Positions 1 through 64,000 of a DNA stretch of 64,000 nucleotides are shown here, in pieces; position 1 is the stretch's first letter; each line of letters begins with the position of its first letter. The translations under genes were made by a program, and so were the position numbers. The stretch is taken from assembly GCA_902522325.1 (NCBI GenBank), contig CABYVA010000003.1, positions 1 through 64,000 on the forward strand, given 5' to 3'. Under the pieces are notes generated by a model, which did no database searches, had not been told where the DNA came from, and saw nothing but the letters and a program-made list of their open reading frames with translations. The stretch comes from an uncultured Pelagibacteraceae bacterium. GTDB lineage: Bacteria > Pseudomonadota > Alphaproteobacteria > Pelagibacterales > Pelagibacteraceae.

Positions 1-2
1 TG

Positions 3-83
3 ATTTACGTTATTTTCATAAGTTTTAAAATGTCTGGTATTTCAAAAATTTTAAAAAATCTTAAAGATCCTAGAAGAAATTAA
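3..83 (+). CDS. C-terminal fragment of a protein truncated by the window edge (…IYVIFISFKMSGISKILKNLKDPRRN*)
   Basis: Open frame 3 from the window edge to TAA at 81-83, ending 4 bp before the next ATG; same strand as the next gene. Confidence 0.35.
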   Translation: MYVIFISFKMSGISKILKNLKDPRRN

Positions 84-87
84 AAAA

Positions 88-801
88 ATGTCTAAATATT
101 TAATTTTTGGAGCAACAGGTTCAATTGGATCAAAATTATCGGAAAAACTTTATGAGTCTAATAAAGATATTCATTTAATTGGAAGAGATGAAGATGAGCT
201 TAAAAAATTATCTTCAAAACTTAACTGCGAATATACAATTCTAGATATTTTGTCTGATAATATTTCAGAATTTGTGAAAGACGAATTTAATAACATTAAT
301 ATATCCGGTGTGGCTTATTGTGTAGGTTCTATTGATTTAAAACCTTTGAAACTTGCAAGAAAACAAGATTTTGAAAGATGTTTAAATCTAAATTTTTTTC
401 CTGTTGTTGAAATTATAAAAGGTTTACAAGATAATTTAAAAAGAAACAAAGGATCAATTGTTCTTTTCTCAACAGTAGCAGTTCAGAGAGGTTTTAGTAA
501 CCATTCTATTATTTCATCTGCTAAAGGCGCTATCGAGGGATTGACTGTGTCTTTGGCTTCAGAATTTGCTCCTGATATTAGAGTTAATTGTATCGCTCCT
601 AGCTTAACTGACTCAAAAATGTCTAAACCATTATTAAAAAGCAAAATAATTACTGATGGTATTGCAAAATCACATCCTATGAAAAGAATTGGAAAAGCTG
701 AAGACGCTGCATCAATGGCAAAATTTTTACTATCTGATGAAAGTCCATGGATTACAGGCCAAATAATTGGTGTTGATGGTGGAAGATCGTCGTTAAGTTA
801 A
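88..801 (+). CDS. SDR-family NAD(P)-dependent oxidoreductase
   Basis: N-terminal GATGSIGSKL nucleotide-binding motif, SSAKGAIEG active-site region (S..K variant of YxxxK), C-terminal ITGQIIGVDGG typical of SDRs. Confidence 0.9.
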   Translation: MSKYLIFGATGSIGSKLSEKLYESNKDIHLIGRDEDELKKLSSKLNCEYTILDILSDNISEFVKDEFNNINISGVAYCVGSIDLKPLKLARKQDFERCLNLNFFPVVEIIKGLQDNLKRNKGSIVLFSTVAVQRGFSNHSIISSAKGAIEGLTVSLASEFAPDIRVNCIAPSLTDSKMSKPLLKSKIITDGIAKSHPMKRIGKAEDAASMAKFLLSDESPWITGQIIGVDGGRSSLS

Positions 802-839
802 TAAATACTCATTTATTCATTATTAAAAATTTATTTGCT

Positions 840-1985
840 ATGAATTTTGAACCTTCAAGAAAATCTGCTGTTGAAAGACTTGAAAATTTTGTTGAAAATA
901 ACTTAATAGAATATTCTAAGCTAAGAAACTTTGACTTTGGACCAAATAATAGAAAGAATATTTCTTGTTTATCACCTTATATAACTCATGGAAGTTTAAC
1001 TGAAATAGAAATAATTAATAAAGCATTAAAAAAACACTCTTTTATTAAAAGCGAAAAGTTTGTACAAGAAATTTTATGGAGAATTTATTGGAGAGGCTGG
1101 TTAGAATTAAGACCAAAAGTGTGGTCAGATTATCTAACTGATTTAAGTAATTTAAAATTAAAATTTAAAAATAATCAAAATTACTTAAATGCAATAAATG
1201 GAAAAACTAACATAGATTGTTTTAATTTTTGGGTAGATGAACTTAAAAAACAAAATTATCTTCATAATCATACTAGAATGTGGTTTGCAAGTATTTGGAT
1301 ATTCACTTTAAAACTACCATGGCAGCTTGGTGCTGAATTTTTTATGAAATATCTTTGCGATGGTGATAGTGCTTCAAATACTTTAGGTTGGAAATGGGTA
1401 GCTGGAATTCAAACTAAAGGTAAAAATTATATTGCTTCAGAATGGAATATAAAAAAATTCACTGATAATAGATTTAATAATATCAAACTTAATGAAAATC
1501 CAGTTCCAATAGCAGATGATAGAAATTATACAGTTGTTAATAATAGTTTTTTAAACGCTCCCTTATCTAACGATAAAGATCTATTAATATTTGACAACAA
1601 TTTATCTTTTGAACAATCCGACTTTAAGGACCAATTATTCAAAAATATTTATTTTGTATTTAATGGAAATGAAACAAGACAAATAAAACTAGACGAAAAA
1701 GTTATTAGTTTTAAAAAGTCCCTTATTGATAGTAAAATCAAAGATTTAAAAAATAAATCTTTGAATTGTAGGATAATTAATATTCAAGATTTAAAAAGTA
1801 TGAAAGAAAATTTATTGGCTTTATATCCAACAATTAGTGAAAATCTTGATTATATAAATTCAAATAGTCTTAAAAACATTAATTTTCTATTTAGAAAAAT
1901 TGATCAATATTCTTGGAAATATTGTAATAAAGGTTTTTTTAATTTTAAAAATTATATACCAAAGATAATTCAAGAATTTATTTAG
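840..1985 (+). CDS. Photolyase/cryptochrome-type FAD-binding domain protein, no N-terminal antenna domain
   Basis: FVQEILWRIYWRGW, NHTRMWFAS and YLCDGDSASNTLGWKWVAG match photolyase FAD-domain motifs; protein starts at the FAD domain and has a ~155-aa C-terminal alpha/beta-like extension. Confidence 0.85.
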   Translation: MNFEPSRKSAVERLENFVENNLIEYSKLRNFDFGPNNRKNISCLSPYITHGSLTEIEIINKALKKHSFIKSEKFVQEILWRIYWRGWLELRPKVWSDYLTDLSNLKLKFKNNQNYLNAINGKTNIDCFNFWVDELKKQNYLHNHTRMWFASIWIFTLKLPWQLGAEFFMKYLCDGDSASNTLGWKWVAGIQTKGKNYIASEWNIKKFTDNRFNNIKLNENPVPIADDRNYTVVNNSFLNAPLSNDKDLLIFDNNLSFEQSDFKDQLFKNIYFVFNGNETRQIKLDEKVISFKKSLIDSKIKDLKNKSLNCRIINIQDLKSMKENLLALYPTISENLDYINSNSLKNINFLFRKIDQYSWKYCNKGFFNFKNYIPKIIQEFI

Positions 1986-2103
1986 AAGAACATTTTTTAG
2001 AACAATACTTAATTCGATCCCAGTTTAATCTCCATTTTTTTCTCCAAACGAAAGGTCTTTTACAAACTGGACAAATTTTGGAAGGTAAATTTTGTTTATT
2101 CAT
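1978..2103 (-). CDS. DUF2256-type small zinc-ribbon-like protein, 41 aa (MNKQNLPSKICPVCKRPFVWRKKWRLNWDRIKYCSKKCSSK)
   Basis: Translated by hand; two Cys pairs (CPVC, CSKKC) and PFVWRKKW…YCS pattern typical of DUF2256. Not in the supplied ORF track. Overlaps the convergent stop at 1985 and the upstream gene's stop by ATGA. Confidence 0.85.
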   Translation of the reverse strand: MNKQNLPSKICPVCKRPFVWRKKWRLNWDRIKYCSKKCSSK

Positions 2104-2450
2104 CTTAGTTGATTTTTATTTTTTAAAAATAAAAAGTAAGCAACTATTTCATAACCGTAGTGAAATAAAAAAAATATAGGCTTAATAGAAAATATTTTTG
2201 CCAAAAAATTATATTTTGGTATTTTAGACCAAATTATAATAAAAGCTTTAGCTCCCCCTATTACCTTTCCGTCTTGGATTATATGAAGTCTTCTTAATAG
2301 TTCTTCCTGTGATTTAGATGTTAATTTTAACGCTTGATCATTGTTTGTAATATCAATCCATTCTAAATTGCTATCTGCAATTTTTTTGTAGTGATTTATC
2401 TCCATTCTGCAAACACTACACGAATTATTAAAAAAAACTTTAATTGCCAT
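2100..2450 (-). CDS. DCC-family (DUF393) thiol-disulfide oxidoreductase-like protein
   Basis: N-terminal FFNNSCSVCRMEI (CxxC in DCC context) followed by family-like sequence. Confidence 0.85.
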   Translation of the reverse strand: MAIKVFFNNSCSVCRMEINHYKKIADSNLEWIDITNNDQALKLTSKSQEELLRRLHIIQDGKVIGGAKAFIIIWSKIPKYNFLAKIFSIKPIFFLFHYGYEIVAYFLFLKNKNQLR

Positions 2451-3936
2451 AAGTATTTTTATTTATAAACTTTTCAGCCTCTGACAATATTAATTTTTTC
2501 CTTTCGGGTTTCATTTTGTCAAAAATTCTTACCATCATTGAAAGTCTTGGATTTTTTAAAAAAAATGATCGATTTCTATTTATAAACCTCCAATACAATC
2601 CATCCATAGTATTGCACCAATCTCCTTTTTTAAAATCCATCATTTTCATAAAATAACTTGAACCACAAATATATGGTTTAGTTGCAAATATTCCACCCTC
2701 ACTAAATAAACCCATTCCATAAACATTTGGTACCATCACCCAATCTGAAGAGTCTACAAACATTTCCATAAACCATTTGTAAACAATTTTAGGTTTTAAT
2801 TCACATAGGTTCATTATATTTGAAAGTATCATCAGTCTTTCAATATGATGTGACCATCCTTGATTTAATGCATTCTTAATTGCATAATCCAAAGGTGGCA
2901 AACCTGTTGTACCTTCGTACCAAGAGTCTTTCATTTTTCTATTTTGCTTAAAGAAATTTCTTGTCTCCATTTCATCACTATACTTTTGATAAACTCCTCT
3001 CATAAACTCTCTCCAACCTATAACTTGTCTTATATAACCTTCTAAAGAATTAATTCTAATTTTATTTTTTTTATGAAATTCTAGAGTTTTAAAAATTATA
3101 AATTCAGGAGTTATAAGGCCTAAATTTATATAGGGGCTTAAAGCACTATGGAATAAAATATTATTTTTTTGATCAACTGCATCTTCGTAATCGCCAAATA
3201 AATTTGATTTTTCTTTTAAAAAAAAATTTAGAAGTTTAACAACGTCATTATACTCAGTTGCAAACCAAAAATTTTGAGTATTGCCTGGATGATCTTTAAA
3301 CATTTTTTCAATAATAGGTTTTAAATTCTTTGTATGTTTTGTTTCCTTAAGACTTGGAAACTTTGGAACTTTAATATTTTTTGGTAGTTTTTTTCTGTTA
3401 TCTTCATCAAAACTCCATTTCCCTCCTTCTGGGTTTCCGTCTTTTTTCATTAATATATTTAGTTTTTGTCGCGTACCTTTATAAAATGTTGCCATGAATG
3501 GTCTTTTATTTTTTGACAAGTAATCATTAAATTCTTCCCTAGAATTTAAAAACATGGGCGATTTAATTTTGTTCCAAATTAAACTGTTATTTTTTACAAA
3601 ATTTCGAATTTTTTTTTCAAAAAATTTATCTTCAATTTCAAAGCTTGTAATTTCTTTAATTTTTTTTAGTTTAATAAATTTTTTAACTTTATCTAAATAA
3701 TCTTTTTTAAAATCACTTGAGTCAATTTTAGTATATTCAACTTTGAATTTATTTTTTTTTAAACTTTCAGCATAAGATCTCATTGAGGATAAAAATAATA
3801 ATATCTTTAATTTATGATGTCTTTCATATGTGCAAAGCTCATAATCTTCCGCCATATATATGATGTGACTAGTTTTATACTGTTCTAGATTTTTTAAGGG
3901 AAATAATTGGTTCCCAAGAACTATAAATAAATTCAT
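2440..3936 (-). CDS. Cryptochrome/photolyase family protein, DPRP / PhrB (6-4 photolyase) type
   Basis: MNLFIVLGNQLFPLKNL N-terminus, YIRQVIGWREFMRGVY, SHHIERLMILSNIMNL, SSDWVMVPNVYGMGLFSEGG, LYWRFINRNR: hallmark motifs of the DPRP/FeS-BCP family. Confidence 0.9.
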   Translation of the reverse strand: MNLFIVLGNQLFPLKNLEQYKTSHIIYMAEDYELCTYERHHKLKILLFLSSMRSYAESLKKNKFKVEYTKIDSSDFKKDYLDKVKKFIKLKKIKEITSFEIEDKFFEKKIRNFVKNNSLIWNKIKSPMFLNSREEFNDYLSKNKRPFMATFYKGTRQKLNILMKKDGNPEGGKWSFDEDNRKKLPKNIKVPKFPSLKETKHTKNLKPIIEKMFKDHPGNTQNFWFATEYNDVVKLLNFFLKEKSNLFGDYEDAVDQKNNILFHSALSPYINLGLITPEFIIFKTLEFHKKNKIRINSLEGYIRQVIGWREFMRGVYQKYSDEMETRNFFKQNRKMKDSWYEGTTGLPPLDYAIKNALNQGWSHHIERLMILSNIMNLCELKPKIVYKWFMEMFVDSSDWVMVPNVYGMGLFSEGGIFATKPYICGSSYFMKMMDFKKGDWCNTMDGLYWRFINRNRSFFLKNPRLSMMVRIFDKMKPERKKLILSEAEKFINKNTYGN

Positions 3937-4000
3937 TGAATAAACTTAATATATCAAAGAATATTTATATTGAATGTGGCAGGTTATACCTTTTTTAATT

Positions 4001-4393
4001 TTACTTATAAATTTTATCTATTTCTACCTGATAAGAGTTAACCAACTTATTATTTTGATTTGCAATCCCCACAACATCAATCATTTCTTTAATCATTTTA
4101 TCAGTTGCACCTTTTTTTTTAGCAGCAAATGTATGAGATCTTATACAATAGTCACAGCTATTAGTAATTGAGACAGCCACATAAATAAGCTCTTTTGTAA
4201 CTGGGTCTAAAGCTCCCTTTTTCATTATTTGTTTAAGATTATTCCATGTTCTTTCTAAATTATCTGGATTATTTGCTAAAGATCGCCAAAAATTAGGAAT
4301 TTTATTTATTTTTCTAGAGAGCTTTATCTCATTAAATATTTTTTTTACTTTTCCCTTAGCCTTTTTTTCATTGATTGGTTTGAATATCGTCAT
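4001..4393 (-). CDS. Carboxymuconolactone decarboxylase / AhpD-like alkylhydroperoxidase family protein
   Basis: SCDYCIRSHTFAAKKKGAT matches the CxxCxxxH AhpD motif. Confidence 0.85.
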   Translation of the reverse strand: MTIFKPINEKKAKGKVKKIFNEIKLSRKINKIPNFWRSLANNPDNLERTWNNLKQIMKKGALDPVTKELIYVAVSITNSCDYCIRSHTFAAKKKGATDKMIKEMIDVVGIANQNNKLVNSYQVEIDKIYK

Positions 4394-4404
4394 TTTGCTC
4401 CTTT

Positions 4405-5310
4405 TTAATTTAATGCAATAAATCTTCGATTTTCTTTAATTGTTAAGCTGTAATATGTTATTGATAAGAAAATTAAAAAACCACCAATAATAGTGCTGTT
4501 GTTTGGGATTTCATTAATTCCAAAAAAAGGTAACCAAACCCAGAAAATTCCACCCACTATTTCTGTTAATGAAAGTAAGGTTAGTTCTGCAGCTGGCAAA
4601 GCCTTTGATCCTATAGAATACAAAATTAAACCCAAACAAACTAAGGTTCCATGTAAAGAAAATAAACCTTGATTGTAATTTGATGATAAAAAATTCCCTT
4701 TAGAATTAATAATAATTATAGCTGACACAAATACACAAAATAGACCTGAAAGAGCAACTGTTGTAAACTTCGGCGTTTCTTTTCTCCATCTTAAAGAAAC
4801 AGAAAAAACAGAAAATCCCAACGCTGACAGCAATCCAAATAATAATCCCATTAAAGAACTTTTGCTTGTATCGCCAAATGCCATTAGTGTTATTCCTGTA
4901 GCTGCAATTATTATTGCAATCCAAACATTTGTTGATATTTTTTCTTTTAAAAATAAAAAACCTAGTAAAGCTGTTATAACTGGCATAGCTGCTAAACAAA
5001 GCAAAGTAACAGCGGCTGTAGTGTTGGTAATTGACCATATAAATGTTATCATGGCCACTCCTAACCCAATACCTCCGATTAAACCTGACCAACCTATATG
5101 AAAGTAATTTTTATAAAAATTTTTTCCTTCTTCAAAAAATAGAAAAAAATTTAAAATTAAAAAAATTGTAATTCCTCTAGTAAATATATATTGCCAAGGA
5201 AATAAATTTGGTTGATCCATATAACGAACAACCAATGGACCAAATGACCATAGCAAGCCAGCTAATAGCACTACTGGGATAGCAGATTTTTGATTTTTTA
5301 TATATTCCAT
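4405..5310 (-). CDS. EamA/DMT-superfamily permease
   Basis: About 10 hydrophobic segments in two EamA-like repeats; AAMPVITALLGFLFLKEKI. Confidence 0.85.
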   Translation of the reverse strand: MEYIKNQKSAIPVVLLAGLLWSFGPLVVRYMDQPNLFPWQYIFTRGITIFLILNFFLFFEEGKNFYKNYFHIGWSGLIGGIGLGVAMITFIWSITNTTAAVTLLCLAAMPVITALLGFLFLKEKISTNVWIAIIIAATGITLMAFGDTSKSSLMGLLFGLLSALGFSVFSVSLRWRKETPKFTTVALSGLFCVFVSAIIIINSKGNFLSSNYNQGLFSLHGTLVCLGLILYSIGSKALPAAELTLLSLTEIVGGIFWVWLPFFGINEIPNNSTIIGGFLIFLSITYYSLTIKENRRFIALN

Positions 5311-5359
5311 TTTGGAATGTTTATTATTTATATTTAATCACTACAATAAAAATTAATCT

Positions 5360-6616
5360 TTATAGAAAATGATTTTTGTCCCATCCAAGTGGAATATAGC
5401 AATCAATTATTTCATTTTTCTTAAATGTTGATTTTCCTGCTTTAAATAAACTCCACACGTTACTTTTTACAAAAGATTTTATTCTAAATGACTCTTGACC
5501 CGTTAAAACTTCAATATACAAATTTCCACTCTTGGTTGTGATTAGTTTACTTTTTAAAAATCTTGTAAAATTTTTCTTTTTTTCAAATTTATTTTTTAAT
5601 CTAGCCTTAAATGACTTTTCAGACTTCACACCTAGTATGTTTAATAAATAAGGATAAACAAAAAACCTAAAACATGCTGCTGAAGAAATTGGATTGCCAG
5701 GTAAACCAAAAAAAGATTTTTCTTTATTTTTAAATTTTGCGAACATTATTGGTTTGCCAGGTCTAATTGCTAAACCTTTAAAATATTTTGATAGTTTAAA
5801 TTTTTTTATTACCTTAGGTACAAAATCAAATTTTCCTGCTGATACCGCTCCATTTGTAATTATAATGTCATATTTAGAATTAAAATTTTTGTTGATAATT
5901 TTTTTAAACAATTGATCATCATTATCCCTTAATATACCTCCATCAATTAGATCAAAGAATAAATTTTTTGATAGAGATTTTATATAATGAATATTTGAAT
6001 TTCTGACCTTCCAGTCCGGTATATTATTTTTTTCTGAAATTTCGTTTCCAGTTGAATAAAAAACTATTAAAGGTTTCTTTTTTACGTTAATTTTTTCAAT
6101 TCCAAGAGTTTTTAAAGCAAGTATATGTGAAGAATTAATGATTTCGCCTGAAGAAATTATTTTATCACCCTTTTTATAATCAGAACCGGCAAATCTTACA
6201 TTGTTATTTTTAGGAATTTTTTTATCAATTATTATAAATTTAGGTTTTTTTTTACTTGGATAAAAAATTATTTTTTCAATTGGTATAATCGTATCAAAAC
6301 CATTAGGCAACAATCCTCCTGTCATAATTGCGAAAGTTTGAAACTTTTTTATTTTCTTTGAGCTTGGCTTGTTTCCTGCGGCTATTGTGCCTAAAATCTT
6401 AAATAATTTACTTTTCTTTTTACTTAAATTTTTTGTATCTTTAGAATTTATAGCAAAACCATCAAATGATGAATTATCTGCAGAAGGATAAAGTGTATTT
6501 GAATATATATTTTTTGCACAAACTCTATTTAAACTTTTTGAACTTTTAATATATTCATTCTTTATAAATATTTTGCTTTCTTTAAGTATTTTTAAAGCTT
6601 GGCTATAAGATTTCAT
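5360..6616 (-). CDS. moeA: Molybdopterin molybdotransferase MoeA
   Basis: DNSSFDGFAI, ATFAIMTGGLLPNGFDTIIPIE, YSTGNEI, ITNGAVSAGKFDFV and GLPGNPISSAACF are MoeA motifs. Confidence 0.92.
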   Translation of the reverse strand: MKSYSQALKILKESKIFIKNEYIKSSKSLNRVCAKNIYSNTLYPSADNSSFDGFAINSKDTKNLSKKKSKLFKILGTIAAGNKPSSKKIKKFQTFAIMTGGLLPNGFDTIIPIEKIIFYPSKKKPKFIIIDKKIPKNNNVRFAGSDYKKGDKIISSGEIINSSHILALKTLGIEKINVKKKPLIVFYSTGNEISEKNNIPDWKVRNSNIHYIKSLSKNLFFDLIDGGILRDNDDQLFKKIINKNFNSKYDIIITNGAVSAGKFDFVPKVIKKFKLSKYFKGLAIRPGKPIMFAKFKNKEKSFFGLPGNPISSAACFRFFVYPYLLNILGVKSEKSFKARLKNKFEKKKNFTRFLKSKLITTKSGNLYIEVLTGQESFRIKSFVKSNVWSLFKAGKSTFKKNEIIDCYIPLGWDKNHFL

Positions 6617-6649
6617 ATTTATATTATATAAGTAAACACAAAAATTTAA

Positions 6650-7048
6650 ATGGATTTAGAAATATTAAATATTGCGTCTGATACGGATAATAATAAAAAT
6701 ATTAAGAATCATACCCATCATTCAAAATTAAAAAATTCTTTATGCGGCGATGAAATAGAAATTAAATTAGTTATAAAAGACGATAAGATAATTGATTTTG
6801 GCTACCAAGGTAAATCGTGCATTTATTGCCAAGCTTCAGCAAGTTTACTTTCAAAAATTTCAATCAATAACAAAAAAAACAAGTTAAATGAATTATGTGA
6901 TGATGTGAAATTATATTTTGATGGTAATCTTAAAATTATTGAAGATAAATGGATGTCTTTAAAAAAACTATTTAAAAAAGAAAACCTTTCTCGAAAAGAA
7001 TGTATACTATTACCTTTTAAAACATTAAAAAGAATAGTAAAAATTTGA
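6650..7048 (+). CDS. SufU/NifU-like Fe-S scaffold protein
   Basis: SLCGDEIEIKL, GKSCIYCQASASLL and RKECILLPFKTLK have Cys residues in the SufU/IscU layout. Confidence 0.8.
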   Translation: MDLEILNIASDTDNNKNIKNHTHHSKLKNSLCGDEIEIKLVIKDDKIIDFGYQGKSCIYCQASASLLSKISINNKKNKLNELCDDVKLYFDGNLKIIEDKWMSLKKLFKKENLSRKECILLPFKTLKRIVKI

Positions 7049-7052
7049 CTCG

Positions 7053-7511
7053 ATGGTTAATTTAAAAAAATCCTTTTTAGCTGGCATTTTTTCAATCATT
7101 ACAATCAGTATATTAACTGTTTTAACTTACAAAACTGAATATGGCATATTTTTATTAGCCTCTTTTGGCTCTTCAATGGTTTTATTATATGGATATCCGG
7201 AAAGTCCTTTTGCTCAACCAAAAAATGTTTTTTTTGGACATCTTATAACTGCATTGGTTGGATTATTTTTTCTTAACTTTGTTACACTTCCTATTTATAT
7301 AATAATTCCCTTAGCAGTTGGTTTTGGAGTTGGTTTAATGATTTTTTTAAATGTTACTCATCCGCCTGCAGGTGGAAATCCGATTATAGTTATTATTGGA
7401 AGTGTTTCGTTTGATTACTTGTTGAGTCCAGTGATAACAGGTTCAATAATAATTATTGTTTTTGCAATAATAATTAACCGTTTTATTTTAAAAAAATCGT
7501 ATCCAAGTTAA
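7053..7511 (+). CDS. HPP family membrane protein
   Basis: THPPAGGNPI motif and several TM segments. Confidence 0.85.
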   Translation: MVNLKKSFLAGIFSIITISILTVLTYKTEYGIFLLASFGSSMVLLYGYPESPFAQPKNVFFGHLITALVGLFFLNFVTLPIYIIIPLAVGFGVGLMIFLNVTHPPAGGNPIIVIIGSVSFDYLLSPVITGSIIIIVFAIIINRFILKKSYPS

Positions 7512-7592
7512 AAATATTTCATTTGCTTGGACCTCAAAAATAATGTTAGATGCCGTATAAAAATTAATAGTTTAAATTATATAGGAGAGTAA

Positions 7593-8792
7593 ATGAAAAT
7601 ATTATGCGTATTATATGATGATCCAAAGGGAGGAATGCCAAAGTCATACCCTTTGTCTAGTCTTCCAAAATTAGAAAAATATCCTGATGGCATGACATTG
7701 CCCACGCCGAAAGGAAGAGACTATACGCCTGGTCAACTTTTAGGATGTGTTTCTGGCGAGTTAGGTTTAAGAAAATTTTTAGAAAGCAATGGACATGAAT
7801 TAATAGTAACTAATAGTAAAGATGGCGATGGTTGTGAAGCAGATAAACATATTGTTGATGCTGATATTGTAATATCTCAACCTTTTTTTCCATACTATTT
7901 AACTAAAGAGAGAATTGCTAAGGCCAAAAATCTTAAGATGGCAATAACAGCAGGTATTGGTTCAGACCATGTGGACTTGCAGGCTGCTATGGATAATAAA
8001 ATTGATGTTGTTGAAGTAACTTTTTGTAATTCTAGATCAGTGGCTGAGCATATAGTGATGATGATTGTCTCAATGGTAAGAGATTACCATAACCAACATA
8101 GAATTGTTAATGAAGGCGGATGGAACATAGCGGATGCGGTTCAAAGATCATATGATGTGGAAGGAATGCATATAGGAACAGTTGCAGCAGGAAGAATTGG
8201 TTTAGATGCACTTAGAAAAATGAAGCCATTTGATGTTCATTTACACTACTTCGATAGACATAAATTACCTGACAATGTAGAAAAAGAACTTAACCTGACT
8301 TTTCATGAATCCGTAGAGTCAATGGTTAAAGTTTGTGACGTTGTAACAATTAATTGTCCTCTTCACCCAGAAACTGAAAATTTATTTGATGATGCAATGA
8401 TAAGTAAAATGAAAAAAGGTGCTTATATTGTTAACACTGCAAGAGGGAAAATTTGTAATAAAGATGCAATTGCAAAAGCTTTAAAAAGTGGTCAACTAAG
8501 TGGATATGCTGGAGATGTATGGTTTCCTCAGCCAGCACCAAATGATCACGTGTGGAGAAGTATGCCAAATCATGGTATGACACCACACACATCTGGAACA
8601 TCCTTAACTGCTCAAGCAAGATATGCTGATGGTGTAAGAGAAATCTTAGAATGCTTTTTCGACGGTAAAGAAATAAGAAATCAGTATTTAATTGTAAAAG
8701 ATGGCCAATTAGCAGGAATGGGTGCTCACTCTTATAGTAAGGGTTCGGCCACAGGGGGCTCTGAAGAAGCAGCCAAATATAAGAAAAAATAA
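7593..8792 (+). CDS. fdh: NAD-dependent formate dehydrogenase (D-2-hydroxyacid dehydrogenase superfamily)
   Basis: ITAGIGSDHVDLQAA, VTFCNSRSVAEHIVMMI, MHIGTVAAGRIG, NTARGKICNKDAI, TPHTSGTSLTAQARYADGVREIL are FDH-specific; GGAGAG RBS-like sequence before ATG. Confidence 0.92.
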   Translation: MKILCVLYDDPKGGMPKSYPLSSLPKLEKYPDGMTLPTPKGRDYTPGQLLGCVSGELGLRKFLESNGHELIVTNSKDGDGCEADKHIVDADIVISQPFFPYYLTKERIAKAKNLKMAITAGIGSDHVDLQAAMDNKIDVVEVTFCNSRSVAEHIVMMIVSMVRDYHNQHRIVNEGGWNIADAVQRSYDVEGMHIGTVAAGRIGLDALRKMKPFDVHLHYFDRHKLPDNVEKELNLTFHESVESMVKVCDVVTINCPLHPETENLFDDAMISKMKKGAYIVNTARGKICNKDAIAKALKSGQLSGYAGDVWFPQPAPNDHVWRSMPNHGMTPHTSGTSLTAQARYADGVREILECFFDGKEIRNQYLIVKDGQLAGMGAHSYSKGSATGGSEEAAKYKKK

Positions 8793-8808
8793 AAATTAAA
8801 ATTAAAAA

Positions 8809-8843
8809 AAAAGCGGTTTATAATGTTATAAATCGCTTTTTTT
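8809..8843 (+). terminator. Rho-independent terminator downstream of fdh
   Basis: AAAGCGGTTTATA - ATGT - TATAAATCGCTTT stem-loop (one G-T) followed by a T run running directly into ATG at 8844. Confidence 0.85.
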
Positions 8844-10298
8844 ATGAATAAAATTAACTGGAATTTTGACAATACTTACTCAACTTTACCAGAGTCTTTT
8901 ATTTCCAAAACATCTCCAGTTCCAGTAAAATCTCCAGAACTAGTTCTGTTTAATTATAATTTAGCCAAAGAATTAGGGTTAGATTTTTCTTTAACAGATA
9001 AAAAAGATTTATCTAAATTATTTTCTGGAAATTTATTACCTAAAGGCTCAAACGCAATAGCACAAGCTTATGCAGGTCATCAATTTGGTCATTTCACTAT
9101 GCTTGGAGATGGAAGAGCAATTTTAATAGGTGAACATCTTTCAAAAAATAACGAAAGATTTGATATTCAGTTTAAAGGATCGGGTAAAACACCTTTTTCA
9201 AGAAATGGCGATGGAAGGGCTGCTCTAGGACCGATGTTAAGAGAATATATTATAAGTGAAGCAATGCATGCTTTAAAAATTCCAACAACAAGAAGTTTGT
9301 CGGTAGTCACTACAGGTGAAGATGTGATAAGGGAAAATATATTAAAAGGTGCTATACTCACTAGAGTTGCTTCAAGCCATCTGCGTGTGGGAACATTTCA
9401 ATTTGCAGCTTTTAGAAAAAAAGAAAATGAATTAAAAACTTTGATTGATTATACAATAAATCGCCACTATCAAAATATTAAAAAATCTAAAAACCAAGCA
9501 CTTGATTTATTAAAAGTTTTAATTGAAAAACAAACTAGCCTTGTCGTAAACTGGATGCGAGTTGGTTTTATTCACGGTGTTATGAATACAGATAATATGG
9601 CTATCTCTGGAGAAACAATTGATTATGGTCCTTGTGCATTTATGGATACTTATGATCCTCAAACAGTATTTAGTTCGATAGATCAATTAGGTAGATATGC
9701 TTACTTTAACCAACCAAGTATTACAAAATGGAATTTAGCTAGATTTGCGGAATGTTTATTACCTCATATTGAGTCAAACAAAGACAAGGCAATTGAGATC
9801 GCTACAGAAGTTATAAATAGTTTTGACAAAAACTATGAAATAAAATGGATTAATATGATGAGAGATAAATTGGGTTTATTTGGTGAAAATTCCAAAGATC
9901 ATGTTTTAATATTAGACTTGTTAACATGGATGCATAAAAATAAGGCTGATTATACAAACACTTTCTGCTTTTTAATGAATGAAAATGTTAAAAATAATAA
10001 AATTTATAAAAATGAGGATTTTCTTATATGGAAAAAAAGATGGGAAGATAGATTAAAACTAAATAATAGTGATCCAAAAAAAACTTTAAATTTAATGAAA
10101 TCGGTTAATCCTCTAGTTATTCCAAGAAACCATAGAGTTGAAGAAGCATTAGAATCCGCAAATAGTAATGATTTAAGTCTTGTAAAAAAATTAATTAAAG
10201 TTTTAGAAAAACCATATGAAAAAATAGGTGAAAATGTTGATTATCAATCTCCCGCTCCATTTGATGCTAAAGATTACAAAACTTTTTGTGGTACTTAA
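8844..10298 (+). CDS. selO: SelO-family protein adenylyltransferase (YdiU)
   Basis: WNFDNTYSTLPESF start, AYAGHQFGHFTMLGDGRAILIGE, FKGSGKTPFSRNGDGRAALGPMLREYI, HGVMNTDNMAISGETIDYGPCAFMD; C-terminal CGT. Confidence 0.95.
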   Translation: MNKINWNFDNTYSTLPESFISKTSPVPVKSPELVLFNYNLAKELGLDFSLTDKKDLSKLFSGNLLPKGSNAIAQAYAGHQFGHFTMLGDGRAILIGEHLSKNNERFDIQFKGSGKTPFSRNGDGRAALGPMLREYIISEAMHALKIPTTRSLSVVTTGEDVIRENILKGAILTRVASSHLRVGTFQFAAFRKKENELKTLIDYTINRHYQNIKKSKNQALDLLKVLIEKQTSLVVNWMRVGFIHGVMNTDNMAISGETIDYGPCAFMDTYDPQTVFSSIDQLGRYAYFNQPSITKWNLARFAECLLPHIESNKDKAIEIATEVINSFDKNYEIKWINMMRDKLGLFGENSKDHVLILDLLTWMHKNKADYTNTFCFLMNENVKNNKIYKNEDFLIWKKRWEDRLKLNNSDPKKTLNLMKSVNPLVIPRNHRVEEALESANSNDLSLVKKLIKVLEKPYEKIGENVDYQSPAPFDAKDYKTFCGT

Positions 10299-10306
10299 TA
10301 ATGATT

Positions 10307-11410
10307 TTATAAGACGTAAGGTTCGTGCCGAACTTTATTACTTAAAACTCTTTCAACTGCAAAATCACTAATGTCTATTGTTTGGTAAGATCCGGTTGTA
10401 ATTAATTCAGTTAGAGCTCTTCCTATTCCTGGTGCTTGCATTAATCCTCTGCCAGTAAAACCAGATGCTAAATAAACATTTTCATACTTAGGATGTTTTC
10501 CAACTACTGCATTATTGTCTAATTTATTACAATCATAATATCCTGCCCATCCACCTGTTAACTTTAACTCTTCAAATGCGGGGATTCTTTTTGCAAGAGC
10601 AGGCCATACTAACTCTTCGAAATCATTCCATGCTGGTTCTAAATCTGTTGCATCAAACACTGAATTGGGTGATCCAGCTAAATATTCTTTACCTTCTGGT
10701 CTCCAATAAACTCCCGTTGTTAAATCTCCAGTTAAAGGCATTTCAGGAATATGCTTAGGACACTTAACTCTAAATACTGTATGTTTTTGTGGAACTACAG
10801 GTATATCTTTGAGTAAATTTTTAGTCCAACATCCTGCTGCTGAAATAATAGTTTTTGCTTTTATATCTGAAATACTTTTAACCTCACCTTTAATAAATTG
10901 CGCTCCAAGCTCAATAGCTTTACTTTTAAGTGCGCTATGAAACATAAATGGATCAATCCATCCTTCACTTTTATTATCTGTAAAAGTTGCTGTTTCTATT
11001 CCTTCATTATTTATATAAGGAAATATTTTTTGTAGTTCCGAACCTTTAATATTTTTGGTGCCAGCTTCACAGGCCTTATGATTTTCTAAAGCTTTATATT
11101 GTTCTTCTGCATGCTCAGGACCAAACATTAACAAATATCCATTTGGCACCATACTTGCAGTAGGATTTGGATTTTTTTCAGTTTTCAATAATTCTGGTAT
11201 TTGAAAAATAAATTCTCTAGCAAATTTACCAAGCAAGATATTTTCTTTTTGAAAAAATTGTCTTCTGAAACCTCCAAGAGATAATGGGAAGGAAGCATTT
11301 TTGTAAGTTGGGTCTCTTTCTATAACTTTTACTTTTCGTCCCTCCTTAGACAAAAAATAGGCACTTGCAGCACCTATAATTCCACCTCCTATTATTACAA
11401 CATCGTCCAT
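10307..11410 (-). CDS. FAD-dependent oxidoreductase, DAO superfamily
   Basis: VVIIGGGIIGAASAYFLSKEGRKVKVIE dinucleotide-binding start; GFTGRGLMQAPGIGRALTELI C-terminal DAO motif. Confidence 0.88.
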   Translation of the reverse strand: MDDVVIIGGGIIGAASAYFLSKEGRKVKVIERDPTYKNASFPLSLGGFRRQFFQKENILLGKFAREFIFQIPELLKTEKNPNPTASMVPNGYLLMFGPEHAEEQYKALENHKACEAGTKNIKGSELQKIFPYINNEGIETATFTDNKSEGWIDPFMFHSALKSKAIELGAQFIKGEVKSISDIKAKTIISAAGCWTKNLLKDIPVVPQKHTVFRVKCPKHIPEMPLTGDLTTGVYWRPEGKEYLAGSPNSVFDATDLEPAWNDFEELVWPALAKRIPAFEELKLTGGWAGYYDCNKLDNNAVVGKHPKYENVYLASGFTGRGLMQAPGIGRALTELITTGSYQTIDISDFAVERVLSNKVRHEPYVL

Positions 11411-11412
11411 GT

Positions 11413-11895
11413 TTAATTTAATATGAATAAACTAAAATTAAGAATTAATGCATAGCAGCACCAAAGTAAATAAGGAATCATTAAATAATAACTTACCATA
11501 TTGACACGTTTAAATCTAACAATGAGAACTATTATTAAAAAAATCAAAATTACTAAAACAACTAGTGCTAAAAAGATTTTATGGAAAATAAAAAAAACGA
11601 CACTCCAGGTTGTATTAAAAATCAAATGAATAAAATAAATGTAAATTGTATTCATATTTCTATTTTTGCTATGCCAAAAAATCCAAATTGCTAATGTCAT
11701 CATTAAATAAAGAGTTGTCCAAACAGGCGCAAAAATCCAATCAGGTGGATTATATGAGGGCTTAATAAGTAATGAGTACCAAGGTTCTTTAAAGCCAATA
11801 GTGGCCATTCCTCCAATAGCTGAGGCTGAGTAAGTTATTAATGCAAATAGTAAGAAAGATAAAAATTTGTTTTTTAGCATATTCATATTATACAT
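11413..11895 (-). CDS. tspO: TspO/MBR family tryptophan-rich sensory protein
   Basis: WYSLLIKPSYNPPDWIFAPVWTTLYLMM and 5-TM layout. Start could be at 11895, 11886 or 11880. Confidence 0.92.
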   Translation of the reverse strand: MYNMNMLKNKFLSFLLFALITYSASAIGGMATIGFKEPWYSLLIKPSYNPPDWIFAPVWTTLYLMMTLAIWIFWHSKNRNMNTIYIYFIHLIFNTTWSVVFFIFHKIFLALVVLVILIFLIIVLIVRFKRVNMVSYYLMIPYLLWCCYALILNFSLFILN

Positions 11896-11901
11896 TAGTT
11901 A

Positions 11902-12663
11902 ATGGAAGATAAAAAAGTTATTTGGATAACTGGAGCTAGCACCGGAATAGGAAGAGCATTAGCAATTAAATTTGCTGAAAAAGGCTGGATAGTCGCTGCA
12001 TCTGCAAGACGAGAAAACCTACTTAAAGAACTGAATCAATTAAATAAAAATATTTATCCCTTTCCTGTAGATGTTACAAATATCGATCAATGTAAAATAG
12101 TCTCTAAAGATATCCTTGAACAATTTAAAAATATTGAAATTTGTGTATTTTGTACAGGGATGCATGATCCAAAGTCAGAAAAAGAATTTAATTTAGAAAA
12201 AATAAGAAAAATAATGGAAGTTAATTACTTTGGTGTAATGAACTCTATAAACTCAATATATTCTTACTATAATAACAAAAAAAGTGGTCAAATATCTATT
12301 GTTTCTTCTGTTGCTGGCTATAGAGGTTTGCCTGCAGCTGGAGCTTATTGTGCGTCTAAATCTGCTCTAACAAGTTTTACTGAAAGTCTTCATTTCGAAA
12401 TGCGAAAAAAAAATGTGAGAGTCTCTTTAATAAGCCCTGGTTTTATCAAAACACCAATGACAGACCAAAATGACTTTCCTATGCCAATGATAAAGTCACC
12501 AGAATTTGCTGCTGAACAAATCTATAGTGGTCTAATTAAAAAAAATAGTTTTGAAATTCACTTTCCAAAAGCTTTTACTTTTATAATGAAAATATTAAGA
12601 ATACTTCCTAATAGTGTTTATTTTTGGCTTGTTGAAAAAGGAATGAAAAAAATTGAATATTAA
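11902..12663 (+). CDS. SDR-family oxidoreductase
   Basis: WITGASTGIGRALAIKFAEKGW, YCASKSALTSFTESL, LISPGFIKTPMT. Confidence 0.92.
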   Translation: MEDKKVIWITGASTGIGRALAIKFAEKGWIVAASARRENLLKELNQLNKNIYPFPVDVTNIDQCKIVSKDILEQFKNIEICVFCTGMHDPKSEKEFNLEKIRKIMEVNYFGVMNSINSIYSYYNNKKSGQISIVSSVAGYRGLPAAGAYCASKSALTSFTESLHFEMRKKNVRVSLISPGFIKTPMTDQNDFPMPMIKSPEFAAEQIYSGLIKKNSFEIHFPKAFTFIMKILRILPNSVYFWLVEKGMKKIEY

Positions 12664-13187
12664 TCTTTAAAAAACATAACTGTAAGCTCTGCAACTTTTA
12701 TTCCAAATTTAGTCATGGTTGCCCTGTTTATAGCAACTCTTTCATCTTGCATAAATATCCAGTCATCAAAAGTAATTTTCATTTGTTTGCCTTTAACAGG
12801 AACTAGCAAAACATATTCAAATTTAAATGCAGGACCATACGAATAACCTTTCGCTTTACCAACTACATCCCCAGCTGTTCCCTCATAATTATGTTCATCA
12901 ATTTTATTAATCTTCCATTGTCTTTTTTGAATCTCACCATCATCCCAATTAAACTTTTCATCCAAGATTAATTGTTTACCATCCCACTTACCGCTTAAAT
13001 CAGCAGAAAATTGTCTAATTACTTTTCCAGATCTATTTTGTAAAATTCCCCAAGCTTTTACATTACCTGATAAATAATCCTCTATTATTAACCTTGGTTT
13101 TTGATCTTTAAAGTCTGTTGGTTTCATATTATTTCCTGAGCAACTACTTAATAAAACTATAATAAATAGTGCTACTATATTTTTCAT
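12660..13187 (-). CDS. DUF3833 family lipoprotein
   Basis: Lipobox LLSSCSGN; FKDQKPRLIIEDYLSGNVKAWGILQNRSGKVIRQF is DUF3833-like. Confidence 0.85.
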   Translation of the reverse strand: MKNIVALFIIVLLSSCSGNNMKPTDFKDQKPRLIIEDYLSGNVKAWGILQNRSGKVIRQFSADLSGKWDGKQLILDEKFNWDDGEIQKRQWKINKIDEHNYEGTAGDVVGKAKGYSYGPAFKFEYVLLVPVKGKQMKITFDDWIFMQDERVAINRATMTKFGIKVAELTVMFFKD

Positions 13188-13191
13188 ATAA

Positions 13192-14367
13192 CTATTTATT
13201 ACATAGCGAGAATTGAATCAAATCTATATTTTTTGATTTAAATCCTGCCTCACAATAAGATAAATAAAAATTCCACATCCTTTTGAAAGTTAAATCAAAA
13301 CCTTGTTTTGAAATCTCTTCCCATTTTTTAGTAAACTCATTTCTCCATATATTCAACGTATTTGAGTAATGCAATCCATATGAATTATATTGCTCAACTT
13401 CTAATCCATTTTGATTTGCATATTGATATAAACTTTTCTTAGATGGTAAAAATCCTCCAGGAAATATATATTTTTGAATAAAATCTTCTTTAGTTTTGTA
13501 TCTATCAAATAATTTATCATCAATAGTAATGGCCTGTATTGCTGCTGTACCATTGTCATTCAAATTATTCTTTATAGTTCCAAAATAATTTTTTAAATAA
13601 TTTTTTCCTACAGCTTCAATCATTTCAATAGATGCTATTGAATTATACTTGTTTTTAACATCTCTATAGTCCATCATATAAATATTAACTTTTTCATTAA
13701 GTTGATTTCTTTGAACTCTTTCTTTAGCAAATTCATATTGTTTTTTTGAGATAGTTATACAATCTAACTTTATATCAAAATTTTTACCTACATGTTCTGC
13801 AAAGCCACCCCACCCACATCCTATTTCTAGAATTTTATCTCCAGCTTTAGGTTTTATTAAATTAATAAGTTTTTTATATTTGTTAATTTGCGCATCTTCT
13901 AAATTATTTTTATTTTGATCAAATATTGCGCTTGAATATGTGAGTGTTTTGTCCAACCATAATGCAAAAAATTCATTTCCTAAGTCATAATGTTTAGAAA
14001 TATACTCTTTGCTATTTTTTTTTGTATTTTTAAGAAAAAAGTTTTTTACATAGTTAATAAATGAAAAATCAAAAAGACCTGAAAACTTATAAATTATTTT
14101 TATATTTCTTGCTGTGAGCTCTATCAAATCAGAAAGGTTATTTGTTTCAAAATCGCCTCGCATATATGCTTCTGCAAGTCCTATGCTTCCTTTATGTATA
14201 ATTCCAAAAGTGAATCCGGGTTTTTTAATTATTAAATCAACATTTAAATCTTTGCCCTCTTCTCCAAAAATATATTTTTTTCCATCATAATTGGTTAAGT
14301 TTAGTCGACCGTTTTTGATAAGTTTTAATGCCTTAAATGATATATTGTCTGAAATAGTTTGAATCAT
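13192..14367 (-). CDS. Cyclopropane-fatty-acyl-phospholipid synthase family methyltransferase (Cfa-like)
   Basis: ISKHYDLGNEFFALWLDKTLTYSSAIF, KILEIGCGWGGFAEH, FIQKYIFPGGFLPS. Confidence 0.92.
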   Translation of the reverse strand: MIQTISDNISFKALKLIKNGRLNLTNYDGKKYIFGEEGKDLNVDLIIKKPGFTFGIIHKGSIGLAEAYMRGDFETNNLSDLIELTARNIKIIYKFSGLFDFSFINYVKNFFLKNTKKNSKEYISKHYDLGNEFFALWLDKTLTYSSAIFDQNKNNLEDAQINKYKKLINLIKPKAGDKILEIGCGWGGFAEHVGKNFDIKLDCITISKKQYEFAKERVQRNQLNEKVNIYMMDYRDVKNKYNSIASIEMIEAVGKNYLKNYFGTIKNNLNDNGTAAIQAITIDDKLFDRYKTKEDFIQKYIFPGGFLPSKKSLYQYANQNGLEVEQYNSYGLHYSNTLNIWRNEFTKKWEEISKQGFDLTFKRMWNFYLSYCEAGFKSKNIDLIQFSLCNK

Positions 14368-14369
14368 TT

Positions 14370-15137
14370 TTATGTTTCAAATGTAATATTATTTTTAATT
14401 TTAGTTTTCCTTTTTACCAACTTTACACCTTTCAACCAGAGTTTTAATGCCTCAAAATGTATCGCTCCTATAATTTTGAAAGACATTAGGGGATGCGACA
14501 TATATGAAATCATTAAATTTTTGTTGTCTAAATCTTTTTTTGAGCCATCTTGAGAGGCAAACAAAATTTTTCCGCTACTATCATTTTGATTAATTACAAC
14601 TGATAGTTTATTTTCAGGTTTTAAAATTTTAAAATTGTATGAACAATTCATTTCAATAAATGGAGATACATAAAATTTTTTCGAACAAGAGTGATCTAAT
14701 AATTGATTGTTCTTATCAATTTTAAAAACATAAGTATGTTGTTCACCAAAAGTATTTTTCACTTCATATAATATAGAAATTAGATTCGAACTTTTATCGT
14801 AAATAAAAAAAACGCTTAAAGGATTAAAAACATAACCCCATATTCGTGGATAACACAAAATTTTAATTTTTATTTCATCAGTATTAATATTTTTTTTATT
14901 TAAATTACTTTTTACCCAAGAAATTAATGATGTTCCATCACGTGGTCCATGATCTTTATCATAAAAACTTAATAAATTAAATTTATTATAGGAAAATAAT
15001 TTAAGCTCGCTATCTAAAAGGTGGAGTTCTGACAAATCAATTAAAAGTGAAAATACTTTGTAACTAAAAAAATGCTCTTTTGGTTTGAAACGCTTATGAA
15101 TTACCTGGCCAGTATAAATACAAGATGAATTAATCAT
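14370..15137 (-). CDS. DUF1365 family protein
   Basis: YTGQVIHKRFKPKEHFFSYKVFSLLIDLSEL, GYVFNPLSVFFIYDKS, EVKNTFGEQHTYVF. Confidence 0.9.
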   Translation of the reverse strand: MINSSCIYTGQVIHKRFKPKEHFFSYKVFSLLIDLSELHLLDSELKLFSYNKFNLLSFYDKDHGPRDGTSLISWVKSNLNKKNINTDEIKIKILCYPRIWGYVFNPLSVFFIYDKSSNLISILYEVKNTFGEQHTYVFKIDKNNQLLDHSCSKKFYVSPFIEMNCSYNFKILKPENKLSVVINQNDSSGKILFASQDGSKKDLDNKNLMISYMSHPLMSFKIIGAIHFEALKLWLKGVKLVKRKTKIKNNITFET

Positions 15138-16374
15138 TTAAATATTTCAACATATCTATTGATGACTTTATTCCATCTTCGTGAAATCCATAACCAAAAT
15201 AACTTCCACAAAACATTATGTTTTCTTTATTTTGTAACATATTTAATTGTTGTTGAAACTTTAATGCATCATGGTCGAAATATGGATGTGTAAAATAAAC
15301 TTTTTTATAGATTTGATTCTCTTTAATTTCTTGTTGTGGATTTAAAGTTAAAAAAATATTTTTTTTAATATCTAAATTTTGTAATAGGTTTAACCAATAC
15401 GTAACTGAATTTTTTTTTACATCATCTTTTAACAATGTTGAGTTCCAAGAACACCAGTTTTTTTCATTTTTTGGCATACAATTATCATCTGAATGTATGA
15501 CAGCTAAGTTTTTTTTATACTTAAAATTTTTTAATATATTTTTTTCATCATTTGTTGGATTATTAATAATGGAAAGTGCTTCATCAGCATGTGTGGCAAT
15601 AACAACCTTATCATACATAAAAAATTCATCATCTGATCCATATTGAAGTTTTACGTTATTTTTGTTTCTAATTATTTTTTTTATAGGATAATTTTTGTAA
15701 TGCTCTCCACTAATTTGTGAAACTATTTTATCCACATAAGCTTTACTTCTATTAGATACTGTAAACCATTGAGGCCTATCTTTGAGCTTAAACAAGCCAT
15801 GATTTTTAAAAAAATTTATAAAGAAATTTAGTGGCATTTGTTTAGCTTCATAAGGGGGCATTGACCAAATCGCAGCAACCATTGGTATAATATGAAAATT
15901 TACGAAATAATCAGATAGATTTCTTTTTTTCAAAAAACTACCTAATGTCTCTTCATTTAATATTTCAACATTTTTCTTTGAACATTCTTTATAAAATTTA
16001 ATAATTTCAAAAAACATTTTTAAAAATTTAATATTTAAAATATTTTTTCTATTTGAAAAAATTCCATTTATTCCCTTTCCACAATATTCAATATCTGTTT
16101 CTTTTACAGAAACAGAAAAAGACATATTGCTTTTTTCTATTTTAACTTTAATTTCTTCAAAAAATTTAATTAAATTTGGGTAAGTAATTTCGTTAAAAAC
16201 TATGAATCCAATATCCACTGCAACTTGTTTTTTTTCTTCATAGGAAATATTTATTGTATGTGAATGACCGCCAAAATGGTCCTCTTTCTCAAATAAATCT
16301 ACTTTATGTTTTTTTGATAAATAATAAGCTGCGCTTAAACCAGAAATACCTGAGCCAATTACAGCAATTTTCAT
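15130..16374 (-). CDS. NAD(P)/FAD-dependent amine-oxidase-like oxidoreductase
   Basis: KIAVIGSGISGLSAAYYLSKKHKVDLFEKEDHFGGHSHTI; C-terminal FCGSYFGYGFHEDGIKSSIDML. Confidence 0.9.
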   Translation of the reverse strand: MKIAVIGSGISGLSAAYYLSKKHKVDLFEKEDHFGGHSHTINISYEEKKQVAVDIGFIVFNEITYPNLIKFFEEIKVKIEKSNMSFSVSVKETDIEYCGKGINGIFSNRKNILNIKFLKMFFEIIKFYKECSKKNVEILNEETLGSFLKKRNLSDYFVNFHIIPMVAAIWSMPPYEAKQMPLNFFINFFKNHGLFKLKDRPQWFTVSNRSKAYVDKIVSQISGEHYKNYPIKKIIRNKNNVKLQYGSDDEFFMYDKVVIATHADEALSIINNPTNDEKNILKNFKYKKNLAVIHSDDNCMPKNEKNWCSWNSTLLKDDVKKNSVTYWLNLLQNLDIKKNIFLTLNPQQEIKENQIYKKVYFTHPYFDHDALKFQQQLNMLQNKENIMFCGSYFGYGFHEDGIKSSIDMLKYLND

Positions 16375-16375
16375 A

Positions 16376-17242
16376 TCACTGATTTTTATTTAAAAATGTT
16401 TGAAGTAAAATTGAAAAAATTATTATGCCTCCACCAATTAAAACTCCGAATGGTGGAATTTCGTTTATAAAAAGCCAGGCCCAAAGGGGTCCAAAAACTG
16501 ACTCTGTTAGCATCAGGACACCTACCACAGCTGCTGGAGTTGTTTGAGAACCTAAAGTTATAAAAATAAAACCAAATCCTATTTGAAAAAAACCCGCAAG
16601 CGAAGCTAAAATAATATCATGCAAAGAAATTGATATTTTATCAGCAACTAAGAATCCTATAAATGCAGCAAAAACTCCCGCAGTAAATTGAGCGGGAACC
16701 ATGTCTACATTTGGATATTTTCTTACAATTATAACTAATATTGCAAAAGAAATAGGCATTATAAATGCAACTATATTACCTAAAAATTGATCACTAGATT
16801 GAATAGAAAGTGAACTTCCTAATATTAAAAGTACACCACACATTCCTAGGATAATTGAAATCAACGTAACTAAAGTAATTTTTTCTTTTAAAAAAAAATA
16901 ACCTAGACCAGCCAAAAATATTGTTTCTGTTGTAATTATAAAGTTTGTGTTTGCAACTGTTGTTTTATACATAGCAAAAACATAAGCTGCAAAACCAATT
17001 GATAAAAATAAACCTGCTATAAATCCTGGTAATCCTGATACATAAAAAGATTTAAAAAAATTTTTTCTGTAAACTAGAAATAAGTACAAAGCTACAATAA
17101 TTGAAAAGAAAAACTGTCTCCAAAAAAGAATCTGCCAAAGATTAGCTCCTTCAAAAGATTTTACTATGGGGCCTCCAAAACTTAAGCAAACTGCTCCAAG
17201 GAAAATAAGCAGCGGGCCGGGTATTTTTTTCAGAATTGTCAT
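16376..17242 (-). CDS. EamA/DMT-superfamily permease
   Basis: Hydrophobic DMT protein with two EamA-like repeats. Confidence 0.85.
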   Translation of the reverse strand: MTILKKIPGPLLIFLGAVCLSFGGPIVKSFEGANLWQILFWRQFFFSIIVALYLFLVYRKNFFKSFYVSGLPGFIAGLFLSIGFAAYVFAMYKTTVANTNFIITTETIFLAGLGYFFLKEKITLVTLISIILGMCGVLLILGSSLSIQSSDQFLGNIVAFIMPISFAILVIIVRKYPNVDMVPAQFTAGVFAAFIGFLVADKISISLHDIILASLAGFFQIGFGFIFITLGSQTTPAAVVGVLMLTESVFGPLWAWLFINEIPPFGVLIGGGIIIFSILLQTFLNKNQ

Positions 17243-18192
17243 TTAATTTCTCTTATATATTTATTAATATTTTTTATATGATCTTTAAAATAATTTTCTG
17301 CGTTAATTAGGCTCACTTCTTCGAATTTTATTTTAGATCCAGGAGGTAGTTGTGCAACTTTGTCAAGATCAGCGCTTATAATTACAGCTATTTTAGGATA
17401 GCCTCCTATAGTTCCATGATCAGAGAACATGATAATAGGTTTTCCATCAGCAGGAACTTGAATAACACCTTTGACTAATCCCTCTGATTTAATATTTGTA
17501 TTCGTGATATTTTCTAATTTTGGTCCTTCCAACCTCATTCCCATTCTATCTGATAAATTAGAAACTGTGTATTCCTCCTTAAAAAAAATATTTAATGCGC
17601 TCTCTGAAAAATAATTATAATTTGTACCTTTTATTACTCTAATTATGTTTTCATTTAAAAAATTATAATCAATTTTTTTCTCTAAAAGTTTTTCAGTTTT
17701 TGATTTATTAATATATATTTTTTGTCTTAGAGAAAATTTTTCTCCATTATTCGGTCCAACCTTCGCTTTAGTGTTAATTGAAAGACTATTCCAAACTTTA
17801 TCTGTTTTAAAACCACCCTGGACTGCAAAATAGCCGAAAACTGAATTTTTAGTAGAAATTATATCAATTTGATCTCCATCTTCTAAAAAATAATTTTTAA
17901 AACATATTCCTTCCTCTGTTGTTGAATTTTTTCTTAAAATATTAAAATTAACATTACCTGTGATAGCTATATTAATATTACCGTTAACTAATTTTAAACA
18001 AGGGCCTTGATATGCAAATTCTAGCACACCTTCATTATAATCATTATTTACTAGAGCATTTGAGATTTGGAATTTACTTTGATCCATTGCTCCACTTACA
18101 GTTATTCCTATATGATAAAGATGAAATCTTCCTTTATCTTGAATTGTAGTATTGATTCCAGGCCTAAGCACTTCTAAATAAACTTCATTCAT
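17239..18192 (-). CDS. pxpC: 5-oxoprolinase subunit C (biotin-dependent carboxyltransferase family)
   Basis: EVLRPGINTTIQDKGRFHLYHIGITVSGAMDQ, FSDHGTIGGYPKIAVI. Confidence 0.9.
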   Translation of the reverse strand: MNEVYLEVLRPGINTTIQDKGRFHLYHIGITVSGAMDQSKFQISNALVNNDYNEGVLEFAYQGPCLKLVNGNINIAITGNVNFNILRKNSTTEEGICFKNYFLEDGDQIDIISTKNSVFGYFAVQGGFKTDKVWNSLSINTKAKVGPNNGEKFSLRQKIYINKSKTEKLLEKKIDYNFLNENIIRVIKGTNYNYFSESALNIFFKEEYTVSNLSDRMGMRLEGPKLENITNTNIKSEGLVKGVIQVPADGKPIIMFSDHGTIGGYPKIAVIISADLDKVAQLPPGSKIKFEEVSLINAENYFKDHIKNINKYIREIK

Positions 18193-18871
18193 TCCAATTT
18201 AAATATTCTTGTTTGGTTATTTTATAAAAACTTACCTTATCTCCAGGATTAATTAATAAAGGCTTATCAAAGTTTAGTTTGTTAAAAATATTTTTTGGTG
18301 TATTTCCAATTATATTCCATCCACCTGGACTCTCATAGGTGTAGATGTTGCAAAATTGTTCTGTAATACCAACTGACCCTTTTGGAACTTTTACACGTGG
18401 TGTTTCTAATCTATGAGTTCTTAATTTTTTATCAATATCTCCTAAAAAAGGCATGCCAGCAATGAAACCAGTCATATAACAAAAATATTCTTTATTAAGA
18501 TGTGTTTCTAAAATTTCATTTTCTGAAATGTTTAATTTATTAGATAAAGAAGTTAAATCTAAAGCATATTCTTGGTCACAGCAAATTGGAATTTTTATTT
18601 TTTTTGGATTTTGAATAATATTTTTTTTTATTTTGGAATTTTCTATTATTTGTTTTACTTCATTGTAAGTAATTATTTCTAAATCAAAACTTACGATTAG
18701 TTTGTTATAAGATGGTGTTATGTTTGTAATACCTTTAATTTTATTATTTTTAACTAGTTTTTTTATATGGTTAAAATAACTTACAACGTTTGAATTAATT
18801 TTTTGATTAACGTCTTGGCCAAAATCACAATATATTGATGCGTCACCAAGATTTGATATATTTTTAATCAT
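18185..18871 (-). CDS. pxpB: 5-oxoprolinase subunit B
   Basis: FIAGMPFLGDID, RLETPRVKVPKGSVGI, IYTYESPGGWNIIG. Confidence 0.9.
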   Translation of the reverse strand: MIKNISNLGDASIYCDFGQDVNQKINSNVVSYFNHIKKLVKNNKIKGITNITPSYNKLIVSFDLEIITYNEVKQIIENSKIKKNIIQNPKKIKIPICCDQEYALDLTSLSNKLNISENEILETHLNKEYFCYMTGFIAGMPFLGDIDKKLRTHRLETPRVKVPKGSVGITEQFCNIYTYESPGGWNIIGNTPKNIFNKLNFDKPLLINPGDKVSFYKITKQEYLNWNE

Positions 18872-18898
18872 GTCATGTTATACTCTAGACTTCGAATT

Positions 18899-19672
18899 AT
18901 GGAAATTAATATCAATTGTGATTTAGGAGAAAAATCAAAATTTCATTCAACCGAGAATGATCCAGATTTATTAAACATTGTTAATTCTGCCAGTGTTGCC
19001 TGTGGATATCATGCTGGTGATGAAGAAACAATGAACAAAGTAATCAAAATATCAAAAAAAAATGCTGTAAGTATTGGCGCCCACCCATCTTTTAATGATC
19101 CTGAAAACTTTGGAAGAAAAAGAATAAATTTAAACTCTTCAGAAATAACTAAACTAATTATTGATCAATACAAAATATTACAAAAAATTGCTCAAGATTA
19201 CGATGAAAATGTTACTCATATCAAGCCTCATGGAGCTTTAAATAATATGGCTTGTGAAGATTTTGATTTAGCTAATACAATTGCAAAAGCAATTAATAGT
19301 ATAGATAAAAATATTATATTTTTAGTACCAACTGGCTCTAAAATGGAAATAGCTGGAAGAAAACTTGATATGAAAATTGCATGTGAAATTTTTGCGGATA
19401 GAAATTATGAAGATGATGGCAATCTAGTTTCAAGATCAAAAAATCATGCATTGATAACAGATCCAGAAATAGCAAAAAAACATGTTTTAAGAATGTTTAA
19501 AAATCAATCTATAAACTGTTATTCTGGAAAACAAATACCTTGTAAGATTGATTCTGTATGCATACATGGTGATAATGAGAGTTCACTTGCTACAGCAAAA
19601 GCTATAAAAGAAAATTTAATAAATAATGGACTTGAACTTAAAGCATTAAATAAAATGAAAAAATTTATATAA
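18899..19672 (+). CDS. pxpA: 5-oxoprolinase subunit A (LamB/YcsF family)
   Basis: MEININCDLGE, SVACGYHAGDEETM, GAHPSFNDPENFGR, VSRSKNHALI, CIHGDN. Start moved from 18875 to the ATG at 18899, where family homology begins. Confidence 0.9.
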   Translation: MEININCDLGEKSKFHSTENDPDLLNIVNSASVACGYHAGDEETMNKVIKISKKNAVSIGAHPSFNDPENFGRKRINLNSSEITKLIIDQYKILQKIAQDYDENVTHIKPHGALNNMACEDFDLANTIAKAINSIDKNIIFLVPTGSKMEIAGRKLDMKIACEIFADRNYEDDGNLVSRSKNHALITDPEIAKKHVLRMFKNQSINCYSGKQIPCKIDSVCIHGDNESSLATAKAIKENLINNGLELKALNKMKKFI

Positions 19673-19674
19673 TT

Positions 19675-20580
19675 ATGTCAAAAAAATATCCTAGAAACAT
19701 GATTGGTTATGGATCAAACGAAATTAAGGTTAATTGGCCAAATAACGCTCGATTAGCTTTACAAATAGTCTTAAATTATGAAGAGGGCGCTGAGAATTCT
19801 GTTCTGCATGGAGATAAATACTCTGAAACTTTTTTATCTGAAATAATAGGAGCTCAACCTATTAAAGGCCGACATATTAATATGGAGTCCTTTTATGAGT
19901 ATGGTTCAAGAAGAGGATTTTGGAGATTGCATAAATTATTTGCTGAAAAAAAAATTCCTGTGACAATTTTTGGTGTAGCGATGGCCCTAGAAAGAAATCC
20001 AGAGGTTTGTAAAGCAATAATGAGTGGTAATTACGAAGTCGCTTCACATGGGTGGAGATGGATTGATTACCAAAATGTAAAAAAATCAGTTGAAAAAAAA
20101 CATATGCAGCTTTCAATAAAAACTATTAAAAAAATATTTGGCTCACGTCCTTTAGGTTGGTACACAGGAAGATGTAGTCCCAATACTAGAGACTTAGTTT
20201 TCGAAGAAGGAGGGTTTTTATATGATAGTGATTCCTACAGTGATGATTTGCCGTATTGGGAGTATAGAAAAAATAAAAAACAATTAATCATACCTTATAC
20301 TTTAGATAATAATGATATGCGCTTTGCAACTAATCAAGGATTTAACAGTGGAGATCAATTTTATACCTATTTAAAAGATAGTTTTGATGCTCTTTATGAA
20401 GAAGGAAAAACTAATCCTAAGATGATGTCTGTTGGTTTGCATTGTAGATTAATTGGAAGACCTGGTAGGATTCAATCGTTAAAAAAATTTTTAGACTATG
20501 TTCTAAAACATAAGGATATATGGATTTGTAAAAGAATAGATATAGCTAAACATTGGATTAAAAACCATTCCGATATATAA
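19675..20580 (+). CDS. puuE: Polysaccharide-deacetylase-fold allantoinase (PuuE type)
   Basis: RNMIGYGSNEIKVNWPNNARLALQIVLNYEEGAE, EYGSRRGFWRL, VASHGWRWIDY, GWYTGRCSPNTRDLV. Confidence 0.88.
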   Translation: MSKKYPRNMIGYGSNEIKVNWPNNARLALQIVLNYEEGAENSVLHGDKYSETFLSEIIGAQPIKGRHINMESFYEYGSRRGFWRLHKLFAEKKIPVTIFGVAMALERNPEVCKAIMSGNYEVASHGWRWIDYQNVKKSVEKKHMQLSIKTIKKIFGSRPLGWYTGRCSPNTRDLVFEEGGFLYDSDSYSDDLPYWEYRKNKKQLIIPYTLDNNDMRFATNQGFNSGDQFYTYLKDSFDALYEEGKTNPKMMSVGLHCRLIGRPGRIQSLKKFLDYVLKHKDIWICKRIDIAKHWIKNHSDI

Positions 20581-20588
20581 AAATTCAA

Positions 20589-21578
20589 ATGAATAATAAA
20601 AAAAATATTTTTTTAAATGGTTTAATTGATCTTGCGCAATCAAGACTTGGGACAAAAATTGTATATAAAACTGATGAATTTTTTGCACCGGCAAAAAGAA
20701 TAATCAATCCTTGGCCCCCAGTATTCAAGGAAGGAGTTTTTGACAAAAATGGTAAATGGATGGATGGATGGGAAACGCGAAGAAAAAGAAATAAAGGTCA
20801 TGATTATCTAATTTTAAAACTTGGCAAACCAGGAAGAATATACAAGGTGGATGTGGATACTTCTTATTTTAATGGAAACCAACCTTCAAAAGTTTCTTTG
20901 GAAGCAACCTTCAGTAAAAAAAAAATACCAGATAAAAGTTGTAAATGGATTACAATTTTGAAAAAAAAACCTACTAAAGCTAATAGACATCATTTTTTTA
21001 ATATAAAAAATAAATCTATATTCACTCATGTTAAACTAAACATTTTCCCGGACGGAGGGGTTGCTAGACTAAGAATTTATGGCTCAATGAATGTTAAAAA
21101 AAATTTCGATAAAATTACTAATTTAACTTCAGTTTTAAATGGAGCTAAACCAATAGCTTGCAATAATGAACATTTTGGAAGAGCAGAAAATATTCTTGCT
21201 CCTGGAAAGGGAAAAAATATGGGAGATGGATGGGAAACAAGAAGAAGCAGAGGTAAAAATTTTGATTGGCTAATAATCAAATGTGCTGCTCCTGGAAAAA
21301 TAAATAAAATTCAAATTGACACACATCATTTTAAGGGAAATTTTCCAGATAAATGCTCTTTGCAAGGAGCATATATACCTGAAAAAAATTCTGGAAAATC
21401 TATAGTAAACAAATCAAAAAAATGGAAATTTTTACTAAATAAAGTAAAGCTTTATGCTAATAAAAAACATAATTTCCAAAATAAAATAATGAAAAATAAA
21501 AAAATAAATTACATTAGAATTAATATTTTTCCTGATGGTGGAATTTCTAGAATTAGAGCTTTTGGAAAGGTTGAATAG
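20589..21578 (+). CDS. alc: Allantoicase
   Basis: Two internal repeats, each with DGWETRR and a FPDGGxxRxRxxG ending. Confidence 0.92.
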   Translation: MNNKKNIFLNGLIDLAQSRLGTKIVYKTDEFFAPAKRIINPWPPVFKEGVFDKNGKWMDGWETRRKRNKGHDYLILKLGKPGRIYKVDVDTSYFNGNQPSKVSLEATFSKKKIPDKSCKWITILKKKPTKANRHHFFNIKNKSIFTHVKLNIFPDGGVARLRIYGSMNVKKNFDKITNLTSVLNGAKPIACNNEHFGRAENILAPGKGKNMGDGWETRRSRGKNFDWLIIKCAAPGKINKIQIDTHHFKGNFPDKCSLQGAYIPEKNSGKSIVNKSKKWKFLLNKVKLYANKKHNFQNKIMKNKKINYIRINIFPDGGISRIRAFGKVE

Positions 21579-22084
21579 TGAAAAAAATTATAATCCCAAA
21601 ACCTATAAATAAGTCTAATTTTTCTGAGTTTGGAGAAGTGATTACCACAAAGGATATTAAACCCCTTAAAATAAACAATGGTTATGCAGAAAGATTTGAT
21701 GGTATTGCAAATTTAGACACGAAAATAAATGATGGTGAGACTACGATTTCGATATTTTCTGCTTTAAAAAGAAATTTTCCAATGCGAATTGATATGATGG
21801 AAAAGCATCCAATGGGAAGTCAAGCCTTTATCCCAATGAAAGAAACTACTTTTTTGACATTTGTAGCACCCAAAGGTGACAAACCCTTAATTGAAAAAAT
21901 TCAATCTTTCATTGTTGCCCCAGGAATTGGAATCAATTACAAAGCTGGTGTATGGCATTTCCCTTTAATATCAACTGAGGATATGAATTTTTTAGTTGTA
22001 GACAGAAAAGGATCTGGAGAAAATTTAGTTATAGAAGATTTAAATAAATATGAATTAATACTTGATTATAAACCCGCCGTATAA
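21578..22084 (+). CDS. allA: Ureidoglycolate lyase
   Basis: FSEFGEVI, HPMGSQAFIPM, GIGINYKAGVWHFPL. Confidence 0.9.
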   Translation: MKKIIIPKPINKSNFSEFGEVITTKDIKPLKINNGYAERFDGIANLDTKINDGETTISIFSALKRNFPMRIDMMEKHPMGSQAFIPMKETTFLTFVAPKGDKPLIEKIQSFIVAPGIGINYKAGVWHFPLISTEDMNFLVVDRKGSGENLVIEDLNKYELILDYKPAV

Positions 22085-22098
22085 CTACGACGGGTTTA
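22069..22098. terminator. Stem-loop between convergent allA and the NCS1 permease; left arm lies inside the allA C-terminal codons
   Basis: TAAACCCGCCGT - ATAACT - ACGACGGGTTTA, 11/12 paired with one C-A mismatch; T-rich region downstream on +. Confidence 0.6.
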
Positions 22099-22110
22099 AT
22101 ATAGTTTAAT

Positions 22111-23562
22111 TTATTTTTTATTAGATATTGCTAAGTGAACGATTGCGCCTAAAGCAGCACCAATCATCCAAGAATATCCTCCTCCGCCACCTAAGTTAGC
22201 GAAGAAATCACCTAGAGCACCAGGTAAAATATTTGGCCAAACAGATCCAACGGCGATGTAACCTGATAAGATCCAAGCTATCATTCCTTTTTGGTTAAAG
22301 CCTCCGTTGTAATGATATTTACCATTTGGTCTATCAGTAAATAAATCATCAACTTTAAGCTTCTGTTGTTTGATAATATAATAATCAGTTATCATAATAC
22401 CAAATACTGGCGCTAATATTGCTCCTAAAGTATTTACAAAAGGAAACATTCCCATTTGTGTGATTACAGAAACCCATAGACCACCAACGATAAAACCACA
22501 GATCGCAGTAATTAGTCCACCAGTTCTGAAATTTATTTTACTAGGAATTAAATTAGCTAAGTCATATGCAGGAGGTATAAAGTTAGCAACCATATTTATA
22601 CCAACCGTTGCTGCAAAGAATGCAAATGCTGCAATGATTGTTAATAATACGTTATCAACTTTAGCTACCATGTCTGTTGGTTGAGCCACGTACTCACCAA
22701 ATACAGCAATAGTTCCTCCAGTAATCATCAATGTAATGAATGAGAAGAAGATTACGTTTCCTACAAGACCCCATAGGTTACCTTTTTTCATTTCATTTTC
22801 ATTTTTGACAAATCTAGCAAAGTCACCAAAGTTAATTACTACTGCAGCAAAATATCCTACCATAATTGAAAACACTGCTAAGAAAGCTCCAAAATCACCT
22901 AAGCCTTCAAAACCACCTGAACGTGTTCCTCCAGAAAATATATTTCCAACTTCTGATAAAAGTCCTCCCCCTGCTTTTGCCCAGATTGCTATCATTAGTA
23001 CTAACATAACAACATAAACTGCTGGACCAGCAAAGTTTAAGAATCTTCTAATTAAATCAACACCTTGCCAGAACAAATAAATTTGGAATACTGAAACAAA
23101 TATGAATGATATCCACATAGTAGAACTCATTCCTAAAAATTCACCACCAGTACTTGCTCCAAATAAGGTTGTTAAAAGTAATGCTACAGCTGTTGAAGCT
23201 GCATAAGTTTGTGCCCCATACCAGAACATAGCGACAAGTCCTCTGGCCATTGCTGGAAAGTTTGCTCCAAATACGCCCATACTAACTCGTGCAAAAACTG
23301 GATAAGGAATTCCATGTTTAACACTTGGTTTTCCAGATAAATTAACTAGCCACATAATAAAAAATCCTGCAAGAATTAATGCAAGAAAAACTGACCAGCC
23401 GTTTAATCCAGAAGCCAAAAATAGTGATGCTGCCAAAGTATATCCAAATAAACTTTGAACATCATTTGCCCATACGTTAAAGATTTCAAACCAACCCCAG
23501 TTTTTCTTATTACTTGGAGTAGGAGCTAAATCTGAATTGTAGAGCTTTTTTGATCTACTCAT
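22111..23562 (-). CDS. NCS1-family nucleobase/allantoin:cation symporter
   Basis: PTPSNKKNWGWFEIFNVWANDVQSLFGYTLAASLF, GIPYPVFARVSMGVFGANFPAMARGLVAMFWYGAQTY. Start set to 23562 (AAGGGAG 5' of ATG) rather than 23580. Confidence 0.88.
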   Translation of the reverse strand: MSRSKKLYNSDLAPTPSNKKNWGWFEIFNVWANDVQSLFGYTLAASLFLASGLNGWSVFLALILAGFFIMWLVNLSGKPSVKHGIPYPVFARVSMGVFGANFPAMARGLVAMFWYGAQTYAASTAVALLLTTLFGASTGGEFLGMSSTMWISFIFVSVFQIYLFWQGVDLIRRFLNFAGPAVYVVMLVLMIAIWAKAGGGLLSEVGNIFSGGTRSGGFEGLGDFGAFLAVFSIMVGYFAAVVINFGDFARFVKNENEMKKGNLWGLVGNVIFFSFITLMITGGTIAVFGEYVAQPTDMVAKVDNVLLTIIAAFAFFAATVGINMVANFIPPAYDLANLIPSKINFRTGGLITAICGFIVGGLWVSVITQMGMFPFVNTLGAILAPVFGIMITDYYIIKQQKLKVDDLFTDRPNGKYHYNGGFNQKGMIAWILSGYIAVGSVWPNILPGALGDFFANLGGGGGYSWMIGAALGAIVHLAISNKK

Positions 23563-23735
23563 AAAAGTATCTCCCTTCATGTTACTTTCAATTTAATGTT
23601 GGACGCTATGATGATTTAAAGGGTAGGTAAAGAGTATTTTTATAAATTCAAAAAAACATGCATTATACAACAAATTAAAACCCCATAATGGTCGCTTATT
23701 GAATTATTTTCAAAATTTAATAGAATGATTCTAAA

Positions 23736-24347
23736 TTGATAGAACAACTCATCATATTAGTTCAAATTATATTTATAGATATAATTTTAGCAGCAGATAA
23801 TGCAATTATCATTGGTCTGATAGCTGCAAGCTTTGTTCCAAAAAATAGAAAAAAAATTATTTTATGGGGAGTTGCAGGGGCATTAGTTTTTAAAGTTATT
23901 TTTGCTATTTTTGCAACATATCTATTTAAATTTTATTGGATTAAAGTTCTTGGTGGAATACTTTTAATTTGGATCGTTAATGATTTAAGGAAAGATTTAT
24001 TTGAAATAAAAAAAATTAAATCTCCAACAAAAAAATCTAAAGAACCATCATATATACAAAGTGTTTATAAGGTTTTATTTGCAGATATAACTATTAGTTT
24101 TGATAATGTGATTGGAGTAGTAGGTGCTGCTAAAGGATATTTTGGATTTATGATTTTTGGATTAGTTCTCTCAGTGGTTCTAACTGGAGCAGGTGCAACT
24201 TATTTAGCAAACTATATCCAAAAACATTTATGGATAGCTTATATTGGCCTAGCCTTTATTTTTTTAGTTGCCATTCAACTTATAATTAGTGGTCTAGCTG
24301 ATTTTGGAATGATAAATATCAACGAAAATTTTTTACAATACTTTTAG
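23736..24347 (+). CDS. TerC-family membrane protein (YjbE type), TTG start
   Basis: IFIDIILAADNAIIIGLIAA and DITISFDNVIGVVGAA, conserved Asp-Asn TerC motifs. Confidence 0.88.
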   Translation: MIEQLIILVQIIFIDIILAADNAIIIGLIAASFVPKNRKKIILWGVAGALVFKVIFAIFATYLFKFYWIKVLGGILLIWIVNDLRKDLFEIKKIKSPTKKSKEPSYIQSVYKVLFADITISFDNVIGVVGAAKGYFGFMIFGLVLSVVLTGAGATYLANYIQKHLWIAYIGLAFIFLVAIQLIISGLADFGMININENFLQYF

Positions 24348-25120
24348 TAAGAATATTTTTTTGAAGGATATTTTTTCGATATAACCTCACGTTTAAATTT
24401 TTTAATACCTTTGTTTATAATTTTTTTAATATTTACAAATTTTTTTACAAATCTTATATTAGTTTCATTTAAACCTAAAAGATCGTCAGTTACTAAAACT
24501 TGACCATCGCAATGAAGTGATGACCCAATTCCTATAGTTGGTATTTTAATTGATCTTGTAACCAATTTAGCAGCTGATGTTTCTACGCACTCTAAAACAA
24601 TTGCAAAGACTCCTATATTTTCTAATAATTTTGATTCCCTTAAAATCTTTCTTTTTTCATTTTTAGATTTTCCTTTAGATCTAAATTTACCTCTAACACT
24701 TTGAGGTAACAAACCAAGATGACCCATTACAGGTATTTTATTTTTTACCAAATATTTTATTATCTCTCTTATCTTGACGCCTCCCTCTAATTTTACAGCA
24801 TCACACTTTGTTTCTCTCATAACTTTAATTGAATTTTTAAGTGCTTCTTTTTTATTACGATAAGTTCTGTATGGCATATCCACAACCATTAAACTTTTTT
24901 TAGTGCCCATTCGAACACTTTTTGAGTGTTCAATCATATTTTTTAAAGTAACTTTTCTAGTTGTATTATAATTATAAAGAACAGAGCCTAATGAATCTCC
25001 TACTAAAGTTATATCAGCATATTTATCCACTTCTTCTGCAAAATTTTTTGAATAAGCCGTTAAGCAGATAATTTTAGATTTATTTTTTTTTTTTATAATT
25101 TTTTTAATCTTACTATTCAT
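24344..25120 (-). CDS. panB: 3-methyl-2-oxobutanoate hydroxymethyltransferase
   Basis: CLTAYSKNFAEEVDKYADITLVGDSLG, VVDMPYRTY, VKLEGG, VMGHLGLLPQSV, GIGSSLHCDGQVLVTDDLLGL. Confidence 0.93.
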   Translation of the reverse strand: MNSKIKKIIKKKNKSKIICLTAYSKNFAEEVDKYADITLVGDSLGSVLYNYNTTRKVTLKNMIEHSKSVRMGTKKSLMVVDMPYRTYRNKKEALKNSIKVMRETKCDAVKLEGGVKIREIIKYLVKNKIPVMGHLGLLPQSVRGKFRSKGKSKNEKRKILRESKLLENIGVFAIVLECVETSAAKLVTRSIKIPTIGIGSSLHCDGQVLVTDDLLGLNETNIRFVKKFVNIKKIINKGIKKFKREVISKKYPSKKYSY

Positions 25121-26694
25121 TACTCTAATTCTATTGTACTTGGTGGTTTGGATGTTATATCGTAAACCACTCTATTAATACCATTTATATTATTAATTAT
25201 TTTATTTGAAACAAGCTGCATAAACTCTTTTGAAAAATTAAAAAAATCAGCTGTCATACCGTCCTCTGATGTAATTGCTCTTAACAAACACATATATTCA
25301 TAAGTTCTGTTGTCGCCCATAACTCCAACAGTTTTAACTGGCAATAAAGCTGCATAGGCTTGCCATATCTTGCTATATAAATTGTGCTGTCTCAATGAAT
25401 TAATAAAAATATCATCAGCTTCTTGTAAAATTTTAATTTTATTCTCTGTTATTTCGCCTGGTATTCTTATTGCCAAACCTGGACCAGGAAATGGATGTCT
25501 TAATACGATCTCTTTAGACAATTTAAGTTCTAACCCCAATTTTCTTACTTCATCTTTAAACAATAATCTTAATGGCTCAACCAATTTTAATTTCATGTTT
25601 TTGGGTAGTCCACCAACATTGTGATGTGATTTTATTTTGGATGTTTGACTGCCAGTTACTGACTTGCTTTCAATTATATCTGGATAGAGCGTTCCTTGGG
25701 CTAAATACTTAACATTCTTTATTTTCTTTGCATATCTCTCAAAAATTTTAATAAATAAATTACCAATTATTTTTCGTTTATTTTCAGGTTCACTAACATT
25801 TTTAAGCTTATTTAAAAATAATTTTTTAGCATCGACGTAAATCAAATTTATTTTAAATTTATTTTTAAAAGTTTTTACAACTTGAGTTTCTTCATTTTTT
25901 CTTAATAGACCTGTGTTTACAAAAATACATGTTAATTGTTTTCCTACAGCATTATGAATTAATTTGGCAACTACACCACTATCAACACCGCCGGATAATG
26001 CACAAATTACTTTCGATTTTCCTACAACTTGTTTAACATTTTTTATTAATATTTGTTTTTGATTTTTTAATGACCAATTTCTTTTGATACCACAAATTGA
26101 AAAAATAAAATTTTTTAAAATTATCTTTCCATTTTCTGTATGAGTTACTTCAGGATGAAATTGAATTCCATAAAATTTCTTTGATGAATTTTCAACTATT
26201 GAAAACTTAGATGTTTCTGTTTTTGCAATAACTTTAAATCCATTTGCTAATTTTGTTACTTCATCTGCATGGCTCATCCATACATTATTCGATCCAGATT
26301 TTTTAAAAAAATTTTTAGTTAATTTACTTTTTCTTAATCTCTTAAGTTTTGCTAAACCAAACTCTCTATGTCTAGCTTTTTTAACTCTTCCGCCTAGCTC
26401 CTTTGAGATTATTTGATGGCCAAAACAAATTCCTAGAATTGGTATGTTATATTTAAATATTTTTTTATCAAATTTAACTTTTTTAGATTGATAAACATTT
26501 AAAGGTCCTCCTGACAAAATTATTCCTCTTATTTTTTTTTTATCTAATTTAGATTTGAATTTTTTATGACTAATAATTTCAGAATATACTCCTAACTCTC
26601 TTACTCTTCTTGCTATTAGTTGTGTAAATTGTGAACCAAAGTCTATAATTAAGACTTTGGAAAGACTGTCTTTAAGACTCATCTTTTGAATCAA
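25120..26694 (-). CDS. guaA: GMP synthase (glutamine-hydrolysing)
   Basis: [70 protein letters not shown]-terminus. Confidence 0.96.
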
Positions 26695-27103
26695 AATTTT
26701 TCAATTTTTCATTTATGGAAGATATTTTTGGACACATTTTTGAACAAACCAATTCAAAATCTTTTTTTAGTTTTTTTACTTTATCAAAATTTGATCTCTC
26801 AATTTCAATGTCCATCAATAAATATATGGCCTCTTCATTTTGTGGGTCTAGTAAAAGTGTAACGTTTATATTCTTTTCTTGTTCTTTTAGATTTTCTTCT
26901 ATTTTAAAAATTTTTGCTAAAAACAAATATGACTTTGCTTTTTTTGGATTATAAACAATATCTCTTTGAAATAAAAATTTAGATTCTTCATATTTTTTGT
27001 TATCAAACATTTTTTTTGCCTCATCAAAAAAATTTTCTTTTGAGTATGAATTATTTATTAAAAGCAAACTTAATACTAATGTTATAAAAATATTTTTAAT
27101 CAT
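26672..27103 (-). CDS. Small secreted TPR-like protein
   Basis: N-terminal signal-like sequence; helical repeats ([24 protein letters not shown]). Confidence 0.6.
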
Positions 27104-27104
27104 T

Positions 27105-28169
27105 TTATCTAATCACTTTATCAATATTATGTACCATACTTTCATAAAATCCTGCTTTAGTAATTTTAACGAATTTAGGTTTGTTTTTAAGATTTTTAAT
27201 TTGTTTACAACCGAGATAACCCATTGAAGATCTTAATCCTCCAACTAATTTATAAATTATTTTTGAGACTGATCCTTTATATTTTATAAAACCCTCTACT
27301 CCTTCTGGAACATATTTTGAACTATCATTTTGTTTTTTTTGAAAATATCTATCGGCAGATCCCTTGTTCATTGCCCCAATAGAACCCATGCCTCTAAAGC
27401 TTTTAAATAACTTTCCATCCCTTTTTACAATTTTTCCTGGTGCTTCATCTGTTCCAGCAAATAAAGAACCGATCATAACCGCATCAGCCCCTGCTGATAA
27501 TGCTTTTGCAATATCACCAGAAAATTTAATTCCACCGTCCGCAATAATTACTACTTTTCTTTTGCTTAAACCATTTCTTACATTTAAAATTGCACTTAGT
27601 TGTGGAACTCCTATTCCCGCTACTAGCCTTGTAGTACATATTGAACCTGGTCCTATTCCAACTTTTATAATATCTACACCTAGTTTAATTAAAAATTTTG
27701 CAGCTTCTGGTGTTGCAATATTTCCAGCACATAAAGCGGTTTTTTTTGGTTTAATTTTTTTTATTTTTTTAATTATTTCTGCAACTTTTTTTGTGTGACC
27801 GTGCGCTGTATCAACAACAATTAAATCGATATTTTCTTTTAAAACATTTTTAGCTCTATCAAATTCATTTAATCCAGCACCAACTGCTGCACCTACTAAA
27901 AAATTTTGTTTTTTTACTTTTCTAATTTCGACAATTTGTTTTTTTATATCTAAATTTCGATGAATTACCCCGATACCCCCTGCCTTGGCTATTGCTATAC
28001 ACATTTTTGATTCAGTTACTGTGTCCATAGCTGAAGATATTAAGGGAACTTTAAGCCTAATATTATCTGTAAGTTTTATACTTGTATCAACATCTGATGG
28101 TAATACTTCAGAATACCTAGGGGCTAATGTAACATCATCAAACGTGAGTGCTTCTTTAATGGGATCCAT
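27105..28169 (-). CDS. guaB: IMP dehydrogenase, catalytic barrel only (no CBS domains)
   Basis: ALTFDDVTLAPRYSEVLPSDVD, GIGPGSICTTRLVAGIGVPQ, IADGGIKFSGDIAKALSAGADAVMIGSLFAGTDEAPG, FRGMGSIGAM; 354 aa. Confidence 0.95.
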   Translation of the reverse strand: MDPIKEALTFDDVTLAPRYSEVLPSDVDTSIKLTDNIRLKVPLISSAMDTVTESKMCIAIAKAGGIGVIHRNLDIKKQIVEIRKVKKQNFLVGAAVGAGLNEFDRAKNVLKENIDLIVVDTAHGHTKKVAEIIKKIKKIKPKKTALCAGNIATPEAAKFLIKLGVDIIKVGIGPGSICTTRLVAGIGVPQLSAILNVRNGLSKRKVVIIADGGIKFSGDIAKALSAGADAVMIGSLFAGTDEAPGKIVKRDGKLFKSFRGMGSIGAMNKGSADRYFQKKQNDSSKYVPEGVEGFIKYKGSVSKIIYKLVGGLRSSMGYLGCKQIKNLKNKPKFVKITKAGFYESMVHNIDKVIR

Positions 28170-28207
28170 ATTCTTTTATATATGATTCTTTTATAAATAA
28201 AAGTGGT

Positions 28208-28819
28208 CTATCTCAATTTTTTGCAGATTATAAAACTTTCTTTCGACTCTTTTCTGCTTGAAGGAGGTTTATAAATGTTTGTTTCTCTAAATGTCGATTT
28301 TGCCTCACTTACTATTTCTTTAAATGTAGATCCCATAAAAATCTTTGAAACAAAAAATCCATTTTGCTTAAGTTGATCTTTGGCAAATCTTAAAGCTTCT
28401 AAACACAGCTCACCAGTAACAACCGAGTCTAAGTTTTTATTCCCAGTAGTATTTACAGCCATATCTGACATCACAAGATCCACTTTATTTTTAAAATAAT
28501 TTATTATTTTTTGTTTAGAGCTCTGTTTTTTGAAATCTCCAACGATTTGCAAAGAATTTCCAATTGGCTCCATTTCTTCTAAGTCTATAGAAAGTAGTTT
28601 ACAATTTTTATATTTTTCAATTGTAAATTGAGACCAACCCCCTGGTGCGGCACCTAAGTCTATTATTGAAAAACCATTTTTAAGTATCTTATATTTGTCA
28701 TTAATCTCTTGCAGTTTATATACAGCTCGAGATCTAAAACCTTCTTGTTTAGACTTTCTTACGTAAATATCTCTACGTTGCCTTTTGATCCACTCTTTTG
28801 ATATTTTATTTTTTTTCAA
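28208..28819 (-). CDS. rlmE: 23S rRNA (uridine-2'-O-)-methyltransferase RlmE/FtsJ
   Basis: RSRAVYKLQEIN, IDLGAAPGGWSQF, VMSDMAVNTTG, KIFMGSTF. Confidence 0.93.
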   Translation of the reverse strand: MKKNKISKEWIKRQRRDIYVRKSKQEGFRSRAVYKLQEINDKYKILKNGFSIIDLGAAPGGWSQFTIEKYKNCKLLSIDLEEMEPIGNSLQIVGDFKKQSSKQKIINYFKNKVDLVMSDMAVNTTGNKNLDSVVTGELCLEALRFAKDQLKQNGFFVSKIFMGSTFKEIVSEAKSTFRETNIYKPPSSRKESKESFIICKKLR

Positions 28820-29731
28820 TTAATTTAGATACCTAAGACTTTTAGAAACTTTATTTTTGCTTAATGTTTCAATATCTATTTTTATAGATTTATCCACTCT
28901 CATATCTTTTCCGTCTTTCCAAATTCCAGCCGCAAGATGTATTATACCTATGGAAATGTTTGGTAGAAAAGGTTCTACAAATTTATTATTACTTTGATCT
29001 AATTTAGGTAGTAAATTGCTAGCTATCCAGTTGCAATTTATTGGTAAAAACTCTGTTTCAACATCGTCAATATAAACACTTATATTTATTGCCAAACCCT
29101 CAGATCCAAAAATTTGGCCACTACTCAGTGTTTTTTTTAAGTTTGCTTGCCAAACTTGCCAGCATTTTGAATTTTTTTCTAAAGAAAAAACTCCAATATT
29201 AATGTGTGGAGCAAATGCTAATTTTCTTGCCTTTTCAATTCCAATTTTTGAACTAACGGCGTGTTTAAAATTTTGAGATTTAATAATTGCTAATTTACCA
29301 AATAACCATTTAACTTTAGACATTATTCTATAACCTGGAGCCATAGTTTGAGTGATACCCAGTTTTCCACCTTCGCAAGCCTTAAAATAAAGTTCAATAG
29401 CTGACCAATCTTGAACCCATGCATCACAATCAATCCATAGGAATTTTTCATAATCAGGAAAATATTTTGGCAAAAAAGCTCTTGATACTTGACTCTTAAG
29501 CCACTCTTTGCCTTTGACTTTAAATTGGGAAACATTTATGTCCCATTCTGCTGGTTTAATTTGATCTACTTTTTTAGATAGTAGTGTTTTTTGATCTTGA
29601 GTAAGTCCAGCATCTAAAATACAAATTGCAACGTTTTTGCTTTCTTCAAATCTAATAATTGATTCAATAAGTTCATCAAGCAATTCGAAATAATTCGAAT
29701 CTGCTAAAGATACTATTACATTTTTTTTCAT
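28820..29731 (-). CDS. Glycosyltransferase-like protein (GT-A fold, GT8-like)
   Basis: RAFLPKYFPDYEKFLWIDCDAWVQDW contains a DxD-type motif; INIGVFSLEKNSKCWQVW. Confidence 0.65.
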   Translation of the reverse strand: MKKNVIVSLADSNYFELLDELIESIIRFEESKNVAICILDAGLTQDQKTLLSKKVDQIKPAEWDINVSQFKVKGKEWLKSQVSRAFLPKYFPDYEKFLWIDCDAWVQDWSAIELYFKACEGGKLGITQTMAPGYRIMSKVKWLFGKLAIIKSQNFKHAVSSKIGIEKARKLAFAPHINIGVFSLEKNSKCWQVWQANLKKTLSSGQIFGSEGLAINISVYIDDVETEFLPINCNWIASNLLPKLDQSNNKFVEPFLPNISIGIIHLAAGIWKDGKDMRVDKSIKIDIETLSKNKVSKSLRYLN

Positions 29732-30532
29732 TTACAGAACGTCTTCAGGTTCTTCTTCGCTATAGTTTTTAATATTTTTTAAATTATTTTTTAACCTAAA
29801 AAAATGAACTCCGCTTAAAGGAATCATGAAAAGATAAATCAAACAACCTAAAGCTAAAACTTTGAATGTAAAAATCAATAATAGACCAAATAGTAGCACT
29901 ATTCCAAAAAGTAAAAATATTGTTGTACTTCTAGGTACCACAATTTTTTTAAAAGAATATGTTGGTATTTTGCTAATTAATAATATTGATACAACAATAA
30001 ATATAATTGGCGTAATCACCTTATAGTTTATATCAATTATATCAAAACCACTTACTTCATATATTAATGGACTTAAAACTAGAATTCCTCCGGCAGGTGA
30101 TGGCACACCTTCAAAAAAATTATCTCTCCACGAAGGTTCACTTCCCGTATTAATATTAAACCTGGCTAACCTTAATGCTACACAAACTACATATATTAAT
30201 GATATTAACCAACCAACTTTTCCAAGTGAATTTAGTTGCCAAAAATACATTATAAAAGCTGGAGCAACGCCAAAGCTTATTACATCAGTTAAAGAATCCA
30301 ATTCTTTTCCAACTTTAGAAGTACCTTTAATTAATCTTGCAATTCTACCATCTAGTCCGTCAATTATTGCAGCAAATAAAATTGCAACTATAGATAATTT
30401 ATAATTTCCATTTAATGCAAAATTAATAGAGGTTAAACCAACGCATACTCCTATTAGTGTTAATGTATTAGGTAGTAAAACTCTAGCCCTGGTATCTGTA
30501 ACTATTTTAAAGTTTTTTTTTGGTTCACTCAT
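29732..30532 (-). CDS. pssA: CDP-diacylglycerol-serine O-phosphatidyltransferase
   Basis: DGLDGRIARLIKGTSKVGKELDSLTDVISFGVAPA matches the CDP-alcohol phosphatidyltransferase motif. Confidence 0.92.
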   Translation of the reverse strand: MSEPKKNFKIVTDTRARVLLPNTLTLIGVCVGLTSINFALNGNYKLSIVAILFAAIIDGLDGRIARLIKGTSKVGKELDSLTDVISFGVAPAFIMYFWQLNSLGKVGWLISLIYVVCVALRLARFNINTGSEPSWRDNFFEGVPSPAGGILVLSPLIYEVSGFDIIDINYKVITPIIFIVVSILLISKIPTYSFKKIVVPRSTTIFLLFGIVLLFGLLLIFTFKVLALGCLIYLFMIPLSGVHFFRLKNNLKNIKNYSEEEPEDVL

Positions 30533-30536
30533 TATT

Positions 30537-31184
30537 TTATTTTTTTGCTAAAAGTGTTTCTCCTGCTATAGTTTTTTGATTAACTTTAACTAAAGGATTG
30601 TAATTTTCAAAAAAAACATCAACTCTACTTCCAAATCTAATCATTCCTATTTTTTCGCCTTGTTTTAATTCTTTATTTTCTGAAGTTTCTGAAACAATTC
30701 TTCTTGCTATAAGTCCGGCAATTTGCACAACTATTACATCTTCTCCACTAGAGTTCGAAATTTTATAATAATTTCTTTCGTTGTCTTCGCTAGCTTTGTC
30801 TAAAGATGCATTAAAAAACTTTCCAGGTTTATATAATATTTCAGTTACTTTTCCTGAACATGGCGTTCTATTTACATGACAGTCAAAAACATTCATAAAA
30901 ATACTGATTTTTTTAAATTTTTTATTTTCTAAATTTAATTCTTTTGGACCATCTGAATCTTCAACTTTTAAAACAAGGCCATCTGCTGGACTAACTAAAT
31001 AATTTTCATCTTCGATTGATACTCTTTCTGGATCTCTAAAAAAATAATAACACCAAATAGTTAAAACTAATCCAACAAAACCTAAAAAACCATTAATCAA
31101 ATTAAGAACAACAGTCCCTATGCCAAAGATAACTAAAAATTTATATCCCTCATTATGCAGTTTTGGAAAAATTTTATCCATCAT
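30537..31184 (-). CDS. psd: Phosphatidylserine decarboxylase, short proenzyme type
   Basis: YYFFRDPERVS, VSPADGLV, FMNVFDCHVNRTP, IGMIRFGSRVDVF. Confidence 0.92.
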   Translation of the reverse strand: MMDKIFPKLHNEGYKFLVIFGIGTVVLNLINGFLGFVGLVLTIWCYYFFRDPERVSIEDENYLVSPADGLVLKVEDSDGPKELNLENKKFKKISIFMNVFDCHVNRTPCSGKVTEILYKPGKFFNASLDKASEDNERNYYKISNSSGEDVIVVQIAGLIARRIVSETSENKELKQGEKIGMIRFGSRVDVFFENYNPLVKVNQKTIAGETLLAKK

Positions 31185-31261
31185 AAGTGTTTATTTGATA
31201 ATTTTTCATTAATATGTATAAAAAACTCGAAAATTCAATTATTAAGATATAATAGTTAAAT

Positions 31262-32476
31262 ATGAGCAAAATTAAGGTCAAAAACCCTATTGTTGAGTTA
31301 GATGGCGATGAAATGACTAGGGTAATTTGGGATTTTATAAAAAACAAGCTAATTCTTCCCTATATTGACCTAGGAATAGAATACTTTGACCTAGGAATAA
31401 AAAGTAGAGACAAAACAAATGATCAAATAACAATTGATTGTGCTAAGGCAATTAAAAAAAATGGTGTTGGTATTAAATGTGCAACAATAACTCCTGATGA
31501 AGACAGGGTAAAAGAGTTTAATCTAAAAAAAATGTGGAGGTCCCCAAATGGAACAATACGAAATATAATTGGAGGTACAGTTTTTAGAGAACCTATAATT
31601 TGTAAAAATATTCCAAAGTTAGTTCCAAGTTGGACAAATCCTATTTGTATAGGCAGGCATGCCTTTGGCGATCAATATAGAGCCACAGATTTTCAAGTCC
31701 CTGGAAAAGGTAAATTAGAATTAAAATGGACATCAGAAGACGGTAAAGAAAAAAAGGAGTTTGAAGTATTTAATTTTCCTGGACCAGGAGTCGCTCTTTC
31801 AATGTATAATCTTGATCAATCCATAAAAGATTTTGCAAGAGCATGTATGAACTATGGCTTAAATAGAAAATGGCCAGTTTATCTCTCTACTAAAAATACA
31901 ATATTGAAAAAGTATGATGGAAGATTTAAGGATCTATTCGAAGAAGTTTTTGAAAAAGAATTTAAAGAAAAATTTAAAGAAAGAAAAATAACTTATGAGC
32001 ATAGGCTTATAGATGACATGGTGGCCTGTGCAATGAAATGGAATGGGAATTATATTTGGGCTTGTAAAAATTACGATGGAGATGTTCAGTCAGATACTGT
32101 TGCTCAGGGATTTGGCTCCTTAGGACTTATGACAAGTGCATTAATGTCACCAGATGGTAAAACTATAGAGTCAGAAGCAGCGCACGGTACAGTAACCAGA
32201 CACTACAGATTACACCAAGAAGGTAAAGAAACCTCAACAAACCCTATAGCTTCAATCTTTGCATGGGCAAGGGGTTTATACCATAGAGGTAAACTTGATG
32301 GTAATGAAGATTTAAAAAAATTTGTAAAAACTTTGGAAAAAGTTTGCATTGAAACAGTGGAGAGCGGATCAATGACAAAAGATTTAGCAGTACTTATTGG
32401 TCCATCAACAAAATACTTAAATACAAATCAATTCTTGGATAAATTAGATAATAATCTAAAAAAAAAATTAAATTAA
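31262..32476 (+). CDS. icd: NADP-dependent isocitrate dehydrogenase
   Basis: [69 protein letters not shown]. Confidence 0.95.
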
Positions 32477-35134
32477 AGATTTTATTTTATCAAAAGCTTC
32501 ATCAATCATTTTTTCTTCAACTCCACCCGCTTGAGCGAAATCAGGTCTTCCACCTCCACCTTTGCCGCCAACAACTTCTGAACCTATTTTGACATATTTT
32601 ACTGCATCATACTTTTTTATTAATTTATTTGTAACTCCTACAGCCAAACCAACTTTTCCTTCTTTTGTTGCAAATACTATTACTATCCCTTCTCCCAATT
32701 CTTTTTTTCCTTTGTCCACAAGGTTTCTTAAGTCTTTAGAAGGAAGATCGATAACTTTTTGAAATCTAACTTTGATATTATTTATAGTTTCATCTCTAAC
32801 AATATTTTTCGACTTATCTGATAATATAGATTTAACATGAAGTTGTTCAAACTGTTTTGTTAAATCTTTTATTAAAACATTTTGATCTTTATTATTTGAA
32901 TTAGGTTTACCACCAAGTTGAATAATTTTTTTTGATAAATCTTTTATAGCATCTTTATTTTTTTGACTTGAAATATTTGATAGTTTTTCTTTTTTATTTA
33001 AAAACTCTTGTAACTGTTTGTCTCTTAAAGCTTCTACTCGTCTAACGCCAGCAGCAATAGATGATTGGCTAATAATTTTAAATTTTCCAATGTCGCCTGT
33101 ATTTCTTACGTGCGTTCCACCACATAACTCAGTAGAAAAATATTTATTTTTTTCATCTCCCATAGATAAAACTCTTACTTCTTCTCCATATTTCTCGCCA
33201 AATAATGCTAATGCTCCATTATCTACTGCTTCTTTTGGTGTCATTATTCTTGTTCTTACATCGGATTTTTTTTCTACCATTGAATTTACAAATCTCTCTA
33301 TTTTGCTTATTTCTTCTGAAGAAATTGGCTTCATATGGCTAAAATCAAATCTTAGTCTTTCTGCTTCAACTAATGATCCTTTTTGAATTACATGTGTGCC
33401 TAAAACTCTTCTAAGAGACTCATGAAGCAAGTGTGTTGCTGAATGATAAGCTCTTATATCATTTCTTCTTTCTACATTTATTTTCATTTCAACGTTAGTG
33501 TTTATGTTTACTGACCCACTTAAGACTTTTCCATAATGCACAAACAGATTGTCTAATTTTTTTTGTACATCTGTTACTTCAAATTTAAAATCACCAGAAA
33601 CTATATAACCTGTGTCTCCTACTTGACCTCCTGACTCTCCATAAAAAGGAGTTTGATTAACTATAATAATTGCTTCATCTCCTTTGTTTAAATTTTTTAC
33701 TTCTTTATTATCTTTTACAAGTGAAAGAATTACTCCCTCGGCTTGATTTGTTTCGTAACCTAAAAATTCAGTTGCTTCTATTTTATCCTTTATTCCAAAC
33801 CAAATTTCTTCAACGGAACTATCACCTGAACCTTTCCAATTCTTTTTAGCAAGTTCTCTACTTTCTTTCATTAATGATTTAAATTTTTTATGATCCACTG
33901 AAAGTGATTTATTTTTAAGAATATCTTCTGTTAAATCTAAAGGAAAACCATAGGTATCATAAAGTTTGAAAGCAACTTCTCCAGGTAAAACTTTATCAAC
34001 TTTGCTGATTTCGTCATTTAAAATTTTCATACCTCTTTCAAGAAGTACTAAAAATTTTTCTTCTTCGGTTTTTAAAGTTTCTCTTACTAATGATTCAGCT
34101 CTTTTTAATTCTGGATAATTGTCAGACATTTCGTTCATTAAAGTTTTAAAAATATTAAAAAATACTGGTTGTTTCGAACCTAATAAATGAGAATGTCTCA
34201 TACCTCTTCTCATAATTCTTCTTAAAACATAACCACGTCCTTCATTAGATGGTAAAACACCTTCTGCAATTAAGAAAGAGCTTGCTCTTAGATGATCAGC
34301 AATAACTCTAAAACTCGAAATATTTTTTTCATTTGGTTTTGTTTTAACAGCATCACCAATAGAATTTATTAGTTTAATAAAATGATCTGTCTTATAATTA
34401 TCATGAGTTCCTTGTAGTAAAGCTGTTATTCTTTCTAAGCCCATTCCTGTATCCACAGATGGTTTAGGTAGATCTATTCTTTTATCTTTTGATAATTGCT
34501 CAAATTGCATAAATACTAAATTCCAAATTTCTATATATCTATCCCCATCTTGATCTTTGGTGCCAGGCAATCCACCTTTTAAATGATCACCGTGATCAAA
34601 AAATATTTCTGAACAAGGACCGCAAGGTCCAGTTTCACCCATTGACCAAAAGTTATCTGATGTAGAAATTTTAATTATTCTATCATTTCCAAATCCTGTA
34701 ATTTTTTTCCAAAGTTTGAAAGCTTCCTCATCCTCATTAAATACAGTAAAATAAAGCTTATTTTTATCTAAACCAAAATCTTTAGTTATTAAATTCCAAG
34801 CTAATTCAATTGCTCTTTCCTTAAAATAATCTCCAAAAGAAAAATTTCCAAGCATTTCAAAAAAGGTATGATGCCTAGGTGTGTAGCCTACATTTTCTAA
34901 ATCATTATGTTTTCCACCTGCTCTAACACATTTTTGAGAGGTAGTAGCTCGTTGATAATCTCTTTTCTCAAGGCCTGTAAATACATTTTTAAACTGCACC
35001 ATTCCGGAGTTAGCAAACATTAATGTTGGATCATTATTTGGAACTAGATTACTAGACTCAACAATTTTATGATCATTCTTCTCAAAATATTTAAGAAAAG
35101 TATTCCTTACCTGTTTTAACGATTTGTCTGCCAT
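32468..35134 (-). CDS. alaS: Alanyl-tRNA synthetase
   Basis: [74 protein letters not shown]. Confidence 0.97.
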
Positions 35135-35183
35135 ATTTTTAAAATACAGCTTTTTTTTTTGATGTCTAGACGTGCTTTAAGGG

Positions 35184-35211
35184 AAAAAGGCGCTTAAATA
35201 AAGCGCCTTTT
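35184..35211 (-). terminator. Rho-independent terminator downstream of recA
   Basis: AAAAGGCGCTT - AAATA - AAGCGCCTTTT perfect 11-bp stem, T-rich flank on the minus strand. Confidence 0.88.
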
Positions 35212-35230
35212 GACAACTAAAAGTTCTCTG

Positions 35231-36352
35231 CTAATTTTTTTTGCTTGGTACTTCTTCCTTTTGATCTTTTTTTACTTTTTCTTCATCAATAGGATTTCCC
35301 TCTATTTTCTTTGAAATCATTCCGGCTTTTTCTCTTATAGCCATCTCAATTTCTGCTGCTGCTTTTGGATTTTGTTCAAGATAAAGTTTTGCATTTTCTT
35401 TACCTTGTCCAATTTTTTCTCCTTTGTAAGCATACCAGGCACCTGCTTTTTCCACTATCTCTGCCTTGGCACCTAAATCAATTAGCTCACCTGTTTTGCT
35501 AATTCCTTTTCCATACATTAAATCAAATTCAACTACTTTAAATGGAGGTGACACTTTATTTTTTACAACTTTCACTCTTGTTGCATTTCCTATAATTGCA
35601 TCTTTTTCTTTTATTGCTCCTATTCTTCTAATATCCATTCTTACTGAAGAATAGAATTTTAGAGCATTTCCTCCTGATGTTGTTTCAGGACTTCCAAACA
35701 TAACACCAATTTTCATTCTGATCTGGTTAATAAAAATAACCATTGTATTTGTTCGTGAAATTGAGCTTGTCAGCTTTCTTAAAGCTTGACTCATCAACCT
35801 TGATTGTAAGCCAACATGATGATCTCCCATCTCACCTTCTATTTCAGCTCTTGGGGTTAAAGCTGCAACAGAGTCCACAACTAAGACCGAAATTGACCCT
35901 GATTTAATTAACGTATCAGTTATTTCTAAAGCCTGTTCTCCTGTATCAGGTTGAGATATTAATAATTCTTCAGTATCTACACCTAACTTTTTTGCGTAAA
36001 CTGGGTCTAAAGCATGTTCCGCATCTACAAATCCACAGATACCTCCAGCTTTCTGGGCTTCAGCAACAACTTGTAATGCAAGTGTCGTTTTACCAGATGA
36101 CTCTGGACCATAAATTTCAATAATTCTTCCTTTTGGTAATCCGCCTATTCCTAAGGCTAAATCCAAACTTAAAGATCCTGTAGAAATGGACTCAATATCC
36201 ATCGTTGTTTGTTGGCCAAGCTTCATTACAGAGCCTTTTCCAAAGTTATCTGTGATCTGGCTAATTGCTGCGTCTAAAGCTTTATTCTTCTCTTTGTTTT
36301 CTGAATCTTTGTCTTTAGTAGGTTTAACTACTTTTAAATTATTCTTAGTCAT
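35231..36352 (-). CDS. recA: Recombinase A
   Basis: [56 protein letters not shown]. Confidence 0.98.
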
Positions 36353-36403
36353 TTTTTTCCTTATTTTTTGTGTTTTTTAGTACTCGAATCATGCCTTTAT
36401 TAT

Positions 36404-36418
36404 GTACCACTTTTGTTC
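36404..36418 (-). promoter_or_regulatory. LexA-like SOS box in the recA promoter region (GAAC-N7-GTAC; one mismatch to GAAC-N7-GAAC)
   Basis: Minus-strand TTGCTA-N18-CATAAT promoter-like sequence upstream of recA, with GAACAAAAGTGGTAC lying between the -35 and -10. Confidence 0.5.
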
Positions 36419-36457
36419 TCATTAGCAAGATAATTATTAAAATATCGAAAAAAAACC

Positions 36458-37765
36458 TTATTTTACCAAGTTAATTTTAAGATATTCAGCGTTCAATAAT
36501 CCAAGATATTGCAATAATTTAAATTGTGACAGCAAATAATTTCTCTCAGAATTAGCAAGGCTTATTTTTGAGTCTAGAAGGAATGTGTTAGATTGAATAA
36601 CATCTAGGGTAGATCTTCCAAGTCCACTTTCATATTCTGCTGTTATTCCTTCGTTAGCAATTTCTGCTGCTTGAACTTGAGATGTAACTGAAGCTAATAA
36701 ACTTTTTGAAGATTCTAAATTTGACCATGCGCTAGCAACATCTGTATCATTTGTTTTAAGCGCATTATCAAAAAGTAGTTTTTGTCTATTTTTTAAATTT
36801 TTGCTTCTATTTAATGATGCTGTATTTTTTCCTCCTTTAAATATAGGCCAAGATAAAGTTGCTTTTATTGTTTCTTTATCTCTTTCATCATAAGTGGAGC
36901 TTAAGTCATCTGTTTTTGAAGACTCTAATGATAATGTGGCTGAAGGAGATAAATCTGACCTTGCAATTATAACATCTTTTTCTGATTGTTCGTATTCTAG
37001 TTTTGCAATAATTAATTCAGGATTATTGTTTTTTGAGATTTGAATAGCTTCATTTAGAGTGCCTGGAATTTTAAAATTAATATTAAAATTTTTGCTTAGA
37101 CTGTTCATATCTTTTATTGGACCAATTACTTTTTCATAAACCAACTTTGCAGTTATTTCCTGATTTGTTGCTTCTATAAATTTTGCGTTAGCACCTGCCA
37201 GCGAAGATTCGGATTGGGCTACATCTGCTACTTTAATTTTACCTTTTTCCAATCTAGCTTGATCCGTTTCAACTTGTCTTTCTAGCAAATTTAAATTTTG
37301 TTTATTAATATCAAGTTTTTCTTTTGCTAGTATTAAACCTGTGTATGCTTCAATTGCTTTATACAATATTTCTTGTTCAGTTTTTAAAAGTTCTGCTTTA
37401 GCTAAAATCAAACCAATTTTATTTTTTTGTAAATCAGCAACACCTCCAAGTCCTTGAAAAAGTTTTTGTTCAATAGTAATTGAAGTTGTTTTTGGATTAA
37501 CATCAGTAATTGTAGAATTATTTCCAGATCGATCAGTAAGTTTTTCTGTATCCTCTTCACTTTTAGATCCAGATAAAGTGACCGATGGCAAAAATTCACT
37601 TCGTGATATTTTTAAATCTTCTTCTGAAACTTTTATATTTTCTCTTTCTGCATTTAATTCTGGGTTATTTTTATATGCTTGATTAAGTGCTTCAGATAAA
37701 GTTTCCGCTAATAAATTTTCAAAATAAAATATTGAAAAAAATAAAATAAGTATAGATTTTTTCAT
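36458..37765 (-). CDS. tolC: TolC-family outer membrane efflux protein
   Basis: Signal peptide, TLSEALNQAYKNNPELNAERENIKVSEEDLKISRSEFLPSVTLSGS and a second matching repeat. Confidence 0.92.
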   Translation of the reverse strand: MKKSILILFFSIFYFENLLAETLSEALNQAYKNNPELNAERENIKVSEEDLKISRSEFLPSVTLSGSKSEEDTEKLTDRSGNNSTITDVNPKTTSITIEQKLFQGLGGVADLQKNKIGLILAKAELLKTEQEILYKAIEAYTGLILAKEKLDINKQNLNLLERQVETDQARLEKGKIKVADVAQSESSLAGANAKFIEATNQEITAKLVYEKVIGPIKDMNSLSKNFNINFKIPGTLNEAIQISKNNNPELIIAKLEYEQSEKDVIIARSDLSPSATLSLESSKTDDLSSTYDERDKETIKATLSWPIFKGGKNTASLNRSKNLKNRQKLLFDNALKTNDTDVASAWSNLESSKSLLASVTSQVQAAEIANEGITAEYESGLGRSTLDVIQSNTFLLDSKISLANSERNYLLSQFKLLQYLGLLNAEYLKINLVK

Positions 37766-37773
37766 TTGATAAA

Positions 37774-38139
37774 TTATTTTTTCTTGTCCAAGGGATGATT
37801 GACTCCATCAAACATTGTAACATTTTTTAAATCAAATGGATTAACACCTTCTAAACATCCTACATTTATTCCGTAGGTATCGGGATCTGATCTACGAGAA
37901 TGATGTGTGTAAATTCCGCAATTTGAGCAAAAATAATGTTTAGCAACTTTAGTGTGATATTGATAAGATTTTAAAAGATCATTTCCTTTTATTATTTTTA
38001 AATCATCTTTGCCAATCATAGACATTGTTGCACTTTTTCTTTTACATATTGAACAATTGCATCGCATTAATTTTCCCAAATCATCGGGCAATTTAACTCC
38101 AATTTCTATACCACCACATTGACAAGTTAATTTTTTCAT
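37774..38139 (-). CDS. GFA / CENP-V domain family protein
   Basis: MKKLTCQCGGIEIGV, MRCNCSICKRKS, HYFCSNCGIYTHHSRRSDPDTYGINVGCLEG. Start moved from 38169 to the ATG at 38139. Confidence 0.88.
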   Translation of the reverse strand: MKKLTCQCGGIEIGVKLPDDLGKLMRCNCSICKRKSATMSMIGKDDLKIIKGNDLLKSYQYHTKVAKHYFCSNCGIYTHHSRRSDPDTYGINVGCLEGVNPFDLKNVTMFDGVNHPLDKKK

Positions 38140-38303
38140 TTTTTTTTGTAATATTAAATTTCTTAACACAGATTTTAGCCCTCTGGTAACAGTTATCCAC
38201 AGTGCATTTTAACTGGTTTTAAATGTTCTCGTTTTGATTCACTTTTGATTCACTTGCAGACTCAAAATACAACCTTTGTTGACTATATCTTAAATATGTA
38301 GTA

Positions 38304-38318
38304 GAACAAAACAAGAAC
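38304..38318 (+). promoter_or_regulatory. Perfect alphaproteobacterial-type LexA box (GAAC-N7-GAAC) immediately 5' of the umuD ATG
   Basis: GAACAAAACAAGAAC directly followed by ATG (38319). Confidence 0.75.
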
Positions 38319-38714
38319 ATGAAAATATTAGTACCATATTACTTACACAAGGCGGGTGCTGGGTTCCCATCCCCTGCAACAGATTATATCGAGGAGGACA
38401 TAGATCTTAACATTCACCTGATAAAAAACGTTCCAGCGACTTTCATTATTAGGGTCCAAGGAAAATCAATGACAAGTATTGGAATTAATGATGGTGATTT
38501 GTTAGTTGTCGATAAAAGTTTAAATCCTAAAAATTTTTCAACAGTAATTGCAAATGTTCATGATGAACTGGTTGTTAAAAGCTTTGTTAAAGAAGGTGAA
38601 AAAAAGTTTTTAACTTCTGGGTCCAAAAAGTTTGAGGATAGAATTTTAATTAATGAAGAAGAAGATATTTTTATTTGGGGAGTTGTAACCTATGTCATTC
38701 ACTCAGTGTACTAA
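38319..38714 (+). CDS. umuD: UmuD, SOS S24-family autoprotease subunit of Pol V
   Basis: [18 protein letters not shown] cleavage region, VQGKSM catalytic Ser, ELVVKSF catalytic Lys. Confidence 0.93.
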
Positions 38715-39972
38715 AAAAATAGCATTAATAGATTGTAATTCTTTTTATGTATCTTGTGAAAGATTATTCAATCCTAAAATTAGAAAAAAACCTGTTGTAG
38801 TTCTATCAAATAATGATGGTTGTATTATTTCAAGATCTAACGAAGCAAAAGCCCTGGGTATTAAAATGGGTGAACCTTATTTTAAAGAAAAAAATATAAT
38901 TGTTAAAAATGATGTTCAAGTTTTTTCATCAAATTACTCTTTGTATGGCGACATATCTAGAAGAGTAATGAGAACTCTTAGACGTTTTAATTCAGATATA
39001 GAAATTTATTCAATTGACGAAGCATTTTTGGACTTGTCGAATTTCCCAGATGAAGAAGTAGAAAATGTTGGAAAAGAAATTAGAAATATAGTTTTAAAGT
39101 GGACAGGTATACCAACAAGTATTGGCATTGCAAAAACTAAAACACTAAGCAAAGTCGCAAATCATATTGCTAAAAAAAAACAATCTGGTGTTGTTAGCTT
39201 AATAGGAATTAAGGATATTGATCCAATATTAGAAAAAGTAGATATTAACGATGTGTGGGGAATTGGTAAACAACTAACAAAATTTTACCATCAAAACGGA
39301 ATTTATAACGCTAAACAACTAAAAAATAAATCGAACACATGGATTAAAAAAAGTTCTAACGTTTTAAGTTCAAGGACCGCAATGGAACTTAGAGGTGTTT
39401 CATGTATTAATTTAGAAACAACATCTTCAAAAAGAAAAAGTTGTGTGGTCTCACGTTCTTTTGGAAAAAGAATAGAAAATTTCCAAGAATTAAAAGAAGC
39501 AGTTGCAAACTATTCTTTAAATGCTTCTGAAAAAATTAGGTCAGAATCTTTAATTGCAAAATCAATAACTATTTTCGTTAGAACTAGTCCTTTTCAAAGT
39601 CGATATGGTTTTTATTCAAATTCAAAAACAATTGATTTTCCTATAGCTACTAATAACAGTATTGAAATTGTAAAAGCTGCAGTATCTGGCTTAGAAAGTA
39701 TTTTTAAAAATGGTTATAGATATCAAAAAGCTGGTGTAATGCTATCTCATTTATCAAATTCAAATAATGGAAAAAATTTATTTTCTTCTAAAAAAGATGA
39801 AAAAATAAATAACTTAATGAAATCTATTGATAATACCAATTATAGATACGGAAGATCAACTTTAAGTCTTGCTAGTGCGGGAATTCAAAAAAAATGGAAT
39901 ATGAGAAAAGAATATTCTTCTAAAATAGATACTGCAGACTTTTATTCTTTACCAACAATCAAATCTAATTAG
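38692..39972 (+). CDS. umuC: UmuC, Y-family DNA polymerase (Pol V)
   Basis: [65 protein letters not shown]; overlaps the 3' end of umuD. Confidence 0.95.
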
Positions 39973-39984
39973 AATCTAAATTTA

Positions 39985-40857
39985 TTATTTAAGTTTATCA
40001 ATACTTGATATGCTTAATAGTGAATTGCTTAATTCATCTAAACTTTCTCGTTTTGAAACTGTAAAAACAGAGGCTATTAATACAAAAATTAGCATAACGG
40101 GTATAAGCATAATAAGTGTAATATTTTGGTGAATTAAAAACATATAGACTGCTAAAAATAATATAGATCTAATTAAAACATTCATTTTAAAAACGCTAAT
40201 AATAGAAAGTGAATGAATAATTAAATTTTTAAAAGTCATCTTAGAAGGGCCAAAATATCTATTCCCCCTTTCTGACGGCACTCCTAACTTACGTTTGGCA
40301 ACTTTTGCAAGTGCCCCTGAAAAACTACTCCAAGTAGCTTTTTCATTAATCATTTTTTCAACGGTTAATTTGGGTAAACAACTATAATTTCCATATTTGA
40401 TAATTTCTCCTGTAAAAGTGTAAGTAATTATTTTATGTACTAAATAACAAAATTTAAAAAAAAATCCTTCTGATCTTTTAATTCTTTCTCCAACAATTGG
40501 TTTATCAGGATGATAGTTTAAATTATCTATAAGTTGCTTAATTTCTTCGGGTCTGTCCTCCCCGTCTCCATCCATTAGGATAACATAATCAAATTCCTCT
40601 TTTTCAAAAATATATTTTAAGCCAGCAGCATTACATCTCGCATGTCCTTGATTTTCCTTCATATTAATAATTTGTATAGATTTTAGATTGTCTAAATTTA
40701 ATAATTTTTCTGATCTATTTTCTGTAGAAGCATCATTTACAATGATGACAGAAAATTCATGTGACAAAGTTGAAATTTCAGAATTAATATTTTCTAAAAG
40801 TTTAAAAACTGATTCCCAGTCGTTATAAACAGGAATTAATATTTTAATTTTTTTCAT
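39985..40857 (-). CDS. Family 2 glycosyltransferase (polyprenyl-phosphate sugar transferase-like)
   Basis: ILIPVYNDWESV, IIVNDASTE, YVILMDGDGEDRPEEI, C-terminal TM segments. Confidence 0.88.
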   Translation of the reverse strand: MKKIKILIPVYNDWESVFKLLENINSEISTLSHEFSVIIVNDASTENRSEKLLNLDNLKSIQIINMKENQGHARCNAAGLKYIFEKEEFDYVILMDGDGEDRPEEIKQLIDNLNYHPDKPIVGERIKRSEGFFFKFCYLVHKIITYTFTGEIIKYGNYSCLPKLTVEKMINEKATWSSFSGALAKVAKRKLGVPSERGNRYFGPSKMTFKNLIIHSLSIISVFKMNVLIRSILFLAVYMFLIHQNITLIMLIPVMLIFVLIASVFTVSKRESLDELSNSLLSISSIDKLK

Positions 40858-41339
40858 TAATTGATCACTTTGTCTTTGGCTTTTTTATATTCCTCTTCAG
40901 TCAAATCCCCAGCGTCATACAATTCCTTCAAAGTTTTAAGTTGTTCTGCAATATTTTCTTGAGAAACTGATGTGGTAGTTGCTGGCTTGTCTTTTATATT
41001 TGCCTCAAGTTTTTCAGCACCTTTACATTTTTTCTTTTTCATTATTTTGATTAAATGATGTTTTCTATCATTGGCTGCTAGTATGGCCTCATCAGCGTTA
41101 TGTAACGATTGAGCCCATGCTGGCCAAAATAAAATTACTCTTGCATAATTTCCCCCTGAGTCTTTTGAAAATACAGCCTCCTCTTTTATCTTTTGAACTT
41201 CTGCTATTTCTGTTTTTAGTTCTTCACAATTTAATTTATCATCATTAGGCTGAACAATTTCTACAACTGTAGGTTTGGCGCACGAATTAAGTATTAAAAT
41301 AACTACACTTAATATAAAAATATTTAATAATTTTTTCAT
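40857..41339 (-). CDS. Lipoprotein with C-terminal SHOCT-like motif
   Basis: Lipobox LILNSCAKP; C-terminal LKELYDAGDLTEEEYKKAKDKVI. Confidence 0.75.
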   Translation of the reverse strand: MKKLLNIFILSVVILILNSCAKPTVVEIVQPNDDKLNCEELKTEIAEVQKIKEEAVFSKDSGGNYARVILFWPAWAQSLHNADEAILAANDRKHHLIKIMKKKKCKGAEKLEANIKDKPATTTSVSQENIAEQLKTLKELYDAGDLTEEEYKKAKDKVIN

Positions 41340-42661
41340 TTATTCCCAAAACAAATATTATCTACACAAATGAATTTATTATAACTATTTAATTTTTCAC
41401 TATTAATTTTTCCTTCCCATGTAGGTCTGGATTTTAAATGGTAAGAAAGATTACCAGCTTCCCACTCATTTCCTAATACTACGTTAATAGGTTCGTCAAA
41501 ATCTTGGCTCCACTGTTTCTGGACCTTTTCAGCTATCTGCTTTCCTAGATAATCAGTTCTTTTATCGGTTTCAGTAATTGATACATATGCGTATGCAAAT
41601 GGTGAAAAAATAAAAAGAATTATAAATATAGTAAAAAAGTTTTTTAATTTTTTTAAATTCATTTGAGATTGAAAAATATAAACCACAAAAACACCAAAAA
41701 ATAAATAGAAAGGTGTCATCCACATTGTTCTAATTTTAACACCCATGATCATTGAAGTTAAAAATACTAAAGCTAAAGGAATAATATTTATTGAAAATAA
41801 AAATAATAATTTACTATCTTTTAAGTTAAATTTAGGTTTAAATTTTCTAATCACAAATAAAAACATCAAAAAGAAAGGTATTAGTATTATTATTTGTTTT
41901 GCTAAAAAAATAATTGGATGAATTATATGATCTATAAAATTTTGATCACCCGTTCCTGTTCTATCAAGACCATAGATGATCGTTATAAAATCATTTTTAG
42001 TAAGCCAAATTAAATGAGGTAATAAAATTATAAAAAAAGTAACGAGAGACGATAAACATTTAAAATCAATTTTCTTTTTATAAATCATATAAAGTAAAAA
42101 AATATCCATAGCTAAACCTAAATAGACAAATAAATATTTTGATAAAAAACTAAATCCAGAAAATAGACCAACTAATAACCAGTCATTAATTTTATTATCT
42201 TTAAATCCTTTCCATAAATATAAAACCGTAAGTGACCAAAAAAGCATCAAACATACATTTACATTGAATTCAGGAGAGGTAAAATTATAAAAGAAAATAC
42301 CCTCTAATAATAAAACTGATACTAAACAAAAAATTTTATTATCAAAAAAATATTCTGCAAATTTAAAAATAATAAAAAAAGAAGCAATTACACAAGCTTG
42401 GCTTAATAAATAATAAGCCCAATCGTTTGAGCCAAATATTTGATAAAAAATCTCTACTAAGAATGCACTCATTGGAGGATGCTTGCTAAAACCCCAATCT
42501 AAATTGCTTCCCCATGCTAAAGCTTCGATGGTATCTAATGGTAAATTATTATTTGTGAATGTTGGAATCGCTGTCCAAATAATTAAGTGCAATAATAGAA
42601 AAATATAAAATAATTTTAATGTATTTTTTTTATTTATGGCCATTTTACTTAATTTATACAA
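41336..42661 (-). CDS. ArnT-like glycosyltransferase (GT39/PMT family)
   Basis: SNLDWGFSKHPPMSAFLVEIFYQIFGSNDWAYYLLS and many TM segments. Confidence 0.85.
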   Translation of the reverse strand: MYKLSKMAINKKNTLKLFYIFLLLHLIIWTAIPTFTNNNLPLDTIEALAWGSNLDWGFSKHPPMSAFLVEIFYQIFGSNDWAYYLLSQACVIASFFIIFKFAEYFFDNKIFCLVSVLLLEGIFFYNFTSPEFNVNVCLMLFWSLTVLYLWKGFKDNKINDWLLVGLFSGFSFLSKYLFVYLGLAMDIFLLYMIYKKKIDFKCLSSLVTFFIILLPHLIWLTKNDFITIIYGLDRTGTGDQNFIDHIIHPIIFLAKQIIILIPFFLMFLFVIRKFKPKFNLKDSKLLFLFSINIIPLALVFLTSMIMGVKIRTMWMTPFYLFFGVFVVYIFQSQMNLKKLKNFFTIFIILFIFSPFAYAYVSITETDKRTDYLGKQIAEKVQKQWSQDFDEPINVVLGNEWEAGNLSYHLKSRPTWEGKINSEKLNSYNKFICVDNICFGNK

Positions 42662-42672
42662 TTAATGGTTTC

Positions 42673-42700
42673 TTGACAGCTATTTATTCATGAATATATT
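42673..42700 (+). promoter_or_regulatory. Sigma70-type promoter upstream of dksA
   Basis: TTGACA - 16 bp - TATATT, 16 bp upstream of ATG; overlapping perfect palindromes ATTCATGAAT (42687-42696) and TGAATATATTCA (42691-42702). Confidence 0.65.
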
Positions 42701-42716
42701 CAGCCACGTTTAAAAC

Positions 42717-43139
42717 TTGACTATGGTTAAAATCTCAAAAACCTACACACCTAAAGAAACCGAAAAGTATATGTGTGAAAAGCATAAAGCATTTTTTAAA
42801 AAAAAGCTTACAGAATGGAAATCTGATATCATCAAATCTAATAATGAAGCTCTGTATAATGGTTCTATGGACGATAATAGTGTATCAGCTGATATCGTAG
42901 ATCAAGCTAGCTCTTACACAGATAAAAATGTAGAAATGAAAGCTATTAATAGACAGATAAAACTTATTTCAAAAATTGATCAGGCCTTAAAAAAAATACA
43001 AGATGGTACATATGGTTTTTGTGAAGAAACGGGTGAACCAATTGGTATCAAACGATTAATGGCTAGACCAGTTGCTGCTCTTTCAATTGCTGCACAAGAA
43101 AAACACGAAAAAGAAGAAAAAGTGTACGCTGATAGTTAA
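42717..43139 (+). CDS. dksA: DksA-type RNA polymerase-binding transcription factor
   Basis: DNSVSADIVDQASSYTDKN, ALKKIQDGTYGFCEETGEPIGIKRLMARPVAALSI. Confidence 0.92.
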   Translation: MTMVKISKTYTPKETEKYMCEKHKAFFKKKLTEWKSDIIKSNNEALYNGSMDDNSVSADIVDQASSYTDKNVEMKAINRQIKLISKIDQALKKIQDGTYGFCEETGEPIGIKRLMARPVAALSIAAQEKHEKEEKVYADS

Positions 43140-43148
43140 TAATTAATT

Positions 43149-43523
43149 TTATTTTTTTTCTTTAAAAATTAAACAAACGCCGTTGTTACAATACCTTTTG
43201 CCCGTTGGTTCTGGTCCATCGTCAAAAATATGTCCATGATGACCACCACAATTTTTACAATGATATTCTGTTCTTGCATAACCTAACAAATAATCCGTTT
43301 TTGTCTCAAATGCATTTGGAAGCGATTTAAAAAAAGATGGCCAGCCTGATCCGCTTTCATATTTGGTATTTGAGTCGAATAATTTTACATCACATCCTAT
43401 ACAATGGTAACTTCCTTCTCTTTTTTCATTATTTAAATTACTTGAACCAGGAGGCTCAGTGCCTTCTTCTAACAATACTAATTTTTGTTCAGCTGTTAAT
43501 TTCAATTTATCAATTTTAGGCAT
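43149..43523 (-). CDS. msrB: Peptide-methionine (R)-S-oxide reductase
   Basis: EGSYHCIGCDVKLFDSNTKYESGSGWPSFF, CKNCGGHHGHIFDDGPEPTGKRYCNNGVCLIF. Confidence 0.95.
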   Translation of the reverse strand: MPKIDKLKLTAEQKLVLLEEGTEPPGSSNLNNEKREGSYHCIGCDVKLFDSNTKYESGSGWPSFFKSLPNAFETKTDYLLGYARTEYHCKNCGGHHGHIFDDGPEPTGKRYCNNGVCLIFKEKK

Positions 43524-44412
43524 TTTTAATTTTTTTATTAGCTAAGAATAGACCAATTATTACAAAAATAGATCCTATAAAATGATATGCTTGGAATTCT
43601 TCCTTGAAAAAAAATATAGCCATAACTGCACTAAACAAGGGTATTAACATAAGAAAAATTCCAGCTCTATTTGGTCCTATAATTGATACTGCTCCAGTCC
43701 AGCAGTAATAAGATCCAATACTTGGAAATAGAGCCAAATATATCAAACAATATAAAAAGTTTTTATTTACATTTATAATATCACTTTGCGAATATTCATA
43801 TAAAAATTGAGGAAATAAAAATATTAATCCACATGAACAAAGAATATGGACCAAAGATAATAATGATATTTTTAATTTTAATTTTTTTAAAAAAGCAGAA
43901 TAAATCCCCCAGCAGAACACTGCGCATATCATCCAAATATCTCCAATATTAAAGCTAAGAGTCAATAAAATATTTAAATCCAATCTAGTGATAATTGCAA
44001 AAACTCCGATTACAGAGATTATAAGACCAGCTAGCTGATAAGAGTTTGTATTTTCGATCTTAAATAAAAAGCAAAAAAGAATTATTGCTGCTGGTATTGC
44101 TGTATTAAACAGTGATGCGTTAATTACCTGCGTATAATTTAAAGAAATATAAACAAAAGAGTTAAAAAGACCGACGCTTGTTAAACCAAGAAGAAGTAAC
44201 AAAGAAAAACTATTAAATATATTTTTTTTATTATTTAAAATTTCTTTGTAGGTAAATGGTAATAAAATAAACCAAACAGTTAACCATCTAAAAAATACTA
44301 ATGAAAAAGGTGGTATATTTTCAAAAAAAGCAAATTTACCAACAATAAAATTTCCAGCCCAAAATATTGAAGCCAAAACTAACATTAAATATGCTTTAAT
44401 GTTTTTATTCAC
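43516..44412 (-). CDS. EamA/DMT-superfamily permease
   Basis: IFWAGNFIVGKFAFFENIPPFSLVFFRW and 10-TM layout. Confidence 0.87.
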   Translation of the reverse strand: MNKNIKAYLMLVLASIFWAGNFIVGKFAFFENIPPFSLVFFRWLTVWFILLPFTYKEILNNKKNIFNSFSLLLLLGLTSVGLFNSFVYISLNYTQVINASLFNTAIPAAIILFCFLFKIENTNSYQLAGLIISVIGVFAIITRLDLNILLTLSFNIGDIWMICAVFCWGIYSAFLKKLKLKISLLSLVHILCSCGLIFLFPQFLYEYSQSDIINVNKNFLYCLIYLALFPSIGSYYCWTGAVSIIGPNRAGIFLMLIPLFSAVMAIFFFKEEFQAYHFIGSIFVIIGLFLANKKIKNA

Positions 44413-45665
44413 TAAGCAAACCTTAAGGAGCTATATGGTTCTAATTCTAAATTTGTATTTTCGCCTGATATCATCTTTGAAACAATCTTTCCTGATATTG
44501 CTCCTAGCGTCCATCCTAAATGATGATGTCCGAACGAGTAATAAACGTTTTTATAATTTTTGGAAGGTCCTATGACTGGTAGATAGTCAGGTAGCGTAGG
44601 TCTGAAACCTAACCATTCGTCTTCATGTTCCGGTAATCCATCTAACAAATATTTGGCATTATTTACCAAATTTTTTATTCTTCCTTTGCTTAATGGATTT
44701 TCTAAGCCACCAAATTCTACTGTACCTACTACCCTTAATCCTTGTTCCATTGGGGTCATTCCAAAACCTCTATTTTGAAATACTACAGGGCGTGAAATTA
44801 AATTATCGCAACCTTTAAAATGAATATGATAACCACGCTCTGTATCTAGTGGAATCTTTTCATCTAACTTATCAGTTAATTTTTTTGAAAAAGCTCCACA
44901 AGCAATAACTAACTTATCAAATATAAATCTTTGAGCCTCAGAAATTACTACGGGGTTTTCACCATCAAAATTTAAATCCTGAATATTTAATTTTAAAAAT
45001 TTTCCATCTTTTTTTATAAAATTTTCAAATAATTTTAACCAAATTTTCCCAGGATTTCTAGCATGTCTGGCCTTCTTATAAAAAACTCCAGCGTGATAAA
45101 TATTTTTAATATTTGGTTCTAAATCATGAATTTCTTTTTTATTGAGAATTTGTTGCTCTGCTCCTACTTCTTCTCTAGCTTTAATTTCTAATTCTCTGCT
45201 TTTAAGATTTTGATCATTCCAAATATACATAATACCTTTATTTTCTACTAATCCGGATAAATCAATTTCTTCAAACAATTCATCATATGCTGGTATTGCT
45301 AGGTCTAATATTTGATGCATGTACTTTGCTGTATGCATCATTTTTTTTTTAGTACAATTATTTATAAATTTTAAAAACCATGGAATCATTTTTGGAACGT
45401 AATTCCATTTTAAAGCTAATGGACCAGTAGAACTTAAAAGCATAGCTGGAACATCCGTTAAAATATCTGGTCTGTTTAAAGGTATAGAAGCATAAGGCGA
45501 AAAATGACCTGCATTTCCATAGGAAGCAGCTGCGCTTCCCGGTGTTTCTTTGTCAAATAAAGTTACTTCGTGGCCTTTTTTTTGCAAAAATAACGCATTA
45601 CAAACACCTTGAATTCCTGCTCCAATAATTCCTATTTTTAATTTTTTTTTTTTGTCCGACCTCAT
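44412..45665 (-). CDS. D-amino-acid dehydrogenase-like FAD oxidoreductase
   Basis: IGIIGAGIQGVCNALFLQKKGHEVTLFD, GNAGHFSPYASIPLN, GFRPTLPDYLPVIGPS, SFGHHHLGWTLGAISG. Confidence 0.9.
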   Translation of the reverse strand: MRSDKKKKLKIGIIGAGIQGVCNALFLQKKGHEVTLFDKETPGSAAASYGNAGHFSPYASIPLNRPDILTDVPAMLLSSTGPLALKWNYVPKMIPWFLKFINNCTKKKMMHTAKYMHQILDLAIPAYDELFEEIDLSGLVENKGIMYIWNDQNLKSRELEIKAREEVGAEQQILNKKEIHDLEPNIKNIYHAGVFYKKARHARNPGKIWLKLFENFIKKDGKFLKLNIQDLNFDGENPVVISEAQRFIFDKLVIACGAFSKKLTDKLDEKIPLDTERGYHIHFKGCDNLISRPVVFQNRGFGMTPMEQGLRVVGTVEFGGLENPLSKGRIKNLVNNAKYLLDGLPEHEDEWLGFRPTLPDYLPVIGPSKNYKNVYYSFGHHHLGWTLGAISGKIVSKMISGENTNLELEPYSSLRFA

Positions 45666-45696
45666 AATAACTAGTTCAATTTAAAATTGTAATGAA

Positions 45697-45999
45697 TTAC
45701 TTTTTAGAAATAATTTTTTTTCTAGTTTTTTTAATACTGGTTTCAATTAATGCAATTAAATCTTCATCTAAATTTATTTGTTCGTTTTTTTTTTCTAGTA
45801 AAATAGATGCATGTTCAAGTGTATTTTTTCCAGTTTTTTCTTTAACTAGTGTATTTGATTGATAAGACAATGCGGCATGATATATATTTCCTGTTTCAGC
45901 AATTGTATAAGTTGGACCTAAAAAAGAGCTGTATTGTGCACAGCTATTTAAAAAGACACCCGTAGCTATAAAAAAAATTATCTTTCTCATTTCCCTCAT
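45697..45999 (-). CDS. Small lipoprotein of unknown function
   Basis: Lipobox VFLNSCAQ. Confidence 0.6.
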   Translation of the reverse strand: MREMRKIIFFIATGVFLNSCAQYSSFLGPTYTIAETGNIYHAALSYQSNTLVKEKTGKNTLEHASILLEKKNEQINLDEDLIALIETSIKKTRKKIISKK

Positions 46000-46101
46000 G
46001 AAAATTAAAACATTTTAAAAGCTAAATAACAAATAAAAAAACTCCTAAGACTTGTTTTAATATCCGTTTTGAGCCTTTTTTAGTAAAAAAACTAATTAAA
46101 A

Positions 46102-47226
46102 TTAGGAAACTGTTTGTCTTGAGTGTATTTTGGCACTCATAACTATGCTTAAACCAATCATTGTTGCTAGCATTGAAGATCCCCCATATGACATTATTGG
46201 CAAAGGAGATCCTACTATAGGAAGTAAGCCTAAAACCATGCTCATGTTAATTGTGACATAAACAAAAATTGCAGAGCCAAATCCAAAACAAAATAATTTT
46301 CCAAAAAAACTTCTAGTATCAGAACCAATTTTTATAATTCTAAAAATCATAATTGCATAAATTAATAAAAGAAATGTTGAACCAATAAATCCATGCTCCT
46401 CTGAAAAAAGTGTAAATATAAAATCAGTGTGTTTTTCAGGTAAAAATTCTAAATAACTTTGAGTTCCTTTTAGAAATCCTTTTCCAGTAAAACCTCCAGA
46501 TCCTACGGCAATTTTTGATTGAATAATTTGATATCCTGCCCCCAAAGGATCTTTATCAGGATCAAAAAAAGTTAAAATTCTTAGTTTTTGATAAGGTTTT
46601 AAAAAAGAAATTATAAATGGAGTTGAAATTAGAAAAGTTAAAAAAGTATAAATAAAATATTTTATATTTATTCCTGCTAACCACATAACAATGATTCCGC
46701 TTAAAGCAATTAGTATTGATGTGCCTAAATCAGGCTGACTTACTACTAGCAGTATTGGTAGTACCAATATTGTAATTGGTATTACCAAATTTTTAATTTG
46801 ATTTACGTTATTAATTTGAAGTCGATGATAAAGTTTTGCATAACAAATTATTATTGCAATTTTCATTAATTCTGATGGTTGTAAATTAATGAAATACAAA
46901 TTTAACCATCTTTTTGAACCTGATGATGTAACTCCATAAAACGATGTCCATATTAAAAGTCCCAAAACCACTATGTAAAATAAATATCCTATTGCATGCC
47001 AAAATCTAATACTTAAAAATGAGAAAAAAAACATCATTATAAAAAAAATTAGAAATCGTAAAATATGGCTTTTGCTATGGTATAAAAGTTCTCCTCCATC
47101 AGTAGAATACATTGAGAAACTACTTATTATTCCTAATATAATAATACAAAATAATAAAACTAAATCGAATGATCTTAACTTTTGAAAGAAAGTATATTGA
47201 TCTGAATATGAAACTTGTTGATACAT
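46102..47226 (-). CDS. rodA: Rod shape-determining protein RodA (SEDS family)
   Basis: SGSKRWLNLYFINLQPSELMKIAIII, SQPDLGTSILIALSG, GLLPIVGSPLPIMSYGGSSMLATMIGL. Confidence 0.95.
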   Translation of the reverse strand: MYQQVSYSDQYTFFQKLRSFDLVLLFCIIILGIISSFSMYSTDGGELLYHSKSHILRFLIFFIMMFFFSFLSIRFWHAIGYLFYIVVLGLLIWTSFYGVTSSGSKRWLNLYFINLQPSELMKIAIIICYAKLYHRLQINNVNQIKNLVIPITILVLPILLVVSQPDLGTSILIALSGIIVMWLAGINIKYFIYTFLTFLISTPFIISFLKPYQKLRILTFFDPDKDPLGAGYQIIQSKIAVGSGGFTGKGFLKGTQSYLEFLPEKHTDFIFTLFSEEHGFIGSTFLLLIYAIMIFRIIKIGSDTRSFFGKLFCFGFGSAIFVYVTINMSMVLGLLPIVGSPLPIMSYGGSSMLATMIGLSIVMSAKIHSRQTVS

Positions 47227-49209
47227 TTATGTTGCTAAAGAAAAATTTTTAGATCTCGCTTTTTCTCTTTCCTCATGTCTATCTATAATTAGTTTAAATA
47301 ATTTTTTTGCCATAGGTGCTGCTGTTGTGCTTCCTGATCCTCCATGCTCAATAAGTATGCTTAATGCATATCTTGGATTTTCATAAGGACCAAAAGCTAC
47401 ATATAAAGCATGGTCTCGTTCCTCGTATGGAACGTCTTTTGCTTTTAACTCTAATTCTCTGTGTCTCTCAGTTATTTTTTTTACCTGTGCTGTTCCTGTT
47501 TTTCCTGCAAACTGATACTTTTTATCTTTAAGTCTTGAACCAAAAGAAGTTCCCATCACCTCGTTAGTTGAGCCCCACATTGCTTCTAAAACAAATTTGA
47601 TATTTTCAGGATTTCGAAACAAAGTTTGATACTCTTTATCTTTAATATTAAAAAACTCCTTAACTTCTTTTCTGATAGGATTTATTTCTTCTTTTGCTGT
47701 TAAAGCACTTTGTTTCATTTTAAATTTTATTTTTTCTAAACTATCTTGGTTTTTTTCAACTGTTATTCTTGGATAAATTTTAAATCCTCCATTAGCTAAT
47801 TGTGCAGTCATTAAACATAATTGTAGTGGTGTAGTCTGAATATAGCCTTGGCCAATACCAGTGATTATTGTTTCACCTAAAACCCATCCTTGTCCAAGCT
47901 GTTGTTTTTTCCAAGTTGTGCTTGGAATTAGTCCTTTTTTTTCATTGCCTATAGTTCCTTTCAAAACTGTGTTACCTAAACCAAATTTTTTTGCTGTTAA
48001 ACTTAAACGGTCAACACCAAGTTTTCTGGCAGTTTCATAAAAATATGTGTCGCAAGATTGTTTAATGGCGTTTCTTAAATCCATATATCCGTGCCCTTTT
48101 TTTTTCCAACAATGGTATGTTTGTCCGTACATTTCCATTTTCCCTGTGCACAGCACTGTATTTTTAGGTGAGATTATGTCGTTCTCCAGAGCTGATAGAG
48201 CTACGATTGGTTTTATTGTTGAACCAGGAGAATATAAACCATAAACAGTTTTGTTTACGAGAGGCTTAAGAGGGTTACTTTTTATCAAATTCCAATCTTG
48301 TTGAGATATCCCATATAAAAATAAGTTAGGATTAAATGATGGCGAAGACTGCATTGCAATTATGTCTCCAGTATAAATATCCATTACACTAATAGATCCT
48401 GCTTTATCCCCTAATAATTCACCAGCTAATTTTTGAACCTCTAAATCTAGAGTTAATTTTATGTCCTGTCCTTTTGTACCTTCCTCAAAATCTAACTGAT
48501 TAATACGTTTTCCATAAGCATTAACTTCATATCTTTGAACACCATTTGTTCCTATCAAATAATTTTCAAAAGTTTTTTCTAGACCAATTTTTCCAACTCT
48601 CAAACCCGCAACATGGTTTTGTTTTATTGTTTCGTTTCGAATTAAATCATTTTCGCTTGCTTCTCCAACGTAGCCTAGCACATGTGTAAAAGTTTCATTA
48701 TATGGATAATTTCTAGCAACTGATAATACTGGTTTTGCGCCTATTAAATCATGTAAATAAAAATTTATTTTAGAAAATTCATCCCAAGTTAAATTTTCTG
48801 AAATAACCAATGTTTCCCAAGGTTTTTGGGAATTTTTTTTTTTCATTATTTTAGCGAATTGTTTATCGCTTAATTTTAAAATTTCTCTAAGCCTATTCAT
48901 CAAAGCTTTGAAATTATCAACATCTTCAGGAACTACGTGCAATTGATAAACTTTCAAATTTCCTGCAATTACATTTCCAAAATAATCTAGAAATTGCCCT
49001 CTGATAGGTGGCAATCTCCATTCTCGTAAACGATTTTTATCTGATAAAGTTAAATATTTTTTATTTTCATTTATTTGTAGCGAAAAAAGTCTTGCAACTA
49101 TCCCCGTAAATATTATGCCTTTGGCTAAAGACAAAATAAATACTCTTCTGTTCAAAGTACTTAATTTTCTAACGAATGTATCACCACCACTAAACATTTG
49201 ATTTACCAA
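47227..49209 (-). CDS. mrdA: Penicillin-binding protein 2
   Basis: LPPIRGQFLDYFGNVIA, YSPGSTIKP (SxxK), AGKTGTAQV (KTG). Confidence 0.95.
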   Translation of the reverse strand: MVNQMFSGGDTFVRKLSTLNRRVFILSLAKGIIFTGIVARLFSLQINENKKYLTLSDKNRLREWRLPPIRGQFLDYFGNVIAGNLKVYQLHVVPEDVDNFKALMNRLREILKLSDKQFAKIMKKKNSQKPWETLVISENLTWDEFSKINFYLHDLIGAKPVLSVARNYPYNETFTHVLGYVGEASENDLIRNETIKQNHVAGLRVGKIGLEKTFENYLIGTNGVQRYEVNAYGKRINQLDFEEGTKGQDIKLTLDLEVQKLAGELLGDKAGSISVMDIYTGDIIAMQSSPSFNPNLFLYGISQQDWNLIKSNPLKPLVNKTVYGLYSPGSTIKPIVALSALENDIISPKNTVLCTGKMEMYGQTYHCWKKKGHGYMDLRNAIKQSCDTYFYETARKLGVDRLSLTAKKFGLGNTVLKGTIGNEKKGLIPSTTWKKQQLGQGWVLGETIITGIGQGYIQTTPLQLCLMTAQLANGGFKIYPRITVEKNQDSLEKIKFKMKQSALTAKEEINPIRKEVKEFFNIKDKEYQTLFRNPENIKFVLEAMWGSTNEVMGTSFGSRLKDKKYQFAGKTGTAQVKKITERHRELELKAKDVPYEERDHALYVAFGPYENPRYALSILIEHGGSGSTTAAPMAKKLFKLIIDRHEEREKARSKNFSLAT

Positions 49210-49708
49210 AGACTAACTTTAAATATATTTCAAAAATATTTGCAAAAATAACATAAAATAAAAATGTAAATAATAAATTTACTAAAATATCGTTGTAATC
49301 TAGGTTTATTGAAAAAAATAAAACCAAAGATGAATACATAATTGATTTTACTACTAAGATTGTCACTAAAAAAAATAACCAATCCTTTATTAAACTTGGA
49401 CGTAAAGTAATGTTTCTTAAATAACCAGCAAAACCACAAATAATTAAGTAACAAAAACTGCTTATGCCTATAGGAAGTCCTACTACTACATCATTAATTA
49501 GCCCTGATAAAAAAATTAAACCATATCCCAAACTTTCACTTTTTTTTAAGCTCCAGAAAAAAATTAAAATAAAAGGAAAATCAAAAGAAAAATATTTAAG
49601 GTCTAAATAATTAAAATCAAATTCATTTAAAACAGATATAAAAAGCACAATAATAGGTGCATTAACTAGCAATTTTTGAAGTATGTTAGCCTTTGAAAAT
49701 TTAATCAT
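49190..49708 (-). CDS. mreD: Rod shape-determining protein MreD
   Basis: Small multi-TM protein between mreC and mrdA; GLINDVVVGLPIGISSFCYLI. Confidence 0.88.
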   Translation of the reverse strand: MIKFSKANILQKLLVNAPIIVLFISVLNEFDFNYLDLKYFSFDFPFILIFFWSLKKSESLGYGLIFLSGLINDVVVGLPIGISSFCYLIICGFAGYLRNITLRPSLIKDWLFFLVTILVVKSIMYSSLVLFFSINLDYNDILVNLLFTFLFYVIFANIFEIYLKLVFGKSNV

Positions 49709-50558
49709 TACCTAATTCTTTCTTAAAAGATATTATTTTTACAAATCTTAATTGAGCAAAATCAGAAAAAAATTCAACTGTTTTTAAATTATTTTCATTT
49801 TCTGATTTAATTTTTCCTACTGGTATTCCTGATTTAAAAACTCCTCCAGAGCCAGAAGTGTAAATTAAATTATCTTCTACAATTTGATAATCATCTTTTA
49901 AATATTGTAAAATTCCATTATCTTGCCCTGTGCCTGAAAGAATTGATTGGTAGTCACCTGGTTCAATAGTTATTGGAATTTTACTATTCAAATCTGATAA
50001 AAGCAAAACTCTAGATGTTAAATAATTAACTTCAACAACTTTGCCAACTAAAAATGTTTCGTCAAGAGCAGCCATACCAAGCTTAACATTGTTTTTACTG
50101 CCTTTGTTTATTATTATTGATCTAAGAAAAGGACTTTTTTTATCTATTAATATTTTTGCAACAATCTCGTTTGTGTCAATTAGATAGTCATCTACAATTT
50201 TTTTTAATCTTTTATTTTCTGCGATAATGTATTTGTTTGCAATTTTTTCTGATTTAATTTTTTTTAATTCTGATTTAGTTTCTAAATAATCATCATATAG
50301 GAAAAAATGATTTTTAACTGTTTGATAAGATTTTATTATATAATTTTCAGGTGTGGAAACTATAAATGATGAACGGTAAACAACTTCTCTAATACCAGCT
50401 CTTAAATAATCGATCCCAGCAAAATTTAATTTTGCTAAAGATAAAAGTATTAATGAAAAAAAAATTAAAACAATTAATGAAAAACGTTGTTGAGTACCTT
50501 TTTTTAAAAAGGCGGAACGAATAGCTATTATAAAATCGTCTCTACTACTCGTTTCCAT
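49701..50558 (-). CDS. mreC: Rod shape-determining protein MreC
   Basis: KGSKNNVKLGMAALDETFLVGKVVEVNYLTSRVLLLSDLNSKIPI; position after mreB. Confidence 0.92.
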   Translation of the reverse strand: METSSRDDFIIAIRSAFLKKGTQQRFSLIVLIFFSLILLSLAKLNFAGIDYLRAGIREVVYRSSFIVSTPENYIIKSYQTVKNHFFLYDDYLETKSELKKIKSEKIANKYIIAENKRLKKIVDDYLIDTNEIVAKILIDKKSPFLRSIIINKGSKNNVKLGMAALDETFLVGKVVEVNYLTSRVLLLSDLNSKIPITIEPGDYQSILSGTGQDNGILQYLKDDYQIVEDNLIYTSGSGGVFKSGIPVGKIKSENENNLKTVEFFSDFAQLRFVKIISFKKELGND

Positions 50559-50567
50559 AAATGATTA

Positions 50568-53196
<2,629 letters not shown>

Positions 53197-53286
53197 TTTA
53201 TTTATTTTATGCATCGATATCATACATGCTCTCGCACAGATTGCAAAATAAAATAGAACTTTTTTTTAGATTTAATAATTAAAAAA

Positions 53287-54871
<1,585 letters not shown>

Positions 54872-54872
<1 letters not shown>

Positions 54873-56638
54873 TAAACTAATGTCTTTCCTTTTCCTGTTA
54901 TTTTTTTAGCTTTTTGATCGTTAGGACCCAAAAGCATTTCATTATGCGGCTTACCCGAAGGTATCATAGGAAAACAATTTTCTTGTTTATCAACTAAACA
55001 ATCAAAAATAACTGGTCTATCTGTATTAATCATTTCAATAATTTTATCATCTAGTTCCTCAGGTTTTTCAGCTCTAATACCAACGCATCCATAAGCCTCT
55101 GCTAGTTTTACAAAATCAGGTAAAGCAGCAGTATAGCTCTCTGAATAATTTTTATCATGTAAGAGCTCTTGCCATTGTCTAACCATTCCCATGTATTCAT
55201 TATTTAAAATAAATATTTTGATCGGTAAACTATATTGAACAGCTGTAGACATCTCTTGCATAGTCATTAAAACTGAAGCTTCTCCGGCTATATCGACAAC
55301 AAGTTTTTTTGGATGAGCAATCTGAACACCAATTGCAGCGGGCAAGCCATATCCCATTGTGCCTAATCCACCAGATGTCATCCAACGGTTTGGTTTATTA
55401 AATTTATAATGTTGCGCAGCCCACATTTGATGTTGCCCAACTTCAGTTGTTACATAAGTATCTTTATTTTTCGTTAACTCATAAAGTCTTTGAACTGCAT
55501 ACTGAGGTTTTATAGTTTCAGTACTGTTAATAAAATCAAAAGATTTGACTGCCCTCCATTTTTGAATTTTTTCCCACCAGCTAGAAATCTTTTGATTATT
55601 AGATTTTGCAAAATTAGGCCTTACTTTTTTTATGGTCCTTATTGTAGATGATATAACTTCTGCAACATCGCCTATAATTGGTAAATCCACTTTAACATTT
55701 TTGTTTATTGATGATGGATCAATATCTATATGAACTTTTTTCGATTTAGGAGAAAATTCATCAATCTTTCCAGTTATTCTATCGTCAAATCTTGCACCAA
55801 TATTTATCATTAAATCGCAATCATGCATTGCATTGTTTGCTTCGTAAGAACCATGCATTCCAAGCATCCCTAAAAAATGATTATCTTCCCCAGGATAAGA
55901 TCCAAGGCCTTGTAATGTTGTTGTAATTGGAAAGCCAGTTATATTTACAATCTCTCTTAAAAGTTCGCTCGCCTTTGGTCCTGAATTTATAACACCTCCA
56001 CCAGTATAAAAAATTGGCTTGGAAGATTTACTCATTAAATTTATCAATTGATCAATATCTTTCTGAGAAAACAAATTATGAACTTTTCCATTAGGTTTTT
56101 TCTGTTTTTTAAATTTGGTATAACTTGCTTTCTGAAACTGTACATCTTTTGGGATATCAACTAGAACAGGTCCTGGCCTGCCAGTAGTTGCAACTTCAAA
56201 AGCTTTATGAATTGTTTTTTCTAAATTTTTAATATCTTTAACTAACCAGTTGTGCTTTGTGCAAGGTCTAGTTATTCCTGTTGTGTCACATTCTTGAAAA
56301 GCATCTGTTCCAATTAAATGTGTAGGAACTTGTCCCGAAATACAAACTAAAGGTATCGAGTCCATGTAAGCATCGGTTAATGCAGTTACTGCATTAGTTG
56401 CACCAGGCCCAGATGTTACTAAAAGAACTCCAGGTTTGCCTGAAGATCTAGCGTAGCCTTCAGCAGCATGACCAGCTCCTTGTTCATGGCGAGCAAGAAT
56501 ATGTTTTATTGAATTATGATTTTTTAATTCATCATATATAGGTAGTACTGCTCCTCCTGGATAACCAAAAATAAACTCTACCTCTTGGTCTTCCAAACAT
56601 TTAAAGACAATTTCAGCTCCTGAATACAATTTTGACAT
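54872..56638 (-). CDS. ilvB: Acetolactate synthase large subunit
   Basis: FGYPGGAVLPIYDEL, RHEQGAGHAAEGYARSSGKPGV, MTSGGLGTMGYGLPAAIG, NNEYMGMVRQWQ. Confidence 0.96.
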
Positions 56639-56644
56639 TTGTTC

Positions 56645-56674
56645 AATCTAGCTGAAGTCCTGCTAATTGGTCAA
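56645..56674 (-). promoter_or_regulatory. Candidate sigma70-type promoter for ilvB with very short leader
   Basis: Minus strand TTGACC - 18 bp - TAGATT, then GAACAA ATG. Confidence 0.4.
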
Positions 56675-56687
56675 GTTTAACGAGCGA

Positions 56688-57599
56688 TTATTTAAATTTT
56701 TTTATCATTAAGTTCAGATCATTTGGATCAATTTTGTACCATGATTTCATCTGACCTCGTGCCCATGTCGTTTGCCTTTTAGCATATTGTCTTGTTTTTA
56801 TGCAAATTCGTTCCTTTGCTTCTTTTAAATTAAGCTCCCCACTTAAATATTTTCTAATTTCACTAATACCGATTACTTTATTTGAGCTATTTCGTTTTTT
56901 AACTTTTAATTTATTGAATTTAACAACCTCCGAAATTGCTCCCTTTTCAAACATCATATCTACTCTCTGATTAATCCTTTCTATTAGTTTTGTCCTTGGA
57001 AAATCTAAGTATATTTTTAAAAAAGTATTTATATCAAAAAAAATTTTTGTTTTTGAAAACCATCTTATCATTGATTTTTTTGTAAATTTTTTTATCTCAA
57101 AAGCTCTTATCGATCTTTGAACATCGTTATGATTAATTTTATTTTTAACAAGTGGATCAATTTTAATAAGTCTTTTATAAAATTTTTTTTGACCTATTTT
57201 TTCTTGTAAAGATCTTGTTTCATTTCTAATTTTTAAAGGAATAGTGGGTATTTTTACCAAACCTTCTGTAAGTGCTCTGAAATAAAGTCCTGTACCGCCG
57301 ACAATAATTGGCACTTTATTTCTTTTTCGTATTTCTTTTATTTTTTTTATAACAAGTTTCAACCAGATACCTGTAGAAAAATTTTTTTTAACACTTTGAA
57401 AACCGTAAAGATGATGTTTTATTTTTTTTTGAATTTTTTTATTAGGACGAGCAGTTAGAATATTTAGCTCTTTATAAACCTGCATACTATCTGCATTAAT
57501 AATTTCACCATCAATTTTATTTGCAAATTTAACTGCAAAATTTGATTTTCCTGCTGCTGTGGGTCCTGCAATTAAAATAATTTTGGACAGTTTGTCCAT
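56688..57599 (-). CDS. miaA: tRNA dimethylallyltransferase
   Basis: IILIAGPTAAGKSNFAVKFA, GEIINADSMQVYKEL, IIVGGTGLYFRALTEGL, RQYAKRQTTWAR. Confidence 0.96.
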   Translation of the reverse strand: MDKLSKIILIAGPTAAGKSNFAVKFANKIDGEIINADSMQVYKELNILTARPNKKIQKKIKHHLYGFQSVKKNFSTGIWLKLVIKKIKEIRKRNKVPIIVGGTGLYFRALTEGLVKIPTIPLKIRNETRSLQEKIGQKKFYKRLIKIDPLVKNKINHNDVQRSIRAFEIKKFTKKSMIRWFSKTKIFFDINTFLKIYLDFPRTKLIERINQRVDMMFEKGAISEVVKFNKLKVKKRNSSNKVIGISEIRKYLSGELNLKEAKERICIKTRQYAKRQTTWARGQMKSWYKIDPNDLNLMIKKFK

Positions 57600-57601
57600 T
57601 G

Positions 57602-59029
57602 TTAGTCTAGCTTAACACCAATATATCTTCTTTGGTTTTGATTATTATATATTGATATAAGTAAAGTTTTTTCACTAGATTGAAGTACACTTTGAATTAT
57701 TTTTTCGAATCCATTGATCGATCGAATTTTTTTCTTCTGTGCCTCAATAATAATATTATTAATTTTTAAATAGTTAATTGGACTATCATTTTGAATATTA
57801 GTTATAACTAGACCTGTGGTTCCTTTAGGTAAGTTTCTATCTTCTATATCTCTTTCATTTAAAATTCTTACTGTTATTTTTAAAGGCTTAATTTCAGAAA
57901 GATCTGGATTTTTTTTCTTTTCAGCAACTTTAAAATCACTTGAAGTTTCTAATCTTCCAAGCTTTATTTTTTTTATTATTTCTTTTTTGTTTCTCCATAC
58001 TTTTACATCAACAGTTTTTCCAACTTTAGTTTGCGCAACAATTTTTGGTAGCTCGCTCATTTCTTTTATTAGAGTTCCATCAAATTCTAAAATAATATCT
58101 CCAGATTTAATTCCTGCTTTGTCTGAAGGACTCCCTTCTGCTACACTTGCTACTAACGCGCCACGTGGCTCATCTAAACCTTCAACATCAGCAATTTCTT
58201 TTGATACAAACTGTATCCTTACTCCTAACCATCCTCTTTTAGTTTCTCCAAATTTAATTAACTGATCTATAATTATTTTTGCACTATTTGACGGAATTGC
58301 AAAACCAATTCCAATTGAACCTGACTGACCTAATATCGCTGTGTTAATTCCTATAACATTTCCATTCATATCAAAAAGTGGACCCCCTGAATTACCTTGG
58401 TTTATTGATGCATCTGTTTGTATATAATCTTCGTATCTAGATAAACCAATCGATCTATTTCTTGCTGAAATAATTCCAGAAGTTACTGTTCCTCCTAAAC
58501 CAAAAGGATTTCCAATAGCAATAACCCAATCCCCTATTCTAGCTTTGTCTGAGTCTCCAAATTTTACTGGAATAAATTTATCTTTAGACTCTATTTTAAG
58601 TACAGCTAAATCAGATAATGGATCTGATCCAATAACTTTTGCCTTATATTCTTTGTCTCCATCTACTCTTACCAAAATATCTTCCGCATCTGAGATTACA
58701 TGATTATTAGTAACAACTATTCCTTTTGCATCAATTATAAAACCAGAACCCAGTGCACTTGTCTTTCTTTTTTGAGGTGTACCAAATTCTTTAAACATAT
58801 CTTCAAAAGGAGATCCTGGAGGAAATTCGAATGGAAATGGATTTACATTTGTAACAACTGTTTGAGTTGTAGAAATATTAACTACCGAAGGTATTAATTT
58901 CTCCGCTAAATCTGCAAAAGAACTTGGAATTTCTTTGGTATTTCCTTCAATATTAAAAAATAAATAGAAAAAGATAAAAAATACACCTAACTTTTTTGAC
59001 TTAATTTTCATCACTTTTTTAAATACCAA
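57602..59029 (-). CDS. degP: Do/DegP-like periplasmic serine endoprotease with PDZ domains
   Basis: LGSGFIIDAKGIVVTNNHVI (His), DPLSDLAVLKI (Asp), TDASINQGNSGGPLFD (Ser); PDZ GSPSDKAGIKSGDII. Confidence 0.95.
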   Translation of the reverse strand: MVFKKVMKIKSKKLGVFFIFFYLFFNIEGNTKEIPSSFADLAEKLIPSVVNISTTQTVVTNVNPFPFEFPPGSPFEDMFKEFGTPQKRKTSALGSGFIIDAKGIVVTNNHVISDAEDILVRVDGDKEYKAKVIGSDPLSDLAVLKIESKDKFIPVKFGDSDKARIGDWVIAIGNPFGLGGTVTSGIISARNRSIGLSRYEDYIQTDASINQGNSGGPLFDMNGNVIGINTAILGQSGSIGIGFAIPSNSAKIIIDQLIKFGETKRGWLGVRIQFVSKEIADVEGLDEPRGALVASVAEGSPSDKAGIKSGDIILEFDGTLIKEMSELPKIVAQTKVGKTVDVKVWRNKKEIIKKIKLGRLETSSDFKVAEKKKNPDLSEIKPLKITVRILNERDIEDRNLPKGTTGLVITNIQNDSPINYLKINNIIIEAQKKKIRSINGFEKIIQSVLQSSEKTLLISIYNNQNQRRYIGVKLD

Positions 59030-59196
59030 ATAATAATAAAACCGATAATAGCAAACACTAAACCACCTGTTCTTAGCTGAGAGTCTTTTATTGTTTCCAT
59101 TTTTTTTAACATATTTTTCATTTTTGATGGAAATAAGGCATATAGAATCCCTTCTATAAAAAGAAAAAGACCAAAAGCTATTATTAGCTCTTTCAT
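59011..59196 (-). CDS. DUF2065 family small membrane protein
   Basis: 61 aa, two hydrophobic segments, FLFIEGILYALFPSKMKNML and QLRTGGLVFAIIGFIIIW; between hflC and degP. Confidence 0.85.
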   Translation of the reverse strand: MKELIIAFGLFLFIEGILYALFPSKMKNMLKKMETIKDSQLRTGGLVFAIIGFIIIWYLKK

Positions 59197-59211
59197 ATTA
59201 CTAAAATTTAT

Positions 59212-60081
59212 TTATTGAGATTTAGCTTTTATATTTCCAAAAAACTTAAAAAATTCACTGTCTGGTGATAAAATTAATGAGGTGTCTCCTCCAATTAAAG
59301 CTTTTTCATATGCTTGCATAGCTCTATAAAAAGCAAAGAAATCTGGATCTCTACCGAATGCATCTGCAAAAATTTTATTTCTTAGTCCATCTCCTTCACC
59401 TTTCATTATCTCTGATTTTTTTTGAGCATCGGCAAGTATTACTGTAACTTCTTTATCTGCTGTTGATGTGATTGTTACAGCCATCTCGGCACCTCTTGCT
59501 CTAAATTCCTTAGCTTCTCTTTCTCTTTCAGTTTGCATTCTTCTATAAATTGCTTCACTATTTGCTTGAGGTAAGTCAGCTCTTTTTATTCTTACATCTA
59601 CAATTTTTATTCCAAACTTCTCAGCTTCTGTGTTAACTCCCTCTTGAATAAGGGACATTTGCTTAGTTCTGTCTTCTGACAACAAAGTTTGTAATCTCTG
59701 TGTTCCTAAAACACTTCTAATTCTCGAATTTATAATTGTTGCTAATCTTGATCTTGCAACTCTTTCGTTACCAACAGAAATATAAAATTTTAATGGATCA
59801 ACTATTTGGAATCTCGCAAAAGCATCAACAATTAATCTTTTTTGATCTGATGCAATAACTTCTTCTGGTGGAGCATCCAAATTTAAAATTCTTTTATCCA
59901 AAAAAACAACGTTTTGAATAAAAGGCAATTTAAAATTTAATCCAGGTTTTAGAATAATTCTTTTTGGATCACCGAATTGTAATACTATTGCTTGGTTTAC
60001 TTCCTTTACTATAAATATAGAAAAGAATGCTACTGCAAATATTGCAATAACTATCGGTAATAAAAATTTTCCTGCTTTCAT
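59212..60081 (-). CDS. hflC: HflC, SPFH/band-7 modulator of FtsH
   Basis: FIVKEVNQAIVLQFGDPKRIILKPGLNFKLPFIQNV, RIKRADLPQANSEAIYRRMQTEREREAKEFRARG. Confidence 0.95.
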   Translation of the reverse strand: MKAGKFLLPIVIAIFAVAFFSIFIVKEVNQAIVLQFGDPKRIILKPGLNFKLPFIQNVVFLDKRILNLDAPPEEVIASDQKRLIVDAFARFQIVDPLKFYISVGNERVARSRLATIINSRIRSVLGTQRLQTLLSEDRTKQMSLIQEGVNTEAEKFGIKIVDVRIKRADLPQANSEAIYRRMQTEREREAKEFRARGAEMAVTITSTADKEVTVILADAQKKSEIMKGEGDGLRNKIFADAFGRDPDFFAFYRAMQAYEKALIGGDTSLILSPDSEFFKFFGNIKAKSQ

Positions 60082-61178
60082 TATTCTACTTTCTTTTTAA
60101 GTTCGGGTAACGGCAAGTAAGGCACTACACCCGAGCCTGAGTTTTTATCAATTATTACTTTGTCTATATCAGCTAAAACCTTTTCCATTGTCTCTAAATA
60201 CATTCTCTCTTGGGTAACTTGTTTTGCTTTTGCATACTCGTTATAAATAGAAATAAATCTACTTGCTTCACCTTCTGCTTTTGCTACAACTTCTTTTTTA
60301 TATGCTTCAGCTGCCTGTAAAATTTTTTGCGCTTCACCTCTTGCTCTTGGAATAACATCGTTAGCATAAGCTTCCGCTTCATTTTTTGATCTTTCCATAT
60401 CTGCTCTTGCAGCTTGCACATCTCTAAATGCATCAATTACTTGATCCGGTGGATCTGCTTTTTGAGTTTGAACTTGAGTTACTTGAATTCCGCTATTGTA
60501 CTCATCTAAAATTGCTTGAATAATTTCTTGAGTTTCTAATTCTATTTTTGCTCTTCCTTCAGTTAAAATAGGTTGAATATTACTTTTAGCTATTACTTCT
60601 CTCATAGCAGTTTCTGCTGCTGCTTTAACTGTTCCTTGTGGGTCTTGAATTTTAAATAAAAATTTTCCAGCGTCTTTGATTACCCAAAAAACTGAGAAAT
60701 CAATATTCACTATATTTTCATCTCCAGTTAGCATTAAACTTTCTTCTGGGACATCGGCTACAGCTCCTGATGTAAAACCACTATCTCTTTCAGATCTAAA
60801 ACCAATATCCATTCGATTAACTTTTGTTACTTTTGGAGTTTGAACGCTCTCTACTGGCATAGGAATATGGTAATTCAATCCTGGTTGAGTAGTTTTTACA
60901 AATTTTCCAAATCTAAGAACTACACCCTGTTCATCTGGTAGCACTCTATACAAACCACTAGCCAACCACACTAATACTAAAATAATTAAAATTAATCCGA
61001 TGGGTTTGCCACCTGATTTGCTACCACCAGGCATAAATTTATTTATTTTATTTTGAATATCTCTGATAATTGCTTCAATATCCGGCGGTCTTGGACCTCC
61101 TCTTCCTGATCCATTCCCATCTCCGCCTGGAGGGCTTCCCCATGGGCTGCCTCCTCTGCTTTTAAAATCATCAACCAT
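60081..61178 (-). CDS. hflK: HflK, SPFH/band-7 modulator of FtsH
   Basis: Gly-rich N-terminus, LYRVLPDEQGVVLRFGKFVKTTQPGLNYHIP. Confidence 0.95.
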   Translation of the reverse strand: MVDDFKSRGGSPWGSPPGGDGNGSGRGGPRPPDIEAIIRDIQNKINKFMPGGSKSGGKPIGLILIILVLVWLASGLYRVLPDEQGVVLRFGKFVKTTQPGLNYHIPMPVESVQTPKVTKVNRMDIGFRSERDSGFTSGAVADVPEESLMLTGDENIVNIDFSVFWVIKDAGKFLFKIQDPQGTVKAAAETAMREVIAKSNIQPILTEGRAKIELETQEIIQAILDEYNSGIQVTQVQTQKADPPDQVIDAFRDVQAARADMERSKNEAEAYANDVIPRARGEAQKILQAAEAYKKEVVAKAEGEASRFISIYNEYAKAKQVTQERMYLETMEKVLADIDKVIIDKNSGSGVVPYLPLPELKKKVE

Positions 61179-62052
61179 GACAATCTATATAATGTCTTTA
61201 ACGGGAAAAACAAGTTATGATGAAAGTATGAATGATGAAAATACAGGCCATAATGAAGCACTAAAGAAAAAAATTGGTGGCAAAACCTTTGAAAAAAAAC
61301 CAATTATTGGAACGAAGTACACAATAGCAATTTCCAGTGCAAAAGGTGGTGTGGGTAAGTCAACCTTTGCATCTAATATTGCATTAGCACTAAAGAAAAT
61401 TGGATGTAAAGTAGGTTTGTTAGACGCCGATATTTATGGTCCGTCTTTACCAAAGTTATTTTCAATAAATGAAAAACCAAAAAGCGATGGAAAAACTTTA
61501 ACTCCAATAAATAAATATGAGATACAATGTATGTCTATTGGATTTTTAACAGAAGAGCAAACTCCAATGATATGGCGTGGACCTATGGTTACTAGTGCAA
61601 TTAAAACATTTACACAAAAAGTTTCTTGGAACAATTTAGATTTTATTATTGTTGATATGCCCCCTGGAACAGGAGATACACAACTAACATTTTCTCAAGA
61701 AATTAAAATGGATGGAGTAATTATAATATCAACTCCACAAGAATTAGCTCTTCAAGATGTCAAACGAGGAATTAAGATGTTCGATAAACTTGGAGTAAAA
61801 ATAATTGGTTTAATTGACAATATGAGTCATTTTGTTGGAGATGATGGAAAAAAATATAATATATTTGGTAATGGTGGTGTTCAAAGAACAGCTCAAGAAT
61901 TTAATAAAAATTTTTTAGGAGAAATTCCAATTAATCCTGAAGTTGGAAAACAGGGCGATAGTGGAATGCCGATTGTTGAAAATAATCCTGATCACGAAGT
62001 TTCAAAAATTTATTTAAATTTAGCTGAAAAAATTAAATCAAATTATCTTTGA
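61177..62052 (+). CDS. mrp: Mrp/ApbC/NBP35-family P-loop Fe-S carrier ATPase
   Basis: [51 protein letters not shown]. Start codon uncertain (61177, 61192 or later). Confidence 0.93.
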
Positions 62053-62980
62053 GATCAAAAGCTTCCATTAGCTCGTTCCACTCTCTTTTGGATAAACCAG
62101 ATTGTTCTGCAGTCACTTCTTCACCTTTAATTAATTTTTGAATAACTTTTTTTCCTTTAGCTGAAACCTCAGTTCCACCAACTCTATAATCCATAAAAGC
62201 CTCATATGTAATTGGAACCCATTTTTTTACTGTATCTAACATAGCATCAGCATATGCTCTTATTTCATACTGAGCGTGATGATCAGCTCTAAGTCGTAAA
62301 AAATTCATTAAATTTAATAAGTCTGTTTTCCAATACCATTGAGTATAAGTATTTAAAGTTAAATTCATTCGAGCAAGTTCTCTTGCTAATCCAACTTTTT
62401 TTTCGTCAATCACTGTTCCGTCATATCGTTGATTAAGCATTTCTTCATAATTGTTATAAGTCCGTTCAGCATCATTTTTTAATAAGTCCAAAACTTTTTT
62501 TGCTTGCTCTCCCTTAAGAACATCTCCTCTTCCCTGTCTATTGATTTGAGATTGTGCAGCTAAATTTTCTGAGGAAGGTAAATAAAATTCTTTATCTAAT
62601 ATTGAATATCTTGCTGAGTACTCATTAACATTTGCTGTTCTGTGCCTAATCCATTGTCTTGCTATGAATATAGGTAGTTTAATATGATATTTTATTTCAC
62701 ACATTTCAAAGGGTGTGCTGTGCCAATGTCTCATTAAATATTTTATTAAACCTGAGTCCGTTGAAACTTTTTTTGTTCCTTTTCCATAAGAAACTCTAGC
62801 TGCTTGAACTATTGATGTGTCATCACCCATATAATCAACCACTCTAATAAAACCGTGATCCAAAATTGGAATTGCTTCATATAAAATTTTTTCCAGCTCT
62901 GGCGCTGTAATTCTTTTAGTTTTATTACTTTGAGACTGCTGATCCCTAATTTCTTGTGTTTGTTCCTTAGTTAATTTCAT
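62033..62980 (-). CDS. thyX: FAD-dependent thymidylate synthase
   Basis: [22 protein letters not shown] (RHRxxSxNExSxR variant), [18 protein letters not shown]. Confidence 0.96.
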
Positions 62981-62990
62981 GAATTACTTA

Positions 62991-63020
62991 TTGAATCTTC
63001 AGTATTAGGTTTTATATTAT
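62991..63020 (+). promoter_or_regulatory. Candidate promoter for the tmRNA precursor
   Basis: TTGAAT - 18 bp - TATTAT upstream of the GTTGG-TTTT-CCAAC hairpin at 63025-63038. Confidence 0.45.
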
Positions 63021-63024
63021 TAAT

Positions 63025-63284
63025 GTTGGTTTTCCAACTACGACGATAAACGAATTTCGTAATAAGCATTACGGACGTGGGGGCAGTACCCACCACCTCC
63101 ACCATATTCAACTTACGGGGGTGAACTAGGATCGACGGGTGTCTAAAGGCTATTCTTTCGTTCGGAATTGTTCCACCGTGACGGGCTAAATTATAATTGC
63201 AAATGATAAATTTGCTCTTGCTGCTTAATTAATTTATTAATTAAGTAACGGGGTTTTGGGGCACCTGGCAACAGAACGCCCCTT
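63025..63284 (+). ncRNA. ssrA: Circularly permuted two-piece tmRNA; acceptor piece ends CCACCA at 63104, coding piece starts ~63117
   Basis: Acceptor: GGACGTGGGGGCAGTACCCACCACCTCCACCA. Coding: GGGGGTGAACTAGGATCGACGGG; the 7-bp acceptor stem pairs GGGGGTG with CACCTCC (one wobble). Tag frame 63199-63228 GCA AAT GAT AAA TTT GCT CTT GCT GCT TAA = ANDKFALAA*; P5-like hairpin CTTAATTAA-TTTA-TTAATTAAG 63224-63245; 3' GGGGCACCTGGCAACAGAACGCCCC. Confidence 0.93.
63271..63284 (+). repeat. tmRNA 3'-end direct repeat, copy 1 (ACAGAACGCCCCTT), candidate att site
   Basis: Exact 14-bp match to 63889-63902. Confidence 0.6.
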
Positions 63285-63288
63285 GATA

Positions 63289-63753
63289 CTATTTTCTATC
63301 AACAAAAAACATTGTTACAAAATAAGTTAAAAGCACTCCTAAAAAACCAAATGGAACTAGTTTTTCAGATTTGAGAGGAAGAATTTCATTAAACGTTATA
63401 CCGATAGATATATCTACAAAATCACAAAATAGAAAAATTAATGGTAAACCTATCATCAAAAATAGTGGAAGAATTAATATATTTTTTTTATTTTTGATAA
63501 ATTTAATAATGTTGATGCCCTGATCTTTGTTCAAAAAATTGACAATAAAATTACCAACCACAAATAGAATTAGCACTAATGTCCAACCGACTGATCTTGG
63601 TAGAAAAGAACCTCGAAATTTTTCGGGGTTTGGAAACTCAACAAAAATATATCTAGGTATATAATCTATTAGATATGTTTCGGTTATAACTACTGATCCA
63701 AAATAAGAAGCACCTGCTATCATAAATATAATTATTTCGGAATTCTTTTTCAT
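63289..63753 (-). CDS. Uncharacterised membrane protein (~4 TM)
   Basis: 154-aa ORF with four hydrophobic stretches; lies between the two tmRNA-end repeats. Confidence 0.7.
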   Translation of the reverse strand: MKKNSEIIIFMIAGASYFGSVVITETYLIDYIPRYIFVEFPNPEKFRGSFLPRSVGWTLVLILFVVGNFIVNFLNKDQGINIIKFIKNKKNILILPLFLMIGLPLIFLFCDFVDISIGITFNEILPLKSEKLVPFGFLGVLLTYFVTMFFVDRK

Positions 63754-63771
63754 AAAGTCAGTTTAATAAGT

Positions 63772-63841
63772 ATTACTATGTACCTCAATCACAAAAATAT
63801 AACAAAAAAACATTAAATTACTATGTACCCAACTATGTACC
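63772..63841. repeat. Three short direct repeats: ATTACTATGTACC (63772-63784), ATTACTATGTACC (63817-63829), ACTATGTACC (63832-63841)
   Basis: Read directly from the sequence. Confidence 0.8.
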
Positions 63842-63888
63842 TTTTCAAAAAGATATATTTTATGCTATTATCTGACCAAGGGCGGGAT

Positions 63889-63902
63889 ACAGAACGCCCC
63901 TT
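63889..63902 (+). repeat. tmRNA 3'-end direct repeat, copy 2 (ACAGAACGCCCCTT), candidate att site
   Basis: Exact 14-bp match to 63271-63284; flanking GGGCGGGATACAGAACGCCCC forms a GGGCG/CGCCC stem. Confidence 0.6.
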
Positions 63903-64000
63903 ATTTTTTATATTTAGCGCTTTCCTCAAAAAATTTAATTCTCTCTTTTGCTTTCTCAATTTGATCAACCCACTCAAAATATGTCCAATGGCGACCTCTG
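63901..64000 (-). CDS. C-terminus of an uncharacterised protein running off the window (…RGRHWTYFEWVDQIEKAKERIKFFEESAKYKK*)
   Basis: Open frame to window end, TAA at 63903-63901; charged helical C-terminus. Confidence 0.5.
   Translation of the reverse strand, partial: RGRHWTYFEWVDQIEKAKERIKFFEESAKYKK

Follow-up and report, generated by a model that had tools for sequence, protein, structure and literature searches.

The described systems closest to the locus analyzed here are integron arrays and the ssrA islands of Dehalococcoides, and it belongs to neither. The integron attC site is 57 to 141 bp long and is organized in R''/L''/L'/R' boxes with a GTTRRRY crossover. In Dehalococcoides, direct repeats of the ssrA 3' end stand in tandem downstream of ssrA, and many of the islands are without integration genes (McMurdie et al. 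2011, PMC3146451). The 20-bp repeat of these islands is cut in the tmRNA T-loop, the islands are confined to the 100 kb after ssrA, and the serine recombinases DsiB/DsiA are present in many of them (PMC3146451). In the sections of PMC10872708 that bear on such elements, repeated 20-bp tRNA-Lys ends are described in an additive flexible island of "Ca. Methylopumilus," and tycheposons are summarized as elements of 4 to 200 kb with a tyrosine recombinase. In SAR11, an integron signature was sought in the hypervariable regions and not found (Wilhelm et al. 2007, PMC2217521).

The window, that is, the whole stretch of DNA analyzed, consists of the first 64,000 of the 69,906 bases of contig C3 from an uncultured member of the Pelagibacteraceae, and its ssrA gene lies close to its end (Table 1). 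In this gene, which is of the alphaproteobacterial permuted type, the acceptor piece is followed by the coding piece, and the predicted tag is ANDKFALAA (ARAGORN). As a sequence-only reading of the window had claimed, ACAGAACGCCCCTT occurs there twice, at 63271-63284 and at 63889-63902; within the 64 kb, these two places alone match it with up to 2 mismatches, at 0.13 expected. Also present, as reported with the two copies, are GGCA/GGAT contexts and stems of the form GGGGC..GCCCC and GGGCG..CGCCC, but the hairpins by themselves do not clearly surpass shuffled sequences in stability (z of -0.6 to -1.6). We also considered the second copy as a terminator and rejected this, the stability of its hairpin being no better than that of shuffles; nor is it simply the terminator of a neighbouring gene, as the same site borders unrelated cassettes in many genomes. 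The same reading had referred to ssrA 3' ends as classic tyrosine-integrase sites, but the site here is not the usual one. Since the acceptor end comes first in a permuted tmRNA gene, what recurs is the pseudoknot that closes the coding piece, not the customary T-loop/acceptor attachment site. Judged from the sequences, the ssrA 3' end is the primary attachment site, and its core ACAGAACGCCCC the recombination site.

Past position 64,000, where further site copies and an integrase might have been expected, contig C3 carries six more copies of the core, at 64469, 64883, 65122, 65554, 66378 and 66583, and no integrase. Counting the one in ssrA, eight copies of the ssrA 3' end stand on this contig as direct repeats and delimit seven units of 0.2 to 0.8 kb, with spacings between successive copies of 618, 580, 414, 239, 432, 824 and 205 bp. 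One small ORF occupies each interval, except for the 824-bp interval, which has three. The copy at 66378 has 1 mismatch in 11 and the copy at 66583 has 2, the farthest copy of the array being the most diverged. A methyltransferase gene follows 3' of the array, together with genes reading like a MazG-type pyrophosphohydrolase and a fumarase. Synteny of the segment does not extend to every relative, the distance from ssrA to mazG being ∼4.0 kb here and ∼0.34 kb in several relatives (L020, L021, L024 and L249). The proposed mini-element is the first of seven units rather than a lone remnant, while the description of it as a site-specific element at ssrA, without an integrase and either mobilized in trans or serving as a cargo slot, stands; it encloses one hydrophobic ORF and no integrase, as had been said.

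Table 1. Features of the ssrA region and other annotated elements in the window
Feature	Position	Strand	Note
SAR11_0636 sRNA	38185..38274	-	RF01827, 72 bits
ssrA, permuted two-piece tmRNA gene	62987..63285	+	RF01849 239 bits, E 4e-68; ARAGORN
Site 1 (ssrA end): left half GGGGCACCTGGCA + constant core ACAGAACGCCCC	63258..63282	+	
Cassette unit 1, 618 bp, core to core	63271..63888	+	
Unit 1 cargo ORF, 154 aa, hydrophobic	63289..63753	-	no Pfam match
Unit 1 left arm (3' end)	63744..63888	+	conserved with L047, stops at site
Arm word ACTATGTACC, copy 1	63775..63784	+	
Arm word ACTATGTACC, copy 2	63820..63829	+	
Arm word ACTATGTACC, copy 3	63832..63841	+	12 bp from copy 2
Site 2: left half GGGCGGGAT + core ACAGAACGCCCC	63880..63900	+	
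Cassette unit 2, start	63889..64000	+	extends to contig position 64468
Unit 2 cargo ORF, 3' part in window	63901..64000	-	L006:1901-2323; 140 aa, lipoprotein-like start, no Pfam match

The boundaries of the units coincide with the sites. Over its first 488 bp, unit 1 shares 89% identity with unit two of a related genome (G114), the match starting exactly at the site, and over its last 144 bp it shares 85% identity with the end of a unit in another (G113), the match stopping exactly at the site; on these alignments, unit 1 is a mosaic. In total, 77 loci yielded 181 sites with the constant core and 104 cassettes, which range from 88 to 5,810 bp (median, 693 bp). In 180 of 307 cassette-cassette matches, the homologous stretch of each partner begins or ends at the site, whereas random placement of the same matches gave a mean of 1.0 and a maximum of 3. 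Furthermore, in at least nine pairs of related genomes a site occurs with and without DNA between two copies. Here, joining the flanks of two sites recreates the arrangement of the other genome. In the cleanest case, G118 against G039, leaving out a 1,623-bp cassette joins flanks that align gap-free over 500 bp with 98.4% identity. Further pairs include G042/G009 (5,208 bp), G047/G121 (88 bp), G134/G141, G111/G033 and G257/G186, and the genome of the window pairs in this way with G114 (608 bp, 90.2%). Two combinations (L159/L303 and L168/L320) were left out of the count as the same genome in another collection.

Inside cassette families, the first ∼100 bp (right arm) and the last ∼130 to 200 bp (left arm) are conserved. 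The arms hold tandem words of 9 to 11 bp that are specific to the family and spaced by 11 to 12 bp, such as CAATGAAGT, ACATTGAAGT, TACACGAAGT, ACTATGTACC and GTCCGCACTA. For the two arms of one cassette read in the same orientation, the shared word was 6.5, compared with 4.6 after permutation (maximum of 5.6 in 2000). No excess was seen in the inverted orientation (3.9 versus 4.4) or in the cassette middle (4.55 versus 4.52). Matching arm words of at least 9 bp were present in 30 of 90 cassettes. In lambda attP, arm-type sites flank the core, and by analogy the arms of a cassette would flank its core in a circular form; core and arm repeats on both sides are found statistically for the set and individually in about one-third of the cassettes. 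One 128-bp unit (G149, L188:7551-7679) has no cargo and is made up of just the two arms. A cargo-less 128-bp unit also occurs at L049:9900-10027, giving a MITE-like element in two genomes and in different slots.

When the ssrA end was used as a query, many of the 151 genomes of the genus had extra short copies away from ssrA, and the 13-mer ACAGAACGCCCCT was present in 113 of them, in up to six copies each, compared with none of the 151 for the reversed control. Further genera within the family also carry site copies; the query does not extend as far as the next family. A search of species genomes for one cassette-type site gave 50 stretches, nearly all from Pelagibacteraceae with single-cell-style isolate names, and all named records are Pelagibacteraceae but one, which is labelled Alphaproteobacteria. 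Since the carriers include single-cell genomes, metagenome binning is unlikely to have caused the pattern. Slots other than ssrA follow rnhA (before a peroxiredoxin-like gene), pnp (before fabI) and other genes, all named from translations read by eye without a family search. One cassette (cl67) occupies two slots, behind rnhA in G079 and behind ssrA in G095. Immediately behind rnhA and pnp, numerous species have a resident copy of the tmRNA end (L044-L047, L049, L054 and L056).

A single ORF of at least 60 aa is found in 61 of the 104 cassettes, and 113 of 154 cargo ORFs run against the direction of the site. Their products match type I restriction-modification subunits, MrcB-like and other nucleases, methyltransferases and a monooxygenase, next to surface or secreted proteins and many unknowns. 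PADLOC assigned three cargo proteins to mad2 and one to mad5 (MADS defence) and also reported type I and IIG restriction models. A 110-aa protein (MQQQELFDFRRDILFERDNQ...) without a Pfam match is nearly identical in cassettes of several genomes (six loci) and is sometimes adjoined by type I restriction genes. The cargo was also considered as the source of the enzyme; no recombinase is among the commonest 25 of its 54 Pfam families.

With integron arrays and CALINs, this system shares small, mostly single-gene cassettes with precise boundaries, a directional site, stacking, precise exchange and the lack of a linked integrase. Unlike integrons, it came without IntI: the PF00589 proteins are only Xer-like and prophage-type, and the resident recombinase scored 24 bits against the integron-integrase model, with a cut-off of 265. 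Its site differs from attC in being a 12-bp core derived from ssrA, with ACAGAACGCCCC as the conserved part, plus arms, and inspection of the sites by eye gave no GTTRRRY/RYYYAAC pair in a consistent place. Further differences from integrons are the use of several chromosomal slots, the orientation of most cargo ORFs opposite to the site, and the family-specific tandem arm words at both ends. The bounding direct repeats of the ssrA 3' end are shared with the Dehalococcoides islands. In SAR11, however, it is the coding-piece end of a permuted tmRNA that recurs, the units are far smaller, slots exist elsewhere too, and the DsiB/DsiA-type module is missing (PF00239 in 0 of 44 genomes). As far as the sections of PMC10872708 describe it, the additive Methylopumilus island, whose host is likewise streamlined and aquatic, is similar in that the 3' end of an RNA gene recurs in it, and it may be a parallel case; its target gene is a different one, and those sections describe repeats rather than cassette ends, matched arms or empty-filled pairs. 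Tycheposons, in the summary given there, likewise are RNA-gene-targeted, cargo-carrying elements of streamlined marine bacteria (Prochlorococcus and others), but the SAR11 units measure 88 to 5,810 bp and have no integrase beside their sites. Tn7-like transposons do not fit, as the arm words are direct rather than inverted and PF00665 was found in 0 of 44 genomes, and neither do IS200/IS605 or REP-associated Y1 elements (PF01797, 0 of 44).

We consider it probable, at roughly two in three, that the segment is a unit in an array of non-autonomous, site-specifically integrating cassettes that are moved in trans, probably by a lambda-type integrase. The sequences show that each cassette has its core first and its left arm last, just before the next core. 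Insertion is precise, restoring the ssrA end and leaving a core copy on the far side, so that repeated insertions stack cassettes, and resident site copies after rnhA, pnp and other genes serve as extra slots. A cassette would excise as a circle, although no circular form was observed, in which left arm, core and right arm form a lambda-type attP, and strand exchange would be carried out by the tyrosine integrase of a transient helper (a phage, plasmid or other element) that is not seen in these genomes. The cassettes would thereby make up a shared pool of small adaptive genes for restriction-modification, nucleases, and secreted and membrane proteins.

The helper is the weakest step of this explanation. 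No recombinase gene was found beside an ssrA-type site at the loci inspected. In 177 genome look-ups, the tyrosine recombinases were a resident 317-aa Xer-like protein and a small number of integrases located beside tRNA genes or in other places. The Xer-like protein is encoded once in each of 39 near-complete genomes of the family, most of which have no other tyrosine recombinase. We examined extra integrases from the window's own genome, 13 other named genomes and several more as candidates, and the inspected ones were next to tRNA genes or within prophage or defence regions; among the matches listed, an ssrA-type site near such an integrase was confirmed in no case. One of them, a 424-aa integrase on contig C2 of the window's genome (L247:6410-7684), is located beside a tRNA-like gene with phage-like ORFs nearby, in what is probably a pelagiprophage or satellite. 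Serine recombinases (PF00239, above cut-off), Y1 transposases (PF01797) and rve proteins (PF00665) were each found in none of 44 genomes. Scanning IMG/VR with the 14-mer gave 72 chance matches, 0 of them in an ssrA-like context, and scans with two arm words gave 5 unrelated matches and 0 matches. Comparison of phage records with the arms and ssrA revealed no carrier, returning just phage tmRNA genes (e.g., that of Melnitz) and short matches to the pelagiphage HTVC008M.

An unlikely but the most serious alternative is that the resident Xer-like recombinase itself drives the cassettes, in an integron-like host system. It is present in all 39 near-complete genomes, mostly as the lone tyrosine recombinase, and its gene is located at HVR2, a hypervariable region with an integrase noted by Wilhelm et al. 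(2007, PMC2217521). However, no ssrA-type site is found near this gene, a fixed enzyme without an arm-binding domain would not be expected to go with element-specific arm words, and the palindrome TATTACTAa.GATAATTAATtGTTATCAaTAgTAAT, which is conserved directly upstream of the gene and is unlike the cassette core, corresponds to an xerS/difSL-type arrangement for dimer resolution. These sequence features suggest that the enzyme is a chromosome-dimer resolvase with its own dif-like site, and together protein and palindrome look like a one-recombinase dif system in place of XerC/XerD. The gene was seen between HVR2 and a 5S rRNA-like gene at 29 loci, including contig C5 of the window's genome (L219:1123-2040).

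Somewhat less probable still is an unrecognized class of recombinase, or a single-strand, attC-like mechanism acting on the folded site. The absence of the known enzyme families would fit this reading, as would the left halves of the sites, which vary in sequence yet keep their complementarity to the constant right one (combined pseudoknot score of 7.4, versus 4.5 ± 0.7 for shuffled sites). On the other hand, the b-stem rises just modestly above the shuffles and the a-stem is not above every one of them, the folding energies are ordinary, and the pairing can be explained because ssrA itself must keep its pseudoknot. Very improbable is that the repeats are dispersed transcription terminators whose neighbours differ by homologous recombination after natural transformation: sites do often come directly behind a stop codon, as at rnhA and pnp, or form the end of ssrA, with GC stems and then T, and recombination is frequent in SAR11 (PMC2217521), but 180 of 307 matches break at one point in both partners, filled and unfilled sites differ cleanly, and terminators do not predict conserved ends with matched arm words.

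The enzymes missing beside the sites, together with the palindrome of the Xer-like enzyme, lead us back to site-specific cassettes served by a helper in trans. Such a helper does not alone account for the variety of arm words, which would require many helper integrases, none of them seen in the genomes; a cognate arm-binding tyrosine integrase could reside in an unsampled helper.

SAR11 bacteria, whose genomes are streamlined, rank among the ocean's most abundant cells, and Pelagibacter is regarded as nearly free of mobile elements. In the open-access literature (subscription journals and preprints being outside the scope of the search), we found no description of SAR11 ssrA cassettes. A bolder proposal, which we put forward only tentatively, is that Pelagibacter runs an integron-analogous exchange of single genes, with matched arm words, slots at tmRNA-end pseudoknots and a recombinase or helper of an undescribed kind. 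The missing recombinase and the matched yet variable arm words pose direct, testable questions, and the 12-bp tag allows cassettes to be collected from existing single-cell genomes. The cassette system represents a concrete, sequence-recognizable route for the gain and loss of single genes in SAR11, including restriction-modification genes relevant to phage defence.
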